Assembly: GCA_944384855.1 (NCBI GenBank)
Contig: CALWUY010000050.1
Coordinates: forward strand, 162,619 to 226,618
Source: an uncultured Clostridia bacterium
Lineage (GTDB): Bacteria; Bacillota; Clostridia; Oscillospirales; Acutalibacteraceae
Reading direction: 5' to 3'
DNA: 64,000 nt
In this document: positions 1-64,000 of the stretch, piece by piece
How positions within the stretch are numbered: position 1 is the stretch's first letter
Layout: each line of letters begins with the position of its first letter
The notes under the pieces: model-generated
Database searches by the model: none
Seen by the model: only the letters and a program-made list of their open reading frames with translations
Told to the model about the DNA's origin: nothing
Program-made: the position numbers and the translations under genes

Positions 1-638
1 TGGATATCGTCGGGTGAGGAAATTTTATTATTGTATATGAAATTAAGCGCAATTACCAGCTCTGAAATCAAAAATGCCGCAAAGAAAGCAATTACAAGAT
101 TATATGACAGGTTTGGAGATGAAGGTGAAGTCGGTGTAGTTGCTTTTGTAAGTATTTCTATACTGTCAAGATTCATGAGATCCACAAGCGTTTCCTTGGC
201 GTTTTTGCATACGCTGTCTACGATTGCCCTGGAATCTTCAGGTACAGGCGTACGGGCCGATATCTCTATTATTCGTGTGTTTTCGGGTTTGTTCACCGAC
301 ACAATACCTTTTAAGCTGTTTACCGAATATTTGCCGTCAAGGTCTTCGGACGTAGGTTCTAAGACAGGCGTATCAACTATAATTTCGGCAAAATCATTTG
401 AAAGGTAGGTTGAGATACTGAAATCAGTAGAAGTATACTGGTTTCCGGTCTGTTTGCTGAGTACGAGAATTTTTGCGCGTGAAGTATACATAGGTGTCAT
501 AAAATTCGACGTGTATATAACCGTTATCAGCAATGCTGCAACTATGGCACCTACAATGAAATACCAGCGTTTCAGCGATTCAAAAATCAAATCTGATACT
601 GTTATGTTTTTTTGAAAAGAATTATCTAAATTGTTCAC
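1..638 (-). CDS. Wzz/YveK-type polysaccharide chain-length (tyrosine-kinase modulator) protein, 3' end beyond window
   Basis: Only the first about 212 residues are in the window; the gene runs off the left edge. It begins with GTG at 638 after a GGAGG at 655-651. The translation has a short cytoplasmic N-terminus, a first membrane segment (near residues 26-45, YFIVGAIVAALLITVIY), an extracytoplasmic part with a PMYTSRAKILV stretch, and a second membrane segment (LVIAFFAAFLISELVIAL) near the window edge. Just before that is a PTSPSSPN proline-rich motif typical of the Wzz family. This two-TM plan with the proline-rich signature fits capsule or exopolysaccharide co-polymerases such as YveK/CpsC/CapA, which partner a BY-kinase. 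Family assignment is by recognised architecture, and the neighbours that would confirm a capsule locus lie outside the window. Confidence 0.8.
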   Translation of the reverse strand, partial: MNNLDNSFQKNITVSDLIFESLKRWYFIVGAIVAALLITVIYTSNFMTPMYTSRAKILVLSKQTGNQYTSTDFSISTYLSNDFAEIIVDTPVLEPTSEDLDGKYSVNSLKGIVSVNKPENTRIIEISARTPVPEDSRAIVDSVCKNAKETLVDLMNLDSIEILTKATTPTSPSSPNLSYNLVIAFFAAFLISELVIALNFIYNNKISSPDDI

Positions 639-693
639 AGGTATCGGAAACCTCCAAAATGTGAAAAATGCTTAACTATACAGATACGAAGTA

Positions 694-722
694 ATTATAA
701 TATATTTTACTCATAATAGCAA
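694..722 (-). promoter_or_regulatory. Sigma-A type promoter for the Wzz-like gene
   Basis: On the minus strand TTGCTA (722-717), a 17-nt spacer and TATAAT (699-694). The start codon lies about 55 nt downstream. The rest of the 639-947 gap is AT-rich with no gene that I can support, apart from the nifJ terminator at 892-923. Confidence 0.6.
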
Positions 723-891
723 GTATTTATTGGTATTTTCGGTTAATAAAAAAAATTAAGTTGTACATTAATATTTTTTGTTGTAATATGTCTTGATAAT
801 AATGTTGCAAAATCGGTTGCAATGAATTAAATACATAATTAGACTTTCCGGAAAATCTGTTTTAATTCATATATTAATAAAAATCTGCTTA

Positions 892-923
892 AGACAAACC
901 GCCGGATATCCGGCGGTTTGTCT
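892..923 (-). terminator. nifJ intrinsic terminator
   Basis: A perfect 32-nt palindrome (16-nt arms, AGACAAACCGCC and its complement). On the minus strand it is followed by a T-rich ATTTTTATT tract, 25 nt beyond the nifJ stop. Confidence 0.85.
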
Positions 924-947
924 GCATTAAATTGTATTGATTTTTTA

Positions 948-3900
948 TTACTGCTTTCCGTAAAGTTCAACCAGTTTCTCCAGATGAGCTCTGCGTGCCT
1001 TGGCAGTTTCGGATGCCTTTTCAAAAAGAGCTTCGGCGCGCTCCGGGAAAGAGCGGGTAAGTGATGAATAACGGGCTTCACCGAGAATAAACTCTTTGTA
1101 GTCGGCTGTAGCGGGCTTGCTGTCAAGACTGAAAGGATTCTTGCCTTCGGCTTTAAGCGCCGGATTGTAGCGGAACATATCCCAGTATCCGCAGGCCACG
1201 GCTTTTCTCATTTCATTCTGGCAGTTGACCATGCCGCCCTTGATAGAGTGCATCTCGCAGGGTGAGTAGCAGATTATAATCGAAGGACCGTTGTAAGCTT
1301 CGGCTTCCTTGATAGCTTTCAGTGTCTGGTTCATATCCGCGCCCATTGCAATCTGAGCTACATATACATAGCCGTAGGACATTGCGATCTCAGCCAGACT
1401 CTTCTTGCTGACGGCCTTACCGGCAGCCGCAAACTGGGCTACCTGACCTATATTAGAAGCCTTTGATGCCTGTCCTCCGGTATTTGAGTAAACCTCAGTG
1501 TCGAATACCATTATATTTACATTCTCTCCGGTGGCGATAACATGGTCGACACCGCCGAATCCGATATCGTATGCCCATCCGTCTCCACCGAAAATCCAAA
1601 CGGATTTCTTGGCAAGGTATTCTTTCTTGTCAAGGATAGCCGTAGCTGTGGGGCAACCGTCTGCAGCGGCTTTTTCAAGTTCTGCAATAAGAGCTTTTGC
1701 AGCTGCGGAATTCTTGTTTGTGTCGTTTATTGTGTCAAGATAAGCGGCGGCAGCGGCTTTGAATTCTTCAGAGGCCTTGTCACTGTCTGCCATTTCCTTT
1801 ATTTCTGCGATAAGGCTGTCGCGCAGCGCCTTTTGACCTAAGTATAAGCCAAAACCGTGTTCGGCATTATCTTCAAACAGTGAGTTTGCCCATGCGGGTC
1901 CATGACCTTCAGCGTTTACGGTGTAAGGAGATGTAGCCGCAGGTCCGCCCCATATTGACGAACAACCGGTAGCGTTTGAAATATACATCTTATCGCCGAA
2001 CAGCTGGGTAACCAGACGCGCATAAGCGGTCTCTGCGCAGCCGGCGCATGAACCGGAGAACTCAAGCAGAGGTTTCTTAAACTGAGACGCAATAACATTG
2101 GTATCTGCCGCAACACCGGCTTTTTCGGTAACGTTAGCTACGCAGTAGTCAAATACATCCTGCTGGTCAAGCTGCGATTCTGCGGAAACCATCTTGAGTG
2201 AATTTGTGGGGCATTCGCCTACACAGACTCCGCATCCCATACAGTCGAGCGGTGATATCGCCATTGTAAATGAATAACCTTTGTTTGTAACAAGCTTTTC
2301 TTTTACCGCGATCTTTGTGTTTGACGGAGCAGCTGCTTTTTCTGCCTCGGACAATGCGAAAGGACGAATTGTCGCATGAGGACATACAAAAGCGCACTTA
2401 TTGCATCCGATACAGGTTTCGTTGTTCCATTCAGGAACGTTTACGGCAACTCCGCGCTTCTCAAAGGCAGAAGCTCCCTGCTCAAATGTACCGTCGGCAT
2501 GGTCGCAGAAAGCCGATACAGGCAGTGAATCACCGTCCATAAGACCTACCGGTTTCATAATGCTGTCAACCATCTTGACAAGCTTTGAGGTGTCATCTGC
2601 CGCTGCGGCGGAAGTTTTGTCCGCTGCGTCAGCCCAGCTGGCCGGAATGTCTATCTTAACATAGGCGGTAGCGCCTGCGTCAATAGCCTTTTCGTTCATC
2701 TCAACGATTTCTTTGCCCTTCTTCATGAATTTCTGGGCTTTTTCTTTCATATATCCGATAGCTTCCTCTTCCGGAAGAACCTTTGAAAGTGAGAAGAAAG
2801 CTGACTGGAGCACGGTATTTGTACGCTTGCCTAAGCCGATTTGCGCGGCTAAGTCAATAGCGTTAACGGTATAAAGCTGAATGTTGTTCTTGGCGATATA
2901 GCGTTTAGCCTCTGCCGGCATGTGCTTATCAAGTTCTTCGGGAGTCCACTGGCAGTTGATAAGATATACGCCGCCGGGTTTTACGTCATTTACCATCTTA
3001 TAGCCTTTTGTCACATAAGAAGGATTGTGACATGCTACAAAGTCTGCTTTATTAATATAATAAGGACTCTTGATGGGCTTGTCTCCGAATCTTAAGTGCG
3101 AAATTGTGATACCGCCGGTTTTCTTGGAGTCATACTGGAAGTATGCCTGAACGTATTTGTCGGTATGATCGCCTATAATTTTAATGGAGTCTTTATTGGC
3201 GCCGACAGTACCGTCGCCGCCAAGTCCCCAGAATTTGCATTCGATTGTGCCTTCGGCTGCGGTGTTCGGAACTTCTTCTTCGTCGAGCGAGAGACAGGTT
3301 ACATCGTCCTTTATACCAATGGTGAAATGTGTCTTGGGAGCTTCCTTCGCAAGTTCCTTGTATACTGCAAAGATGCTGGCGGGGGGAGTATCCTTTGAGC
3401 CCAATCCGTAGCGTCCGCCGATTACGGTGTCAATTTTACGGCCTGTGGCTGCAAGAGCGGCAACAACATCCAAAAAGAGAGGCTCACCTAAAGAACCGGG
3501 TTCTTTTGTTCTGTCAAGAACGGCAATTTTCTTAACCGTGGCAGGGATAGCTTCAGCCAGTTTTTCTGCCGAGAACGGACGGTAAAGACGTACTTTTACA
3601 AGACCTACTTTTTCGCCGTTTGCGGTAAGATAATCAATGACTTCTTCCGCAACATCGCATATAGAACCCATAGCAATGATTATCTTTTCAGCATCAGGCG
3701 CACCGTAGTAGTTGAAGAGTTTATAATCGGTACCCAGTTTGGCGTTGACTTTGTCCATATATTCTTCAACTATGCCGGGAACCGCGTCATAATACTTATT
3801 GCAGGCTTCCCTGTGCTGGAAGAAGATATCTCCGTTTTCATGGGAACCGCGCATTACGGGATGCTCAGGATTGAGCGCACGCTTGCGGAACGCATCAACA

Positions 3901-4496
3901 GCATCCATATCGCACATTCCTTTAAGGTCATCATAGTCCCAGACCTGAATTTTCTGAATTTCGTGCGAAGTGCGGAAACCGTCAAAGAAATTAATGAACG
4001 GAACACGGGATTTGATTGTAGCCAGATGCGCTACCGCTCCGAGATCCATAACTTCCTGCGGATTTGTCTCTGCAAGCATCGCAAAACCTGTCTGACGGCA
4101 GGCGTAAACGTCGGAATGATCGCCGAAAATGTTAAGCGCGTGAGAAGCCACACAGCGCGCTGATACATGGAACACACAGGGAAGAAGCTCACCTGCTATT
4201 TTGTACATATTGGGTATCATAAGTAAGAGTCCCTGTGAAGCGGTGTATGTGGTAGTAAGCGCTCCCGCGTTAAGAGAACCGTGAACCGTACCTGCGGCGC
4301 CTGCTTCGGACTGCATTTCGGTAACCTTTACGGTAGTGCCGAAAATATTTTTTACCCCCTGGGCGGACCACTGGTCAACATAGTCAGCCATAGGGCTGGA
4401 CGGGGTAATCGGGTAAATGCCGGCTACTTCGGTAAATGCATACGATACATAAGCCGCGGCGTTGTTGCCGTCCATAGTCTTAAACTTTCTTGCCAT
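948..4496 (-). CDS. nifJ: Pyruvate:ferredoxin (flavodoxin) oxidoreductase
   Basis: This is the single-chain 1182-aa homodimeric enzyme that oxidises pyruvate with CoA to acetyl-CoA, CO2 and reduced ferredoxin in the cytoplasm. It carries the N-terminal PFOR fold (AAYVSYAFTEVAGIYPITPSSP), the central EKR-type domain, two 4Fe-4S motifs (CIGCNKCAFVCP near residue 690 and CMGCGVCVGECP near 750), the GCAGCAET cluster-binding motif, and a C-terminal TPP domain with GDGWAYDIGFGG. Length matches the family. The ATG at 4496 follows AGGAGG by 8 nt. It is a monocistronic unit with its own promoter and terminator. A partial Rex-box-like word lies between promoter and start, compatible with redox control but weak. 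Confidence 0.97.
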   Translation of the reverse strand: MARKFKTMDGNNAAAYVSYAFTEVAGIYPITPSSPMADYVDQWSAQGVKNIFGTTVKVTEMQSEAGAAGTVHGSLNAGALTTTYTASQGLLLMIPNMYKIAGELLPCVFHVSARCVASHALNIFGDHSDVYACRQTGFAMLAETNPQEVMDLGAVAHLATIKSRVPFINFFDGFRTSHEIQKIQVWDYDDLKGMCDMDAVDAFRKRALNPEHPVMRGSHENGDIFFQHREACNKYYDAVPGIVEEYMDKVNAKLGTDYKLFNYYGAPDAEKIIIAMGSICDVAEEVIDYLTANGEKVGLVKVRLYRPFSAEKLAEAIPATVKKIAVLDRTKEPGSLGEPLFLDVVAALAATGRKIDTVIGGRYGLGSKDTPPASIFAVYKELAKEAPKTHFTIGIKDDVTCLSLDEEEVPNTAAEGTIECKFWGLGGDGTVGANKDSIKIIGDHTDKYVQAYFQYDSKKTGGITISHLRFGDKPIKSPYYINKADFVACHNPSYVTKGYKMVNDVKPGGVYLINCQWTPEELDKHMPAEAKRYIAKNNIQLYTVNAIDLAAQIGLGKRTNTVLQSAFFSLSKVLPEEEAIGYMKEKAQKFMKKGKEIVEMNEKAIDAGATAYVKIDIPASWADAADKTSAAAADDTSKLVKMVDSIMKPVGLMDGDSLPVSAFCDHADGTFEQGASAFEKRGVAVNVPEWNNETCIGCNKCAFVCPHATIRPFALSEAEKAAAPSNTKIAVKEKLVTNKGYSFTMAISPLDCMGCGVCVGECPTNSLKMVSAESQLDQQDVFDYCVANVTEKAGVAADTNVIASQFKKPLLEFSGSCAGCAETAYARLVTQLFGDKMYISNATGCSSIWGGPAATSPYTVNAEGHGPAWANSLFEDNAEHGFGLYLGQKALRDSLIAEIKEMADSDKASEEFKAAAAAYLDTINDTNKNSAAAKALIAELEKAAADGCPTATAILDKKEYLAKKSVWIFGGDGWAYDIGFGGVDHVIATGENVNIMVFDTEVYSNTGGQASKASNIGQVAQFAAAGKAVSKKSLAEIAMSYGYVYVAQIAMGADMNQTLKAIKEAEAYNGPSIIICYSPCEMHSIKGGMVNCQNEMRKAVACGYWDMFRYNPALKAEGKNPFSLDSKPATADYKEFILGEARYSSLTRSFPERAEALFEKASETAKARRAHLEKLVELYGKQ

Positions 4497-4540
4497 GGAA
4501 AAATCCTCCTAAATAATATTTGGTGAGTAGGGGCGAAAGT

Positions 4541-4559
4541 ATGACAAAAAATTAACAAT
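4541..4559 (-). promoter_or_regulatory. Possible Rex half-site upstream of nifJ
   Basis: On the minus strand TTGTTAA is followed by TTTT and TTGTCAT. The first half equals the clostridial Rex half-site (TTGTTAAnnnnTTAACAA), the second matches at 4 of 7 positions. It lies downstream of the nifJ -10 box. Rex control of PFOR genes is known in clostridia; here it is only an inference. Confidence 0.25.
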
Positions 4560-4580
4560 CGACCTTCTCATACATCATAT

Positions 4581-4609
4581 AATATAACACCTTTTTTTGA
4601 TTTTGTAAA
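4581..4609 (-). promoter_or_regulatory. nifJ promoter
   Basis: Minus strand TTTACA (4609-4604), 17-nt spacer, TATATT (4586-4581), about 85 nt from the start codon. The 4610-4773 part of this gap is AT-rich with no recognisable gene. Confidence 0.55.
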
Positions 4610-4773
4610 TAAAATAATTGAATTTTAAGCACAAAAAACGTAAATTTGTAATTAGAAATAATATATTGTAAGTTTGTATCTTTTTTTTAGACAGTTTTTC
4701 ACAAAACCCGCCGGCAATTTACATTATGCAGAATCAAAATAAAATGCAGACTAATATCAAATTCAAGTTAACC

Positions 4774-4819
4774 ATAAAAGAACTGCACCGGAATATTATT
4801 GCCGGTGCAGTTCTTTTAT
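4774..4819 (-). terminator. Terminator of the beta-CASP hydrolase gene
   Basis: An 18-bp perfect stem (AAGAACTGCACCGG and complement) with a 10-nt loop, ending in TTCTTTTAT on the minus strand, 6 nt past the stop codon. Confidence 0.8.
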
Positions 4820-4824
4820 AGTTG

Positions 4825-6432
4825 TCAGTCTTTCCATTTTTCTATCAGCGATCTTATCTGGGAAGTCAATGCCGCGTTATCTTTGTTGGCGTGACCCCGC
4901 ATCGATTTTGCCAGAGCGAGCAGCTGTTCTGCCTGTGATACCAAATTATTGTATACATAAGCCGCGCGTCCGCCGCCGTCCGGTTTTTCTGTACGTTCAA
5001 TAACTTTTCCTTCGGCATAAAAGGTCATCTTACCGGTAATCAGACTGTATTCCGTACCGCTGTAAGGTGCATCGGCATTGTACCCCGAATCGCAGAGCAG
5101 CGACTTGAAGTCTTCACATGAATCGGCGTCTCCGTGGTTGACAAAAATCAGCTCCGGCTTTTTAGTAAAGCCTTGAATCCATTTCATAAGACCATTTTTG
5201 TCTGCATGGCCGCTGGTACCCTGAAGACTGCATATTTCCGCATTTACCGAAATTTCTTCTCCGAAAAGTTTTACGTTTTTTTCGCCTTCAAGCAGGCGTC
5301 TGCCTAAAGAGCCTTCTGCCTGATATCCTACAAACAGTATTATGCTTTCAGGCCTCCACAGATTATGTTTCAAATGGTGCCTGATTCTGCCGGCTTCGCA
5401 CATGCCGCTCGCCGAAATTATTACCTTGGGCGTTTTATCAAAATTTATAAGTTTTGAGTCTTCCGCTGTTTCGGTGATTTTGAGGCCGTCAAACCATATA
5501 GGATTGATACCTTTTTCTATAAGTGCCAAAGTTTCCTCATCAAAGCATACCGGATTGCACTGTATGAAAATAGAGGTTGCCTCGCTGGCTAAAGGACTGT
5601 CGACATAAACCGGAAAACCGTCATGGCCGTGAACCATTCCTTTTTCCTTGATTTCTCTTATCGCATACAGCATCTCCTGTGTTCTGCCCACCGCAAATGA
5701 CGGTATAACCACATTTCCTCCGCGGTCAAGCGCGCGCTGTATGCAGTCCGCCAGCTGAATTTCCGCATTTTCTCTTACTCCCTCATGAATGCGGTTGCCG
5801 TAGGTTGACTCTATAACCAGATAATCGGTTTCCTCAACATTTTTGGGGTCGCATATAATCCTCTGTCCCGTGTTGCCGACATCTCCGCTGAACACTATCT
5901 TTTTTTGGATGCCGTTCTCTTCCAGCCATATTTCTATGCACGCCGAGCCTAAAAGATGTCCTATATCCGTAAAGCGGATGGTTATACCTTCGGAAACAGG
6001 TATAATGCGTCCGTATTCACACCGCCTGAACAGCGATATCGCTCCCAATGCGTCATCCGTGCTGTAAACCGGTTCTATCGGCTCTCCTCCCGCACGTTCC
6101 GATTTTCTTGAACGCCATTTCGCTTCGGATTCCTGTATGTTGGCCGAATCGCGCAGCATAATGTTACAAAGGTCACTTGTAACATCGGTGGCGAAAATCG
6201 TGCCTTTGAATCCGTCTTTATAAAGCTTAGGAAGCATGCCGGAATGATCGATATGCGCGTGAGTGACAAATACCGCTTCAATATCCGATGCGGCGATCGG
6301 TAAAGAGACGTTTTGAAAAACATCCCGTCCCTGCTCCATGCCGCAGTCTACAAGATAATACTTTTTGCCGATTTCCAGAAGCGTACAGCTTCCGGTAACT
6401 TCGTGGGCGGCTCCTATAAACTGTATTTTCAA
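4825..6432 (-). CDS. MBL-fold beta-CASP metallo-hydrolase (RNA-specificity type)
   Basis: A 535-aa metallo-beta-lactamase/beta-CASP/RMMBL protein of the group that includes archaeal-type CPSF-like nucleases and many bacterial members of unproven substrate. It shows the zinc motif HAHIDHSG near residue 55, GSACIEIW and FSGDVGN downstream, the beta-CASP segment (VIPSFAVGRTQEML) and a C-terminal SGHAD followed by VNHGD. The likely start is TTG at 6432, 8 nt after GGAGG. A longer reading from TTG 6447 would begin inside the Shine-Dalgarno itself, and the family typically begins MKIQFIGAA. It is a single-gene unit with its own promoter and terminator. Nuclease activity is inferred from the family. 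Confidence 0.9.
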   Translation of the reverse strand: MKIQFIGAAHEVTGSCTLLEIGKKYYLVDCGMEQGRDVFQNVSLPIAASDIEAVFVTHAHIDHSGMLPKLYKDGFKGTIFATDVTSDLCNIMLRDSANIQESEAKWRSRKSERAGGEPIEPVYSTDDALGAISLFRRCEYGRIIPVSEGITIRFTDIGHLLGSACIEIWLEENGIQKKIVFSGDVGNTGQRIICDPKNVEETDYLVIESTYGNRIHEGVRENAEIQLADCIQRALDRGGNVVIPSFAVGRTQEMLYAIREIKEKGMVHGHDGFPVYVDSPLASEATSIFIQCNPVCFDEETLALIEKGINPIWFDGLKITETAEDSKLINFDKTPKVIISASGMCEAGRIRHHLKHNLWRPESIILFVGYQAEGSLGRRLLEGEKNVKLFGEEISVNAEICSLQGTSGHADKNGLMKWIQGFTKKPELIFVNHGDADSCEDFKSLLCDSGYNADAPYSGTEYSLITGKMTFYAEGKVIERTEKPDGGGRAAYVYNNLVSQAEQLLALAKSMRGHANKDNAALTSQIRSLIEKWKD

Positions 6433-6456
6433 AATCAATTCCTCCAATATATAGAT

Positions 6457-6522
6457 TTATATCGCGCAGTAAGCTTTGCAGTCCGGACACGGCGCCGTAA
6501 CCGGTATAAACGGACAGCACAT
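6457..6522 (-). CDS. Possible 21-aa cysteine-rich leader ORF
   Basis: Within the 5' leader of the beta-CASP gene is an ATG-started 21-codon frame, MCCPFIPVTAPCPDCKAYCAI, with five cysteines. It ends 24 nt before the TTG start of the hydrolase. No Shine-Dalgarno precedes it, so translation is doubtful. It could be a leader peptide that senses cysteine supply or metal stress, or simply chance. Confidence 0.2.
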   Translation of the reverse strand: MCCPFIPVTAPCPDCKAYCAI

Positions 6523-6570
6523 TATAAATTTTGAGAAAACAACGGGTTTATGCCTTAAACGGACGTGTAA

Positions 6571-6599
6571 AGTATATCATATTTCAGTTGAAAAATCAA
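6571..6599 (-). promoter_or_regulatory. Promoter of the beta-CASP hydrolase gene
   Basis: Minus strand TTGATT (6599-6594), 17-nt spacer, TATACT (6576-6571). The predicted untranslated leader is about 130 nt. Confidence 0.6.
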
Positions 6600-6641
6600 A
6601 CGGATATGCCGGCTGACGCCTGTAAAAAAATTATTTTATTT

Positions 6642-6682
6642 AAAATGCAAAAAGCCCTGTAAATAAGGGCTTTTTGCATTTT
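6642..6682 (-). terminator. Terminator of the surface-protein gene
   Basis: Arms AAAATGCAAAAAGCCCT and complement with a short AT loop, just past the stop codon at 6688. The stem is A/T-flanked on both sides, so it could act in either direction. Confidence 0.8.
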
Positions 6683-6687
6683 GACAG

Positions 6688-8172
6688 CTATTCGGTTTTG
6701 TCCGTGTCACTATTGCTTGCGGAACGTTTCTTTTTATATATCAAAACACAGCATAGGGCGCCGCCTATGACTATGACCGCCAAGATACCTATTATGAAAA
6801 AGATAAGTGCTCGGTTGTCCTTGCCGGGCAGAGGATACGCTGTCCCGTCAGAATCGTTTTCATCATCGTCAGTTTGCACTGTATTCGTTTCAGCCACAGC
6901 GTATATGCTGAAATGGGAGAGCTCGGCTGTGATGGTGTTAAGTGATTTATCTGTAGACGATATAAGCTGTTCGGCCCTGCCGTCTTCCGAAATGTAGAAA
7001 ACAGCTACCATATCCGGGCTGTAATCTTCCGGAATGGAAAAAGTAGCCTTTGCTTTGCCGTTCGGCTGCACACGGGAGTCTCCGCGCTTAGCGCTTATTT
7101 CGTATGCAGTGAATTTTTGAGAAATATCGGTCAATGCTGTTTTTGCTGTTTCAAAATTTTCGCCTTCGGTTATTTTATCGATCGTAACAGAGGTATTTTC
7201 CGGGAAAACATTTTCTTCAGCTTCAAGTTTGACGCCGTCGGTCTGTGCAACGGTCATAAGAGGCTTTTCTTCACTCGGCGAAGACGGCTGCTCAACATTT
7301 GAGGAGCCCTGCTGATCTGAACTTACGTCAGGTCTGCTTGAAGTGGTGCCGTTTGAGGAAGTGCCGCCCGAAGTGGTTCCTCCGTTCGAACTGCCGCCCG
7401 AAGAGGTTCCTTCAGACGGGGTACTTGTTGAAGGCGTGCTTGTTGAAGGTGTGCTTGAGGATGTATTGCCGTTGTCGTCTATAACGGTATCCGGCGTTAT
7501 AAGACCGTCTATCTGCGGAATAGCGGATATTTTTTGCCATGAATGAAATTTAACGTCTGTACCGTCGGTTTCAACTACATTTTTAATACTGTGCAGTACT
7601 TTGTATTTAATCCCGTTATATATAACATAATCGCTTCCTTCCGGCACTTCCTCGGGAACATTTTCAGCCGGATCTATACAATTGCTGTAAGCCGTATATT
7701 TGTTTCCGTTTACAATATAGCCTTTAATGACATAAATGGTAGAACCGCCGAATCCGTCTTCCAATGAAAATACATAGGCGTTTTTTTCGGAATTGTAACA
7801 AAGACGCTTAGCTGTACTTCCTGTAGACTCATCCCAGTATTCTTCTTCATAGCTTCTGAGATCGTTTATGTTTACAACGGCAAAACATTTCTTGGCTTTT
7901 TCTTCAAATACATTTGCCGGGATCTCATAAAAATCCTCTCCGGGAATTATATAATCGTCGCCTATTTCCAGTTTCACAAACTCCATTATTGCCGCCGTAT
8001 CAAAGCTTTTGCCTTCTTCTGCTCCGCTGCTGTTGCTTAACATTAAAGCCCAGCGCAAAGTATCGATTTTTTTCTCAAACAGCGAACAGTAATTAGTTCC
8101 GGCGCTTACTGCGAAAGCACATGAGCTGCATATCAGTAATATGCATATCAGGGCAGATAAAAACTTTTTCAT
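6688..8172 (-). CDS. Membrane-anchored cell-surface protein with Ser/Thr/Gly-rich linker
   Basis: A 494-aa exported protein of unknown function. It has a Sec signal peptide (residues 1-24, cleavage likely after AVSA), an ectodomain of about 210 residues, and a low-complexity Ser/Thr/Gly/Pro linker (STPSTSTPSEGTSSGGSS) near residues 240-300. A second globular module ends with the ELSHFSIYAVAE motif common in Firmicutes surface proteins. A C-terminal transmembrane helix (FFIIGILAVIVIGGALCCVLIY) and a basic KKKR stop-transfer tail complete it. This is the layout of a wall-spanning protein held in the membrane at its C-terminus. The ATG at 8172 follows AGGAGG. No enzymatic motif was recognised; adhesion or sensing is only a guess. 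Confidence 0.75.
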   Translation of the reverse strand: MKKFLSALICILLICSSCAFAVSAGTNYCSLFEKKIDTLRWALMLSNSSGAEEGKSFDTAAIMEFVKLEIGDDYIIPGEDFYEIPANVFEEKAKKCFAVVNINDLRSYEEEYWDESTGSTAKRLCYNSEKNAYVFSLEDGFGGSTIYVIKGYIVNGNKYTAYSNCIDPAENVPEEVPEGSDYVIYNGIKYKVLHSIKNVVETDGTDVKFHSWQKISAIPQIDGLITPDTVIDDNGNTSSSTPSTSTPSTSTPSEGTSSGGSSNGGTTSGGTSSNGTTSSRPDVSSDQQGSSNVEQPSSPSEEKPLMTVAQTDGVKLEAEENVFPENTSVTIDKITEGENFETAKTALTDISQKFTAYEISAKRGDSRVQPNGKAKATFSIPEDYSPDMVAVFYISEDGRAEQLISSTDKSLNTITAELSHFSIYAVAETNTVQTDDDENDSDGTAYPLPGKDNRALIFFIIGILAVIVIGGALCCVLIYKKKRSASNSDTDKTE

Positions 8173-8232
8173 TAAAATGTCCTCCTGAAAATATGCGGAT
8201 ATAAAAGAGAATTAATGATATACTTTATACTA

Positions 8233-8260
8233 ATTATAACACAGTTTATAAAATTTACAA
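8233..8260 (-). promoter_or_regulatory. Promoter of the surface-protein gene
   Basis: Minus strand TTGTAA (8260-8255), 16-nt spacer, TATAAT (8238-8233). Confidence 0.55.
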
Positions 8261-8302
8261 GCTTTTCTTGCATTCTGAGACGTTTCGGCGCCGTAAGGAC
8301 GG

Positions 8303-8332
8303 CAAACGGCAGGACCGAAGTTCTGCCGTTTG
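8303..8332. terminator. Hairpin downstream of the PepSY lipoprotein gene
   Basis: Ten-bp perfect stem (CAAACGGCAG and complement) with a 10-nt loop. It lies 117 nt past the lipoprotein stop, but the T-rich tail is on the plus strand, where no gene precedes it. Termination of the minus-strand gene is therefore uncertain. Confidence 0.4.
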
Positions 8333-8448
8333 TTTATATAACAATATTTCAATCTGCATTCTGAGTATTATAAATTACCTGTAATAACCCCGAAATTTTA
8401 TTTTCCGCACATACCTGTGAAATTTTTGTAAAATACGAAACCTGACTG

Positions 8449-9105
8449 CTAATCGAATTCTTTCTGGGATTTGATTATTTCTCCGGTCTGAGCGTTGATT
8501 TCATACTCATATTCATAACCGGCTGACCGAAATTCTATTTCGTAAACGGAAATTCCGTTGTCACGGTCGAGCTCGATTCTGTAAGCGGTTATATTTGCTT
8601 CATTGACACCTGCGTTTGCCAGGGCGATTTGTTTGGCTTCGGCTTCGGTTTTGAGTGATGTACCCGACGCAGACAAAATGTTTTTATGATCTTTTTCGGC
8701 TTTTAAAATTTCTCCTGTCTGGGCATGAATATCATAATCATATTCAATGCCGTCCGACCAGAACTCTATTTCATAAGACGGTATACCGTCGTCAAAGTCG
8801 TAGTCGGTCGTTACTGCCGTCCCGTCAGCTTTTACTCCTGCGTGGTTTAATGCGATCTCCTTAGCCTGTTCAGCGGTTAAAGAACTGTTTTGGGAAACCG
8901 TAGGAGAACTTTGCTGATTCTGAGAAGTTTGGGTGCCCTGTGAAGCAGAACCCGTATCTGATGAAGAATCTGAAGAAGTTACTTGACCTCCCGCTGAAGA
9001 CTGCGAGCTGTTTTTTGACTGCTCTATCAAGTCGAAAATATCACAGGCCGATAAGGAAAGCGCTAACAATACCGCAAACAGCGGGATAAAAATTTTTCTT
9101 TTCAT
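8449..9105 (-). CDS. Lipoprotein with two PepSY domains
   Basis: A 218-aa predicted lipoprotein: signal peptide with lipobox LSAC (lipidated Cys about 21), a Ser/Gln-rich linker (residues about 30-75), then two consecutive PepSY modules. Each begins with an AEQAKEIAL or AEAKQIAL helix and ends with YEIEFxxxGxEYxYxIxAQTGEI. PepSY domains are often inhibitory or propeptide-like and are found on peptidase precursors and secreted regulators; here they stand alone on the outer face of the membrane. The ATG at 9105 is preceded by GAGGAG. No partner protease is adjacent, so the target is unknown. Confidence 0.85.
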   Translation of the reverse strand: MKRKIFIPLFAVLLALSLSACDIFDLIEQSKNSSQSSAGGQVTSSDSSSDTGSASQGTQTSQNQQSSPTVSQNSSLTAEQAKEIALNHAGVKADGTAVTTDYDFDDGIPSYEIEFWSDGIEYDYDIHAQTGEILKAEKDHKNILSASGTSLKTEAEAKQIALANAGVNEANITAYRIELDRDNGISVYEIEFRSAGYEYEYEINAQTGEIIKSQKEFD

Positions 9106-9170
9106 GGTTAACTCCTCGTTTTAGCTTGAATTTAATGTATTATCTGTTAATATTTAATATTAAAATTAAA

Positions 9171-9202
9171 AAGCGCGGACGGATTATGTCACGCCCGCGC
9201 TT
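9171..9202 (-). terminator. perR-rubrerythrin operon terminator
   Basis: Stem AAGCGCGG/CCGCGCTT with additional inner pairing, followed on the minus strand by TTTTTAATTTTAA; 67 nt past the rubrerythrin stop. Confidence 0.75.
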
Positions 9203-9269
9203 CTGAGTTGTAAACGGGCGGCTGTGGGTCGCCTGCCGGCAAAACGCCCAAATATTGCCTGTTAACCCA

Positions 9270-9812
9270 TTACTTGAAATATCTGTTTAAAAGTCCCTCG
9301 AAAGCCTTGCCGTGCCGTGCTTCGTCGCGCGCCATCTCATGAACGGTGTCATGTATAGCGTCGAGGCCTAATTCCTTTGCAAGCTTTGCAAGCTCGAATT
9401 TGCCCATTGTGGCGCCGTTTTCGGCGTCTACGCGCATTTCAAGGTTTTTCTTTGTGCTGTCGGTGACAACTTCACCTAAAAGCTCTGCGAATTTAGCCGC
9501 GTGCTCGGCTTCTTCCAGGGCGGCTTTTTCCCAGTAAAGACCGATTTCGGGATATCCTTCCCTGTGCGCTACACGTGACATTGCAAGATACATACCTACT
9601 TCTGAACACTCGCCGTTGAAGTTTTCGCGGAGACCTTCGATAATTCTTTCGTCAACGCCCTTGGCGATTCCTACCACATGCTCGGCCGCCCAGGTCTTCT
9701 CGCCTGACTGTTCCTGGAATTTGGATGCGGGAGCCTGGCAGATAGGGCATTTTTCCGGCGCTGAATCTCCCTCGTGAATATAACCGCATACAAGACATAC
9801 ATACTTTTTCAT
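9270..9812 (-). CDS. rbr: Reverse-type rubrerythrin (rubredoxin domain first)
   Basis: This is a 180-aa non-haem di-iron peroxide-scavenging protein. A rubredoxin-like Fe(Cys)4 domain is at the N-terminus (CLVCGYIH near residue 5, CPICQAP near 22), followed by a ferritin-like four-helix domain. That domain carries the di-iron ligands in [22 protein letters not shown] and [13 protein letters not shown]. The domain order is the reverse of classical rubrerythrin and matches the oxygen-inducible revRbr of clostridia. The ATG at 9812 is chosen because GGAGG lies 8 nt upstream; the longer TTG reading would start in the SD. The start comes 1 nt after the perR stop, and the SD lies inside the perR tail, so the two genes form a translationally coupled operon, probably PerR-controlled. 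Confidence 0.95.
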
Positions 9813-9813
9813 T

Positions 9814-10209
9814 TTAATTTCCTCCAATATTTAAATTTTGTTTTTTGCATTTTTTACAGATACCGTAAATTACATAAATTGAAGTTTCGGGTGAAAAACC
9901 GTGTTCCGACGCGAGCTGACTGAACGCATCTGATTCTAAGACAAGATCTTCAATATTGCCGCAGCACCTGCAGCTTAAATGCAGATGGGGCGAAATATCG
10001 CCGTCATAATGCTCAAATCCGTCGCCAACATCGATTGCCAGTATTTCACCTGTCGCCGCAAGGGCTGAAAGGTTGCGGTATACGGTTCCCAGACTTATAC
10101 TCGGAATCTGTTCGCGTACCTTATTGTAAATCCAATTAGCTGTAGGGTGAGTATCTGTTGAGCGCAAAGCCTGCAAAATAGCTTCACGCTGACGTGAATA
10201 GTTTTTCAT
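9814..10209 (-). CDS. perR: PerR-type Fur-family peroxide-responsive repressor
   Basis: This is a 131-aa Fur-superfamily regulator. The N-terminal winged helix includes [23 protein letters not shown] and the recognition helix [12 protein letters not shown]. The dimerisation part carries the metal-binding [14 protein letters not shown], with structural zinc Cys pairs CRCC and CKKCKK. The co-operonic rubrerythrin argues for PerR rather than Fur or Zur. The ATG at 10209 is preferred over TTG 10221: GGGTGA serves as the SD and the family starts near KNYSRQR. A palindromic operator overlaps the likely transcription start, consistent with autoregulation. Confidence 0.92.
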
Positions 10210-10224
10210 TAAATCACCCAAATC

Positions 10225-10237
10225 AGTAATGATTACT
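10225..10237 (-). promoter_or_regulatory. PerR-type operator of the perR-rbr operon
   Basis: AGTAAT-n-ATTACT, a perfect 6-1-6 palindrome with the spacing of Fur/PerR boxes. It lies immediately downstream of the -10 element, where binding would block transcription of perR and rbr. Confidence 0.6.
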
Positions 10238-10242
10238 ATTTT

Positions 10243-10270
10243 ATTATAATCGTTTTTTTCGTTTTGTCAA
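10243..10270 (-). promoter_or_regulatory. perR-rbr promoter
   Basis: Consensus TTGACA (10270-10265), 16-nt spacer, TATAAT (10248-10243) on the minus strand. Confidence 0.8.
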
Positions 10271-10288
10271 GAGTTTTTTTTAATTTTC

Positions 10289-10317
10289 TTGACATTTTTT
10301 TCACAAACTATTATTAT
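10289..10317 (+). promoter_or_regulatory. rex promoter
   Basis: TTGACA (10289-10294), 17-nt spacer, TATTAT (10312-10317). It is back-to-back with the perR promoter, the two -35 boxes being 18 nt apart. Confidence 0.75.
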
Positions 10318-10353
10318 TTATATGTAGACAGCATTTAAAGGAGGCATATTATT

Positions 10354-11055
10354 ATGATTGAAAATACACAAAAAAATAATAAATCCGATAATGCGGTTAG
10401 AATCAAAAAAAATACTTCGTCTGCTATTTCGGATTCGGTAATAAAGCGGCTTCCGAGATATCACAGATTTTTAAGCGAACTTAAAAAGGCCGGCGTTACA
10501 AGAATTTCTTCCCGTGAGTTATCCGAACGTATGGGCGTTACCGCAAGCCAGATAAGGCAGGACCTTAACTGTTTCGGAGGATTCGGCCAGCAGGGATACG
10601 GGTATAATATAGATATTCTCCTGTTCGAGATTACCAGAATTTTAGGCCTTGATAAACCTAAAAATACTATACTCATAGGCATGGGTAATCTCGGACGCGC
10701 TATAACTATGCATATTAATTTTGAGACTAAAGGATTCAGATTACTGGGCCTTTTTGACCGCAAAGAGTCGCTTGTAGGGCAAATGGTAAAAAATATGCCT
10801 ATCAGAAGCACCGCTACTATTGATGAATTCTGCCGGGAAAATCTCCCTGAAGTGGCAATACTCTGCATTCCGAAAGATCAGGCGGAGCCTGTCTGCGATC
10901 AGCTTGTGAAATTGGGAATTAAAGGATTTTGGAATTTCAGCCATTATGACCTTGCCGTAAAGTATCCCGATGTCAAGGTTGAAAATGTACATTTCGGCGA
11001 CAGTCTTATGACTCTTTCATACCGGCTTGAGAGCAGCAGAAAGCAAGAAATATAA
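10354..11055 (+). CDS. rex: Redox-sensing transcriptional repressor Rex
   Basis: This is a 233-aa homodimeric repressor that senses the NADH/NAD+ ratio and controls fermentative and reductive pathways. An N-terminal winged helix (residues about 30-95) has SDSVIKRLPRYHRFL and ASQIRQDLNCFGGFGQQGYGY. The Rossmann domain has the dinucleotide motif IGMGNLGRAI near residue 108, and a C-terminal helix swaps into the partner (VHFGDSLMTLSYRLE). The first about 27 residues, rich in Asn and Lys, are longer than usual. The ATG at 10354 follows AGGAGG. It diverges from the perR-rbr operon and ends at its own terminator. nifJ in this window is a plausible target. Confidence 0.97.
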   Translation: MIENTQKNNKSDNAVRIKKNTSSAISDSVIKRLPRYHRFLSELKKAGVTRISSRELSERMGVTASQIRQDLNCFGGFGQQGYGYNIDILLFEITRILGLDKPKNTILIGMGNLGRAITMHINFETKGFRLLGLFDRKESLVGQMVKNMPIRSTATIDEFCRENLPEVAILCIPKDQAEPVCDQLVKLGIKGFWNFSHYDLAVKYPDVKVENVHFGDSLMTLSYRLESSRKQEI

Positions 11056-11113
11056 TTTAATTTTAACTGTCAAAACAAAATGTGCCAATATTATGAAGTT
11101 AAATATATAAACT

Positions 11114-11160
11114 AAAGCAACAGAGCGAAAATAAAATTTCGGTACTCTGTTGCTTTTTTT
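11114..11160 (+). terminator. rex terminator
   Basis: Stem AAAGCAACAGAG/CTCTGTTGCTTT with a 19-nt loop and a seven-T tail. Confidence 0.85.
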
Positions 11161-11203
11161 ATCAATTGTATAATTATAACTAAAGTTATAAAAATCAGAT
11201 AAA

Positions 11204-11218
11204 TTATAATCATTGTAA
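11204..11218. promoter_or_regulatory. Per-box-like word upstream of the XRE gene
   Basis: TTATAAT-C-ATTGTAA agrees with the B. subtilis Per box (TTATAATnATTATAA) at all but one fixed position. The surrounding 11161-11280 stretch is extremely AT-rich and contains several other TTATAA words, so chance is a real alternative. Confidence 0.35.
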
Positions 11219-11301
11219 ATTATAAAAAATTATAATTTCACCTATAATTTAAAATATCGTTATAATTATTTATAATAATTTTAAAAGAGGTGTTATTTAC
11301 A

Positions 11302-11628
11302 GTGAAGGAAAATGATTATCTGATATCTATGGGAGCGAGAATTTCATCCTGCAGAAAGGAGAAAAAGTTAACTCAGGAGCAGCTTGCTGAAATAATAGGT
11401 GTTTCCCTGCAAACCGTATCCAATATTGAATGCGGCAAAAAGGCTGCAAGACCTGAAAATATTGCAAAAATCTGTAACGCTTTGGATTCCACCGCAGACT
11501 ATATTCTTTTAGGTAAAAAATCAGAAAGTCAAATGAAAAACATTGTAAAGACAATCTCGCTTCTTCCGGATAAGGAGTTCGGGGTAATAGAAGAAATTGT
11601 AGAACTCCTGCAAAACAGGGCGGTATAG
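11302..11628 (+). CDS. XRE-family HTH regulator
   Basis: A 108-aa cytoplasmic DNA-binding protein with one Cro/C1-type helix-turn-helix (residues about 12-66: ISSCRKEKKLTQEQLAEIIGVS and VSNIECGKKAARPE) and a short helical C-terminal part for dimerisation. The start is taken as GTG 11302, 9 nt after AGAGGTG; a GTG at 11290 sits within that SD. It has a long AT-rich upstream region. It converges tail to tail with a DUF2975 membrane-protein gene, with a single nucleotide between the two stop codons. Its operator and targets cannot be read from the sequence. Confidence 0.85.
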   Translation: MKENDYLISMGARISSCRKEKKLTQEQLAEIIGVSLQTVSNIECGKKAARPENIAKICNALDSTADYILLGKKSESQMKNIVKTISLLPDKEFGVIEEIVELLQNRAV

Positions 11629-11629
11629 T

Positions 11630-12049
11630 TTATTCATTTACGGTTACATAAAGTGCGGCTCTGAGGGAAAAAAGCAGCAGGGCGACAAAAATAAATGTTG
11701 CGCTTACCAGAAAGAAAGGAAAGTAAAAATTTCCGGCGATAAGTGTTATAGCGGCAATAATGATACAGCAAACAGTAATTTTTTTCATCAAAGAAAAGTT
11801 TTCTTCTCTTAAAAGACCTTTTTGAAGTACGTTTTTAAGAAGCTTTCTCAGAAAAATCAGAGCAGCTGCGGCAAACGGTGTACAGGGATAACATGTTACA
11901 AGCACGGTGGCCGCAAGCGATGCGGAACGCCGCATGGTTTCAACGTACCATGAGACCATCCACGGAAGACATACAGTAAAAATCAATAACAGCACAAGAA
12001 AAATATTTGTAACTGTAATTGAAAGTTTTATTGATTTAATTTTATCCAT
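11630..12049 (-). CDS. DUF2975-like integral membrane protein
   Basis: A 139-aa protein with four predicted transmembrane helices (near residues 10-32, 46-66, 90-108 and 112-132) and short basic loops, in the style of the DUF2975 family, whose function is unknown. Family members usually lie next to a small XRE regulator in the same direction; here the XRE gene is adjacent but convergent. The ATG at 12049 follows AGGTG; GTG 12058 would fall in the SD. The family call rests on size, topology and neighbour and is moderate. Confidence 0.6.
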   Translation of the reverse strand: MDKIKSIKLSITVTNIFLVLLLIFTVCLPWMVSWYVETMRRSASLAATVLVTCYPCTPFAAAALIFLRKLLKNVLQKGLLREENFSLMKKITVCCIIIAAITLIAGNFYFPFFLVSATFIFVALLLFSLRAALYVTVNE

Positions 12050-12119
12050 ATAAATCACCTGATTATATATTCTGTAATATAAATATACAACAAAAAAACA
12101 AATTTGTAAATTATTTTTT

Positions 12120-13643
12120 ATGTCGGGAAATATGAAGGAATATTTATTGAAAAGACCTATGCTGATGGGCGCGGTTTTATGCGCGATAATTTCGGTAACT
12201 GGGTATTATTCCGAAACCGCAGTTATCGCTGCCGGAATTTTATTTACCGTTCTGATAGGTTTTATGATAGCTGTAAGAATAAAACCGCAGATACTGTTTT
12301 CTTTGATTTTATGTTTGATAATGCTTGTGAGTACTGTCGTATGCCTGAACCGTGAGGAAAGGCTCAATAAGAACGACGGTGCGGAATATACTGCCGAGGC
12401 GGTGGTATGCAGTATTGAATACAGCAATCCCGGATATAACCGTGCCGTCATGCAGATAAATGATCCGGACGCTTTGGCGGATAAGGCAAAAGTGATATGC
12501 TTTTATGAGCCGGTACATTTGAGTATGGGACAAACAGTCATTGCCGATTTCAAGTTCAGCAGCAATGATTTAGAGTACAGGGCATCGAATATTAGCGAAA
12601 ATATTTTTCTCTCGGCTAACGTAAGCGATATACGCATAATCGAAGACAAAAATGATTATGTGCTCTCGGCGATAGGCAAAATAAGGGATTATATCAGAGA
12701 AACCTTGTTTTCGAACATGGGATATGAGGAAGCATCTACGATGTGCGCTCTGGTATTCGGTGACAGAACCTATTTTACCGATGAATTTTACAATAACGTA
12801 AAAGCTGCCGGAGTAAGTCATGTAATGGTAGTTTCAGGTATGCATCTTTCGGTGCTTGTGCTGTTTGTACTGAAGATAACCGAAAGATTGTTTTATAACA
12901 GATTTGTAAGAGCGTTTACCATGATAGCGGTAGTTATTGCTCTTACGGCAGTATGCGGTTTTACAATGTCGATACTGAGAGCCGGAATTACATATCTGCT
13001 TACTGCATTCGCGCTTTTGTTCAAAAGAGACGGCGATCCGGCCAATACTCTGGGCGGAGCGGTCGTAATAATACTTACATTTTCTCCGTTTGCGGTATTC
13101 AGCATAGCGTTTCAGCTGTCGGTTCTGTCAACATTCGGGATACTGGCGGTATCGGTTCCCGTAACCAGATATTTCGACAGCCGCGGGCTGATAAAGGCCA
13201 AGTATCTGAAAATATTGTTTTCATCTGTGTTAGTTACACTGTCTGCCATGGTTATGACGATGCCGGTGACAATTTATATTTTCGGCTATGTATCTACGAT
13301 TTCCGTGGTCGCGAATATTCTGATATCCTATGCGGTTACACTGGCGCTCAGCATCACGGTTACGGCTTTGGTGGCAAATCTGAAATTTCCGTTTTTATCC
13401 ATGCCGCTGTTTGCGCTGTCCGAAATAACAGTAAGCTATATCAACCGGGTCATAAACGTTCTGGGTTCGCTTGATTTTTCCGTAATTGAAATTCCGCGTC
13501 AGGCTGCGTTCGGAGCTTTTGTTTTAATTATAATAATTTTTTACCCTATGCTTGCTTGTAAAAAAAGGATTGATATGATAAAATTGAAAGAAATGAGAGA
13601 TAAGGTAGAAAAGGAAGGCGGGAAACGCTTAAAATGGCAATAG
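12120..13643 (+). CDS. comEC: ComEC/Rec2-type competence membrane protein lacking the MBL domain
   Basis: A 507-aa polytopic membrane protein. It has an N-terminal pair of helices and a DUF4131-like soluble segment, then the competence domain with VSGMHLSVLV and CGFTMSILRAGITYLL motifs and about eight helices. ComEC forms the channel that passes single-stranded DNA into the cytoplasm during transformation. The usual C-terminal metallo-beta-lactamase domain of 700-800-aa homologues is absent, and the protein ends in a short basic tail. The start is uncertain: ATG 12120 has no good SD, and ATG 12132 is an alternative. The stop overlaps holA by 10 nt, a conserved neighbour pair. Whether the strain is transformable cannot be judged. 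Confidence 0.85.
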   Translation: MSGNMKEYLLKRPMLMGAVLCAIISVTGYYSETAVIAAGILFTVLIGFMIAVRIKPQILFSLILCLIMLVSTVVCLNREERLNKNDGAEYTAEAVVCSIEYSNPGYNRAVMQINDPDALADKAKVICFYEPVHLSMGQTVIADFKFSSNDLEYRASNISENIFLSANVSDIRIIEDKNDYVLSAIGKIRDYIRETLFSNMGYEEASTMCALVFGDRTYFTDEFYNNVKAAGVSHVMVVSGMHLSVLVLFVLKITERLFYNRFVRAFTMIAVVIALTAVCGFTMSILRAGITYLLTAFALLFKRDGDPANTLGGAVVIILTFSPFAVFSIAFQLSVLSTFGILAVSVPVTRYFDSRGLIKAKYLKILFSSVLVTLSAMVMTMPVTIYIFGYVSTISVVANILISYAVTLALSITVTALVANLKFPFLSMPLFALSEITVSYINRVINVLGSLDFSVIEIPRQAAFGAFVLIIIIFYPMLACKKRIDMIKLKEMRDKVEKEGGKRLKWQ

Positions 13644-14689
13644 CGCTTGAAGAGACCCTTAAAAGAAATATATCGCAGAATAAACTTCTGCCGGTTTACA
13701 TACTTTTCGGTGAGGAAGGTTATCTAAAAAAAAATTACAGCGATAAAATCCTGGGACTCATAACCTCTGAGGATGATATTTTCAATTGCGCCAAATTTGA
13801 AGGGAACTGTGATCTGCAGGCCGTTTATGACGCTGTACTGCAGCTTCCGTTTATGGCTGACCGTAAATATATTGAGATTTGCGATTTTGATTTTGAGGCT
13901 TGTTCCAAGACGGATTTTGACAGACTGTGCACAATGATTTCAGAAGTTCCCGACACTGCGGTGCTTGTGCTGAGGTATGATAATACGGAATTTGACAGCA
14001 AAAAAAGCGCGAGATTCAATAAGCTTGTTTCAGTGTGCGAGAAAGCAGGGGGAATAGCCGCAAACTTAAGTCACCGCAAAACATCCGAGCTTGTCAGGAT
14101 GCTCTGCGGCGGCGCTGCGAAGCGGGGCATAAAAATGGAAACGTCGGCAGCCGAGTATCTGGTGCAGACGGCGGGAGAAGATATAAATCTGCTCAAAAAC
14201 GAGCTTGATAAACTCTGTGCATATTCTGCCGGAGGGTTGATAACAAAGCAGACGGTGGAAAATGTTTCGGTAAAGACGGTAGAGGCATCGGTATACAACC
14301 TTTCGGGGCACATTATTCAGTGTGATGTTACAAAAGCGCTGAAGGTTCTTGACGACCTGTTTTTCATGAAGGTTGAGCCTATGGTGATTTTGTACACGGT
14401 GAGTTCGGTATATGTTGATATGATGCGGGTTTTTGCCGCCGGCCGCGAAGTGAGCCGGGATGAGATATCGCAGATGTATTCGTATAAAAACAGAGCTTTT
14501 CTGCTTGACAGAGCGAGAACTAATCTGAGAAAATTTGACGGAAAAAAGTTAAGGCTCAGTCTTGACGCGCTTACAGATGCGGACAACAGTCTTAAGTCTT
14601 TCGGAGCCGACGCGAGAATAGTTCTTGAACAGCTGATTATACGGCTTATATATATAATTGAAAAGGGTGAGTCGGTTGATAAGCCTTGA
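13634..14689 (+). CDS. holA: DNA polymerase III delta subunit
   Basis: A 351-aa clamp-loader subunit that opens the beta sliding clamp. The N-terminal AAA-like domain shows LLPVYILFGEEGYLKKNY and the mid-region the VQTAGEDINLLKNELDKL motif typical of HolA. The C-terminal collar domain contains VEPMVILYTVSSVYVDMMRV and LRKFDGKKLRLSLDALTDAD. Length is normal. The ATG overlaps the end of comEC, with GGCGGGA upstream, so the pair is probably translationally coupled. Confidence 0.93.
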   Translation: MAIALEETLKRNISQNKLLPVYILFGEEGYLKKNYSDKILGLITSEDDIFNCAKFEGNCDLQAVYDAVLQLPFMADRKYIEICDFDFEACSKTDFDRLCTMISEVPDTAVLVLRYDNTEFDSKKSARFNKLVSVCEKAGGIAANLSHRKTSELVRMLCGGAAKRGIKMETSAAEYLVQTAGEDINLLKNELDKLCAYSAGGLITKQTVENVSVKTVEASVYNLSGHIIQCDVTKALKVLDDLFFMKVEPMVILYTVSSVYVDMMRVFAAGREVSRDEISQMYSYKNRAFLLDRARTNLRKFDGKKLRLSLDALTDADNSLKSFGADARIVLEQLIIRLIYIIEKGESVDKP

Positions 14690-15257
14690 TATGCCGGTAA
14701 TAGTGGAGGGCAGATACGATAAAAAAACGCTTGAGAATATAGTGGATACACTCATTATTGCTACAGACGGATTTTCGGTTTTTAAGGATAGGCAAAAATG
14801 TGCGCTGATACGGAGTCTTGCTGAAAAAAACGGTATTATAATAATGACCGATTCCGATTCTGCCGGAGCGGTTATACGGTCATACCTGAAAAAGATAGCC
14901 GGCAGCGCCAGAATAGTAAATGTATACGTTCCCTGCATAAAAGGTAAGGAAAAGCGCAAGCCGTCGCCTTCAAAAGAAGGCTTTTTAGGGGTAGAAGGCA
15001 TGACGGAGGAAGTAATACTGCAGGCGCTTGAAAAAAGCGGAATAACGGGCAGTGCTCAGCTGCGGGAAAAGAAGCGCATTACCAAAAACGATATGTATCT
15101 GTTTGGATTGTCGGGCAGGAAGGATTCTTCGCTTAAGAGGAAAGAACTGCTCAAAAGGCTCGGCCTTCCCGAAAATCTTTCTCCGAGCGCGATGCTTGAT
15201 GTGATAAACGATATGTACGGATACGAACAGTTTGCTGAGGTGATCAAAGATTTCTAA
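14676..15257 (+). CDS. rnmV: Ribonuclease M5 (TOPRIM protein, 5S rRNA maturation)
   Basis: A 193-aa TOPRIM protein resembling RNase M5, which trims precursor 5S rRNA on the ribosome. The TOPRIM catalytic Glu is in VIVEGRYDK near residue 12 and the acidic pair in MTDSDSAG near residue 65. A C-terminal DUF4093-type region follows (EGMTEEVILQALEKSG onward). The start is uncertain: TTG 14676 has GGGTGA 6 nt upstream and overlaps the holA stop; ATG 14691 is possible but lacks an SD. Confidence 0.85.
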   Translation: MISLDMPVIVEGRYDKKTLENIVDTLIIATDGFSVFKDRQKCALIRSLAEKNGIIIMTDSDSAGAVIRSYLKKIAGSARIVNVYVPCIKGKEKRKPSPSKEGFLGVEGMTEEVILQALEKSGITGSAQLREKKRITKNDMYLFGLSGRKDSSLKRKELLKRLGLPENLSPSAMLDVINDMYGYEQFAEVIKDF

Positions 15258-16248
15258 AAAGGGCAATCAAAAGCTGAAGATTATATATGTATCGGATATA
15301 CTTAAAAGATACAGCGACGAGCAGCACCCCTTGAGCGCTGCCGATATTTCGCAAAGACTTCTTGATTATGGCATAGAGTCGGAAAGAAAATCGATATATG
15401 CCGATATAACGGCGCTTGAACAGTACGGCTGTGACATTGTAAAGACTTCAAAGGGCTGGTTTATAGGAGAAAGAGAATTCGAGCTTCCGGAACTTTATTT
15501 GCTGTGCGACGCGGTAAGCTCAGCTAAATTCATAACCGCCAAAAAGACAAGGGAGATACTCGCAAAGCTTTACGGAATGATGAGCGTTTATCAGGCAGGA
15601 AGAAGCCGGAGCAGAGTATATTTCGGCGCGGCGGACAAATCTGTAAACGAAGAGCTTTATTACAATATAGACAAAATCAGCCGCGCGGCAGAAGAGGGAA
15701 AGCAGATAAAACTGAACTATCTGTCAAGAAAACTCGGTTCCGACCGTCAGGTGACCTTTTAAATAAAGGAAATGACGGTAAATCCGTACGCGCTGACCTG
15801 GCAGGATGATCATTATTATCTCATCTGTAATCATGTAAAGTATGACGATCTCATGCATCTGCGTATTGACAGGATAAAGAATGCTGAAATAACCGGCACG
15901 CCGGTGCGAAGCTTCAGTGAGGTAAGCGAATACAGGGAATTTTTTGATGCTGCTGACTACACGGCCAAACTTTTCGGGATGTATTCGGGAAAACTTCAGG
16001 AAATAGAACTTTGCTGCAGTGACCGTATTGCCGAACAGGTGCTTGACCGGTTCGGGGAAGGGGTATTTATAATCCGAAGGGAAGGCGGAGAATTCAAGTT
16101 CAGGGTCAACGCCGCGGTTTCGGACGCTTTGGTTACATGGATAATAAATTACGGACGTGATATAAGGGTGGTATCACCCGAAAGCCTCAAAGAAATGGTT
16201 GTAAGCAGGGCGAAAGAGGTACTTGAAAATTATAAACAGAACGGATAA
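15250..16248 (+). pseudogene. WYL-domain transcriptional regulator, interrupted by an in-frame stop
   Basis: One continuous frame encodes a typical HTH-WYL regulator. The N-terminus reads KLKIIYVSDILKRYSDEQHP and RKSIYADITALEQYGCDI; then comes the WYL domain (KLNYLSRKLG, VNPYALTWQDDHYYLICNH, MHLRIDRI) and a WCX-like C-terminus. Two defects are visible. No ATG/GTG/TTG precedes the conserved N-terminus: after an in-frame TGA at 15241 only ATT 15250 (with GAGGTGA upstream), CTG 15274 and TTG 15331 are available. A TAA at 15760-15762 splits the WYL domain with no frame change. This suggests a decayed gene, a sequencing error, or two fragments that reassemble. It sits within the holA-rsmG run. Confidence 0.75.
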
Positions 16249-16254
16249 CAGAAT

Positions 16255-16935
16255 ATGAGAATGAGGAAAAAGAAAAATCTTGAGGAGCGTTTAGCGGCTG
16301 TATCGGATTATTTATATGTAAGCGATATAGCGCAAGACGAGAGAAATTTTGCCGAGGCGTCAGATAAAAAAGAATATATAGACTTTGAAAAATGGTTTGC
16401 AAATTCAAATCCGCTGTATCTTGAAATCGGCTGCGGAAAGGGGAAATTTGCCTGTGAGTACGCACGGCTTCATCCGAAAATCAATCTGATAGCTATGGAA
16501 AAAAGCGCCAATGTGATAGTCGCTGCCTGCGAGGAGGCCAAAAAAGCGGAGCTCAGAAATTTAAGGTTTATAAAAGTTTCGGCGGAATATACCGAAAGGT
16601 ATATAAAACCGCGGAGCATTGAGAGGATATTTTTAAACTTTTCGTGCCCGTTTCCCAAAAACGCTTATGCGTCCCACAGACTGACCCACCGGAATTTTCT
16701 TGAGATATACAAGCGGATAATGAAAAGAGGGGCGGAAATACATCAGAAAACCGACAATATGCATTTTTTTGAGTTTTCGCTTGAACAGTTTTCGCAGTGC
16801 GGATATACTTTGAAAAATATATCCCTTGACCTGCACGCGAGCGGTTTTGAGGGCAACATTGAAACCGAATACGAGCATAGGTTCGCATCTTTGGGACAAC
16901 CCATTTACAGGCTGGAGGCATATATAAATGACTGA
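16255..16935 (+). CDS. trmB: tRNA (guanine-N7-)-methyltransferase
   Basis: A 226-aa class I SAM enzyme that makes m7G46 in tRNA variable loops. It has the SAM motif LYLEIGCGKGKFACEYA near residue 55, the acidic IAMEKS motif, and the RLTHRNFLEIYKRIM segment. The usual catalytic FSDPWPK is replaced by FSCPFPK, so the Asp and Trp are changed while the rest of the family pattern is intact. The ATG at 16255 has only a weak SD; ATG 16261 is possible. The stop overlaps rsmG by 8 nt. Confidence 0.9.
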   Translation: MRMRKKKNLEERLAAVSDYLYVSDIAQDERNFAEASDKKEYIDFEKWFANSNPLYLEIGCGKGKFACEYARLHPKINLIAMEKSANVIVAACEEAKKAELRNLRFIKVSAEYTERYIKPRSIERIFLNFSCPFPKNAYASHRLTHRNFLEIYKRIMKRGAEIHQKTDNMHFFEFSLEQFSQCGYTLKNISLDLHASGFEGNIETEYEHRFASLGQPIYRLEAYIND

Positions 16936-17647
16936 TTTCAATATAGGGGAAATTGTTCCGCTCTGCGCCGGATTCGGAGTTGATATAGATTCTGATATGT
17001 CAGAAAAACTCAATCTGTACGGCAACCTGTTGCTGGAATGGAACGGAAAAATGAACCTTACTGCTATAACCGAGCCGAAGGATGTGCTTTATAAGCATTT
17101 TTACGACAGCATACTTTTGCTGAAACACTGCAGGCCGGAAACCGGGGCAAAGCTTATTGATGTGGGCACGGGAGCGGGTTTTCCGGGGATGGTGCTGAAA
17201 ATAGTCCGGCCCGACCTGGAAGTTACGCTGCTTGACAGTCTTAACAAAAGGCTTGTCTTTTTAAATGAAGTTATAACCAGGCTTGATTTAAAAAACATCA
17301 AGACGGTTCACTTAAGGGCGGAGGAGGCCGGAAAATCGCAAGCCTACCGTGAAAAATACGATATAGCCGCAGCACGCGCGGTGGCGAGTCTTCCGATACT
17401 GATGGAATACTGCGTTCCGCTGGTAAAAAAAGGCGGGATATTCGCGGCGATGAAGGGTCCGTCCGCGGGTCAGGAGGTCGGGCTTTGCGAAAGAGCGGAA
17501 AAGACGCTCGGAACGGGCAAACCCGATATTATATGCGAAACCCTGACAGGATATGAGCAGCGTGCGTTCGTATTGTACAAAAAAATATCGCAAACACCGT
17601 CAAAATTCCCGAGAAAACCCTCCGATATATCAAAACAGCCGCTTTAA
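16928..17647 (+). CDS. rsmG: 16S rRNA (guanine527-N7)-methyltransferase
   Basis: A 239-aa SAM-dependent enzyme (formerly GidB) that methylates G527 of 16S rRNA. Its loss gives low-level streptomycin resistance in other bacteria. The family motifs are complete: MNLTAITEPKDVLYKHFYDS near residue 40, the SAM loop LIDVGTGAGFPG near 77, LLDSLNKR, and AARAVASL. The C-terminal 20 residues are an unstructured basic tail. GGAGG precedes the ATG, which overlaps trmB. The last codons form part of the intrinsic terminator stem. Confidence 0.96.
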   Translation: MTDFNIGEIVPLCAGFGVDIDSDMSEKLNLYGNLLLEWNGKMNLTAITEPKDVLYKHFYDSILLLKHCRPETGAKLIDVGTGAGFPGMVLKIVRPDLEVTLLDSLNKRLVFLNEVITRLDLKNIKTVHLRAEEAGKSQAYREKYDIAAARAVASLPILMEYCVPLVKKGGIFAAMKGPSAGQEVGLCERAEKTLGTGKPDIICETLTGYEQRAFVLYKKISQTPSKFPRKPSDISKQPL

Positions 17648-17659
17648 AGCGGCTGTTTT
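17632..17659 (+). terminator. Terminator of the comEC-rsmG run
   Basis: A perfect 28-nt palindrome (AAAACAGCCGCTTT and complement) that includes the rsmG stop codon, followed by TTTTTA. The symmetry means it may also work in reverse. Confidence 0.85.
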
Positions 17660-17695
17660 TAGCTTTAAATGACGAATTTGCACGACCGATTTTTC

Positions 17696-17724
17696 TTTAC
17701 AAAAAATATTTGTGCTGTGATAAT
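17696..17724 (+). promoter_or_regulatory. noc promoter
   Basis: TTTACA (17696-17701), 17-nt spacer, GATAAT (17719-17724), 25 nt before the ATG. Confidence 0.6.
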
Positions 17725-17748
17725 TAATAAAGAAACGGAGGCGGCAGA

Positions 17749-18606
17749 ATGTATACAATATCTGATAAGAAACTACTGATGATAAAGCCGGAGGATATAC
17801 GGCCGTCGGCAAACCAGCCGCGCAAAAGCTTTGACGAATATGAATTAAAGCAATTGGCCGACAGCATACATACGAGCGGTATAATCCAGCCGCTGTCAGT
17901 GAGAAAAACCGTTGACGGTTATGAGCTTATAGCCGGAGAACGCCGCCTTAAAGCAGCTATTATGGCGGGTTTGAGGCGGGTCCCCTGTGTAATTCACAGG
18001 ACGGATGAAAACACGGCGGCGCTGTATTCCATAATTGAAAATATTCAAAGAAGCAATCTGACTCCTTTCGAGGAGGCAGAGGGTCTTGAAAGGCTGATAA
18101 CCAAATGCGGAATGTCCCAGACCGAGGTGGCGGCAAGACTCGGTATGGCGCAGTCCACCCTTTCAAACAAACTGCGTATCCTTCGTCTGGGGGAGGATAT
18201 CAGACGGCGTATTACAGCCGCTTCGCTTACAGAGCGGCACGCAAGAGCTTTGCTCAGACTTTCGCCTCAGGAACGGAACAGCGCACTTGACCGCATAATA
18301 GCTGAGGGAATGACCTTAAAGCAGACCGAAGAACTTATAGCTCAGATGCTTGAGGAAAAGGAAGAAAATGATGAAAACCCTGAAAAAGCAGAGGATAAGG
18401 CGGTAAGAAAGTTTTCAATAGGTGATATGCGGCTTTTTTCCAACAGCTTGTCAAAGCTTATCGATACTCTGCAGAATGCGGGTATTGACGCACATTCCCG
18501 GAAATATGAAACAGATAAATATATTGAATATAAAGTCCGTATTATAAAGGACTCGGCTAAAGATTTGCCCCGCCGGGAAGAATCCGCGCAGCTTAAAATC
18601 TGTTAG
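17749..18606 (+). CDS. noc: Noc/ParB-family chromosome-binding protein
   Basis: A 285-aa ParB/Spo0J-superfamily CTP-dependent DNA clamp. The N-terminal domain has IRPSANQPRKSFD, LADSIHTSGIIQPLSVR and the CTP-binding GERRLKAA; it is followed by ENIQRSNLTPFEEAEGL and an HTH domain (SQTEVAARLGMAQSTLSNKLRIL). A C-terminal dimerisation part comes after an acidic linker (EEKEENDENPEKAEDK). Position directly after rsmG is the place of noc in B. subtilis, where Noc binds NBS sites and blocks septum formation over the nucleoid. A plain ParB role is the alternative, since no ParA is adjacent here. GGAGG precedes the ATG. Confidence 0.8.
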   Translation: MYTISDKKLLMIKPEDIRPSANQPRKSFDEYELKQLADSIHTSGIIQPLSVRKTVDGYELIAGERRLKAAIMAGLRRVPCVIHRTDENTAALYSIIENIQRSNLTPFEEAEGLERLITKCGMSQTEVAARLGMAQSTLSNKLRILRLGEDIRRRITAASLTERHARALLRLSPQERNSALDRIIAEGMTLKQTEELIAQMLEEKEENDENPEKAEDKAVRKFSIGDMRLFSNSLSKLIDTLQNAGIDAHSRKYETDKYIEYKVRIIKDSAKDLPRREESAQLKIC

Positions 18607-18637
18607 AAAAGGTTATAGGTTACAGCTAAAAAAATAC

Positions 18638-18666
18638 TTGAAATTCAAGCGACAGAAGTATATAAT
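18638..18666 (+). promoter_or_regulatory. Promoter upstream of the dockerin esterase
   Basis: TTGAAA (18638-18643), 17-nt spacer, TATAAT (18661-18666). The inferred transcription start coincides with a long inverted repeat. Confidence 0.65.
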
Positions 18667-18673
18667 AGCATTT

Positions 18674-18714
18674 ATAAACAAATTTTATAAAAATAAATTA
18701 TAAAAATTGTTTAT
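18674..18714 (+). promoter_or_regulatory. Inverted repeat at the transcription start
   Basis: 17-bp arms (ATAAACAAATTTTATAA against its complement, one mismatch) with a 7-nt loop, beginning at the predicted +1. A second hairpin follows (TTCAAT 18718-18723 with ATTGAA 18745-18750, plus GCGA/TCGC). It could be an operator or a structured 5' leader. Confidence 0.5.
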
Positions 18715-18833
18715 TTGTTCAATTAAACGCGAGTTTTCGCTATTATTGAACGGGTATATTTTATAAGTTTTTTGTTTTAAAACCTGTTTGAGAGAGTGGG
18801 GAGAGGGTTTTAGGCAGAAGCAATAATATAGTA

Positions 18834-21461
18834 TTGCAGCGCAATAAGCCGATGTACATTTCCGGTACAGGCAGAAACGCTGAGGTAAGGATAGATCTTA
18901 TCGATAAGGACGGTCAGGTTGTGCGCACCGCCTCCGCTCAGACCGAAAACGGCGTATGGAGTCTCAACCTTGACGCGATGGAGGGCGGATATGACAGCTA
19001 TACTATTGAGTTTTACTGCAACGGCATTTATCAGTCTTCCGTAAACAATGTGCGTATAGGCGAGGTATTTGTAGCCTCCGGTCAGTCGAACATGGACTAC
19101 AAGATGTGGGAAACCTATGACGGAGCCCAGAAGTTTTACAACGACAGCTACGACAAGCCTAATATAACCGTTTATACAACAGAGGATACTTATTGGAGCG
19201 GGGCCGACGTACCGTACGAGCCGGGGAAAAATTATATAACCGGTTCCTGGGTCCTCGGAGACACGAAAGCTTCGCATAATGTTTCGGCGGTAGCTTATCA
19301 TTTTGCCGATACAATGCAGCAGAAACTCGATGTTCCGGTAGGCGTTATGGTGCTTGCGCTTAGCGGAAGTTCTATATTTGCATGGATCTCCCGCGATGCG
19401 ATTGAGGCTGACGATACGCTGATGAATTTTTTGAATAAGCATAATATTTATTATGATGAGACAAACTGGAGCGAGTCAAATGCTCAGCAGAAGATGTCGT
19501 CACTGTATAATATTAAGGTATCTACCGTGGCCGGACTGCAGATTTCCGGCATGATATGGTATCAGGGATGCAATGAGGTAGGAATACAGGACGGAATATA
19601 CACCAGGGCACTGGAGGTACTGCGTGACTGTTATGCCGATACGTTCAATTACACCGACGGAGAACTTCCGTTTGTACTGACACAGCTTCACGCTTACGGA
19701 TTTACCGATCCGGGACTGCCGAATATGTGGACGCAGATGGCACAGGCGGTGGCTCAGAATCCCGATGATATGGGACAGATAACCATATATGACCTGCCGC
19801 TCGACTGGGATTATTCAGAATGGGCGCCTTACGGAATGGGAGGAGACCCTATACATCCGATAACCAAGGAGCCTGTAGGCAGACGGCTTGCAGAAGCGAT
19901 GTACTCGCTTAAGTATGACAGAAGTTACGGTGAATATTCACCTCCGGTATGGAACGGTACCAAAAGAATAGAGGGAAAATACATTTATCTCGATTTTGAT
20001 TTTGTAGGTGACGGACTTGCCACGCCGGACGGTATAGCGCTGGACGGCTTCTCTATAGCCGATTCAAAGGGAATATTCGTCAATGCGAAAGCCGAAATTG
20101 TAGACGAAAACACCGTAAAGGTATACAGCGATACAATTGACAATCCGGTAGATGTTTCTTACTGTTTTGATAATTACAGTATAACCTCAAATCTTTACGG
20201 CACTCAGAACGGCGGAGTATTTATGCCGGCGGTTCCGTTTATCACTACCGATGATAAAGAAGTTACACGTGCCCAGAACAACAGCTGGTATGCTGTCGAC
20301 GATGCGACGCTCACCCATATAGAAGGTTTGAGATTCGGGTACTATGACAGCTGGAGCGCAGAAGGCGCCGCGGCTCAGATCGTCAGCGACGTAAAGGATT
20401 ACGGCGACGGTTCGCTGAAACTTGAATATACCGGAGAAAATGAGAGCTTTTATGCGAGCCCCACGCTGCTGGGAAATGACGGAGTAATGTTTGCAGATAT
20501 TAATTACAACTACTCTTTCTATGACAGAATCGACTTCAAGGTAAAGAATACCGGAAGTCAGATAAACTTCAAACATCTGGCAATTTTGAGCGGCGGTGTA
20601 TGGTATTATGCGGACATCAATCAGACTTTATCTTCTGACAGCGGCTGGATAAATCTCACAGCTGACCTTAACAATCTTAAAGACGACAGCGGAGCGGTTT
20701 ATAAGCCTAATGTACTGTCGTCGGTAAGTGAAATACGGTTTGTATTTGACGGAGTGACTTCTGCCGGAACCGCTTATATTGATACCATACAGTTAGGCAA
20801 TTCCACATACGGAGGATTCAGAGAAGTTCCGGAAGCTCCCACAACAGCAAATGTCGGCGAATTCGGAGTTTCGCTCAGCTATATGGCGGTTATAAATACG
20901 GCTTATATAGGAGATAACGGACTTATGAGCAATGCCGCCGGAGTCAACGCTTCAGACAGCGACTTTATAGAGTTTGATATTTATATTAACGATATTACCG
21001 AAGTAGAGCGTCTTAAAGAGCTCGGATACGGTTTTGCAATGTGGATCAGTTCTAATTCTCAGGTCAGATGGAACAACCGTTGTAATTTCAATTTTACAAG
21101 TCAGCTTACAAAATCCGGCTGGAATCATGTGACGGTCAAAATGAGCGATATAAGTTACCGTGAATCAGGCTTCACATTTGAAAATATGTATTATTTCTAT
21201 ATAACCTGTAATAATTCCGCAAATGAACGCACCGATACTTCTTTATATGTTAAGCTGTCGAACTTTACCCATACAGTTCACGCCGGTGATATTACCGCCG
21301 ACGGGAAAATCGATATTCTTGATATTATAAGAATGAAGAATGTACAGTTGGGTGAAGAGACAGAATACGATGTACTGGCTCTTGACACCGACCGCAACGG
21401 AGTTTATGAGGCCGCGGTTGATCTTGCGGCTCTGAGAAAACAGTTGTTTGAAAGTTTTTGA
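18834..21461 (+). CDS. Sialate O-acetylesterase-like (SASA) esterase with C-terminal dockerin; N-terminus doubtful
   Basis: 875 residues from TTG 18834. The SASA esterase domain has the nucleophile in ASGQSNMDYKMWE (Ser about 85), MIWYQGCNEVG, and the catalytic DPIHPITKEPVGRRL. These enzymes remove acetyl groups from sialic acid or plant polysaccharides. Two beta-sandwich, carbohydrate-binding-like modules follow (about residues 500-660 and 680-810). A type I dockerin with two Ca-binding repeats (GDITADGKIDILDIIRMK and DTDRNGVYEAAVDLAALR) closes the protein. No signal peptide is present, although a dockerin enzyme must be exported. The frame stays open upstream to 18792 (NNIVLQRNKP, a normal family start) with no start codon or SD. 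The 5' end may have been lost. Confidence 0.8.
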   Translation: MQRNKPMYISGTGRNAEVRIDLIDKDGQVVRTASAQTENGVWSLNLDAMEGGYDSYTIEFYCNGIYQSSVNNVRIGEVFVASGQSNMDYKMWETYDGAQKFYNDSYDKPNITVYTTEDTYWSGADVPYEPGKNYITGSWVLGDTKASHNVSAVAYHFADTMQQKLDVPVGVMVLALSGSSIFAWISRDAIEADDTLMNFLNKHNIYYDETNWSESNAQQKMSSLYNIKVSTVAGLQISGMIWYQGCNEVGIQDGIYTRALEVLRDCYADTFNYTDGELPFVLTQLHAYGFTDPGLPNMWTQMAQAVAQNPDDMGQITIYDLPLDWDYSEWAPYGMGGDPIHPITKEPVGRRLAEAMYSLKYDRSYGEYSPPVWNGTKRIEGKYIYLDFDFVGDGLATPDGIALDGFSIADSKGIFVNAKAEIVDENTVKVYSDTIDNPVDVSYCFDNYSITSNLYGTQNGGVFMPAVPFITTDDKEVTRAQNNSWYAVDDATLTHIEGLRFGYYDSWSAEGAAAQIVSDVKDYGDGSLKLEYTGENESFYASPTLLGNDGVMFADINYNYSFYDRIDFKVKNTGSQINFKHLAILSGGVWYYADINQTLSSDSGWINLTADLNNLKDDSGAVYKPNVLSSVSEIRFVFDGVTSAGTAYIDTIQLGNSTYGGFREVPEAPTTANVGEFGVSLSYMAVINTAYIGDNGLMSNAAGVNASDSDFIEFDIYINDITEVERLKELGYGFAMWISSNSQVRWNNRCNFNFTSQLTKSGWNHVTVKMSDISYRESGFTFENMYYFYITCNNSANERTDTSLYVKLSNFTHTVHAGDITADGKIDILDIIRMKNVQLGEETEYDVLALDTDRNGVYEAAVDLAALRKQLFESF

Positions 21462-21480
21462 TTTTATATTTTAAAAATGA

Positions 21481-21515
21481 AATATGCTATCTCATCAGAG
21501 ATAGCATATTTTTTT
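21481..21515 (+). terminator. Dockerin esterase terminator
   Basis: 13-bp perfect stem AATATGCTATCTC and complement, ATCA loop, T-rich tail. Confidence 0.9.
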
Positions 21516-21557
21516 GCGTACGGAAAAACGTATTTTACAGATTAACAGGGACAGCGG

Positions 21558-22322
21558 TTAATTTTTTATTTTGTCAAGCGCGCCTTTTTCAAGGCGGGAA
21601 ACCTGTGCCTGTGATATACCTATTTCCTTTGATACTTCCATCTGGGTTTTGCCCTGCATAAAGCGAAGCGATAAAATAAGTTTTTCACGCTCGCTCAGGC
21701 CGTTTATCGCTTCTTTGAGGGCTATTTCATCCAGCCAGTTGTTATCGTCATTATTGTCTCCGACCTGGTCGAGAACATAAATTGTATCGCCTCCGTCGGA
21801 ATATACAGGGTCGTAAAGCGACATGGGACTTACTGTACTTTCCAGCGCTATTACCACTTCACCCGGCGATATATCAAGTTTTTCTGCTATTTCTTCTACT
21901 GTGGGTTCGGTCTGCTTTTCGCGGGAAAGCTGTTCCTTTACCTGCATCGCCCTGTAGGCAGTATCTTTTATTGAACGGCTTACTCTTATGGAATTATTGT
22001 CCCTGAGGTATCTGCGTATTTCTCCTATTATCATCGGTACGGCGTAGGTGGAAAAACGCACATTCTGAGATACATCGAAATTATCTATGGCTTTTATGAG
22101 CCCTATGCATCCCACCTGAAACAGATCGTCTATATTTTCTCCTCTTCCGGTGAACCGTTGTATCACGCTTAGTACCAGTCTCAGATTTCCGTTTATAAGT
22201 TCGTCACGCGCCTTGATGTCTCCGGCTCTTACCTTTTTTAACAGAGCTTCCTTTTCACTTTCTTTCAAAAGCGGGAGTTTTGACGTGTCTACCCCGCAAA
22301 TGAAAACCTTGTTATTATACAT
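21558..22322 (-). CDS. sigG: RNA polymerase forespore sigma factor SigG
   Basis: A 254-aa sigma-70 family protein with region 2 (ELINGNLRLVLSVIQRF and DLFQVGCIGLIKAIDNFD), region 3 (RSIKDTAYRAMQVKEQL) and region 4 (LSEREKLILSLRFMQGKTQMEV and ISQAQVSRLEKGALDKI). The N-terminus YNNKVFICGVDTSKLPLL is the SigG signature that separates it from SigF and SigE. It directs late forespore gene expression, so the organism probably sporulates. The ATG follows GGAGG. No SpoIIG/SpoIIAB partner is adjacent; a sigma-F promoter could not be assigned with confidence. Confidence 0.95.
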   Translation of the reverse strand: MYNNKVFICGVDTSKLPLLKESEKEALLKKVRAGDIKARDELINGNLRLVLSVIQRFTGRGENIDDLFQVGCIGLIKAIDNFDVSQNVRFSTYAVPMIIGEIRRYLRDNNSIRVSRSIKDTAYRAMQVKEQLSREKQTEPTVEEIAEKLDISPGEVVIALESTVSPMSLYDPVYSDGGDTIYVLDQVGDNNDDNNWLDEIALKEAINGLSEREKLILSLRFMQGKTQMEVSKEIGISQAQVSRLEKGALDKIKN

Positions 22323-22463
22323 CTGAGCTACCTCCGTAAATCATAACAATAAAATAAGATTTTTCACATTAAAATTATTGTCTGTACAGAGGCCTAATAC
22401 ACAAATAAAATATTTTTTGTTTCGACATATTTCACTTGTATTTTTAAAAAGTTTATAAATCCG

Positions 22464-22492
22464 TTGCGCAAACGTAAAAATTAAAGTATAAT
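22464..22492 (+). promoter_or_regulatory. Promoter of the HD-domain gene
   Basis: TTGCGC (22464-22469), 17-nt spacer, TATAAT (22487-22492). Confidence 0.55.
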
Positions 22493-22526
22493 AATAAAAA
22501 AATATACAGGATATACGGGAGGATAT

Positions 22527-23186
22527 ATGGTAACTTTCAGTGAGCTGAAAAAGAATGACGATATCAACACATATATAGTTGCGGCGGATAAATCCCTTGA
22601 AGTACTGGGATTTACCGAGCATAGTTTTGCCCATGTCGGCAAAGTGGCAAAGGAATGCGAGTATATACTTTCTACTCTGGGGTACAGTGACAAGGAGGTA
22701 GAACTTGCTAAAATCGCGGCGTTTCTTCACGATATAGGGAATCTTGTAAACCGTATAGACCATTCCCAGAGCGGCGCGGTAATGGCTTTCAGAATACTTG
22801 ACAAACTGGGTATGCCGGCGGGAGATATCGCTACGGTGGTTACGGCGATAGGAAATCACGACGAGGGCACCGGCGTACCGGTAAGCGAGATTGCGGCTGC
22901 GCTTATTTTAGCCGATAAATCCGACGTTCGCCGCAGCCGTGTAAGGAACAGCGATAAAACCACCTTTGATATTCACGACAGGGTAAATTATTCTGTGGAA
23001 AAATCTTCGCTTAAAATCAACGAGGCTAAAACCGAGATAAAGCTGAGTCTTCATATAAACACAAACTACGGCAGCATAATGGAGTATTTTGAGATTTTCA
23101 TGGAGCGAATGCTGCTTTGCCGCAAAGCCGCCGAGCGTCTGGGACTGATATTCAAGCTGAGAATCAACGGTCAGCAGCTTTTGTAA
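22527..23186 (+). CDS. HD-domain phosphohydrolase
   Basis: A 219-aa soluble HD-superfamily protein with the metal-binding pattern HSFAHVGKV (H), AAFLHDIGN (HD), GNHDEG and a later ALILADKSDVRRSRVRN (D). The core resembles HD/HDc nucleotide phosphohydrolases; the substrate is unknown. GGGAGG precedes the ATG. It stands alone between sigG, which diverges, and a two-component operon 64 nt downstream that it may share. Confidence 0.8.
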   Translation: MVTFSELKKNDDINTYIVAADKSLEVLGFTEHSFAHVGKVAKECEYILSTLGYSDKEVELAKIAAFLHDIGNLVNRIDHSQSGAVMAFRILDKLGMPAGDIATVVTAIGNHDEGTGVPVSEIAAALILADKSDVRRSRVRNSDKTTFDIHDRVNYSVEKSSLKINEAKTEIKLSLHINTNYGSIMEYFEIFMERMLLCRKAAERLGLIFKLRINGQQLL

Positions 23187-23250
23187 CTACTGTTTCAATT
23201 AAATTGCCCGGCTAAGTTTGCAACAAATATCTGAGATAGGGAATAACAAA

Positions 23251-23910
23251 ATGATATATTTGCTTGAAGATGACCAAAGCATAAGAAAATTTGTGATTTA
23301 TGCTTTAAGGCAGAAAGGAATGGAGGCAGAGGGATTCGATTTGCCGTCGCAGCTTTATGCGGCGATGGAAAAGCGAAAGCCGGATCTTTTGCTGCTTGAT
23401 ATAATGTTGCCTGAAGAAGACGGGATAACGGTTCTGTCGAAAGTAAGACAGAATGTACAGACCCGTGATCTTCCGGTGATAATGCTTACGGCCAGAGATT
23501 CCGAATACGACAGGGTTTTAGGGCTTGACAGCGGTGCGGATGATTATATACCGAAACCGTTCGGTACCATGGAATTGGTTTCAAGGATAAAAGCGCTTTT
23601 GAGAAGAACGTCGGCAAACCGGCCGGTATTTTATTCGGAGGAACTTTCTGTAGATACGGAAAGTCATGTAGTGTCGGTAAAAGGCGAGGAGATAACTGTA
23701 ACGGTAAAGGAATATGAGCTGCTTTGCGAGCTGTTCAAAAAACGAGGGTCGGTTTTGTCGAGGGATGACCTGCTTAAAAGTATATGGGGATACAGTTATG
23801 ACGGTGAAAACCGTACGGTGGATGTACATATAAGAACTTTGCGGACCAAGCTTAAATCAGCAGGAAGGCTTATCGAAACCGTAAGGGGTTTCGGATATAA
23901 AATAAGGTAA
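23251..23910 (+). CDS. OmpR/PhoB-type response regulator
   Basis: 219 residues: receiver domain (acidic pair EDD, phospho-acceptor in LLLDIMLPEEDG, Thr in MLTARD, Lys in PKPFG) and a C-terminal winged helix (VTVKEYELLCELFKKRGSVL and NRTVDVHIRTLRTKL). The ATG at 23251 is chosen because the receiver starts MIYLLEDD and AGGGA lies upstream; an upstream TTG would add 11 non-conserved residues. It is followed after 4 nt by a PAS-containing kinase, in the PhoPR/PnpSR style. The signal is unknown; phosphate is possible. Confidence 0.92.
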   Translation: MIYLLEDDQSIRKFVIYALRQKGMEAEGFDLPSQLYAAMEKRKPDLLLLDIMLPEEDGITVLSKVRQNVQTRDLPVIMLTARDSEYDRVLGLDSGADDYIPKPFGTMELVSRIKALLRRTSANRPVFYSEELSVDTESHVVSVKGEEITVTVKEYELLCELFKKRGSVLSRDDLLKSIWGYSYDGENRTVDVHIRTLRTKLKSAGRLIETVRGFGYKIR

Positions 23911-23914
23911 AAAT

Positions 23915-25567
23915 ATGACCGGAAAAATATTCAGGGGAATTTTGGTTACCGCTTTGCTGACGATGACGGCCTGTCTTTTATTCATTATAGGAATGCAATA
24001 TCAGTTTTATACGGATACAAGAAAGCAGTCGCTGGAAAATCAGGCTTATCTTATCAGCCGCACGGTTGACGGGGGCGGAGATATCAGGGATTTCGGAAAG
24101 CTTGACGACAGAATTACTTTGATAGATAAAAACGGCGAAGTTTTATACGATAATAAAACGGATATTTCTGAAACGGAAAATCATTCGGACAGACAGGAGT
24201 TCAGGGAAGCACTTGAAAACGGAACGGGCAGTTCCGCAAGATTTTCACAAACGCTTGAAAAGCATACATATTATTATGCGGTAAAGCTTGCTGACGGTAC
24301 GGTGCTGCGTGTTGCAGGGGAAAATATAACCCTGCTTACGGCTGTGCTGCGGCTGCTGCCTGCCATATCGGCAATAATAATAATGACCTTTATAATTGCA
24401 CTTATAACGGCTTTTGTGACATCGAAAAGAATCATTGCGCCAATAAATGCAATCAGTCCGGATAACCCGGACACAGTATCGGAGTATGAGGAACTTACAC
24501 CTTTAATCAGAAAACTGAGGGCTCAGAATAAAAGGATAGAGCGTCAGATAACCGAACTTACACGCAGCCGTAAGGAATTTGAGATAATATCCGAGAATAT
24601 GAAAGAGGGTATAATTCTCACTGATTCAGACGGCGGTATACTCGCCTATAACGGCAGTATTACCCGGTTTTTTGATACCGAAACCGATTTAAAGGGTAAA
24701 AATATTTTACGGGTCAGCAGAGAAGAGGTTTTTTACAGACTGCTCTGCAGCATTTCTTCGGGTCTGCACAGCGAGTATTTGATAAGCCGCAAAGAACAGA
24801 GTCTGGAAATAATAACAAATCCGGTTTTTGATGAGCTTAACAGGTGCAGGGGAGCGGTTATTCTGGTAATAGACGTAACCGAAAAGCAGGAACGGGAAAG
24901 GCTGCGGCGGGAATTCACGGCGAATGTTTCACATGAGCTTAAAACCCCGCTGACGTCGATACTTGGTTTTTCTGAAATATTGAAAGAGGGATTGGCAGAG
25001 AGTGCAGATGTAAAGAACTTCGGTGACGACATCAACCGTGAAACCAGACGGCTTATTTCGCTTGTAGAGGATATAATCAAGCTTTCCCGGCTTGATGAAG
25101 GAATTTTGGATAATGAAAAACAGGATATAGAGTTAAAACATATCGCTGAAGAGGTTCGGGAAAGACTGCAGCCGTCAGCCGATGCAAAAGGAATATGTTT
25201 GGAGGTTGAGGGGGAAACTGTATATGTAAACGGAAATGCCGGGCTTATATTTGAAATGATATACAATTTGTGCGACAACGCGATTAAATACAACCGCGAA
25301 GGCGGAAAGGTAACGGTTGTAACGGGTATAAGGGAACAGAAACCGTTTATATCTGTAAAGGATACGGGGATAGGTATTGCCGCGGAGCATAAAGACAGGA
25401 TATTTGAAAGATTTTACCGTGTGGACAAATCGCGGTCTGATATGAGCGGCGGTACGGGGCTTGGACTTTCGATAGTAAAGCGTATAGCCGGTGCCAGCGG
25501 AGCGGCAATAAATCTTGACAGTAAACCGGGCGAAGGAACACAGATAACCGTCAGTTTCGGTGAATAA
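23915..25567 (+). CDS. PhoR-like sensor histidine kinase
   Basis: A 550-aa membrane kinase. TM1 is near residues 8-27, an extracytoplasmic sensor loop of about 125 residues follows, and TM2 is near 155-178 (AISAIIIMTFIIALITAFV). A linker and a PAS domain (EFEIISENMKEGIILTDSDG) lead into the HisKA box VSHELKTPLTSILGFSE. The ATPase has N box NLCDNAIKYN, G1 DTGIGI, F box and G2 GTGLGLSIVKR. Domain order is that of PhoR/WalK-type kinases, although a clear HAMP is lacking. It pairs with the response regulator directly upstream. Confidence 0.92.
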   Translation: MTGKIFRGILVTALLTMTACLLFIIGMQYQFYTDTRKQSLENQAYLISRTVDGGGDIRDFGKLDDRITLIDKNGEVLYDNKTDISETENHSDRQEFREALENGTGSSARFSQTLEKHTYYYAVKLADGTVLRVAGENITLLTAVLRLLPAISAIIIMTFIIALITAFVTSKRIIAPINAISPDNPDTVSEYEELTPLIRKLRAQNKRIERQITELTRSRKEFEIISENMKEGIILTDSDGGILAYNGSITRFFDTETDLKGKNILRVSREEVFYRLLCSISSGLHSEYLISRKEQSLEIITNPVFDELNRCRGAVILVIDVTEKQERERLRREFTANVSHELKTPLTSILGFSEILKEGLAESADVKNFGDDINRETRRLISLVEDIIKLSRLDEGILDNEKQDIELKHIAEEVRERLQPSADAKGICLEVEGETVYVNGNAGLIFEMIYNLCDNAIKYNREGGKVTVVTGIREQKPFISVKDTGIGIAAEHKDRIFERFYRVDKSRSDMSGGTGLGLSIVKRIAGASGAAINLDSKPGEGTQITVSFGE

Positions 25568-25612
25568 GAAATTTTTGCTTGCAAAAAATAATAAAATGTG
25601 TTATTATTTCTT

Positions 25613-25732
25613 TGGTTTAAGGGAGTAGCCGACGCTTTATGCGTTGCAATTTGCGACATTACGGTTTAAAACCCGCTTTTGCATTAAACGGCAAGACTTT
25701 TACCGTGTACAGCGCGGTAAAAGTCTTTTTGT
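25613..25732 (+). ncRNA. yybP-ykoY (Mn2+) riboswitch with transcription terminator
   Basis: The leader holds the signature words of the yybP-ykoY family in order: AAGGGAGTAGCC (loop 1), a GACGC/GCGTT hairpin, GCGACATTAC (loop 3) and CGGCAAGAC closing helix P1. P1 forms from GGTTTAAG (25614-25621) with CTTTTACC (25697-25704). The P1 3' strand is also the 5' arm of the terminator at 25693-25727, so ligand-stabilised P1 would prevent termination (an on-switch). The family binds Mn2+ and usually precedes Mn exporters or other stress genes; here the next gene is an oadB-like sodium pump subunit. Confidence 0.85.
25693..25731 (+). terminator. Riboswitch-controlled terminator
   Basis: 13-bp perfect stem AAGACTTTTACCG/CGGTAAAAGTCTT with a 9-nt loop and a T tail. 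The 5' arm overlaps riboswitch P1. Confidence 0.85.
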
Positions 25733-25775
25733 TTATAGAAAAATCAATAATAAATAAGAAGAAAGGTTGTTCTTA

Positions 25776-26942
25776 ATGGAATTTATTGAGTTTCTGTATG
25801 AAAACATAGTGGAAAACTTTTCGTGGCAGATGCTTGTAATGTGGGCGATAGGCGGAGTTCTGGTATTTCTGGCCATAAAAAAGGATATGGAGCCGACGCT
25901 GCTTTTGCCGATAGGTTTCGGGGCGATTCTGGTAAATCTTCCCGGAGTAATGCAGAAGGTGGTTGACGAGACAGGCAGGCCCGTATTGGATTCATTCGGT
26001 AATGTCCAGTATGATGCGGGACCGCTCTCAACCCTTTTTGACGCGGGTATCGCAAATGAGCTTTTCCCGCTGATATTATTTATAGGAATAGGCGCCATGA
26101 TCGATTTCGGTCCGCTGCTTTCAAATCCTAAGCTTATGATTTTCGGCGCGGCGGCGCAGTTCGGCATATTCTTCACATTCTGCGCAGCGTCGATGTTTTT
26201 CCCTATAAACGACGCGGCTTCGATAGGTATTATAGGCGCGGCAGACGGTCCGACATCGATAGTTGTGGCGCAGCAGCTTCATTCCCAGTATGTGGGAGCG
26301 ATAATGGTAGCGGCATATTCGTATATGGCTCTGGTGCCGATCATACAGCCGCCGGTAATCAAGCTTCTTACAACTAAAAAAGAACGGCTTATACGTATGC
26401 CGTACGCCGCAAAGAGTGTTTCAAAGACAACCAAAATTCTGTTCCCGATTATCATTACCGCGATAGCAGGGCTTGTGGCGCCGGAGTCGGTATATCTTGT
26501 AGGATTTTTGATGTTCGGAAACCTTATACGCGAATGCGGTGTACTGAATTCACTTTCGGATACGGCGCAGAATGTTTTGGCTAATCTTATAACGATATTC
26601 CTTGGAATTACGATAGCGTCAAAAATGTATTATGAGCAGTTTTTGAAGCCCGAAACCCTTATGATACTGGGACTGGGACTTATAGCGTTTATATTTGATA
26701 CCGCGGGCGGCGTAGTATTCGCGAAGATTCTGAATATCTTCCTGCCTAAGTCCAAAAAGCTCAATCCTATGATAGGAGCGGCGGGTATATCGGCATTTCC
26801 GATGTCAGGCAGAATAGTTCACAAAATGGGTCTCAAGGAAGATCCTCAGAACTTCCTGCTCATGCATTCTATGGGTGTAAACGTTTCGGGACAGATAGCT
26901 TCGGTTATCGCTGGCGGACTTATCCTTAAATTTTTCGGATAA
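25776..26942 (+). CDS. oadB: Sodium-translocating decarboxylase beta subunit (OadB/MmdB/GcdB family)
   Basis: A 388-aa multi-pass membrane protein of the beta subunits that couple decarboxylation of a carboxybiotin carrier to Na+ export. Family motifs: GIGAMIDFGPLLSNP, GAADGPTSIVVA (the Na+/carboxybiotin Asp region) and GAAGISAFPMSGRIVHKM near the C-terminus. About nine helices are visible. The ATG at 25776 follows AAAGG by 9 nt. It is followed by a small gamma-like gene, but no carboxyltransferase alpha or biotin carrier gene is present in the window. The upstream Mn2+ riboswitch implies metal-dependent expression. The substrate (oxaloacetate, methylmalonyl-CoA or glutaconyl-CoA) cannot be told. 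Confidence 0.92.
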   Translation: MEFIEFLYENIVENFSWQMLVMWAIGGVLVFLAIKKDMEPTLLLPIGFGAILVNLPGVMQKVVDETGRPVLDSFGNVQYDAGPLSTLFDAGIANELFPLILFIGIGAMIDFGPLLSNPKLMIFGAAAQFGIFFTFCAASMFFPINDAASIGIIGAADGPTSIVVAQQLHSQYVGAIMVAAYSYMALVPIIQPPVIKLLTTKKERLIRMPYAAKSVSKTTKILFPIIITAIAGLVAPESVYLVGFLMFGNLIRECGVLNSLSDTAQNVLANLITIFLGITIASKMYYEQFLKPETLMILGLGLIAFIFDTAGGVVFAKILNIFLPKSKKLNPMIGAAGISAFPMSGRIVHKMGLKEDPQNFLLMHSMGVNVSGQIASVIAGGLILKFFG

Positions 26943-26956
26943 AGGAGTAAAAGCTT

Positions 26957-27091
26957 ATGGATTTCAGTAATTTTGTAGATAATCTTGCCTATATGGGCAA
27001 GGGAATGTTAGGAATACTCATTGTTATGGGAGCAATCATTCTTGTGACTGTTTTGCTGAATAAAATATTCTCAGCCGATAATAAAAAATAA
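26957..27091 (+). CDS. OadG-related small membrane subunit
   Basis: A 44-aa protein with one transmembrane helix (MLGILIVMGAIILVTVLLNKIF) and a charged tail, started by ATG 14 nt after the oadB stop, with AAAGGAG upstream. Size, topology and position match the small gamma/OadG-like subunit that helps assemble sodium-pump decarboxylases, though it lacks the longer Pro-rich and zinc-binding tail of OadG. It is too short to be called with confidence from sequence alone. Confidence 0.75.
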   Translation: MDFSNFVDNLAYMGKGMLGILIVMGAIILVTVLLNKIFSADNKK

Positions 27092-27128
27092 AAAAATTGT
27101 GGTTTACTAATCGGTATAATTAATGTAT

Positions 27129-27162
27129 AATAGGCTTGTGGCGCTGCCGCAGGCCTATTTAA
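27129..27162 (+). terminator. oadB-oadG terminator
   Basis: 14-bp stem (AATAGGCTTGTGGC with its partner, two G-U pairs), 3-nt loop, TTTAATTT tail. The following 27163-27362 stretch has no feature that I can recognise. Confidence 0.75.
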
Positions 27163-27362
27163 TTTACGGATTATTCAGTATAGGCTGTATAAGAAGTTTC
27201 GGGGATTTAAGTTTTAATATAAGCTGTTTTTGAGCGAATTATTTAATTGTACCGGCGGATAATGTATATAAGGCGGGGAACTCACGGTAACGGATATTGT
27301 TATTAAACAATCGGAACAGACGAAATTACTGTATTATTTTCGTATAAAACAAGGAGACAGGT

Positions 27363-28553
27363 ATGGAACTTGACTGGAAAAACATAAAACGAATTCTGCT
27401 TATAATATTTTTAGGCGCGGTCATATTTACGGCTGTGCAGAATTTCGGCGGAGTACTTGGGTTTATTTCCGGAGTGCTGGGACTGTTTGCGCCGGTAACG
27501 GCAGCGTTTTGTATAGCGTTTGTTCTTAATGTACTGCTTACGGCGCTGGAAACCAAAGTTTTCGCTTTTATGGGCAAAAGCAGAAAGAAAGCCGTTGTAA
27601 AACTGAGACGTCCGATATGTCTGGTACTTACGTATCTTATAGCTTTCGGAATAGTATCGGTTCTGATGCTGGTTATAATTCCGGATATAATAGAAACGGT
27701 GACTTATATTGCGGAAAAGCTGCCGGCGTTTGCTGATGATATACGCGAATGGGCAAATGCGCTGCTGGAAAAATACAATATTGACAAGAGCGTAATACCT
27801 GAGGTACAGATAAACTGGACTGCCGCGGCGAGCGCGCTTAAAAGCTGGCTTTCCGATTCCTACAATCAGATATTCAACGGTGCTGTGGGGATTACCACGT
27901 CTGTGTTTACCGGGGTATTTGACACAATTTTCAGTTTTGTTATATCGGTATATATTTTGGCACAGAAAGAGCGCATAGGAGCGTTTGTGAAGCGGGTTAT
28001 AAACGCGCTTATACCCGACAGGATCAACAGGGTCGTTTATCATGTGGCATACAGGACTCAGGAGTCTTTCTCGAGGTTTATAGGCGGACAGCTTATAGAA
28101 TCGCTTATTTTGGGGGTACTTTGTTTTATAGGAATGACGATTTTCAGATTTCCGAATGCCCTTATAATTTCGGTGCTGATATCGGTGATGTCGCTGGTGC
28201 CTATAGTGGGCGCCACGATAGGAGTTGTTGTCGGGTTCCTGCTGATTGTGATTTCAAATCCTTTGAGAGCGGTATTTTTTGTGATTTTCTTCCTTGTGCT
28301 TCAGCAGGTGGAAGGAAATCTCATATATCCCAGAGTAGTCGGCAAAGCGGTAGGCCTTCCGGGAGTGCTTGTGGTAAGCGCGGTGCTGATAGGAGGAAAT
28401 ATAGGAGGAGTTCTGGGAACGCTTGTTGCGGTTCCTACCTGCGCGGTGCTGTTTGTGCTTTTGAAAGAACTGGTCGAATATATGAACCGGCAAAAAAAGC
28501 AGAAAAAAAGTATTGTTCAGCTCAGAGAAGATGAGAACAAGGTTTCCGAGTAA
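27363..28553 (+). CDS. AI-2E family (PF01594) transporter
   Basis: A 396-aa polytopic membrane protein of the AI-2 exporter/YtvI-like superfamily, whose members include TqsA and Na+/H+ antiporters. About eight helices: two near the N-terminus, one at 80-105 (YLIAFGIVSVLMLVIIP), an amphipathic soluble segment (115-190), and a C-terminal bundle with GGQLIESLILGVLCF and the family motif VEGNLIYPRVVGKAVGLPG. The ATG follows AAGGAGAC. It is monocistronic. The substrate is unknown. Confidence 0.88.
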   Translation: MELDWKNIKRILLIIFLGAVIFTAVQNFGGVLGFISGVLGLFAPVTAAFCIAFVLNVLLTALETKVFAFMGKSRKKAVVKLRRPICLVLTYLIAFGIVSVLMLVIIPDIIETVTYIAEKLPAFADDIREWANALLEKYNIDKSVIPEVQINWTAAASALKSWLSDSYNQIFNGAVGITTSVFTGVFDTIFSFVISVYILAQKERIGAFVKRVINALIPDRINRVVYHVAYRTQESFSRFIGGQLIESLILGVLCFIGMTIFRFPNALIISVLISVMSLVPIVGATIGVVVGFLLIVISNPLRAVFFVIFFLVLQQVEGNLIYPRVVGKAVGLPGVLVVSAVLIGGNIGGVLGTLVAVPTCAVLFVLLKELVEYMNRQKKQKKSIVQLREDENKVSE

Positions 28554-28561
28554 GAAACAAG

Positions 28562-28592
28562 GCAGGATATCCGATACGGGTATCCTGCTTTT
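28562..28592 (+). terminator. AI-2E gene terminator
   Basis: GCAGGATA/TATCCTGC stem with an inner CC/GG pair, followed by TTTT. Confidence 0.8.
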
Positions 28593-28706
28593 GAATGAAT
28601 CAGAGAACCTGTACCGGAAATTCAAGCATAAAATGCAATCATTTTTGCACAAAACTGAGTTTTTCCGGTATGAAAAAGCTGAAGAAACCGTAAAATAAAA
28701 AAATGT

Positions 28707-28735
28707 TTGACATATTTGAAATATTATGGTAAACT
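28707..28735 (+). promoter_or_regulatory. str operon promoter
   Basis: TTGACA (28707-28712), 17-nt spacer, TAAACT (28730-28735). The 60-nt leader contains a small ATGCCGA/TCGGCAT hairpin. Confidence 0.75.
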
Positions 28736-28795
28736 GTTATAGCATGCCGAATTATGCATATCGGCATAGAATTTGAAAAAATGGGAGGTGTAACA

Positions 28796-29218
28796 GTGCC
28801 TACGTTTAACCAGTTGGTTCGCAGCGGCCGTGAAACTGTTGAGAAAAAAGCTAAGGCTCCGGCGCTTTTAAAGGGGTATAATTCCATGAAGCGTCGCGCG
28901 ACAGACAATGATTCTCCTCAGAAGCGCGGTGTTTGCACAGCCGTTAAGACTTCCACGCCTAAGAAGCCTAACTCGGCTCTGAGAAAGATTGCCAGAGTAC
29001 GTCTTTCCAACGGAATAGAAGTATCAGCTTATATTCCCGGTATAGGACACAATCTGCAGGAGCACAGTGTGGTTCTTATCCGCGGCGGACGTGTTAAGGA
29101 TCTTCCCGGTGTGCGTTATCACATCGTAAGAGGTACCCTTGATACTCAGGGCGTTGCCAACAGAATGCAGGGCCGTTCAAAATACGGCGCGAAACGTCCG
29201 AAAGCAGGTGCGAAGTAA
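28796..29218 (+). CDS. rpsL: 30S ribosomal protein S12
   Basis: A 140-aa decoding-centre protein. The GTG start at 28796 is preceded by GGGAGGTG and gives the universal [10 protein letters not shown]-terminus; any upstream extension is non-conserved. It shows [17 protein letters not shown], the streptomycin-relevant Lys in KKPNS, and the [17 protein letters not shown] segment whose Asp is methylthiolated by RimO, also encoded in this window. It is the first gene of the str operon. Confidence 0.98.
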
Positions 29219-29348
29219 TAAAATTTAAGTAATCTCTGCTGAAATTCCAAGTAAGCGGTTTATATATATTATATGTAAGCCTTGCTTGGTACAACGGGGA
29301 AGTTACTCGAGTACCTATGATATCATTACTATGAAGGAGGGAAGCAAA

Positions 29349-29819
29349 GTGCCAAGAAGAGGCTTTATTGCTAAACGTGATGTACTGCCGGATCCGGTTT
29401 ACAATTCAAAAATAGTTACGCGTCTTATCAACAACATTATGCTTGACGGTAAAAAGGGCGTAGCTCAGAAAATCGTATACGGCGCATTTGATATTATCAG
29501 TGAAAAAACAGGTAAGGATCCGCTTGAGGTTTTTGACCAGGCTATGGAAAACGTTATGCCGCAGCTGGAGGTAAAGGCTGTTCGTAAGGGCGGAGCTACC
29601 TATCAGGTTCCTTTTGAGGTTCGTCCCGAAAGAAAACAGACCCTGGGTCTTCGCTGGTTGACGACTTACAGCCGCAGCCGTTCCGAAAGAACTATGAAAG
29701 AACGTCTTGCAGGCGAGATTCTTGACGCTGTCAATGGTACCGGCGGCGCCGCCAAGAAGCGCGACGATACCCATAAGATGGCCGAAGCAAACAGAGCGTT
29801 TGCACATTACAGATGGTAG
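29349..29819 (+). CDS. rpsG: 30S ribosomal protein S7
   Basis: A 156-aa assembly-initiator protein of the 30S head. It starts with GTG at 29349 after AAGGAGGG, giving [16 protein letters not shown]. It contains [22 protein letters not shown] and the C-terminal [15 protein letters not shown]. It lies 130 nt after rpsL with no terminator between, so the two are probably cotranscribed. Confidence 0.98.
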
Positions 29820-29869
29820 TTCGTATTTTATTTTGATTTTGTTTCCGCTTTTGCGGATTGGAGGAAAAT

Positions 29870-31951
29870 ATGCCAAGAAAAGTATCTCTTGAAATGACAA
29901 GAAATATTGGTATTATGGCACATATTGACGCCGGAAAAACTACCACTACAGAGCGTATCCTGTTCTACACGGGTATAAACCGTAAAATGGGTGAAACTCA
30001 TGACGGCGCGTCAACTATGGACTGGATGGAGCAGGAGCAGGAGAGAGGAATTACAATCACCTCGGCTGCGACCACTTGTTTCTGGAAAGACCATCGTATC
30101 AATATTATCGACACTCCCGGACACGTTGACTTCACGGTTGAAGTTCAGCGTTCGCTGCGCGTGCTTGACGGTTCTGTAACCGTACTTTGCGCAAAGGGCG
30201 GTGTTGAGCCTCAGTCTGAAACCGTTTGGCGTCAGGCTGACGAATACAAAGTACCTCGTATGATCTATGTAAACAAGATGGACATTATGGGTGCTGATTT
30301 TTACCGCGTTCTTGATATGATCAAAGATCGGTTCAACTGCAACGGTGTTCCGATTCAGCTGCCTATCGGCGTTGAGGATACCTTCAGGGGAATAATTGAC
30401 CTTGTAAACATGGACGCTGAGATTTATTATGATGATTTGGGCAAGGACGTAAGACACGAGCCTATCCCGGAAGACATGGTAGAACTTGCAAACAAATACC
30501 GTACTGCGCTTATTGAGCATGTTGTTGAGCAGGACGAGGAGCTGATGGAAAAATATTTTGAAGGTGAAGAGCCTACGGTTGATCAGATAAAGAAGATTAT
30601 CCGTCAGTCCACCATTGCCAATAACATGGTTCCTATATGCTGCGGTACTTCATACAGAAACAAGGGCGTTCAGCCGTTGCTTGACGCAATTGTCGATTAT
30701 ATGCCGGCTCCTACCGACGTTGAGGCTATCAAGGGTATCAACCCTGATACCGATGAGGAAGAAGTAAGACATTCTTCTGACAGCGAGCCGTTTTCGGCGC
30801 TTGCGTTCAAAATAGCCACCGACCCGTTCGTAGGAAAGATTTGTTTCTTCCGTGTTTATTCCGGTACAGTAGACGCCGGTTCGAGCGTTTACAATTCTGT
30901 AAAGCAGAATAAGGAGCGTATGGGAAGACTGTTGCAGATGCACGCAAATCACCGTGAAGATATCGAAACCTGTTATTCGGGAGATATCGCCGCCGCGGTA
31001 GGTCTCAAGAACACTACCACGGGTGATACGCTCTGTGACGAAAAGCATCCGATAGTGCTTGAATCAATGAACTTCCCGGAGCCGGTTATACGTGTAGCTA
31101 TTGAACCCAAGACTAAAGCAGGTCAGGAAAAGATGGGCCTTGCGCTTGCAAAGCTTGCCGAAGAAGATCCGACCTTCAAGGCGTACACCGACGAAGAAAC
31201 CGGACAGACAATTATTGCAGGTATGGGCGAGCTTCATCTTGAGATTATAGTTGACCGTTTGCTCCGTGAATTTAAGGTTGAGGCAAACGTAGGCGCTCCG
31301 CAGGTTGCATATAAAGAAAGTATCCGCAAAAAGGTCGATCATGAGACTAAGTACAAGCGTCAGTCAGGCGGTTCGGGTCAGTACGGACATGTTAAGATCA
31401 TTGTTGAACCGAATGAGTCGGGCAAAGGATACGAGTTTATCAATGCCGTTACGGGTGGTACTGTTCCGAAGGAATATATTCCTGCCGTTGATGCAGGTAT
31501 CAGAGGAGCACTGCAGGCAGGTGTACTTGCCAACTATCCGGTAGTTGACGTTAAGGTAACTTTGTATGACGGTTCGTATCATGAGGTTGACTCTTCGGAA
31601 ATGGCGTTTAAGATTGCCGGTTCAATGGCCTTTAAAGAAGCCTGCCGTCTGGCAGATCCGGTGCTTTTAGAGCCGATTATGAAGGTTACCGTAACAGTAC
31701 CTGAAGAGTATATGGGAGACGTTATAGGTGATCTTAACTCAAGGCGCGGTGAGATCCAGGGATTTGAAGACCGCGCAGGCATCAAGCAGATTAATGCCAG
31801 AGTACCTCTGGGAGACATGTTCGGTTATGCTACCGATCTTCGTTCAAAGACACAGGGACGCGGTCAGTATGTTATGGAACCGGACGGTTACAAGGAAGTA
31901 CCGAAGAGCATATCTGAGAAAATCATATCCGCAAGGATTAAAAAAGATTGA
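29870..31951 (+). CDS. fusA: Elongation factor G
   Basis: A 693-aa translational GTPase that drives ribosomal translocation. G1 is AHIDAGKTT near residue 17, G2 region [12 protein letters not shown]3 DTPGHVDF, G4 NKMD; domains III-V follow with [16 protein letters not shown] and [14 protein letters not shown]. The ATG follows GGAGG by 6 nt. It is the third gene of the str operon, 50 nt after rpsG. Confidence 0.98.
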
Positions 31952-31980
31952 TTGTCCGCAGGACAAATGACAAATAATGC

Positions 31981-32009
31981 TTGAAATTCATAAGAATTTT
32001 TGGTAAACT
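31981..32009 (+). promoter_or_regulatory. tuf promoter
   Basis: TTGAAA (31981-31986), 17-nt spacer, TAAACT (32004-32009), the same -10 as the str promoter. tuf can therefore be expressed independently of fusA. Confidence 0.65.
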
Positions 32010-32054
32010 ATATTTAAAATATTAAATTTCAAATTTCTAAGGAGGAAATTTACA

Positions 32055-33257
32055 ATGGCAAAGGCAGCATTTGAAAGAAATAAGCCCCATGTAAACATTG
32101 GTACCATCGGTCACGTTGACCATGGTAAGACAACACTCACAGCAGCTATCACAAAGTACCTTTCTCTTAAGGGTCAGGCTTCTTTTGAAGATTATTCTGA
32201 AATCGATAAGGCTCCGGAAGAGAGAGAGCGTGGTATTACAATCAACACCGCACACGTTGAGTACGAGACCGACGCACGTCACTATGCTCACGTTGACTGC
32301 CCCGGACATGCCGACTATGTTAAGAACATGATCACCGGTGCTGCTCAGATGGACGGTGCTATTCTCGTTATTGCCGCTACCGACGGTCCTATGGCTCAGA
32401 CTAAGGAACACTTACTCCTTGCTCGTCAGGTTGGCGTTCCTTACATTGTAGTATTTATGAACAAGACAGACTTGGTAGACGACGAAGAACTTCTTGAGCT
32501 CGTTGAAATGGAAATACGCGAGACACTTGACAAGTATGAATTCCCCGGCGATGATACACCTATCATCAAGGGATCTGCTTTCAAGGCGCTTGACAGCGAT
32601 TCAAAGGATCCTAATGATCCGGTATACGCTCCTATCAAGGAACTTATGGACGCTGTTGACAGCTATATTCCTACTCCTGAGCGTAAGGCTGATCTTCCTT
32701 TCCTTATGCCTATAGAGGATGTTATGACCATTTCCGGACGCGGTACCGTTGTTACCGGACGTGTTGAGCGCGGAAAGCTCAATGCAGGTGATGAAGTTGA
32801 GATTATCGGTCTTACCGAAGAGCGTAAGAAGACTGTTGTAACTTCTATGGAAATGTTCCGCAAGACTCTCACATACTGTGAGGCCGGCGATAACGTAGGT
32901 GCGCTTCTCCGCGGTATAGGTCGTGATGAAGTTGAACGCGGTCAGGTTCTCTGCAAACCCGGCTCAATCAATCCGCATACCAAGTTCCACGGTCAGGTTT
33001 ATATCCTTACCAAGGAAGAGGGCGGGCGTCATACACCTTTCTTCAACAACTACCGTCCGCAGTTCTATTTCAGAACTACTGACGTTACCGGTATCATTAC
33101 TCTGCCCGCAGGCACCGAAATGTGCATGCCCGGTGATAACGTAGAGATGGATGTTGAACTTATCACACCTATCGCTATCGAAGAAGGTCTGCGTTTCGCT
33201 ATCCGTGAAGGCGGACGTACTGTAGGTTCCGGTGTTGTTACCGCAATCAACGGTTAA
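32055..33257 (+). CDS. tuf: Elongation factor Tu
   Basis: A 400-aa GTPase that delivers aminoacyl-tRNA. G1 is [10 protein letters not shown], the effector region [13 protein letters not shown]3 DCPGH, G4 NKTD and SAFKAL in G5; domains II and III are complete ([26 protein letters not shown]). An AAGGAGG lies 7 nt before the ATG. Codon use is strongly biased, as expected for a very highly expressed gene. Confidence 0.99.
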
Positions 33258-33270
33258 TTCGGTTAATTCA

Positions 33271-33306
33271 AAAGGTGCTGACTCAAAACGAGGCGGCACC
33301 TTTTTT
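33271..33306 (+). terminator. tuf terminator
   Basis: AAAGGTGC/GCACCTTT stem with T6 tail. Confidence 0.85.
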
Positions 33307-33370
33307 AATGCGCAATTTATCATTACAGGTATTCTTATAATTTCATATTTTTTCTGCCGCGTGTAAAAAA

Positions 33371-33403
33371 GAAACCGTCTCGTTTTTTGACGAGACGGTT
33401 TTA
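33371..33403 (-). terminator. Terminator of the small XRE gene
   Basis: AAACCGTCTCG and complement around a T-rich loop. On the minus strand it is followed by TTTCTTTTTT, and it overlaps the gene's stop codon. Confidence 0.85.
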
Positions 33404-33622
33404 ATATCGCTTTCTGTAAGGTTCGGTTTCGTCTGTAAGTCCTAACAGGTAATCGACGCTTGTGTTGTAATACTCTGCAAGCTTTACAAGCACATCTGCT
33501 GTAAGTGATAATTTTCCAAGTTCGTAACTTGAATATGTGGTTTGATGAACGCCTAAATATTCGGCTAAAGCCGTCTGATTAATATCTCTGTCCTCATGTA
33601 TATCTCTGATACGGTTATACAA
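33401..33622 (-). CDS. Small XRE-family HTH repressor
   Basis: A 73-aa Cro/C1-type DNA-binding protein consisting almost entirely of the HTH domain: INQTALAEYLGVHQTTYSSYELG, then LTADVLVKLAEYYNTSVDYLLGLTD. The TTG start at 33622 is chosen because GAGGTG lies 6 nt upstream; GTG 33631 falls inside that SD. It diverges from a 48-aa zinc-ribbon gene, and two similar inverted repeats in the shared 93-nt gap are probable operators. Confidence 0.85.
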   Translation of the reverse strand: MYNRIRDIHEDRDINQTALAEYLGVHQTTYSSYELGKLSLTADVLVKLAEYYNTSVDYLLGLTDETEPYRKRY

Positions 33623-33648
33623 AGCAATCACCTCTAACAAATATTATG

Positions 33649-33695
33649 CAATAAGTGAAATACACTTATTGATCTTTAAGTGAAATTCGCTTAAA
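33649..33695. promoter_or_regulatory. Two tandem operators between the XRE and zinc-ribbon genes
   Basis: Site 1: CAATAAGTG-AAATA-CACTTATTG (33649-33671), 9-bp perfect arms. Site 2: TTTAAGTG-AAATT-CGCTTAAA (33675-33695), one mismatch. Both share AAGTGAAAT-n-CrCTTA, with centres 25 bp apart. They fit binding of two repressor dimers on nearly the same DNA face; binding by the adjacent XRE protein is inferred. Confidence 0.65.
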
Positions 33696-33715
33696 ATATA
33701 TTTGAGGTGAGAGCT

Positions 33716-33862
33716 ATGTTAATGATATGTAAAGACTGTTATATCAAAAAATACGGTGAATTTTCCGATTTGCTGCTTTATGAATCGGATGAAGAGGGAA
33801 TTTGCTTTATGTGCGGAGAGAAAAAGCAAATGCTTGAAGAAATATGCAGAGATGACAATTGA
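33716..33862 (+). CDS. 48-aa putative zinc-ribbon protein
   Basis: A short acidic protein with two Cys pairs, ICKDCYI near residue 5 and ICFMCGE near residue 31, spaced as in a zinc ribbon. The remainder is charged, with no membrane segment. The ATG at 33716 follows GAGGTG by 6 nt. It is not a recognised family. Divergence from an XRE repressor over twin operators suggests regulated expression; it could be an anti-repressor, a metal-binding adaptor or a small toxin-type partner. Confidence 0.6.
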   Translation: MLMICKDCYIKKYGEFSDLLLYESDEEGICFMCGEKKQMLEEICRDDN

Positions 33863-33890
33863 ATTTACATTTTAATTTTTCGAAAGATAT

Positions 33891-33931
33891 AATTAATACA
33901 AGCTGCCGAATATTGCGGCCCTGTATTAATT
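33891..33931 (+). terminator. Hairpin after the zinc-ribbon gene
   Basis: AATTAATACA/TGTATTAATT 10-bp arms with a GC-rich inner loop, 28 nt after the stop; the T tail is weak. Confidence 0.5.
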
Positions 33932-34089
33932 TGTTGATAAAAACTTTTAAAATATTAACAAAATATCTTTATTTTTAACCTGCTGTATGATATAATCTAT
34001 AATGTATATTTATGCGAATTTGTCTAGGAAAAGATAACTGAAAAAGGTAAGAAAACATAAGTTATAAACTTAAAAAGGAGTGAGAATCG

Positions 34090-35412
34090 GTGTTCAGAAA
34101 GGTCATAAGCGCTGCGATTGGTTTTTTGATGTGCATTACGCTTTGCGGATGTGATTTTTTTGCCGCCGATACTGTGGAGCTGCTTTCTCCGCCGGCATTA
34201 TCGGGGGATTTGAATCCGATAGCGCAGGTCATAACCGAAAGTGTAGATGGGGATTATACATTCAAGTATCCTACACGAGGAGATTACCGGTCGGCGGTAG
34301 TAAGGGAGGACATAAACGGTGACGGACTGATGGAGGCTTTTGCATTTTACAGCACTACTCAGAACGATACAGTCACAATGAACCTGAATTATATATGTTA
34401 TCTCGATGACAGTTGGGAATCGGTGGCACAGCAGCAGTTGGTAGCCGGAGGAGTGGACAAGATTGATTTTTGCGACCTTGACAACGACGGTATTGAGGAG
34501 CTGCTGGTAGGCTGGGAGATTTACGGAACGAGCGAAATGCAGCTTGCGGTATACAGTCTGGCAGATAACACACTGACGCAGCGGATGATGAAGAGATACA
34601 ATCATTTTACTACGTGTGATCTGAATGAAGACAGTAAAAATGAAATTTTACTTATAGATACCAATCCGGCAGAGAGCGTCAATGCTGCCGCTTTATACGG
34701 GCTTACCGGCGACGGAGTTGCCGAAATTTCGGCATGTGAGCTTGACAGCGCCGCAAAAACAGTAAACGAACCGGTATTGGCCGCTTTGTCATCAGGAAGA
34801 CCCGCTATTTACATAGATGAGATAAAGGGTGTCGGCGCGGTAACTGAGGTGCTGTTTATAGAAAAAGGAAAACTGGTAAATCCTCTGCTGGCAGCGAATT
34901 CCAAAGAAACGGTTGCTACGCTGCGCGCAGCTTCACTTGCTACCTCTGACATAAACGGAGACGGAATTCTTGAAATACCGATACAGCGGGATGTGCCGTC
35001 GGTCACAAAATCGCAGCTCAGCGAAAAGCTTTATCTGACGGAATGGTGTTCGTTCAACGGCGAACAGCTCACACCTCAGCAAACAACAATGATAGATACA
35101 AATGACGGATACTATTATATAATACCTTCAAGGTGGATCGACCATATAGCCGTGCTTAAGGACACTGAAAACCGGGTACATGAAATTTATAGGTACAATG
35201 CGGAGCAAAAAATGGTGGAAGAAAGCCTGATTTATATAAGGGCGATTGACAAGACGGATTGGGAAGAGGATAAAGAAGAATATGAAAGTATGCAAAAAAT
35301 AACCTCGGATCAAGACACGGTTTTTGCTTGCAGGATATCCCAGTCTGCACTTAACGAAGGAATAACTTTGGAATCAGTAAGAAACGCATTCAAGATATCG
35401 CAACAGGAGTGA
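34090..35412 (+). CDS. Lipoprotein with FG-GAP/VCBS-like DxDxDG repeats
   Basis: A 440-aa predicted lipoprotein: signal peptide with lipobox TLCGC (Cys 21), then repeated Ca-binding-like motifs of the beta-propeller type (EDINGDGLMEAF, CDLDNDGIEELL, CDLNEDSKNEIL, SDINGDGILEIP). It probably folds as an extracytoplasmic propeller. The start is GTG 34090 after AAGGAG. It ends 5 nt before a response regulator gene, so it is likely an accessory sensor or output of that two-component system. No enzyme motif was recognised. Confidence 0.8.
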   Translation: MFRKVISAAIGFLMCITLCGCDFFAADTVELLSPPALSGDLNPIAQVITESVDGDYTFKYPTRGDYRSAVVREDINGDGLMEAFAFYSTTQNDTVTMNLNYICYLDDSWESVAQQQLVAGGVDKIDFCDLDNDGIEELLVGWEIYGTSEMQLAVYSLADNTLTQRMMKRYNHFTTCDLNEDSKNEILLIDTNPAESVNAAALYGLTGDGVAEISACELDSAAKTVNEPVLAALSSGRPAIYIDEIKGVGAVTEVLFIEKGKLVNPLLAANSKETVATLRAASLATSDINGDGILEIPIQRDVPSVTKSQLSEKLYLTEWCSFNGEQLTPQQTTMIDTNDGYYYIIPSRWIDHIAVLKDTENRVHEIYRYNAEQKMVEESLIYIRAIDKTDWEEDKEEYESMQKITSDQDTVFACRISQSALNEGITLESVRNAFKISQQE

Positions 35413-35417
35413 GATGA

Positions 35418-36122
35418 ATGAAAAATATACTAATTGTAGAAGATGAAGCGGCTATCAGAGAATTTGAAGCGATAAATCTCAGGCGAGTGGGATATAATGT
35501 TACGGAAGCCGGATCCGGAGAAGAAGCGCTTGATATTTATGATAACAGCGGAGAGATTTTCGACATTGCCCTGTTGGACATATCTATGCCGGGAATGGAT
35601 GGGTTTGCGCTTTGCAAAGAATTAAGGAAAAGAAGTGAAACACTGGGAATCATAATGCTTACAGCACGGACGCAGGAAATGGATAAAATAAGCGGACTGA
35701 TGATAGGAGCCGATGACTACATAACCAAACCTTTCAGCCCGACCGAACTTCTTGCGAGAGTAGACTCACTTTACAGAAGGGTTGAAATGCAGAATCAAAA
35801 AGCTGTGGCGGCATCTTCTGACGACATTACATTAGGTGAATTTACCTTAAATATCAGAAGGAGAACCCTGCTTAAAAATTCTGTTAATATAGAGCTTACT
35901 CAGGTTGAGTTTCAGATGATTGAATATTTTTTCAATAATCCCGATACGGCACTTGACAGGACGGATATTCTTAATAAAGTCTGGGGCAGCAACTATTTCG
36001 GTGAGGAAAAAATAGTTGATGTAAATATAAGAAGACTCAGGAAAAAAATAGAGGATGATCCTTCCAATCCCAAGCATCTTGTAACAGTCTGGGGAATGGG
36101 ATATAAGTGGAACACCAAATAA
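35418..36122 (+). CDS. OmpR-family response regulator
   Basis: A 234-aa DNA-binding response regulator: acidic EDE, phospho-acceptor in IALLDISMPGMDG, Thr in MLTART, Lys in TKPFSP, and a winged-helix output with LTQVEFQMIEYFFNN and EKIVDVNIRRLRKKIE. The ATG at 35418 is preceded by AGGAGTGAG. It forms an operon with the upstream lipoprotein; the kinase follows 130 nt later. Confidence 0.92.
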   Translation: MKNILIVEDEAAIREFEAINLRRVGYNVTEAGSGEEALDIYDNSGEIFDIALLDISMPGMDGFALCKELRKRSETLGIIMLTARTQEMDKISGLMIGADDYITKPFSPTELLARVDSLYRRVEMQNQKAVAASSDDITLGEFTLNIRRRTLLKNSVNIELTQVEFQMIEYFFNNPDTALDRTDILNKVWGSNYFGEEKIVDVNIRRLRKKIEDDPSNPKHLVTVWGMGYKWNTK

Positions 36123-36252
36123 CGTAAAGCTATAAATTTTTTAGTAACTTAATTATCGCAAACAGTAATACCATCATAAAATTTGCCGGCGGTCAGAGTC
36201 GTAATGCCGGGCAAGTCAAAGACAGTATCCGCATTAAGAAAGGAGGACGCAC

Positions 36253-37770
36253 ATGCAGCTTGAAATCAAGTTTAAGAGTATAGCATTAAAATGGTTTTTT
36301 AATATATTTCTTGTAGTGGCGTTAATAGTATGCGCAGCTGCGATCGCGTTCTCTGTTGTGTTTAATTCCATAAACACAGAACGTATGGAGGTGCTGGCGT
36401 CTGATTATGCGTATGAGTTTTCAGCGCTCTCGGGAACAGACAAAAGAAATTTCAGTGATTCGGCTATAAGCATAGCAGCGGGATTTCAGTACAAAAACAA
36501 TATAGAGGTTCAGGTGCTTAACAGCAGAGGCGAACTTATTGTTTCAACTACCGGATTTCAGTCGGTGACAGATTCAATGGATGATTATTACAAGGCAAAG
36601 GAAACAAAGCAGACCGCTGTTGAGAAGCTTAGAACAAATGACGGCGAACATGTGATGGCATCATCCACCATTATTTATGATTCAAACGGCAACGAATTAG
36701 GAGCATACCGGTGGATAACTTCAATGGAAAAGGCAAACAAGGTGACGATGTGGTTTGCGTCTGTAATGGCTTTGGTGGCAGTGGGGATATTGGGATTTTT
36801 CGGATTTTCAGGGCTTTATTTTATAAAATCCATAGTTCAGCCGATAAGGGACGTAAGCAATATTGCCAGAAAAATTGCGATGGGAGATTTTGACTCACGA
36901 ATCAATATAAATAAAAACGACGAGATAGGCGAGCTGTGCGATACCATAAATTATATGGCGTCCGAGCTGGGACAGACAGAAAAACTGAAAAACGACTTTA
37001 TATCTTCGGTTTCGCATGAGCTGAGGACACCGCTTACCGCTATAAAAGGCTGGGGAGAAACAGCTAAAATGTCGTTAGGGACAGATGAAGAACTTGTCAG
37101 CCGAGGTATAGATGTGGTACTGAGCGAGGCTGACAGACTTTCGGGTCTGGTAGAAGATCTGCTTGATTTCTCCCGTATGGAGAGCGGCAAAATGACAGTG
37201 GAAACAAAACCGATAAATGTAACGATGCTTCTGTCTGAATCGGTGGATATGTATATGGAGCTTTCGCGCAATCAGGGAATAGACCTGACATTTACAAAGC
37301 CTAATGAAGAACTTGAGATAATGGGAGATCTTAACCGTTTAAAACAGGTCTTCATCAACATAATAGACAACGCGGTAAAATATACTCAAAGCGGCGGTCA
37401 GGTTCTGGTTTCGCAGGTAAAAGAGGAAGCGTGTGTGCGGATATCGGTGGCTGACACGGGATTGGGTATTCCGAGCCAGGATATTGACAGAATAAAGGAA
37501 AAGTTTTATAAAGCAAGCAATTCCGTAAGAGGGTCGGGTATAGGACTTGCAGTGGCGGATGAGATAATCAAACAACATGACGGACTTCTGTTTATTGAAA
37601 GTAAAGAGGGAGTCGGAACGACGGTAACAATAGTTCTTCCTTTGTATGAAAGGCCTAAAGAAGATGAAATGATTACTCTTGATGAAGCTGCGGGAATAGA
37701 AGCAAAGCCTGAAACCGAACAAAAAGATGAAGATAAATCAAAGGAGCAGCAGGATAATGAGCAAATGTAA
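36253..37770 (+). CDS. HAMP sensor histidine kinase
   Basis: A 505-aa kinase with TM1 (about 14-38), an extracytoplasmic loop of about 130 residues, TM2 (about 167-195), a HAMP domain (IVQPIRDVSNIARKIAMGDF), the HisKA box VSHELRTPLTAIKGWGET and an ATPase with NIIDNAVKYT, ADTGLGIP and GSGIGLAVADEI. The C-terminal 40 residues are acidic and low in complexity. The ATG follows AAAGGAGG. It is the cognate partner of the upstream regulator. Its end overlaps the DUF1385 gene by 14 nt, linking the signalling operon with the prmC-recA run. Confidence 0.93.
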   Translation: MQLEIKFKSIALKWFFNIFLVVALIVCAAAIAFSVVFNSINTERMEVLASDYAYEFSALSGTDKRNFSDSAISIAAGFQYKNNIEVQVLNSRGELIVSTTGFQSVTDSMDDYYKAKETKQTAVEKLRTNDGEHVMASSTIIYDSNGNELGAYRWITSMEKANKVTMWFASVMALVAVGILGFFGFSGLYFIKSIVQPIRDVSNIARKIAMGDFDSRININKNDEIGELCDTINYMASELGQTEKLKNDFISSVSHELRTPLTAIKGWGETAKMSLGTDEELVSRGIDVVLSEADRLSGLVEDLLDFSRMESGKMTVETKPINVTMLLSESVDMYMELSRNQGIDLTFTKPNEELEIMGDLNRLKQVFINIIDNAVKYTQSGGQVLVSQVKEEACVRISVADTGLGIPSQDIDRIKEKFYKASNSVRGSGIGLAVADEIIKQHDGLLFIESKEGVGTTVTIVLPLYERPKEDEMITLDEAAGIEAKPETEQKDEDKSKEQQDNEQM

Positions 37771-38785
37771 GTATACGGCGATAGGCGGACAGGCGCTTAT
37801 TGAGGGAATCATGATGAAAAGTCCCGAAAAAACCGCGATGGCGGTAAGTATGCCTGACGGAACTATTGACGTATCTATGCTTAAATATGAGTCACTCAGG
37901 AAAAAGTATAAGATTTTAGGTATTCCGGTAGTAAGGGGGGTAACCTCGTTTATAGAATCTATGGTACAGGGATACAAAGCGATGATGCTGTCGGCTGAAA
38001 AGTCGGGTTTTGCCGATTTGGATGAGGACGACAAAAAGGATACAGGAGAGAAGAGCAAATTTTCAAAGGCAGTGCTTTCTGCGGTTATGGTGATAGGGAC
38101 AGTATTGGGAGTAGCGCTTGCGGTAGTACTGTTTATGTATATACCAAGGCTTTGCGTCGGAGGGCTTGAATGGCTGTTTAAAAGCGATTTTTCCAAATTT
38201 ACCAGATCCGGCATTGAACAGCTGCTCAAACTTACGGTATTTGTGCTGTATATGTGGGGAGTTTCCTATATGAAGGATATAAAGAGGGTATTTATGTACC
38301 ACGGCGCCGAGCATAAAACTATTTTCTGCTATGAAAAGGGACTGGAACTGACAGTTGAAAATGTGAGAAAACAGAGCCGGTTTCATCCGAGATGCGGAAC
38401 CTCGTTTATGATTCTCATGATACTGATAAGCGTGATATTTTCCACTTTGGTACAGATGATTTTCCCGCAGGTATATGACATAAAGTGGGCGTGGGTAGCG
38501 GCAAAAATACTTTTGATCCCGATAATTTGCGGTGTGGGATTTGAGGTGTTGAAAATTTGCGGGAAATATGATAATATAATAACCCGCATTATCTCAGCGC
38601 CGGGGCTTTGGATGCAGAGAATAAGCACAAAAGAGCCGCAGGACCGAATGATAGAGGTGGCTATTGCGGCGCTGCGTGCCTGTGAACCGGCGGTTCCGGA
38701 CGTAGACCGAAGGGTTGACATGAACAAGACGGCAGAGAACATCGGCAGTCAGGAAACCGAGGAAACGGGAAATGACAATATTTGA
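37757..38785 (+). CDS. DUF1385 membrane protein
   Basis: A 342-aa protein of the DUF1385 (YqhQ-like) family, function unknown. The N-terminal GGQALIEGIMMKSP motif, about four TM helices (SAVMVIGTVLGVALAVVLFMY, LLKLTVFVLYMWGVSYMKDI, and two more) and YHGAEHKTIFCYEKG and HPRCGTSFMILM motifs are characteristic. The ATG at 37757 is preferred over the 10-codon upstream extension because of conserved MSKCKYTAIGG and an upstream AAGGAG. It is a conserved Clostridia neighbour of prmC. Confidence 0.9.
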   Translation: MSKCKYTAIGGQALIEGIMMKSPEKTAMAVSMPDGTIDVSMLKYESLRKKYKILGIPVVRGVTSFIESMVQGYKAMMLSAEKSGFADLDEDDKKDTGEKSKFSKAVLSAVMVIGTVLGVALAVVLFMYIPRLCVGGLEWLFKSDFSKFTRSGIEQLLKLTVFVLYMWGVSYMKDIKRVFMYHGAEHKTIFCYEKGLELTVENVRKQSRFHPRCGTSFMILMILISVIFSTLVQMIFPQVYDIKWAWVAAKILLIPIICGVGFEVLKICGKYDNIITRIISAPGLWMQRISTKEPQDRMIEVAIAALRACEPAVPDVDRRVDMNKTAENIGSQETEETGNDNI

Positions 38786-39611
38786 AGCATATAATTCGGC
38801 AAAAAAGCAGCTTGAATCGGCCGGCATTGAGGATTATGTCTTTGAAGCAAAACAGATAATAAAGCATATCACGGGGTTTACCTCGGCCCAGGTTCTGAGT
38901 TTTTACAACAGGGAGCTTACAGAGTTTCAGCTTAATAATCTGACTGCGATTCTTCATCAGCGTCAGATAAGATATCCTTTGCAGTATATATTCGGGGAAT
39001 GGGATTTTTACAGGAGAAGCTTTTATGTGGGACCGGGAGTATTAGTGCCCAGAGCCGATACCGAAACAGTAGTAGATGTGTGTGCGGAATATCTTAAAGA
39101 CAGGCCTTCGGCGGAAATACTTGACTTATGTGCCGGCAGCGGCTGCATCGGGATTACACTGGCCGTGGAATTCGCGGATTCTGACGTTTCAATGGTGGAA
39201 AAATATGACGAGGCAATCCGGTATGCCGTAAAAAATATAGAACGTAACGGTGCGGGAAACGCAGAGATTTATAAGGGAGATATATTTGAAAGGTACCTGG
39301 CGGACAGGAAGTTCGATTTGATTGTCAGCAATCCGCCTTATGTTACGGAGAATGAAATGAATACAGTATCTCCTGAAACAAGGTTTGAGCCGGAGACTGC
39401 ACTGGAGGCCGGTGACGGCGGAATGGAATTTTATAAAGCGATAACGGAAAATTACAAAAACAGTATTAAAGACGGAGGTATGCTCTGTTTTGAGGCAGGC
39501 GTTAACCAAAGCAAAATTATATGCGGCATACTTGCGGATGCCGGATTTCACGATATTAAGGTTAAAAAAGATCTTTGCGGTATCGAACGGGCGGTATCGG
39601 GAATAAAATAA
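38772..39611 (+). CDS. prmC: Peptide chain release factor N5-glutamine methyltransferase
   Basis: A 279-aa SAM enzyme that methylates the GGQ glutamine of RF1 and RF2. It has an N-terminal helical domain, YIFGEWDFYRRSFYVGPGVLVPR, the SAM loop ILDLCAGSGCIGITLA, and the catalytic NPPYV near residue 190. The ATG overlaps the DUF1385 stop by 14 nt. The usual neighbour prfA is not present downstream; recA follows after 40 nt. Confidence 0.95.
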   Translation: MTIFEAYNSAKKQLESAGIEDYVFEAKQIIKHITGFTSAQVLSFYNRELTEFQLNNLTAILHQRQIRYPLQYIFGEWDFYRRSFYVGPGVLVPRADTETVVDVCAEYLKDRPSAEILDLCAGSGCIGITLAVEFADSDVSMVEKYDEAIRYAVKNIERNGAGNAEIYKGDIFERYLADRKFDLIVSNPPYVTENEMNTVSPETRFEPETALEAGDGGMEFYKAITENYKNSIKDGGMLCFEAGVNQSKIICGILADAGFHDIKVKKDLCGIERAVSGIK

Positions 39612-39651
39612 TTATACTACACTGCAGACCAAAAAACGGAGGTAAAAAGAT

Positions 39652-40797
39652 ATGGCAGTAAAGGCGCAGAACGTTAAGGTAAGTCCTGTAAAAATCGTAG
39701 AAGAGGAAGAAAAGCAAAAGGCACTTAAAACTGCTATGGAGCAGATTGAGAAAAAGTTCGGAAAAGGTGCGGTTATGAGACTGGGCGAAAACGCTGCAAT
39801 GAGTGTTGAACACATAAAAACCGGTTCGCTTACTCTTGACATCGCATTGGGGATAGGCGGTATTCCGAAAGGACGCATAGTGGAAATCTTCGGACCGGAA
39901 TCTTCGGGAAAAACCACAGTTGCGCTTCATTGTGTGGCAGAGGCTCAGAAAGCCGGAGGCACAGCCGCGTTCATAGATGTTGAACACGCGCTGGATCCGG
40001 TTTATGCTTCACATCTCGGAGTAGATATAGACAGTCTTCTGGTATCTCAGCCGGATTCCGGTGAGCAGGCTTTGGAAATAGCCGAAGCGCTTGTGCGGTC
40101 GGGCGCGATAGATATTATAGTTATCGACTCGGTTGCGGCGCTGGTAACCAAGGCTGAAATAGACGGCGAAATGGGCGACAGTCACGTAGGACAGCTGGCA
40201 AGGCTTATGTCCCAGGCACTGCGCAAACTTACGGGAGCGCTTTCCAAAACCAACTGCGCGGCAATATTTATAAATCAGCTGCGTGAGAAGATCGGGGTAA
40301 TGTACGGTAATCCGGAGACCACCACAGGCGGCAGAGCGCTTAAATTTTATGCCAGCGTCAGAATAGACGTAAGAAAAGGCGAGCCGATAAAAGACGGTTC
40401 CGAACTCATAGGAAATCATACCAGGGTAAAGATAGTTAAAAACAAGGTGGCGCCTCCCTTTAAAACCGCCGAGTTTGATATTATGTACGGTACGGGAATA
40501 TCCCATATAGGAGAAATAATAGACGTAGGCGTGGAGCTGGGAATAATAAAGAAATCAGGCGCGTGGTTCTATTACGGAGAGACAAGACTGGGACAGGGCA
40601 GGGACAATGTCAGGAAGCTTTTCGAGGATAATGCTGAGCTTGCGGCTGAGATAGAGGAGAAGATCATGGCGGCAGCAAGTGATAATCCTGACGCTGTTGC
40701 TGCAGGAGACCGGGATGATGAAATGGAGATTATGCCGGAAGAACCGGTATCCGCTCCGAGAAAAAGCATAGATATTGATATTGCGGTCGACGAATAA
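39652..40797 (+). CDS. recA: RecA recombinase
   Basis: A 381-aa ATP-dependent strand-exchange protein and SOS co-protease. Walker A is GPESSGKTT near residue 81, the catalytic Glu is in FIDVEHALD, Walker B in [10 protein letters not shown], and loop L2 in [20 protein letters not shown]. It has a somewhat longer, Lys/Glu-rich N-terminus. GGAGG precedes the ATG. No clear SOS box was found in the 40-nt gap. Confidence 0.98.
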
Positions 40798-40798
40798 A

Positions 40799-41431
40799 AT
40801 GCTGATTGTATCTTTGGAAAAACAGAAAAAACATCTTGTAAAGCTCGGATTTTCAGACGGCAGCAGCTGTCTTTTGGATATCGACGTGTGCGCTGATAAT
40901 TCGATATGCACAGGAACGGATATACAGGAAGAAATGCTTCAAAGACTTTGCTTCGAATCTGATTTCAGACGTGCAAAGTCGCGGGCGCTGTGGTATCTTG
41001 ACCGCAGTGACTATACCGCAAACGCTATATACAAAAAGCTTGTGACCGCGAAATTTTCAAAAGAAGCCGCCGCGGCTGCAATAGCAAGACTCGAGGAACT
41101 GGGAATAATAGACGACCGGCGCTTTGCAGAGCGGTTCTGCGAAAAATGCGCCGAGCGCAATATTTCCAAAAGAGAAATGTTTTACAAGATGCTTGAAAAG
41201 GGCGTGGATTATGAACTGGCAAAGGAAATGCTTGATGAAACCGAGGTTGACGAGCAAACTCAGCTGAAAAATCTGATTGAAGGCAAGTATGCTTCAAGGC
41301 TTTGCGGCGAGAGGGGAACAGAAAAGGTTTTCGCGGCTTTGGTAAGAAAAGGGTTTTCCTATTCGGCGGTAAGAAGCGCGCTCAGAGAATACGGCAAAGA
41401 ATCAGAATTGAACGGGGAATATGATGTATAA
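40799..41431 (+). CDS. recX: RecX regulatory protein
   Basis: A 210-aa inhibitor or modulator of RecA filaments, built of three-helix repeats: ALWYLDRSDYTANAIYKKL, AAIARLEELGIIDDRRFAERFCE and AALVRKGFSYSAVRSALRE. The ATG at 40799 starts 1 nt after the recA stop; an upstream reading frame extension is unlikely. The SD is weak, so translation may depend on recA coupling. Confidence 0.9.
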   Translation: MLIVSLEKQKKHLVKLGFSDGSSCLLDIDVCADNSICTGTDIQEEMLQRLCFESDFRRAKSRALWYLDRSDYTANAIYKKLVTAKFSKEAAAAAIARLEELGIIDDRRFAERFCEKCAERNISKREMFYKMLEKGVDYELAKEMLDETEVDEQTQLKNLIEGKYASRLCGERGTEKVFAALVRKGFSYSAVRSALREYGKESELNGEYDV

Positions 41432-42749
41432 AGTATGTATGGTATCATTAGGCTGTCCCAAAAACCAGGTTGACGCCGAAATGATGTTAAGTCTGCTTGA
41501 AAAGGGCGGGCTTGAGATTTGTTCGGCCGAAGCCGAGGCCGATGCTATAATTGTCAACACCTGCGGCTTTATAGAGCCGGCAAAAGCTGAAGCTATCGAG
41601 AATATTCTCGAAGCGTCGCAGTATAAAAAGGAAGGCCGCTGCAAAGCGCTTATAGTTACCGGCTGTCTTGCGGAGCGCTATCGCGATGACGTGACCGAGG
41701 AAATTCCGGAGGCGGATGTATGCGTAGGTATAGGATCCAACAAGGATATTGCTGAAATAGTAATAAACGCTATTGAGGGGAAAAAGCAAAACCGATACGG
41801 CGCAAAAGAGCAACTGGATCTGAACGGCGACAGGATTTTAGGAGGTCCGCCGTATACGGCCTACCTGAAAATCGCCGACGGCTGCGATAACTGCTGCACT
41901 TACTGTGCTATACCTAAAATACGCGGACGGATGAGGAGCAGAAGGATAGAGGACTGCATAAAAGAGGCGGAAGATCTTGCGCGCAGAGGTGTCAGGGAAC
42001 TTATTGTGGTAGCACAGGATACCACTGCATACGGTGAGGATATTTACGGCGAATCAAAATTGCCTGAGCTTTTAAGCCGGCTTTGTGAAATAGACGGCAT
42101 TCACTGGATAAGGACTCTTTACACCTATCCCGAAAGAATTACCGACAGACTGTTGGATGTAATTTCGTGCAACGATAAAATAGTCAAGTATCTTGATATT
42201 CCCCTGCAGCATGTCAGCGGAGAAATTTTAAAGCGGATGAACCGCAGGGGTGACAGGCAAAGCATAAGCAGTCTTTTAAATAAGATAAGGGAAAAAATAC
42301 CGGAAATAACTTTGAGAACAACATTTATAACCGGGTTTCCGGGGGAGACCGAAGAACAGTTCTGCGAGCTTGCGGAGTTTGTAAAAGAGACAAGATTCGA
42401 AAGACTGGGCTGTTTCCCGTACTCTGCCGAGGAGGATACCTTAGCGGCAGGATTTGACGGTCAGATAGACGAACAGACCAAAAATGACCGTATGGAAAAT
42501 ATAATGGAGCTACAGATGACCATTGCAGCCGAAAAAAACAGTGAGAAGACCGGCAGCGTGACGGAAGTGCTTATAGAAGGCTGGGATGATTATATCAAGT
42601 GTTATTACGGAAGGACTCCTGCCGACGCGCCCGAAATAGACGGCAAAATATTTTTTATGTCGACAAGGCCTCTTAAAATAGGAGAATTTGTAAAGGTCAG
42701 GATAAACGACTGTATAGATTATGATTTGTTAGGAGAACTTGAGGAATGA
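41424..42749 (+). CDS. rimO: Ribosomal protein S12 methylthiotransferase
   Basis: A 441-aa radical-SAM enzyme that adds a beta-methylthio group to the conserved Asp of S12. UPF0004 N-terminal Cys residues are in SLGCPKNQVDAEMM, NTCGFI and VTGCLAERY; the radical-SAM cluster motif is CDNCCTYCAIPKIRG near residue 155; a TRAM domain closes the C-terminus. Start is ATG 41424 (GGGGA 5 nt upstream) or ATG 41421. It overlaps recX by 8 nt. Its substrate rpsL lies 12.6 kb upstream. Confidence 0.96.
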   Translation: MYKVCMVSLGCPKNQVDAEMMLSLLEKGGLEICSAEAEADAIIVNTCGFIEPAKAEAIENILEASQYKKEGRCKALIVTGCLAERYRDDVTEEIPEADVCVGIGSNKDIAEIVINAIEGKKQNRYGAKEQLDLNGDRILGGPPYTAYLKIADGCDNCCTYCAIPKIRGRMRSRRIEDCIKEAEDLARRGVRELIVVAQDTTAYGEDIYGESKLPELLSRLCEIDGIHWIRTLYTYPERITDRLLDVISCNDKIVKYLDIPLQHVSGEILKRMNRRGDRQSISSLLNKIREKIPEITLRTTFITGFPGETEEQFCELAEFVKETRFERLGCFPYSAEEDTLAAGFDGQIDEQTKNDRMENIMELQMTIAAEKNSEKTGSVTEVLIEGWDDYIKCYYGRTPADAPEIDGKIFFMSTRPLKIGEFVKVRINDCIDYDLLGELEE

Positions 42750-43342
42750 ACACACCAAATAAGCTTACAATAGCGAGAATAATAGCGACTCCGGTATTTA
42801 TGGCGGCAATGCTTATAAATTTTCCGTATCATTATCTGGTTTCACTGATATTGTTCATCGCCGCGTCGCTTACAGATATGATAGACGGTAAAATGGCAAG
42901 AAAATACAATCTGGTTACGGATTTCGGTAAATTTTTGGATCCGCTTGCCGATAAAATGCTTACTACGGCGGCGTATCTCGGATTTATCTGCATGTATGCG
43001 GATAAATACAGCTACTGCTGGCAGATAACGGCGATAACTTTTATTGTTTTATTCCGTGAATTTATGGTATCATCGGTAAGACTTGTGGTTGTGTCGTCAG
43101 GGGGAAAGGTAATCGCCGCTAATATGTGGGGCAAAGCCAAAACAGTAAGTCAGATGATCGGCATCATTTTAGCGCTTTCAGCATATACGCTTATAGGAGA
43201 TTTCGGCATAACAAATGCGCTGTTTGTGAATATATGCGACATAGTTATAATATCTCTGTTCTGGATTTCTGCCGTGCTGTGTACGGTGTCCGGCATAATT
43301 TACCTTACGGCGAGCAAGGATTATATAAATCCTTCGAAATAG
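42746..43342 (+). CDS. pgsA: CDP-diacylglycerol-glycerol-3-phosphate 3-phosphatidyltransferase
   Basis: A 198-aa integral membrane enzyme making phosphatidylglycerol phosphate. The CDP-alcohol phosphotransferase motif DMIDGKMARK with GKFLDPLADKML is complete, with about five helices. It overlaps rimO by 4 nt (ATGA). Confidence 0.95.
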   Translation: MNTPNKLTIARIIATPVFMAAMLINFPYHYLVSLILFIAASLTDMIDGKMARKYNLVTDFGKFLDPLADKMLTTAAYLGFICMYADKYSYCWQITAITFIVLFREFMVSSVRLVVVSSGGKVIAANMWGKAKTVSQMIGIILALSAYTLIGDFGITNALFVNICDIVIISLFWISAVLCTVSGIIYLTASKDYINPSK

Positions 43343-43394
43343 AAAAATGTTAAATTACTATGTTATTACCTGTTGATTTTTTGGGGGTATTGGT

Positions 43395-44036
43395 TTGTTC
43401 AGACGTCTTATTGAGGATGTAAACGCCGTGCGCGACCGAGATCCTGCCGCGCGCAGTTTTCTGGAGGTCCTGCTTCTTTATCCGGGAGTAAAAGCGATAA
43501 GAATGCACAGGCGTGCCAACTTCTATTACCGGCATGGGCTTATGTTTTTAGCCCGGTATGTGTCTCAGAAAGCGGCAAGGAAAACAGGTATTGAAATACA
43601 TCCGGGCGCCAAAATAGGAAGGCGTCTGGTTATAGACCACGGTACGGGAATAGTTATAGGTGAGACTACCGAAATAGGTGACGATGTTTTAATATATCAG
43701 GGGGTAACTCTCGGAGGAACCGGAAAGGATACAGGGAAAAGACATCCTACTATAGGGAATAATGTTATGATATCCGCGGGCGCTAAAGTTCTGGGACCGT
43801 TTAAAATCGGCGACAATTCCCGCGTTGCAGCCGGGGCGGTAGTGCTTGAGGAAGTGCCTCCCAATTCCACCGTTGTAGGTATACCGGCAAGGGTAGTGCG
43901 GCAGGACGGCAGGAAGATAGGACAGCTTGACCAGATACATATTCCCGACCCCGTAAAACAGAAAATGGATGCTCTGGAAAACAGAATTTCCGAGCTTGAA
44001 CATATAATTTCCGGTTTGGAGGATAAAAATTTATGA
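43395..44036 (+). CDS. cysE: Serine O-acetyltransferase
   Basis: A 213-aa left-handed beta-helix acetyltransferase that turns serine and acetyl-CoA into O-acetylserine for cysteine synthesis. It has HPGAKIGRRLVIDHGTGIVIG, the catalytic His-Asp pair, and hexapeptide repeats to VGIPARVVR. The start is TTG 43395, 6 nt after GGGGGT. It overlaps cysS by 4 nt. No Cys T-box fits in the 52-nt upstream gap. Confidence 0.93.
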   Translation: MFRRLIEDVNAVRDRDPAARSFLEVLLLYPGVKAIRMHRRANFYYRHGLMFLARYVSQKAARKTGIEIHPGAKIGRRLVIDHGTGIVIGETTEIGDDVLIYQGVTLGGTGKDTGKRHPTIGNNVMISAGAKVLGPFKIGDNSRVAAGAVVLEEVPPNSTVVGIPARVVRQDGRKIGQLDQIHIPDPVKQKMDALENRISELEHIISGLEDKNL

Positions 44037-45418
44037 AAATTTTCAATACGCTCACACGCAGTAAAGACGAGTTTGTTCCCATAAAAGAGGGAGAAGCGAA
44101 AATTTACGCCTGCGGGCCTACGGTTTACAATTATATCCATATAGGCAACGCGCGCCCGCTGTGCGTGTTTGATGTACTCAGGCGTTATCTTGAATGGCGC
44201 GGATATAAGGTGAACTTTGTTCAGAATTTTACAGACATAGATGATAAACTCATAAAAAAAGCCAACGAAGAAAATATAACCGTACCGGAAGTCGCCGAAA
44301 GATTTATAGGAGAATTCTGGACAGATGCAAAGGGGCTCAATGTGAGGGAGGCTACCGTGCATCCGAGGGCTACGGAGAACATAGAACAGATAATAGAAAT
44401 AATTTCTTCTCTTATTGAAAACGGATATGCCTATACTGCGGGCGGAGACGTTTATTACAGAGCAAAGAAGTTCAGAGATTACGGCAAGCTTTCTCATCAG
44501 CCGCTTGAAGAGCTTGAGGCGGGAGCGAGCGAGCGTGTGGATTCGGGAGATATCAAGGAGGATCCTATGGACTTTTGCCTTTGGAAGGGCGCGAAGCCTG
44601 GCGAGCCGTACTGGGAATCACCATTCGGCAAGGGAAGACCGGGCTGGCATATAGAATGTTCGGCAATGGCATGCAGGTATTTAGGAAAGACAATCGATAT
44701 TCACTGCGGAGGACTTGACCTCATTTTCCCCCATCACGAAAATGAAATCGCCCAGAGCGAAGCGGCAAACGGCTGTGAATTCGCTCATTACTGGATGCAT
44801 AACGGTTTTATCAATGTCGATAATCACAAAATGTCAAAATCGCTCAACAATTTTTTCACGGTGCGTGATGTAGCGGAGAAATTCGGTTACGAGCCGATAC
44901 GTTATTTCCTGATATCATCTCAGTACAGGAGTCCGATAAATTATTCGGTTGAGATAATAGAGCAGGCGAAAAATTCGCTTGAAAGGCTTTACAACTGCCG
45001 TGATAACATAGATTTCGCGCTTAAAAACGCCGGTGAGGGAGGAGAAATCCCGGACTTTATCGAACAGCGCCGTCAGGAATTTATAGACGCAATGGAAGAT
45101 GACCTTAACACAGCAGACGCTTTAGCGGCGATATTTATGCTGGTTCGGGATATAAATACCGCAATATCCGAAGGTGCGGGCAAAACCGCGGTGGAGGCGT
45201 TTGCCGATATATTCGATCAGCTGACAGGGGTTTTAGGGTTAGTATACAACCGCAAAACCGAAGCGCTTGACAGCGAGATAGAGGAGCTTATCGAAAAACG
45301 CACCCAGGCCAGAAAGACAAAGGATTTCAAGACTGCCGATGAGATACGCGATAAGCTTAAGAAAATGGGAATAATACTTGAAGACACACCGCAGGGCGTA
45401 AAATGGAGCAGAATCTGA
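44033..45418 (+). CDS. cysS: Cysteinyl-tRNA synthetase
   Basis: A 461-aa class I synthetase that charges tRNA-Cys. HIGH-type motif HIGN in CGPTVYNYIHIGNARP, zinc ligands in CSAMACRYLG and the HHENEIAQSE segment, KMSKS at HKMSKSLNNF, and an anticodon-binding helical C-terminus. It is cotranscribed with cysE, a common pairing. Its substrate body type occurs at 61636-61710, but with a GAA anticodon. Confidence 0.97.
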   Translation: MKIFNTLTRSKDEFVPIKEGEAKIYACGPTVYNYIHIGNARPLCVFDVLRRYLEWRGYKVNFVQNFTDIDDKLIKKANEENITVPEVAERFIGEFWTDAKGLNVREATVHPRATENIEQIIEIISSLIENGYAYTAGGDVYYRAKKFRDYGKLSHQPLEELEAGASERVDSGDIKEDPMDFCLWKGAKPGEPYWESPFGKGRPGWHIECSAMACRYLGKTIDIHCGGLDLIFPHHENEIAQSEAANGCEFAHYWMHNGFINVDNHKMSKSLNNFFTVRDVAEKFGYEPIRYFLISSQYRSPINYSVEIIEQAKNSLERLYNCRDNIDFALKNAGEGGEIPDFIEQRRQEFIDAMEDDLNTADALAAIFMLVRDINTAISEGAGKTAVEAFADIFDQLTGVLGLVYNRKTEALDSEIEELIEKRTQARKTKDFKTADEIRDKLKKMGIILEDTPQGVKWSRI

Positions 45419-46137
45419 TAAAGCGCGAGCCGCTGGGCGGAGGATTTCATATAAATGTGACTCCGCGTCATACTTTCGGTACAGATGCGGTTTTGCTCAA
45501 GGCATTTGCGCGCGCGAAAAAAAATGACAGACTGGTAGACCTTGGAACAGGGTGCGGAATAATACCGTTTCTTATGTTGCGCGACGGACTTTTAAGCCGT
45601 GCGGTAGGCGTAGATATAAGTACAGAGGCATCTGAGCTGGCAATTAAAACCGCCAATGAACTCGGGATTGAAAACTTAAGTATCATAAACCGGGATCTCA
45701 ATGATTTGAAGGGAGCGGTTGAATTCGGATGTCATACTCTTGTTACCTGCAATCCGCCTTATAAGGCGGCGGGTGCGGGCATAACAAATCCGGATAAAGC
45801 TGACAGAATAGCACGTCACGAGATCGCCTGTACCTTAGAGGACATAATTTCAGTAGGGTCGAAACTTTTACAGACCGGAGGAAGATTTTGTCTGTGTCAC
45901 CGACCCGAACGGCTTGCGGAACTTATGAGTCTTATGGTAAAATACAAGGCAGAGCCTAAAAGGCTCAGACTTGTTTTTCAGAGAGCGGGAGAGGAGCCGT
46001 GGCTTATACTTATTGAGGGAAGGCGCTGTTCTAATACAGGGCTCAGAATAGAGCCTTCGCTTTATATTGAGGAAAACGGTGAGCTATCTGCTGAAATGAT
46101 AGAGATTTACGGAAAATACAAGGAGGCGTACCTGTAA
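45403..46137 (+). CDS. tRNA1(Val) (adenine37-N6)-methyltransferase-like protein
   Basis: A 244-aa class I SAM methyltransferase of the YfiC/TrmN6/YabB group. FGTDAVLLKAFA, the SAM loop LVDLGTGCGIIPFLML and the catalytic CNPPYKAAG are clear. The exact tRNA target is not proven. The ATG overlaps the cysS stop by 16 nt, and it is followed by rsmI after 1 nt, the same order as in other Firmicutes. Confidence 0.85.
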   Translation: MEQNLIKREPLGGGFHINVTPRHTFGTDAVLLKAFARAKKNDRLVDLGTGCGIIPFLMLRDGLLSRAVGVDISTEASELAIKTANELGIENLSIINRDLNDLKGAVEFGCHTLVTCNPPYKAAGAGITNPDKADRIARHEIACTLEDIISVGSKLLQTGGRFCLCHRPERLAELMSLMVKYKAEPKRLRLVFQRAGEEPWLILIEGRRCSNTGLRIEPSLYIEENGELSAEMIEIYGKYKEAYL

Positions 46138-46138
46138 T

Positions 46139-46963
46139 ATGAGCGGTAAACTTTATGTTGTGGGTACCCCGATAGGAAATCTGGGTGATATGAGTCCGCG
46201 CGCGGTTGAAACTCTTTCAAATGTGGATTTTATAGCGGCGGAGGACACCCGCGTCACAGTAAAGCTTTTAAATCATTTTTCAATAAAAAAAGAAATGCTT
46301 TCTTATTATGAGCATAATAAAAACGCCAAAGGAAATCTTATTATTAACAGGCTTTTACAGGGCGAGTCGTGCGCGTTGGTTTCGGATGCGGGAATGCCGG
46401 CGGTATCAGATCCGGGCGAGGATCTGGTTCGTCAGGCCAGAGAGCTTGATATTCCGGTTGAAGCGGTGCCCGGTCCGAGCGCCATTGTTACAGCCGTAAG
46501 TATATCGGGATTTCCCTGCGGCAGATTTTGTTTTGAGGGTTTTCTTTCAATGAATAAAATAAACCGCAGAAAACACCTGGGAGAACTTAAATCCGAAAGG
46601 CGGACCATGATATTTTATGAGGCACCGCATAAACTGCCCGCGACACTCAGCGACATGCTTAAATATTTGGGTGACAGGAGAATAGTTCTTGTGCGTGAAC
46701 TTACTAAAATTCACGAAACGGTACAGTGGACGATGCTTAGTGAAGCGGTTGATTTTTACAGTGCCAATTCGCCCAGGGGGGAATTCGTGCTGATAGTGGA
46801 AGGATGCAGAGAACCGGAAATCGAATACACCGGGCAGGACGCGGTTGAAATAGCCCGAAAACTTATAAGTCAGGGATATTCCACTTCTGCCGCGGCAAAA
46901 GAGGCGGCCGAATCCACAGGGGTAAAAAAAGGAGAAATATACAGGATACTGATACAAGGTTAA
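46139..46963 (+). CDS. rsmI: 16S rRNA (cytidine1402-2'-O)-methyltransferase
   Basis: A 274-aa SAM-dependent ribose methyltransferase acting on C1402 of 16S rRNA. Motifs: YVVGTPIGNLGDMSPRA, AAEDTRVTVKLLNHF, SDAGMPAVSDPG and AVPGPSAI. The TAA of the upstream gene is 1 nt before the ATG, with AAGGAGG upstream. Confidence 0.95.
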   Translation: MSGKLYVVGTPIGNLGDMSPRAVETLSNVDFIAAEDTRVTVKLLNHFSIKKEMLSYYEHNKNAKGNLIINRLLQGESCALVSDAGMPAVSDPGEDLVRQARELDIPVEAVPGPSAIVTAVSISGFPCGRFCFEGFLSMNKINRRKHLGELKSERRTMIFYEAPHKLPATLSDMLKYLGDRRIVLVRELTKIHETVQWTMLSEAVDFYSANSPRGEFVLIVEGCREPEIEYTGQDAVEIARKLISQGYSTSAAAKEAAESTGVKKGEIYRILIQG

Positions 46964-46978
46964 AAGGAGGATTCGGAT

Positions 46979-48199
46979 ATGGAAAATGACGAGATCATAC
47001 CCGAAGGGCAGGAAAATTCCTCTGCCGAAAAAACACATAATACGGCTAAAACGAAAAAACGCAGAAAACCGCGAGGTTTTGTAGTAGTCCTTGCGATTAT
47101 AGCATCTCTTTGTGTGCTCGCCGTAATCATTACAGCGGCGGGGATTATTTATGTAAAAAAGAATTTTAATTTTAAGTATAATGAAATTACATCAGAACCT
47201 GAGGAACTCGGATTTGAAGAGGTTAAAGATGATGAAATAGTAAACATAGCGCTTTTCGGGATCGATACCAAAGACCCGGAATCGTTTAAGGGACGTTCGG
47301 ACAGCATAATGATTTTGTCAATAAACAAAACCAATGACAAGATAAAGCTGATTTCGGTTATGAGGGACAGTTTTGTTCCCATAGATCGCGATGAGTGGAC
47401 GGATCTGAATAAAATCAACGCGGCGTATGCTTCAGGCGGTCCGGAGCTTGCCATAAAAACACTTAACAATATATTTGCGCTGGACATTTCAGAATACGCC
47501 ACGGTTAATTTTTACGGTATGGCGGATATTATCGATGCCATGGGCGGAGTTGATGTCCAGATTACGGATGCGGAAATCGCTATGGTGAATGCGGGTGTAA
47601 AGGAGCAATGCAGCTATTTGGGAAAAGATTCGGGTCCGTATTTGATTTCAGAGAGCGGAATGCAGCATCTGAACGGAATACAGGCGGTTTCATATTCGCG
47701 TATAAGATATGTTGCCAACGCTCAGGGAACCGCAAACGATTACGGCAGAACCGACCGTCAGCGGTATATTCTGAGTCAGCTGTTCAAAAGCGTGAAATCC
47801 AAAAGCAAAAGCGAATACATTTCTTTGATAAAAGCGGTGTCTCCGCACTGTGAAACTTCACTTTCGTATACTCAAATTTTATCGCTTGCGGTTGATGTTC
47901 TGATAGGGTCACCGGCACTTGAGGAGAGCCGCGTTCCGTTTGATGACTATATTATGAAAGCGCCTCAGACAAACGCTGGAGCGATATTATATTATGACTT
48001 GAATTATGCGGCGAACATCATTCACGCATTTATTTACGAAGATATTAAGCCCGAAGATTTTATTACACAGAACGGTATAGAAGAGAATGACTGGTACAGA
48101 AACGGATACACAAAACCCAAGATAATAAGCCAAGAAGAACGTAATAAGCAAAATTCCGGCTCTTCGGAAACACAAAGCGGAACAGCTTCCGCGCAATAA
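46979..48199 (+). CDS. LytR-CpsA-Psr (LCP) family glycopolymer ligase, first copy
   Basis: A 406-aa membrane-anchored enzyme: a basic cytoplasmic N-terminus (KKRRKPRG), one TM helix (about 36-60), and an extracytoplasmic LCP domain. Motifs are FGIDTKD, GRSDSIMILSINK, SVMRDSFVPI, KINAAYASGGPELAIKTLN, YSRIRY and GRTDRQRYIL. LCP proteins transfer wall teichoic acid or polysaccharide precursors onto peptidoglycan. The tail is Ser/Gln-rich. AAAGGAGG precedes the ATG. It lies 12 nt from a closely related paralogue. Confidence 0.92.
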   Translation: MENDEIIPEGQENSSAEKTHNTAKTKKRRKPRGFVVVLAIIASLCVLAVIITAAGIIYVKKNFNFKYNEITSEPEELGFEEVKDDEIVNIALFGIDTKDPESFKGRSDSIMILSINKTNDKIKLISVMRDSFVPIDRDEWTDLNKINAAYASGGPELAIKTLNNIFALDISEYATVNFYGMADIIDAMGGVDVQITDAEIAMVNAGVKEQCSYLGKDSGPYLISESGMQHLNGIQAVSYSRIRYVANAQGTANDYGRTDRQRYILSQLFKSVKSKSKSEYISLIKAVSPHCETSLSYTQILSLAVDVLIGSPALEESRVPFDDYIMKAPQTNAGAILYYDLNYAANIIHAFIYEDIKPEDFITQNGIEENDWYRNGYTKPKIISQEERNKQNSGSSETQSGTASAQ

Positions 48200-48211
48200 A
48201 CAGGAGTTTGT

Positions 48212-49819
48212 ATGAATAATAAGGAAAACGAATATTTTTTTGCGCCGGAAGGCGATCCGCAGTTTCAATATGAGGATATAGTTTCAAGTTCGGCGCAAAA
48301 CCGGGAATTTGAAGAGATTTATTCATTGTCGTCATTTGCAGGCAAAGGAAAATTCAAAAAAAGGAAGAGAGGTATCGCTAAATGGTGGTCTTCTCTCAAA
48401 ACCGGATATAAAGCGCTTATCATAACGTCGGTTTCGCTGGTTACGGCAGTCGCAGTTGCAATAGGGGTGCTGGCCTCGGTTTTTGACTACAATTACAGAG
48501 AAATCGCAACAGATGATCTTGGCTTCGAAAATGTAATAGACAAAAATATCGTAAATGTCGCGCTTTTCGGAATTGATACAAGGGATACGGATTCATTTGA
48601 AGGAAATTCCGACAGTATAATGATTTTAAGTTTGAACACGGTTACCAAAAAGGTGAAAATCATTTCGGTAATGCGTGATACCCTTGTGCCCATAACATAT
48701 AACGGGGAAACCACCTATTCAAAAATTAACAGCGCTTATGCGAGGGGAGGTCCGGAACTTGCGATAAAGACGCTTAATCAGGTGTTCGGACTGGACATTT
48801 CGGAGTACGCCACGGTTAACTTTTTCGGAATGGTTGATATTATCGATGCGGTAGGCGGAATAGATGCAGAGCTCACTGAGGGTGAAGTTCAGCCCAAAAG
48901 CGTATTCCGTTTTGGACTCAACGGCTGTATTTCGGAAATTTGCGGTGAATTGGGTGTAAGCGCGAGCGACAATTATATTACGGAAGCGGGGAAACACCAT
49001 CTAAACGGAATACAGGCGGTGGCATATTCCAGAATACGCAAGGTTTCCAATATCTGGGGCACTACCGATGATTACGGCAGAACCGACCGTCAGAGATATG
49101 TTATGGAACAGCTTTTCAATAAGGCTATAACGCTTGAAAAGAAAAATTATGTGAAACTTGCAAAATCTCTTATACCGTGCAGTGAGACTTCTCTTTCTTA
49201 TACCGAGATAATGGGTCTTGCATTTGATATTCTGCTTAAATCGCCTACCTTTGAGCAGGCGCGGGTACCGACCGAGGAATATCTCATGACATCTCCGAAT
49301 ACATCGGCGGGATCGGTAGTTTATTTCGACCTTGATTTCGCGGCTAAGATAATCCATGCGTTTATTTATGACGATATTACTCCCGAAAATTACATCGAGA
49401 TTAACGGCGTTGAGATGAACGACTGGTACAGGGAAGAAGTAGGCTATTATACGCCGTCATACGATTATGATGATGACGATGATGATGTGACATACGAGCC
49501 GTCTGAAAGCAGTGAACCTGATGATACGGTGTCTTCACAGCCGGAAGATACATCAGATGAACAGCCGGGCGACGATAGCGGTACGAGCAGCTCTGATACG
49601 TCATCAGACGGACAGGGGACAGATGAGCCGAATCCGGATGATGACAATCCGTCGGATCCGGGAGGTGACGGAAACACATCTTCAAGTACGCCGGATGAAT
49701 CTGGGCCGCAGCCTCCGGAGGATCCTTCGGTTCCCAGTTCTGTTCCTTCAGAAGGTACATCGGTTCCTTCTGACACTTCCGGTTCAGGAACAACAAGGAA
49801 TAATACAGCCAAGCCTTAA
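48212..49819 (+). CDS. LytR-CpsA-Psr (LCP) family glycopolymer ligase, second copy
   Basis: A 535-aa paralogue of the preceding gene, with the same domain order (TM about 68-93, FGIDTRD, DSIMILSLN, SVMRDTLVPI, KINSAYARGGPELAIKTLN, YSRIRK, GRTDRQRYVM). It ends in a 120-residue low-complexity tail of Asp, Ser, Pro and Glu (DDDDDD, then SS, PEDTSDEQPGDD and similar blocks). Such an acidic, proline-rich tail could span the wall or bind cations. Probably cotranscribed with the first copy; CAGGAG is the SD. Confidence 0.9.
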   Translation: MNNKENEYFFAPEGDPQFQYEDIVSSSAQNREFEEIYSLSSFAGKGKFKKRKRGIAKWWSSLKTGYKALIITSVSLVTAVAVAIGVLASVFDYNYREIATDDLGFENVIDKNIVNVALFGIDTRDTDSFEGNSDSIMILSLNTVTKKVKIISVMRDTLVPITYNGETTYSKINSAYARGGPELAIKTLNQVFGLDISEYATVNFFGMVDIIDAVGGIDAELTEGEVQPKSVFRFGLNGCISEICGELGVSASDNYITEAGKHHLNGIQAVAYSRIRKVSNIWGTTDDYGRTDRQRYVMEQLFNKAITLEKKNYVKLAKSLIPCSETSLSYTEIMGLAFDILLKSPTFEQARVPTEEYLMTSPNTSAGSVVYFDLDFAAKIIHAFIYDDITPENYIEINGVEMNDWYREEVGYYTPSYDYDDDDDDVTYEPSESSEPDDTVSSQPEDTSDEQPGDDSGTSSSDTSSDGQGTDEPNPDDDNPSDPGGDGNTSSSTPDESGPQPPEDPSVPSSVPSEGTSVPSDTSGSGTTRNNTAKP

Positions 49820-49962
49820 ATGATTTTTTACCGCGCTTTAGTCGAGGATAAACTGTTATATGGTTTTGTTGCATCGTAATCCTGAAAAAAGTAATAATTC
49901 CAAATAGACAAAAATTGTTTTATATGTTATTTTATCTGTATATTTATAAAAAAGGTGATTTT

Positions 49963-50991
49963 ATGACAAGCAGAGAACTGGTTAAAGCCACACTTGAATT
50001 CAGGAATACAACAGGAAGGGTACCAAGACAGCTGTGGACGCTTCCCTGGGCCGAAATGCACCATAAAAGCGAATTTGACAGAATTATGAATAAATATGTC
50101 TGGGATATATCTTATCCTGATACTGTATATGCGGTTGAAAATCCGGCCAGAACAGGCAATCCCGATATAATCGGTGAAAGCACTGACGACTGGGGATGTG
50201 TTTTCACAAGCATTCAGGCAGGGGTTGTCGGGGAGGTAAAGACTCCGTTAATAAATGAAGACGATATTGACTGGGAAGATACTTCAAGGGTGCATTTTCC
50301 GGAAGAGCTGCTGACCTTTGATAAAGAACGCGTAAATGAGAGCTGCAGGAAAAGCGATAAGTTTATGATGTCCGGAATTACTCCCAGACCGTTCGAGCAA
50401 ATGCAGTTTATCAGGGGAACGGAAAATCTGTATATTGACCTTGCGACAAAAAACGAAGGAATGCTGAAATTTCTCTCGAAAATGCATGATTTTTACTGCA
50501 GGGCAATGGAGAAATGGGCAGAGACTGAAGTAGACGCGCTTTCGTTTATGGATGACTGGGGCGCCCAGAGGTCATTATTGATAAATCCTGAATTATGGCG
50601 TGAGATATTCAAACCGCTGTATAAGGATTACATAGACATCGCGCACAGCCACGGCAAAAAAATATTTATGCATTCCGACGGTTATACAATGGAAATAATC
50701 CCGGATTTGATAGAGATTGGACTTGACGCTATAAATACCCAGATTTTTTGTATGAATATAGAGGAGCTGGCTGAGTTCAAAGGTAAAATAACATTTTGGG
50801 GCGAGATTTGCCGCCAGAATATTCTGCCGCATGGAAGTATCAAGGATGTTGAGGCGGCGGTAGAACGCGTATATAAAAATCTGTGGGATAACGGCGGCTG
50901 CATAGCGCAGTGCGAATTCGGACCTGCCGCTAAGCCGGAAAATGTTGAGGCTGTATTTGAAACCTGGAACAGAATTCATCCTGGGAAATAA
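49963..50991 (+). CDS. Uroporphyrinogen-decarboxylase-superfamily protein (MtaA/CmuA-like)
   Basis: A 342-aa TIM-barrel protein of the UroD superfamily. Methyltransferase-like features: DALSFMDDWGAQ, KKIFMHSDGYTMEIIPDLIEIG, FWGEICRQN and GGCIAQCEFGP. Members often transfer methyl groups from corrinoid proteins; no corrinoid protein or other haem gene is nearby, so the role is open. ATG 49963 follows AAAAGGTGA. The HxC zinc motif of MtaA is HSDG here, typical of a subgroup of unknown function. Confidence 0.75.
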   Translation: MTSRELVKATLEFRNTTGRVPRQLWTLPWAEMHHKSEFDRIMNKYVWDISYPDTVYAVENPARTGNPDIIGESTDDWGCVFTSIQAGVVGEVKTPLINEDDIDWEDTSRVHFPEELLTFDKERVNESCRKSDKFMMSGITPRPFEQMQFIRGTENLYIDLATKNEGMLKFLSKMHDFYCRAMEKWAETEVDALSFMDDWGAQRSLLINPELWREIFKPLYKDYIDIAHSHGKKIFMHSDGYTMEIIPDLIEIGLDAINTQIFCMNIEELAEFKGKITFWGEICRQNILPHGSIKDVEAAVERVYKNLWDNGGCIAQCEFGPAAKPENVEAVFETWNRIHPGK

Positions 50992-51005
50992 TAATGACTA
51001 TAGAA

Positions 51006-51185
51006 TATCGAAGCGCCGGAAAGCGTTTCGATAAGCCGATTTTATCGGCTTTTGCAAATTCAAATAGTCAGCTATTTTAATTTGCTCTATATTCATTGCA
51101 ATGGGTATAGACAAATTTTCTTTGAAAATTTGCTACCAAATCAAAGATTTGGTGTCGAAATAGTGTATTTAACCACTATTTCGAC
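51006..51185. repeat. Run of seven contiguous hairpins
   Basis: Arms abut almost without gap. H1 is TATCGAAGCGC (51006-51033) and H2 is AAGCCGAT (51033-51051). H3 is the 14-nt arm GCAAATTCAAATAG with one mismatch (51054-51085), H4 CTATATTCATTG with G-U pairs (51087-51110). H5 is CAAATTTTC (51112-51132), H6 ACCAAATC (51135-51153) and H7 GTCGAAATAGTG (51154-51185, 12 perfect bp). H2 could terminate the UroD-like gene (TTTT after it). The rest matches no named element that I know; it looks like a mosaic of palindromic units. Confidence 0.75.
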
Positions 51186-51220
51186 TATCTATAACCATTA
51201 TAACAATAGTTGGCGGCGGC

Positions 51221-51254
51221 TCGGATAAATGCACGGTAAATATCGTTTATCCGA
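51221..51254 (+). promoter_or_regulatory. Inverted repeat upstream of bioY
   Basis: TCGGATAAATG (51221-51231) pairs with CGTTTATCCGA (51244-51254), 11 bp with one G-U. It is not the BirA box (TTGTTAAC...). It lies 49 nt upstream of bioY; the role is unknown. Nothing else was seen in 51186-51302 except the AAAGGAG SD. Confidence 0.4.
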
Positions 51255-51302
51255 ACAAAAATAATGAAACTCTTATTTTCCCAAAGGAGATAATGTAAAA
51301 AA

Positions 51303-51833
51303 ATGGGGAAAAGCAAATCAAATCTTAAAGAAATTGCGGTTACGGCGCTTTTTACGGCTGTTATCTGCGTCTTTGCACAGCTTTCGGTGCCTACTCCGTG
51401 GGGAGTACCTTATACATTGCAGACTGTAGCGATAGCCTTTGCCGGTTATGTACTGGGAATAAAAAAAGGTGTTTCGGCAGTTGCGGCATACATTTTGCTA
51501 GGACTTATCGGCGTTCCGGTTTTTGCCAATTTTAAAGGCGGACCGCAGGTTTTGTTCGGACTTACCGGAGGATTTATTTACGGATTTATTTTTCTGGCGT
51601 TTTTTTGCGCTTTGGCAAAAAGAAAATCCAGAAAACACGTTAAAATTATTTTAGGAATTTTAGGATTGCTGATTTGCAATATTTGCGGTACGGTTCACTT
51701 GGCAGTTATTTCTAAAACCAGTCTTCTGAGCGCATTTTTGGTAGCATCGCTTCCGTATATTTTAAAAGATGTACTGTTGATTTTTGTTTCGTTTTATCTT
51801 GCGGAAGCTGTAAATAAAAGGTTTAATATATGA
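51303..51833 (+). CDS. bioY: Biotin ECF transporter substrate-binding protein BioY
   Basis: A 176-aa six-helix S component that binds biotin and works with an EcfT/EcfAA' module, not present here. Motifs: SVPTPWGVPYTLQTVAIAFAGYVLG, GVSAVAAYILLGLIGVPVFANFKGGP and GFIYGFI. AAAGGAG lies upstream. A biotin supply would suit the biotin-linked decarboxylase pump at 25.8 kb. Confidence 0.93.
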   Translation: MGKSKSNLKEIAVTALFTAVICVFAQLSVPTPWGVPYTLQTVAIAFAGYVLGIKKGVSAVAAYILLGLIGVPVFANFKGGPQVLFGLTGGFIYGFIFLAFFCALAKRKSRKHVKIILGILGLLICNICGTVHLAVISKTSLLSAFLVASLPYILKDVLLIFVSFYLAEAVNKRFNI

Positions 51834-51843
51834 ATCAGAAAAA

Positions 51844-51871
51844 AGAGCTCCGATTTTTAAATCGGAGCTCT
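51844..51871 (-). terminator. Terminator of the GH42 gene
   Basis: AGAGCTCCGAT/ATCGGAGCTCT stem. On the minus strand it is followed by TTTTTT, 88 nt past the GH42 stop. On the plus strand it lies 10 nt after bioY but lacks a T tail. Confidence 0.7.
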
Positions 51872-51958
51872 GTCAATAAGGCTTAGAATTTGGTTTTGAG
51901 GTAATTGTCCTTTTAATTTGCGGAAAGTATTCATTGAATAGCGCGGAATGATGTTAAA

Positions 51959-54076
51959 TTAAATTACGGTATAAAGCTCAGTTTCACCTTCTGTTTCAGG
52001 TATAATACATTTGCCTTCAGAACTGACTGTCAGAACAGTACCGGTAATAACATTTTTAAGCTTTTTTGAAAAAATCTCAGGGTCTTTGAAAATGACTTTG
52101 CGGTTTTTTTCTTTTTTGAGCTGGAGTACCACTGCCTGAGGTTTGCCGCCGTCATATAAAATATCGGAGCGCAGTCCGCCGTAGATTTCGTATTCCGGAG
52201 TTACAGAGGCTATTTCTTTTACAAGATATGTTATATATTCCTTGCTGTCACAGGCTTCATAACAGTCTGCCATATATGCGGGAAGTGTGCCTGTGATTAT
52301 TGCTTTTCCGTTTCCGTAATTATTTGTGACTGCCGCCGCATTTCCGTTCTCGTACTTTGCAATCGCAGTGCCTGTTTGAAGTGCGAATTCTTCCCTGAAA
52401 TAGTATCCTCTGCCGGTTTTGCCCGAGTATTCGAATAAGGTCGCGGAACGGTTTTCCTCTTTGACAGAATAGTCCGCGCCGTAAGCATTGAGAAATGCCG
52501 ACGCGGTAGCGCTTACTGTCTGCCTGCAGCCGAATATCTCGTCAAATCCGTAACCGGGCAGGATTTTGGAATACAATCCGGTCTCGGCGCAAATACCTCC
52601 GAATAATGCTTCGGATATAAGCGTCCCGCCGTTTCGCACAAACTCGCGCAGAATATCCGCCGTTTGGCTGTCCTGATAATACGGAGCCGGAGCGTAGACA
52701 AGAGCGTAATCCGAAATACCCTGAGCCTTGAGCTGATGCTCGGATATTACGTCAACATTGTACCCCGCTTCCCACAGTGTCATAAACGCTCCGGCAATGG
52801 AGTGATAATGGAGCGCTATATCGCCGGAGATTTCCCAAAGGAATGTCTGTGAGGAACTGCTGTTAAGTATCGCGATATTTGCTTTTTTCGGAAATGCATG
52901 CAGCAGCTTAGAGCTGTTTGACTGCAATGCGGAATTTATTATTTTGGCGTATCCGAGGCTTTCGCTTTCTGAACCGTCCATATTGACAAGTCCCCATGCG
53001 GGAGATTCCTTGCCTAAGCGTTCAGGCTTGTACTGCCAGAATAAAAAGCCTTTGACTCCCCGCGCAAACGGCACGAAAATGTGGGTTTTGAATTCTTCCA
53101 AATCAGGGAAACCGGGATGAGACATAGTATCTCCGCCGCGGGCGTGGATTTCAGCGTTTATTACCCATTTGCCCTTTGCCGCTGATGATGTAACTGCCGC
53201 GGGAAACGGATGGCTTCCTATACTGTTGCCGAACCAGTCCATATCCTTTGCCAAAAGGTATTCGTCGCTTCCCGTATTCATAAAGTTGAAATGGGGAAGA
53301 GGCACGGTATGAACCATCACGGCATGATTTTTATCCCATTTTCTGACTGCCTGCGCACGCATGCGGTTTTCCTCCGCCAGCGTCTGACCGAAAAATTCCC
53401 TCCAGTCCACCATGTCGCTGAAGGTGCCGGTGCAGCGCGGAGCTTCAACCTCGTTCCATTCCTGATAATTTCTGCCCCAGCGTACATTGAGTTCATCGAG
53501 AGTGAATTGCGATTTAAGCCATTCTCTGAAACGTGATACCGATTCATCACAGTAGCAGACCATATTTTCAATTTTCGCGTCTCTGGCTATACCGCAGGTA
53601 AGTTCGGGTTCGTTCCATAAATCCCAGCATAACAGCGCGGGGTGGTTTGCGTACCGTTTCGCCGCCTCTTCTATAAATAAGCGGCGGATACGCATTCCTT
53701 CTTTATGGTGAAAACAAGGACCGGGAGCTCCGCCTATCTGACGGTAGGAAAGGGTCTGAGGATAAAGCTTTCTTCCGTCCTGTGTGATCATAAGGCTTTC
53801 CGGATACATATTGTAAAACCACGCCGGCGCCACATCGCAGATTATATTCAGCACTGCCTTTATGTCAAGACCCGCGCAGATATCGAGCAGCCGGTCTATA
53901 TCCGAAAAATCGTATGTATCCTCTTTGGGCATATTCCACCGCCACTGAACCCACAGCTTTACTGTATTAAATCCCTGTGCTTTGAAATTTTTAAGGTCGG
54001 TTTCCCAATCCCCTGCAAGCGGTGTCGGAGCGCGGTAGTACTGAGCGCCGAACGGTATGAAATTCAAATCAAACAT
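51959..54076 (-). CDS. GH42 beta-galactosidase
   Basis: A 705-aa glycoside hydrolase family 42 enzyme that cleaves beta-galactosides. The TIM-barrel has the acid/base Glu in CWDLWNEPEL (Glu 156) and the likely nucleophile Glu in WVINAEIHARGGD (Glu 309). A beta-galactosidase trimerisation domain (about 395-600) with QTFLWEISGDIALHYHSIAG and YAPAPYYQD follows, then a C-terminal beta domain. There is no signal peptide, so it is cytoplasmic. The ATG follows AAGGGGA. No sugar transporter or regulator is adjacent. Confidence 0.92.
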   Translation of the reverse strand: MFDLNFIPFGAQYYRAPTPLAGDWETDLKNFKAQGFNTVKLWVQWRWNMPKEDTYDFSDIDRLLDICAGLDIKAVLNIICDVAPAWFYNMYPESLMITQDGRKLYPQTLSYRQIGGAPGPCFHHKEGMRIRRLFIEEAAKRYANHPALLCWDLWNEPELTCGIARDAKIENMVCYCDESVSRFREWLKSQFTLDELNVRWGRNYQEWNEVEAPRCTGTFSDMVDWREFFGQTLAEENRMRAQAVRKWDKNHAVMVHTVPLPHFNFMNTGSDEYLLAKDMDWFGNSIGSHPFPAAVTSSAAKGKWVINAEIHARGGDTMSHPGFPDLEEFKTHIFVPFARGVKGFLFWQYKPERLGKESPAWGLVNMDGSESESLGYAKIINSALQSNSSKLLHAFPKKANIAILNSSSSQTFLWEISGDIALHYHSIAGAFMTLWEAGYNVDVISEHQLKAQGISDYALVYAPAPYYQDSQTADILREFVRNGGTLISEALFGGICAETGLYSKILPGYGFDEIFGCRQTVSATASAFLNAYGADYSVKEENRSATLFEYSGKTGRGYYFREEFALQTGTAIAKYENGNAAAVTNNYGNGKAIITGTLPAYMADCYEACDSKEYITYLVKEIASVTPEYEIYGGLRSDILYDGGKPQAVVLQLKKEKNRKVIFKDPEIFSKKLKNVITGTVLTVSSEGKCIIPETEGETELYTVI

Positions 54077-54090
54077 AATTTTATCCCCTT

Positions 54091-54123
54091 AAAAAGCGCA
54101 GCCGACCTGAGTTGACTGCGCCT
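54091..54123 (-). terminator. Terminator of the PFL-family gene
   Basis: GCGCAG/CTGCGC with additional inner pairing, followed on the minus strand by TTTTTAAGG. Confidence 0.75.
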
Positions 54124-54127
54124 GATA

Positions 54128-55486
54128 TCAGTTTTTGAGACTTTGAAGCGGTGCGGGTATTCTGCCTGCCCGGTCAATGAATTTTTTAGGTGACTTTACT
54201 GAATTTACATTCATTATGGGACCTGATCCCAAAAGTCCTCCGAATTCCAGCGTTTCGCCGGCCTTCTTGCCTATTGCGGGAATTACCCTTACGGCAGTAG
54301 TCTTTGAGTTGACCATACCTATTGCGGCTTCATCAGCTATTATGGCCGATATGACTTCAGCCGGAGTTTCTCCCGGGATGGCTATCATGTCAAGCCCTAC
54401 CGAGCAGACCGCTGTCATAGCTTCTAATTTTGAAAGTTCCAAATCTCCGGATTTTGCGGCGGCTATCATTCCTGCGTCCTCAGATACCGGGATAAACGCG
54501 CCCGAAAGACCCCCTACATAAGACGACGCCATTACGCCGCCTTTTTTAACCGCGTCGTTAAGCATTGCAAGCGCTGCGGTAGTACCGTGTATTCCGCAGG
54601 TTTCAAGTCCCATTTCTTCCAAAATGTGAGCAACCGAATCTCCTACAGCCGGAGTGGGCGCTAACGATAAATCCACTATACCGAACGGCACGCCTAATCT
54701 TTTTGAAGCTTCGGAACCTACAAGCTGACCCATACGTGTAATCTTGAAAGCAGTGCGCTTTATTATCTCGGCAAGCTGTCCGAGATCCGCGTCGGGATAC
54801 TTTTTGAGCGCTGCCTGAACAACACCCGGTCCCGATACGCCTACATGAATTACAGAGTCGGGTTCGCCTACTCCGTGGAATGCGCCGGCCATAAACGGAT
54901 TATCCTCTACCGCGTTGCAGAAAACAACCAGTTTGGCGCAGCCTATGCAGTCACGGTCGGCAGTAATTTCAGCGGTGCGCCGCACTATCTGTCCCATAAG
55001 CTTGACGGCGTCCATATTTATTCCGGCTTTAGTTGAGCCGATATTTACCGATGAACAAATGTTATCGGTTAACGAAAGGGCTTCCGGAATAGACCGTATC
55101 AGCGCTTCGTCTCCGGCTGAAAAGCCTTTATGCACCAGTGCGGAATAGCCTCCTATAAAGTTTACACCGGTAGCATCGGCCGCTTTTTGAAGCGCCTTTG
55201 CATACATTACCGGATCGGCCTTTGACGCTGCGGCAATCATAGCTATCGGAGTTACGGATATACGTTTGTTTATAATCGGTATACCGTACTGCGATTCGAT
55301 ATCTTCCCCGGTTTTGACAAGATTTCCGGCAAGACGGGTAATTTTATCGTAAATTTTTTCGCAGGCCCGGTTGGCGTCTGAATCTGCGCAGTCGAGAAGG
55401 GAAATTCCCATTGTGACTGTACGGATATCAAGGTTTTCCTCGGAAATCATGTTTATGGTTTCCATTATATCGTTAATATTGATCAT
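54128..55486 (-). CDS. PFL-family protein (UPF0210/DUF711)
   Basis: A 452-aa protein of a conserved family, structurally related to glycyl radical enzyme folds but without known activity. Family blocks: [81 protein letters not shown] and [20 protein letters not shown]. It lies directly after an ACT-domain gene, as in most genomes carrying it, which supports a regulated enzyme of small-molecule metabolism. GGGAG precedes the ATG. Confidence 0.92.
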
Positions 55487-55506
55487 TTACGGTACTCCCA
55501 GTCAGC

Positions 55507-55776
55507 CTAAATTCTGTGCATTGAATTGAAAATATCTTCGTGCATAACGCGTATATCCAGATTATTTTCTTTGCCGAGCTGCTTCATTTTCTCTGAAAAA
55601 TCAGTAAACGAGCAGTTAAGATCCTTTATTTCGGTAAGCATTACCATTACAAACATATCCTGCAATACCGACTGGGTGATGTCAACAATATTGGCGTTGC
55701 ACTCAAAGCATATTGCGCTGACCTTTGAAATAATTCCGACTGCATCCTTGCCAATTACCGATACGATAGTTTTCAT
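55507..55776 (-). CDS. ACT-domain protein (UPF0237)
   Basis: An 89-aa single ACT domain: IVSVIGKDAVGIISKVSAICFECNANIVDITQSVL, with the amino-acid-binding loop GIISKVS and the second helix FSEKMKQLGKENNLDIRVM. It probably binds an amino acid and controls the adjacent PFL-family protein. Its gene is 20 nt upstream of that gene; AAGGAGAG is the SD. Confidence 0.93.
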   Translation of the reverse strand: MKTIVSVIGKDAVGIISKVSAICFECNANIVDITQSVLQDMFVMVMLTEIKDLNCSFTDFSEKMKQLGKENNLDIRVMHEDIFNSMHRI

Positions 55777-55802
55777 TTTATTCTCTCCTTAAAACCCTGC
55801 GC

Positions 55803-57179
55803 TTATCTTTCATCCAAAGGAATATAATCTCTGCGGGACTGAACGCATTTGTAAGCGGGACGTATGATTTTTCCTGCATTTAAGAGTTCTTCTATTCTGT
55901 GCGCGCTCCAGCCGGCAATACGGGCTATCGCAAAAATAGGAGTAAACAGTTCGTGCGGGAGATCCAGCATGTTGTAAACAAATCCGCTGTAAAAGTCTAC
56001 GTTGGCGCTTACGCCTTTATACATTTTTCTCTGTTCGGCTATAACTTCCGGAGCCAGTTCTTCAATAAGAGAGTAAAGATTATATTCTGCGGTAAGCCCC
56101 TTGTCTTCAGACAGCGTCTTTACGAATTTTTTGAATACTTCCGCTCTGGGGTCTGATATGGAATATACCGCGTGGCCTATACCGTAAATAAGGCCGGCGT
56201 TGTCAAATGCTTCTTTGCGTAGAATTTTCTTGAGATACTCTCGCACTTCTTCACGGTCGTTCCAGTCTGATACATTTTCCTTTATATCCTCAAACATTGC
56301 CGAAACCTTGATGTTTGCGCCTCCGTGCTTGGGACCTTTAAGGGAACCCAGCGCAGCTGCTATTGCCGAATATGTATCTGTGCCTGAAGAGGATACTACG
56401 TGTGTAGTAAATGTGGAGTTGTTTCCTCCGCCGTGTTCTGCATGCAGTACTAATGCCATATCAAGCACCTTAGCTTCAAGCGGACTGTACTTGCCGTCGA
56501 GTCTTAACATATAAAGCAGATTTTCGGCAGTTGAAAGATTCGGATCCGGCTCATGGATAAAGAAACTGTTCGCGCGGTTGATGCCGTAATTGTATGCATG
56601 GTATCCGTAAACTGCAAGCTGCGGGAAACGCGCAATGAGCTGAAGGCACTGACGCAGCACATTGGGTATACTGGTGTCTTCGGGATTCGGATCGTACGAA
56701 TAAAGAGTAAGCACACTTCTCGCGAGAGAATTCATCATATCGGTTGAAGGCGCCTTCATTATGATATCTCTTACAAAGTTGTTAGGAAGCGGTCTGTACG
56801 AGCAAAGCAGAGATTTGAAATCATCAAGTTCACTGTTTCCGGGCAGTTCGCCGAAAAGCAAAAGATATACGACTTCCTCAAATCCAAAGCGCTTGTCGGA
56901 AATAAATCCTTTTACTATTTTTTTTACGTCATATCCGCGGTAGTACAGTTCGCCCGGACAGGGAACCTCTTCGCCGTCTACGGTCTTTTTTGATATTATA
57001 TCTGAAATCTCGGTAAGTCCGGTCAAAACGCCTTTGCCGTTTAAATCTCTCAGTCCCCTGAAAACCTTGTGTTCAAGGTATAACTGCGGCTCAATCGAGC
57101 AGTTTTCAAGACATTTAATAGAATATTTTTCTATTTTAGGTGATATAACACCGCTGTAATTGTTGGTTGTTTTTTCCAT
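55803..57179 (-). CDS. Citrate synthase
   Basis: A 458-aa citrate synthase-superfamily enzyme that condenses oxaloacetate with acetyl-CoA; 2-methylcitrate synthase is a less likely alternative. The catalytic triad regions are HAEHGGGNNSTF (His), GIGHAVYSISDPRA (His) and ANVDFYSGFVYNML (Asp). A 40-residue N-terminal extension precedes the core, as in clostridial type enzymes. It is the first gene of the run to the ACT and PFL genes, with a promoter at 57255-57283. The SD (GAAGTG) is weak. Confidence 0.93.
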   Translation of the reverse strand: MEKTTNNYSGVISPKIEKYSIKCLENCSIEPQLYLEHKVFRGLRDLNGKGVLTGLTEISDIISKKTVDGEEVPCPGELYYRGYDVKKIVKGFISDKRFGFEEVVYLLLFGELPGNSELDDFKSLLCSYRPLPNNFVRDIIMKAPSTDMMNSLARSVLTLYSYDPNPEDTSIPNVLRQCLQLIARFPQLAVYGYHAYNYGINRANSFFIHEPDPNLSTAENLLYMLRLDGKYSPLEAKVLDMALVLHAEHGGGNNSTFTTHVVSSSGTDTYSAIAAALGSLKGPKHGGANIKVSAMFEDIKENVSDWNDREEVREYLKKILRKEAFDNAGLIYGIGHAVYSISDPRAEVFKKFVKTLSEDKGLTAEYNLYSLIEELAPEVIAEQRKMYKGVSANVDFYSGFVYNMLDLPHELFTPIFAIARIAGWSAHRIEELLNAGKIIRPAYKCVQSRRDYIPLDER

Positions 57180-57254
57180 AATATCACTTCTTTTTCATTA
57201 AAATTTCACAAACAGGCAAGAGCCGATTTGCAGCCGCATATAAATATTTTGCAT

Positions 57255-57283
57255 ATTATACCATTTTTTCTGTCCCTTTTCAA
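57255..57283 (-). promoter_or_regulatory. Citrate synthase promoter
   Basis: Minus strand TTGAAA (57283-57278), 17-nt spacer, TATAAT (57260-57255); about 75 nt to the ATG. Confidence 0.65.
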
Positions 57284-57344
57284 GACAAATTGTCCAATTA
57301 TAATATTTGGGTAAAAAATAATTTACTTTTTATTCAAAAAAAAC

Positions 57345-57372
57345 TTGACATAATTGTATTTTAGGGTATAAT
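57345..57372 (+). promoter_or_regulatory. tRNA-Gln promoter
   Basis: TTGACA (57345-57350), 16-nt spacer, TATAAT (57367-57372), 21 nt from the tRNA. Confidence 0.8.
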
Positions 57373-57393
57373 ATTTTTGTTACAGAAAAATAT

Positions 57394-57467
57394 TGGGGAA
57401 TTGTGTAACGGTAGCACGACAGACTCTGACTCTGTTTGTTGGGGTTCGAATCCCTATTCCCCAGCCA
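57394..57467 (+). tRNA. tRNA-Gln(CTG)
   Basis: Acceptor TGGGGAA/TTCCCCA (U1-A72 as in Gln tRNAs), D arm with GGTA, anticodon stem-loop with CTG at positions 34-36 (loop CTCTGAC), T arm GGTTCGAAT, discriminator G and encoded CCA. Confidence 0.92.
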
Positions 57468-57471
57468 AATG

Positions 57472-57498
57472 AAAAAGCCGCTCTTAAGCGGCTTTTTT
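57472..57498 (+). terminator. tRNA-Gln terminator
   Basis: AAAAAGCCGCT/AGCGGCTTTTT stem with CTTA loop and T6 tail. Confidence 0.9.
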
Positions 57499-57592
57499 CT
57501 TTATTTTACGGGTTAGTTGACTTTTTCATTTTATGCCGTAAAAAATACTTCCTGAATTCGGGGAGAGTAATAAATTTAAAAATTGGATTGCT

Positions 57593-58066
57593 TTGTTGGA
57601 TATAAAAACTTGCTTGATTTGCCGCAGTATGCACGGAAAGATTTGGGAAATACAAGATAAGCCCGAAATCGAACCGGAAGTTCATGACCGGTGCCGTTGT
57701 GAAATAAAAGTTATGGTAACGGTAAAAGCCGGAACCGCTACAATAAAAGGGTTAGACGGCGCGGATTGGACTTTAAAGTACGAATCAGAATTGCCGGATT
57801 ATTATTTGCCGGCTGTACAAGCCAAAGAAAACGGTTGGATACCTAAATTAGCAAATTTATCAACAGCTTGCCCGGATAATATGATATTTGGTGGAAAATA
57901 CAAAAATCGTAATAGCCATTTACCATGTAAAGAGGGCCGTATTTGGTATGAAGCAGATATAAATTACAGATTTGGTTATAGAAATAATCAGAGAGTTATT
58001 TATTCAAATGATGGGTTAATATTTGTAACATACGATCACTACAAAACTTTTTTTGAAATTGTATAG
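57593..58066 (+). CDS. Barnase-type ribonuclease toxin with phage head (Mu F-like) remnant N-terminus
   Basis: 157 residues from TTG 57593. The first about 40 residues match the cysteine-rich C-terminus of phage Mu F-like minor head proteins (TCLICRSMHGKIWEI with a HDRCRC tail). The last 110 are a barnase domain: GWIPKLANLSTACPDNMIFGGKY, LPCKEGRIWYEADINYRFGYR, IYSNDGLIFVTYDHYKTFFEI, including the catalytic Glu, Arg and His regions. The frame stays open upstream to the TAA at 57539-57541 and reads FKNWIALLDIKTC, so the head-like part is cut off. No SD lies near TTG 57593. The barstar gene follows after 12 nt. It is the remnant of a phage-borne or polymorphic toxin. Confidence 0.85.
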   Translation: MLDIKTCLICRSMHGKIWEIQDKPEIEPEVHDRCRCEIKVMVTVKAGTATIKGLDGADWTLKYESELPDYYLPAVQAKENGWIPKLANLSTACPDNMIFGGKYKNRNSHLPCKEGRIWYEADINYRFGYRNNQRVIYSNDGLIFVTYDHYKTFFEIV

Positions 58067-58078
58067 GAGGTAAAAGAA

Positions 58079-58396
58079 TTGAATTATAATGATTATCATG
58101 CATTTAAAGAAATAACTGAAAACCCTATAATCTTAGATTTTTCTAAATGTAAGTATTTAGGCGAAATTCATTTAATGCTTAAAGAAAAGTTTGGTTTGCC
58201 TGAATATTATGGGGAAAATTGGGACGCTCTTTGGGATTGTCTCAGATATTTATTTGATGATGAAAAATATATTGTTGAAGTGCACAATTTGGATTCATTA
58301 GATAAAAAGTTGCAAGAAGAATGCAAACTGATGTTAGAAGTTTTTGATGATGTTCATAACGAAACTCCAAATTTTGAGTATAAAATCATATCATAA
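58079..58396 (+). CDS. Barstar-family ribonuclease inhibitor
   Basis: A 105-aa intracellular inhibitor that plugs the barnase active site. It has the barstar fold sequence LDFSKCKYLGEIHLMLKEKFGLPEYYGENWDALWDCLRYL, including the Tyr-Gly-x-Asn-x-Asp contact helix and the acidic contact region. TTG 58079 (preceded by AGGAGG) starts NYNDYH. It follows the toxin gene by 12 nt, which ensures immunity. Confidence 0.92.
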   Translation: MNYNDYHAFKEITENPIILDFSKCKYLGEIHLMLKEKFGLPEYYGENWDALWDCLRYLFDDEKYIVEVHNLDSLDKKLQEECKLMLEVFDDVHNETPNFEYKIIS

Positions 58397-58414
58397 AATC
58401 GGCTTTTAAATGTT

Positions 58415-58438
58415 GCGAGGGTTCAAATCCCTCTGCCT
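58415..58438 (+). other. 3' fragment of a tRNA (Ser-like), possible attachment-site scar
   Basis: GCGAGGGTTCAAATCCCTCTGCCT: a perfect T arm (5-bp GAGGG/CCCTC stem, TTCAAAT loop) followed by the start of a TGCCTCC acceptor strand as in tRNA-Ser. No tRNA body precedes it. It looks like a remnant left by a tRNA-directed integration, just after the barstar gene. Confidence 0.5.
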
Positions 58439-58480
58439 GAAAAAACTTTTATATTTTTTTGCAGTCTTTTTACAGTAAAC

Positions 58481-58512
58481 GCTGAACTCATTTTGTTTTG
58501 GGTTCAGCTTTA
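58481..58512 (+). terminator. Barstar operon terminator
   Basis: GCTGAACTC/GGGTTCAGC stem (one G-U) followed by TTTATTTTTT. Confidence 0.75.
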
Positions 58513-58582
58513 TTTTTTATCCTGTTTTTTTAATAGTTATTATCGACCGTCTTTTGGCTGCTGTTTTTAATTGTTTTTACGG

Positions 58583-58611
58583 TTTACAAATGATATAATT
58601 TATATTATAAT
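58583..58611 (+). promoter_or_regulatory. Promoter of the structured RNA and ABC exporter
   Basis: TTTACA (58583-58588), 17-nt spacer, TATAAT (58606-58611). The predicted +1 (about 58618) falls in the base of the RNA stem. Confidence 0.7.
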
Positions 58612-58615
58612 TATA

Positions 58616-58729
58616 CTGCCACATAAAACTTATATACATATTTTCCATACAGACTGTATATTTTACTTAGGTAAAAGTGCAGGCTTCTTATTTCGTATTT
58701 CTGTATGGAAACGAAGTTTTGTGTGGCAG
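58616..58729 (+). ncRNA. Unclassified structured leader RNA
   Basis: P1 is a 16-bp helix (58616-58631 with 58714-58729, one G-U). A 10/2-nt internal loop leads to P2, 11 bp (58642-58652 with 58701-58711). Inside lie P3 (CTGTA/TGCAG) capped by TTTTAC-TTAG-GTAAAA, and an 18-nt single-stranded segment GCTTCTTATTTCGTATTT. A further AAAATG/CATTTT hairpin and an intrinsic terminator follow before the ABC exporter. It starts at the transcription start. I could not match it to a named riboswitch class or to 6S RNA. Confidence 0.6.
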
Positions 58730-58752
58730 CAAAATGGAGTCGGGCATTTTTC

Positions 58753-58782
58753 AGCGCGCGGCTTCGGACGCGCGCTTTTTAT
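58753..58782 (+). terminator. Terminator between the leader RNA and the ABC exporter
   Basis: AGCGCGCG/CGCGCGCT stem with GCTTCGGA loop and TTTTATT tail, 57 nt before the ATPase ATG. It would either end a stand-alone RNA or attenuate the exporter operon. 58783-58839 holds only the SD. Confidence 0.85.
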
Positions 58783-58839
58783 TATATAAATTCGCGCTTA
58801 TAAAATAATTGGCAGAGTTATTTTGCGAGGGGGAGAAAA

Positions 58840-59745
58840 ATGGTTTTAGAAATGGAAAATATTGAAAAGAGCTTCGGTGATAAGCAGGTTCTTTCCGGAG
58901 TTTCTTTCAAAGTTTACGGCGGTAAAGCGTTCGGACTGCTGGGCAGAAACGGCGCGGGCAAAACCACTTCTATCCGTATTCTAATGGATGTATTCCCGGC
59001 AAATTCGGGCAGAGTGCTTATCGACGGGGAACCTATTGATTACGGAAAAATAAAGACCGGGTATCTGCCGGAAGAAAGAGGACTGTATCCTAAGAAAATT
59101 ATCATAGATCAGCTTGTATATTTTGCCGAGCTTAAAGGAATGAACCGCAGGGACGCGGTCAAGGCGGTCGATTACTGGCTCGATGCGCTGCAGATGACCG
59201 AGTACCGCAACAAAAGGCTGGATACCCTTTCAAAAGGCAATCAGCAAAAGATACAGCTTATTACCGCTCTGGCGCATAATCCGGATATTATTATACTTGA
59301 TGAACCGTTTTCGGGACTTGACCCTGTAAACGCAATGCTGCTGAAAGAAGTGGTGAAAAGACAGATATCGGACGGTAAGATAGTTTTGTTTTCAAGTCAT
59401 CAGATGAATTATATAGAGGAATTCTGCGACAGCATAGCGATACTCAACGGCGGACGGGTTGTTCTGTGCGGAGAACTGCACGATATAAAGCGCAATTACG
59501 TGAGAGACCGATTGGTTGTGCGCACCGCATTTCCTGACAGGATAAAAAACGACTTGAATGATATCTGCCGGACGGCGGAAAACGGGGATATAATCATAAA
59601 GCTGTCAGATGCGGGAGAAAAGCAGCAGATGATGAAACGCATAGTTGAAAATTACGATATTGATGAAATAAAGGTCTTTGAGCCTTCTCTTAACGATATA
59701 TTTGTGGAATATGCAGGAGATGAGGCAAGGGAGGGTAAGAAATGA
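58840..59745 (+). CDS. ABC exporter ATP-binding protein (NatA/EcsA-like)
   Basis: A 301-aa ATPase: Walker A GRNGAGKTT near residue 38, Q-loop LPEERGLYP, signature LSKGNQQKIQ, Walker B IIILDEPFSGLD, H-loop FSSHQMN, and a DUF4162-type C-terminal part. It powers the ABC-2 permease encoded 4 nt overlapping downstream. GGGGGAG precedes the ATG. The substrate is unknown; NatAB-type exporters act on Na+ or antimicrobial compounds. Confidence 0.93.
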   Translation: MVLEMENIEKSFGDKQVLSGVSFKVYGGKAFGLLGRNGAGKTTSIRILMDVFPANSGRVLIDGEPIDYGKIKTGYLPEERGLYPKKIIIDQLVYFAELKGMNRRDAVKAVDYWLDALQMTEYRNKRLDTLSKGNQQKIQLITALAHNPDIIILDEPFSGLDPVNAMLLKEVVKRQISDGKIVLFSSHQMNYIEEFCDSIAILNGGRVVLCGELHDIKRNYVRDRLVVRTAFPDRIKNDLNDICRTAENGDIIIKLSDAGEKQQMMKRIVENYDIDEIKVFEPSLNDIFVEYAGDEAREGKK

Positions 59746-60983
59746 AACAGTTCGCGAGAATATTCAATTTTGAAATCAAATACTATTTTAAAAATAAAAT
59801 TTTTATCGGCGTAACAGTATTTTTAGTGCTGCTTATAGCGGCTGTCATGTTTTTTCCGCGGATATCGGAAATGTTTAAAAACGGAGATACGCAGAGCGAA
59901 CAGGCAGAACGTCCGGTGATGCTTGTGAAAGCTCAGGATTCGGATTCTTCTGATTTTTCAGAACAGGAGTTTGCCGCAGCGTTCGGCGGATATGAAGTTA
60001 AGGCGACAAATGAGGATACAGAAACAATAAAGGATAAAATTGCATCAGGTCAAGCGGAATGCGCTTTCGTCATTACCGGTGAAACCACATACACTTATTA
60101 TGCCGATAATATTTCAATGTATGATACAAACACCGCGGTGGCAGATGAGGTCTTGCAGAATATTTACCGTATAAACGCTATGGTACAGGGAGGAATGACT
60201 CCGGAACAGGCGCAGTCGGTCATGTCTGTAGGCATTGAGGGCAGTGTGGTAAATCTGGGAACAGATCAGATGAAAAACTTCTTTTATACCTATATAATGA
60301 TTTTTGCGTTATATATGGTGATACTGCTTTACGGGCAGATGGTGGCGACAAATGTGGCGACAGAAAAAAGTTCCCGCGCTATGGAAGTGCTTATTACAAG
60401 CGCGAAACCCGTATCTATGATGTTCGGAAAGGTTTTGGCGTCCTGTCTTGCCGGGCTGGTTCAGCTCACGGCGGTATTCGGCTCGGCGCTGCTGTTTTTC
60501 AGCCTTAACCGCTCCTATTGGGAAGGCAATCAAATTATAGCTTCAATTTTCGATATGCCGGCAACTCTGTTTGTATATATGCTTATATTCTTTATTTTGG
60601 GCTTTCTTATATATGCTTTCATGTTCGGAGCGGTGGGTTCAACGGCATCCAAGCTTGAGGATATCAATACCTCGGTAATGCCGATAACCATGCTGTTTGT
60701 CGTCGCATTCATAGTGGTAATGTACTCTCTATCTTCCGGATCTGTTGATACTACGCTTATGAAGATATGCTCTTATATACCGTTCACATCTCCTATGGCA
60801 ATGTTTACCCGAATAGCTATGGGTACGGTCGCATGGTATGAAATATTGATTTCCGTAGCTGTGCTTGGGGCAGGCGCAGCGGTTATAGGAGTGATTTCCG
60901 CTAAAATTTACCGTGTCGGGGTGCTTCTGTACGGTACGACGCCGAAAATAAGCTCAATTTTAAAAGCTGTTTGGAAAGCGTAA
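59742..60983 (+). CDS. ABC-2 type permease (NatB-like)
   Basis: A 413-aa permease. TM1 is near 22-40, a large extracytoplasmic domain of about 140 residues follows, and five further helices lie in the C-terminal half (FFYTYIMIFALYMVILLYGQM, LFVYMLIFFILGFLIYAFMFG, MPITMLFVVAFIVVMYSL, ISVAVLGAGAAVIGVISA and others). ATEKSSRAMEVLITS is the coupling motif of NatB/YhaP permeases. ATGA overlap with the ATPase gene. Confidence 0.9.
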   Translation: MKQFARIFNFEIKYYFKNKIFIGVTVFLVLLIAAVMFFPRISEMFKNGDTQSEQAERPVMLVKAQDSDSSDFSEQEFAAAFGGYEVKATNEDTETIKDKIASGQAECAFVITGETTYTYYADNISMYDTNTAVADEVLQNIYRINAMVQGGMTPEQAQSVMSVGIEGSVVNLGTDQMKNFFYTYIMIFALYMVILLYGQMVATNVATEKSSRAMEVLITSAKPVSMMFGKVLASCLAGLVQLTAVFGSALLFFSLNRSYWEGNQIIASIFDMPATLFVYMLIFFILGFLIYAFMFGAVGSTASKLEDINTSVMPITMLFVVAFIVVMYSLSSGSVDTTLMKICSYIPFTSPMAMFTRIAMGTVAWYEILISVAVLGAGAAVIGVISAKIYRVGVLLYGTTPKISSILKAVWKA

Positions 60984-61183
60984 AGCTGATTTTTAAAATA
61001 CATTGAATTCAAGGCATATATTTATTGATGTAAATTTTAAATTAGAATAGTATAAATACAGTAAAGCAATTTTTTTGACGGACAATATAAAATCCGCATA
61101 AAAATCAGGTTATATTATTCAGGGAGATACCATAAAATAAAAGAAGGAAACGGATTTGAATTTAAAAAAATTTGAAAAAAATC

Positions 61184-61212
61184 TTGACAAATATCCTTGT
61201 GTGTGGTATTAT
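61184..61212 (+). promoter_or_regulatory. tRNA cluster promoter
   Basis: TTGACA (61184-61189), 17-nt spacer, TATTAT (61207-61212), 50 nt before tRNA-Val. The rest of 60984-61183 shows no gene. Confidence 0.75.
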
Positions 61213-61261
61213 ATTGTTCGTCGCCGGTGAGGTATACAAACCAGGCGCGGTCAAATAGCGT

Positions 61262-61337
61262 GGGAGCATAGCTCAGCTGGGAGAGCATCTGCCTTACAAG
61301 CAGAGGGTCACAGGTTCGAGCCCTGTTGTTCCCACCA
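61262..61337 (+). tRNA. tRNA-Val(TAC)
   Basis: Acceptor GGGAGCA/TGTTCCC, anticodon loop CTTACAA (TAC), T arm GGTTCGAGC, discriminator A, CCA encoded. Confidence 0.95.
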
Positions 61338-61339
61338 AT

Positions 61340-61416
61340 GGCCTGGTAGTTCAGCTGGTTAGAACGCTAGCCTGTCACGCTAGAGGTCGTGGGTTCGAGC
61401 CCCATCCAGGTCGCCA
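61340..61416 (+). tRNA. tRNA-Asp(GTC)
   Basis: Acceptor GGCCTGG/CCAGGTC, anticodon loop CTGTCAC (GTC), discriminator G, CCA encoded. Confidence 0.95.
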
Positions 61417-61419
61417 TTT

Positions 61420-61495
<76 letters not shown>

Positions 61496-61501
61496 ACCGA
61501 T

Positions 61502-61577
61502 GCGGATTTAGCTCATCTGGTAGAGCGCCACCTTGCCAAGGTGGAGGTAGCGAGTTCGAGCCTCGTAATCCGCTCCA
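61502..61577 (+). tRNA. tRNA-Gly(GCC)
   Basis: Acceptor GCGGATT/AATCCGC, anticodon loop TTGCCAA (GCC), discriminator U, CCA encoded. Confidence 0.95.
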
Positions 61578-61580
61578 CGC

Positions 61581-61619
61581 AAGGACGCTTAAGATACCTC
61601 TTTAAGCGTCCTTTTTTTA
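61581..61619 (+). terminator. tRNA cluster terminator
   Basis: AAGGACGCTTAA/TTAAGCGTCCTT 12-bp stem, seven-T tail. It precedes the fifth tRNA. Confidence 0.9.
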
Positions 61620-61635
61620 AAAAAGTTTAATACAC

Positions 61636-61710
61636 GGCACCATAGCCAAGCGGTAAGGCAGAGGTCTGAAAAACCTTTATTCCCCAGTTCGATTCTGGGT
61701 GGTGCCTCCA
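61636..61710 (+). tRNA. tRNA-Cys-like body carrying a GAA (Phe) anticodon
   Basis: The body is that of bacterial tRNA-Cys: GGCACCA/TGGTGCC acceptor, ATAGCCAAGCGGTAAGGCA D arm, GAGGT/ACCTT anticodon stem, T arm CCCAG-TTCGATT-CTGGG, U73 discriminator (the main Cys identity base) and encoded CCA. The anticodon loop is CTGAAAA, so positions 34-36 (61668-61670) read GAA instead of GCA. It lies 17 nt after the cluster terminator and has no promoter of its own. It could be a pseudo-tRNA, a sequencing error, or a mischarging species. Confidence 0.8.
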
Positions 61711-62060
61711 TAACTGTGCGACTAAAAAGCACAATGCTTGAAAACCCTCGAGAAATCGAGGGTTTTCAAGCATTTATGAGGCAAAAATTGAAAAGCATTT
61801 TTAGGGCACAAAATTTAATAATATGTTCGACCAAAGGGACTTGAACCGGGGATATGAAATTTTCCGGATTTAAAGTCCCTTTTTTCATTTCCGCAGCTTA
61901 CCCTGCTCCTCCACAGGGATTCGAACTCACGACATATATTCAGACCGTAATTTCTTTATTACATATAAAGATTTTACGGTCTTTTTTTATGCCCGTTTTT
62001 TTCCTTGTAACCGTACATAGCCGTATACTTTGCGGCTGAAAAACAAAGGAGGTTAACGAA
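61711..62060. other. Gene-free boundary region of the ParA/ParB element
   Basis: Contains a hairpin at 61733-61774 (18-19-bp perfect stem with GAAA loop; the T tail lies on the minus strand) and a hairpin at 61833-61884 (AAAGGGACTT/AAGTCCCTTT with T6). A terminator is at 61942-61988 (AGACCGTAA/TTACGGTCT with T7). Two minus-strand words resemble tRNA T arms (GGTTCAAGTCCC from 61836-61847, GAGTTCGAATCCC near 61915-61928) but do not pair properly. No gene is supported; this may be the junction of an integrative element with the tRNA cluster. Confidence 0.5.
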
Positions 62061-62885
62061 GTGAATTGCAAGGTAATTGCAATAGAAAATCAAAAAGGAG
62101 GTACGGGCAAATCTACTACCGCATTGAACCTCGGCGTCGGTCTTAAAATGAAAGGCAAAAAGGTTTTGCTTATTGACGCCGATCCGCAGGGTTCGCTTTC
62201 CATCAGTCTCGGAATCAAAAGACCGGACGAGTTGGATGTTTCCCTTGCAACCTTAATGAGTAAGGTAATCGACAACAAACCGTTTGATGATGACTACGGT
62301 ATCATTCATTGTAATGAGGGTATCGACCTGATGCCCTGTAATGTGGAACTGTCCGGCATTGAAAGCTATCTCTTTACGGTAATGAGCCGCGAGTGCATTA
62401 TGAGAACCTATGTCAATCAGGTTAAAAAGAATTATGATTACATTCTTATTGATTGCACCCCGTCACTCGGACTTCTGCCGATTAACGCTTTTGTCGCGGC
62501 GGACAGTATTATCGTACCGAGTCAGCCGAGAATTTTGTCTACCAAAGGTCTTGACCTGTTATTGCGAACTTATTCGCAGGTAAAGCGCGGTATTAACCCC
62601 GATCTTAAAATCGACGGCATCCTCTTTACAATGGTTGATTCACGAACAGTCAACGATAGGTCTGTTATTGAATCAATGCGGGAGAGCTTCGGTATGAAAA
62701 TCAATGTGTTCAATACCGTCATTCCCGCGTCCGTGCGCGTAACCGAAGCAAATATGGAGGGCAAAAGCATTTTTGCCTATGACGGCAAATGTAAGGTTGC
62801 CGACGCATACAAAAAACTGACGAAGGAGGTGCTGGATATTGCCGCGCGTGAAAAAGCTCGATTTAGGGATGACGGCTCTCGATGA
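62061..62885 (+). CDS. parA: ParA-family partition ATPase
   Basis: A 274-aa deviant Walker A ATPase: QKGGTGKSTTALNLG near residue 11 (KGGTGKST), LIDADPQGSLS, ILIDCTPSLGLLPINA and the C-terminal AAREKARFRDDGSR. It moves DNA or proteins with ParB. GTG start 62061 follows AAGGAGG. Its end overlaps parB by 47 nt. Plasmid- or ICE-type context; the chromosomal Noc at 17.7 kb is separate. Confidence 0.93.
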   Translation: MNCKVIAIENQKGGTGKSTTALNLGVGLKMKGKKVLLIDADPQGSLSISLGIKRPDELDVSLATLMSKVIDNKPFDDDYGIIHCNEGIDLMPCNVELSGIESYLFTVMSRECIMRTYVNQVKKNYDYILIDCTPSLGLLPINAFVAADSIIVPSQPRILSTKGLDLLLRTYSQVKRGINPDLKIDGILFTMVDSRTVNDRSVIESMRESFGMKINVFNTVIPASVRVTEANMEGKSIFAYDGKCKVADAYKKLTKEVLDIAAREKARFRDDGSR

Positions 62886-63795
62886 GTTGTTCATGAACGA
62901 CAAGGAACGAGCCGAAAATAAACTCCCGAAAATCTTTGATATCCCACTTTCGGAAATTGACGATTTCCCCGATCACCCCTACCGCGTTCTTGATGATGAG
63001 GATATGCAGAACCTTATGGAAAGTATCAAGGACAGAGGGGTTATCACTCCTGCTATGGTGCGAAAAAAGGGTGACGGCAGATATGAAATGATTTCCGGTC
63101 ATAGGCGTAAACACGCTTCCGAAAGGCTCGGACTTGAAACCTTGCGTTGCGAGGTTGTAGAGGTTAGCCGTAATGAAGCAATCATTTTAATGGTGGACTC
63201 TAACAGTCAGCGCTCGGAGATTGCTCCGTCGGATAAAGGAAAAGCATATAAGATGAAATTAGAGGCAATAAAAAGACTGCCCGGCAGACCACCAAAGAAT
63301 AATGTGCGCCCAGAGGGCGCAGATTTTGAAGATGGGCGTATGAATCGTTCAGATGAACAACTTGCTGAAAAGAGCGAGGACAGTGCAAGACAAATCCAAA
63401 GATATATCCGTCTTACCTACCTTGTCCCAGAGCTGCAAGACTTTGTGGATAAAGGTCAGATGAAAATGCGCCCTGCCGTGGAGCTTTCCTATCTTGATGA
63501 GGAAACTCAGAGAGATATCGTTGACCGTATAGATGAAACCGAAGCATTTCCGTCGCACGATCAGGCAATCCGTATTCGCAAGGCGTATGAAGCCGGCGAA
63601 ATCAACTACGATAAGGTCCGGGATATTATGGCTGAGGAAAAGCCTAATCAAAAGCCGAAATTCAAGTTTTCCTTTGACCGACTGAAACCGTATATTCCAA
63701 AGGACTATTCGGATAGCAAGGCTGAGGATTATGTTATAAAGGCTCTGGAGCATTATCAGAAGTATCTCAAAAAGCAACGGGAGCAGGCAAGGTAA
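62839..63795 (+). CDS. parB: ParB-family partition protein
   Basis: A 318-aa ParB/Srx-superfamily protein. The N-terminal domain has IPLSEIDDFPDHPYRVLDD, MQNLMESIKDRGVITPAMVR and the CTP-site ISGHRRKHASERLG (GHRR instead of GERR). A Q/S-rich middle (SNSQRSEIAPSDKGKAY), an HTH-like SEDSARQIQRYIRLTYLVPELQDFVDKGQM and a basic tail complete it. TTG start 62839 follows GGAGGTG by 7 nt. It works with the overlapping ParA in maintenance of an element; the parS site was not found in the window. Confidence 0.9.
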   Translation: MPRVKKLDLGMTALDELFMNDKERAENKLPKIFDIPLSEIDDFPDHPYRVLDDEDMQNLMESIKDRGVITPAMVRKKGDGRYEMISGHRRKHASERLGLETLRCEVVEVSRNEAIILMVDSNSQRSEIAPSDKGKAYKMKLEAIKRLPGRPPKNNVRPEGADFEDGRMNRSDEQLAEKSEDSARQIQRYIRLTYLVPELQDFVDKGQMKMRPAVELSYLDEETQRDIVDRIDETEAFPSHDQAIRIRKAYEAGEINYDKVRDIMAEEKPNQKPKFKFSFDRLKPYIPKDYSDSKAEDYVIKALEHYQKYLKKQREQAR

Positions 63796-63815
63796 TAAAA
63801 TGTGCGCACAAAGCT

Positions 63816-63846
63816 GAGAAAGCAAAGGCTTTCTCGGTCTTTTTTG
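63816..63846 (+). terminator. parAB terminator
   Basis: GAGAAAGC/GCTTTCTC stem with a 4-nt loop followed by GGTCTTTTTT. Confidence 0.8.
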
Positions 63847-63904
63847 TTGCCCTGCCCGCTATTTCACTTATATAAGAATCCAAGAGGAAAGGAGGAAAAA
63901 CAGT

Positions 63905-64000
63905 ATGCAGTTTGATGTGAAAATCCGCAAGGTCATCGAGAACGGCAAGCCCCTCAAGGCTCTTGCTTCTGTCACCGTGGACGGTTCCTTTACTATCCAC
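63905..64000 (+). CDS. SpoVG-family protein, partial
   Basis: The first 32 codons (MQFDVKIRKVIENGKPLKAL then ASVTVDGSFTIH) are in the window and match the RNA/DNA-binding SpoVG fold. SpoVG-like genes are common early in clostridial integrative and conjugative elements after parA/parB. AAAGGAGG precedes the ATG. Confidence 0.75.
   Translation, partial: MQFDVKIRKVIENGKPLKALASVTVDGSFTIH

Follow-up and report, generated by a model that had tools for sequence, protein, structure and literature searches.

A tRNA gene at positions 61636-61710 of the window (the whole 64,000-nucleotide stretch of DNA analysed here) is the native tRNA-Cys gene of its genome. It stands last in a conserved Val-Asp-Phe-Gly-Cys tRNA cluster and is not an extra tRNA. 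In the assembly, its anticodon reads GAA because of a single A at 61669, where the compared related genes have C. This anticodon most likely stems from an error in the sequence or from a mutation that arose recently. It is less likely to reflect a new reading of the genetic code.

Results

A tRNA-Cys gene with a GAA anticodon

ARAGORN calls a tRNA with the anticodon GAA (61668-61670) at 61636-61710 on the + strand, and Rfam RF00005 scores it at 65.3 bits, with a cut-off of 29. The cloverleaf is canonical, with a Cys-type body, and the discriminator is U73, as in bacterial tRNA-Cys. A Cys-tRNA model (R1), built from 29 sequences with the window's own tRNA among them, gives the gene 103.2 bits, and the next place in the genome, at 58.6 bits, is the tRNA-Phe. 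Bacterial tRNA-Cys carries GCA, so the gene departs from that class in its anticodon and shares the GAA of tRNA-Phe. The initial annotation had described a tRNA with a Cys body, U73 and a Phe anticodon, lying 140 nt downstream of a normal tRNA-Phe(GAA); both observations are confirmed. The cluster comprises the following features.

61184..61212, + strand, promoter-like site TTGACA-17-TATTAT ahead of the cluster (11 of 12 consensus positions)
61262..61337, + strand, tRNA-Val(TAC) (ARAGORN, Rfam)
61340..61416, + strand, tRNA-Asp(GTC) (ARAGORN, Rfam)
61420..61495, + strand, tRNA-Phe(GAA), the normal one (ARAGORN, Rfam)
61502..61577, + strand, tRNA-Gly(GCC) (ARAGORN, Rfam)
61581..61613, + strand, hairpin with a T-run between tRNA-Gly and tRNA-Cys, terminator-like; similar layout in most cluster-bearing relatives
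61636..61710, + strand, native tRNA-Cys gene, anticodon GAA in the assembly (ARAGORN, Rfam, relatives)
61669, + strand, single point of difference: A in the window, C in the related tRNA-Cys compared

Two other origins for the gene were considered and rejected. A mix-up with tRNA-Phe during assembly does not fit, as the longest run common to the two tRNAs is 9 bases, in the T-arm. An imported or phage tRNA does not fit either: Cys-body patterns gave 0 matches in viral_contigs, and the tRNA cluster around the gene is one that relatives have too.

Relatives carry GCA at the same place

The tRNA-Cys(GCA) genes of two members of the same genus (G023 and G032) and of one member of the same order (G040) are identical to 61636-61710 at 74 of 75 bases, the sole difference being the middle anticodon base. 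The single C-to-A change at 61669, proposed by the initial annotation from the letters alone, is thus supported by direct comparison. Among 60 genomes searched, the window's own included, 30 gave matches (33 in all, 3 of them without a locus). One locus was taken from each of the 29 other genomes, and ARAGORN calls Cys(GCA) in 28 of these; the 29th (L053) is cut at a contig end and receives no call, and pattern searches read GCA in it. In 11 of 28 relatives' loci, tRNA-Cys follows the full series of tRNA-Val, -Asp, -Phe and -Gly, arranged as in the window; the remaining loci have fewer preceding cluster tRNAs, some of them being cut by contig ends. The other tRNAs compared were Val, Asp and Gly. 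Val and Gly are identical to those of G032 and G023, whereas Asp shows 1 differing base in 77.

Wider surveys gave the same reading. In the genus, 26 of 70 genomes match the Cys body, and all 25 besides the window's genome read GCA. The order gave matches in 173 of 394 genomes, the other 221 being without a match and so untyped; among the matches listed (at least 150, the window's own included), all 149 from other genomes read GCA. Contigs of the GTDB collection were scanned with exact patterns that fit one Cys-body type, had no positive control there, and were run on a collection that possibly leaves out the window's genome; 0 Cys bodies with GAA were found, and no Cys-body tRNA had A, G or T at position 35. 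The single base-35 match, in Candidatus Woesebacteria (L114), is called as tRNA-Tyr(GTA), and the base ahead of its encoded 3' end is A instead of U; we take this match as a genuine tRNA-Tyr. The conservation in several genomes that marks a dedicated mistranslating tRNA is therefore not seen in the genus, order and GTDB scans.

None of 48 window ORFs has a tblastn match, at 1e-10 or 1e-5, in 20 kb each of G023, G032 and G025, and the same ORFs were found in the window itself as a positive control. Gene order beyond the tRNA cluster is not common to the window and these 20-kb stretches, and since their protein genes are unmatched, orthology rests on the tRNA cluster.

Hairpin and promoter of the cluster

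The site at 61184-61212 is the only promoter-like match within 61100-61900, a count of one that equals the shuffle mean of 1.0 and is weak alone. Between the hairpin at 61581-61613 and the tRNA at 61636, there is no sigma-70-like match, so that the terminator-like hairpin and the missing promoter of the initial annotation both hold. Terminator-like sites numbered 2, against a shuffle mean of 1.1. The Gly-Cys gap folds at -17.4 kcal/mol in the window, and it folds at -6 kcal/mol or better in 18 of 22 other loci with tRNA-Gly directly upstream; the gap of the remaining four (L041, L047, L051 and L059) has no such folding. Folding of the gap does not establish a terminator, and the last tRNA could be transcribed past the hairpin by read-through or from a weak local promoter. 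All 22 loci carry an intact GCA. The initial annotation had also suggested a decaying duplicate beyond a terminator, and this is unsupported because both the position of the gene and the folding gap are common to relatives whose GCA is intact.

A mobile element directly behind the tRNA

Directly after the CCA of the tRNA, the window diverges from its relatives and an element sequence begins, TAACTGTGCGACT.

61711..61774, + strand, mobile element end directly after CCA, with a long hairpin at 61733-61774; repeated behind other tRNAs
62061..62885, + strand, ParA-type ATPase gene, taken as the element's (Pfam AAA_31, CbiA)
62839..63795, + strand, ParB-type gene, taken as the element's (Pfam ParB_N)

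The element end is also found behind tRNA-Arg(TCT) (C49:4233-4634, L102), with all 390 bases searched matching at 91%, and behind a tRNA-Asn (C26:29111-29169, L105), with the first 56 bases matching at 89%. The element family in this genome thus appears to use tRNA 3' ends, and its presence behind three different tRNAs (Cys, Arg-TCT and Asn) suggests an integrative element that makes little demand on the tRNA's own sequence. A 27-base element end, with up to 3 mismatches allowed, occurs in none of the other 69 congeners (the genus has 70 genomes). A looser search of 198 genomes turned up a related copy in one congener (G430), with 68% identity over most of the stretch; the matches in 12 further genomes were all shorter. 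We rejected a foreign 3' half brought in by the element, as all bases except 61669 match G023 and G032 and the element end begins after the CCA. The element leaves the tRNA body intact, and the change at base 35 is unexplained by it. Within 61828-61950, near the element end and on the - strand, two short stretches resemble, by eye, the T-arm and 3' portions of tRNAs; ARAGORN makes no call there.

The A at 61669 is probably a consensus error

The synthetase that would charge a tRNA-Cys is encoded in the window.

44033..45418, + strand, cysteinyl-tRNA synthetase (CysRS) with an anticodon-binding domain; the sole gene of the assembly above the family cut-off

CysRS has the catalytic, DALR and anticodon-binding domains, and the assembly holds no second CysRS above the family cut-off. 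A partner synthetase that ignores the anticodon, another mark of a mistranslating tRNA, is therefore not what we found in the CysRS examined. Cys codon use is normal: of the 17531 codons in 48 window ORFs chosen by hand, 265 are for Cys, and C27 and C209 of CysRS itself, which we take to be zinc ligands, are encoded by TGC and TGT. A canonical CysRS together with normal Cys codon use means that a GCA tRNA is needed, yet 61636-61710 is the only Cys-bodied tRNA found. This need, the synteny of the cluster, the three relatives at 74 of 75 bases and the GCA of every relative typed all argue that the A at 61669 is probably an error of the draft consensus, with C (anticodon GCA) as the true base in the population; the base error itself we infer. 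Assembly error, which the initial annotation had raised as a possibility, thus becomes the most likely reading, at odds somewhat better than even. The gene would then work like any other tRNA-Cys: the single canonical CysRS would charge it, and it would read UGU and UGC.

The C-to-A change turns CAAAA into AAAAA, which on the other strand is a G-to-T after a T-run, and G-to-T after a T-run is a common miscall in short reads and in oxidised DNA. Against this reading, such errors are rare per base, and the absence of any other base-35-changed Cys-body tRNA from the GTDB scan indicates that consensus errors of this type are infrequent; the neighbouring tRNAs compared (Val, Asp and Gly) also show no sign of poor sequence.

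A possible recent mutation covered by a second tRNA-Cys

The change could also be real and recent, present in the strain or in part of the population, with an unassembled tRNA-Cys(GCA) covering for a mutant that would be largely idle as a poor substrate of CysRS and PheRS. We give this perhaps one chance in three. The draft genome has 2,686,215 bases in 96 contigs, a number that suggests assembly from a metagenome, and is 97.17% complete; the window lies at the end of one contig (C50). The initial annotation had proposed a search for another tRNA-Cys(GCA), and none was found in the assembly: DNA search, pattern, Rfam (43 tRNA places, 150 of 170 candidates scored) and the Cys-tRNA model (150 of 1107 candidates scored) found no further Cys-bodied tRNA, which speaks against a covering copy. 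A pattern match with one mismatch on C78 (L076) was rejected as a second tRNA-Cys, since ARAGORN finds no tRNA there. The result is weakened by a shortage of tRNAs in the assembly and by gaps in the Rfam list, as a tRNA-Ser(GCT) that ARAGORN finds on C78 (L031) is absent from the 43 places.

ARAGORN typed 41 of the 43 places, and none of the typed tRNAs was called as tRNA-Ile, although the minor Ile tRNA could be among the three with CAT. tRNA-Ile(GAT) is essential, so at least one essential tRNA is apparently missing from the assembly. Separately, a tRNA-like sequence lies directly upstream of an intact tRNA-Asn (C13:433-522, positions 134-223 of L072), with GTT in its anticodon arm, a disturbed 3' part, an Rfam score of 30.6 bits and no ARAGORN call.

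tRNA-Cys is often lacking from related drafts as well. Among the other congeners of good quality (at least 90% complete, at most 5% contamination), 19 of 38 have no tRNA-Cys match. The Cys model, applied to 11 no-match congeners of our choosing (150 of 519 to 871 candidates scored per genome; one of the 11, G430, has 6% contamination), was positive in 0 of 11 at 1e-12 and positive in the control G029. For 10 of the 25 matching congeners, the tRNA-Cys match is no more than 300 bases from a contig end, which indicates that assemblies tend to break beside the tRNA-Cys gene; the locus seems hard to assemble. With no tRNA-Ile found either and half of the good congeners without a match, the absent GCA tRNA is weak evidence, and this leaves room for a covering copy. 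Two tRNA-Cys copies do occur in 6 of the 173 matching genomes of the order, which favours a recent mutant, but two matches are seen in 0 of the 25 other congeners with the Cys body. The mobile element directly behind the tRNA makes a local rearrangement plausible, and the Cys and Phe determinants that the tRNA keeps and lacks, set out below, are in line with a mutant that both enzymes would charge poorly.

Charging of a hybrid tRNA

As listed in PMC9976931, bacterial Cys determinants include U73, G2-C71, C3-G70, G34, C35 and A36, and Phe determinants include the anticodon, A73, U20, U59, A26, U45, G44 and C10-G25. Measured against that list, in our numbering, 61636-61710 keeps U73, G2-C71, C3-G70, G34 and A36 and has lost C35; it has the Phe anticodon, U20, U59 and A26, and carries U73, A45 and U44 in place of A73, U45 and G44. 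The listed C10-G25 is also absent, a mismatch that says little because the D-stem of the window's normal tRNA-Phe likewise begins with G10. With the listed Cys determinant C35 lost and the listed Phe determinant A73 absent, charging by CysRS or PheRS should be poor, and we predict that the tRNA, if the A is real, would be a poor substrate for both.

A functional hybrid, charged by CysRS or weakly by PheRS, that would diversify proteins by inserting Cys at some Phe codons is for these reasons improbable, around the level of a one-in-twenty chance. Mistranslating anticodon-swapped tRNAs are known in bacteria (PMC10365949, PMC7609411 and PMC11415595), and this tRNA retains U73, which besides C35 is the major determinant for Cys. 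However, the change occurs in no relative typed, the assembly has no second CysRS above the cut-off and the existing one keeps its anticodon-binding domain, the tRNA is no additional gene but occupies the place of the native Cys gene, and the lost C35 and absent A73 lead us to expect poor charging by either enzyme from the PMC9976931 list. The more specific proposal that the native tRNA-Cys now brings Cys to Phe codons, with an unassembled second tRNA-Cys making this tolerable, strikes us as a shade more improbable still.

That the organism has no GCA tRNA, and that 61636-61710 is essential by other means such as RNA editing to GCA, is extremely improbable: no other Cys-bodied tRNA was found in a 97%-complete assembly, but Cys codons are used normally, all typed relatives read GCA, and we know of no A-to-C editing of a tRNA anticodon in bacteria.

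Discussion

If the more likely consensus error is correct, the case shows that single-base anticodon oddities in draft genomes need checking against orthologous clusters and reads before recoding is claimed. If the A is real, the gene would be a rare case in nature of an essential tRNA with a swapped anticodon, and it would show whether CysRS and PheRS are strict in rejecting hybrid tRNAs. Were it in truth to bring Cys to Phe codons, we would be seeing a natural Cys-for-Phe mistranslator at the point where it arises.

A Cys-body tRNA with GAA has no description among the best matches of our literature search. The closest known relation is bacterial tRNA-Cys(GCA) itself, which the gene resembles in 74 of 75 bases (G023, G032 and G040), in U73 and in the layout of cluster and hairpin, and from which it differs in having A instead of C as the middle anticodon base.

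Two known groups of tRNA also combine the body of one type with a foreign anticodon. In Streptomyces, tRNA-ProX has a tRNA-Pro body with an Ala, Asn or Thr anticodon and is mistranslating, as described in PMC10365949, and 61636-61710 is alike in joining the body of one tRNA to the anticodon of another amino acid. However, tRNA-ProX forms a family that is often found beside a special ProRSx, whereas here a native gene is affected in one genome and no special synthetase was found. Cys-type tRNAs with a UCA anticodon also exist in bacteria (PMC7609411 and PMC11415595), and the selC* tRNA-Cys (UCA) with CysRS* offers a second likeness as a Cys-type tRNA with a non-Cys anticodon. In the account given in PMC7609411, selC* tRNAs have a tRNA-Sec-like 8/4 structure and some of these systems have a CysRS without the anticodon-binding domain, whereas 61636-61710 folds into a canonical cloverleaf and the window's CysRS has that domain.
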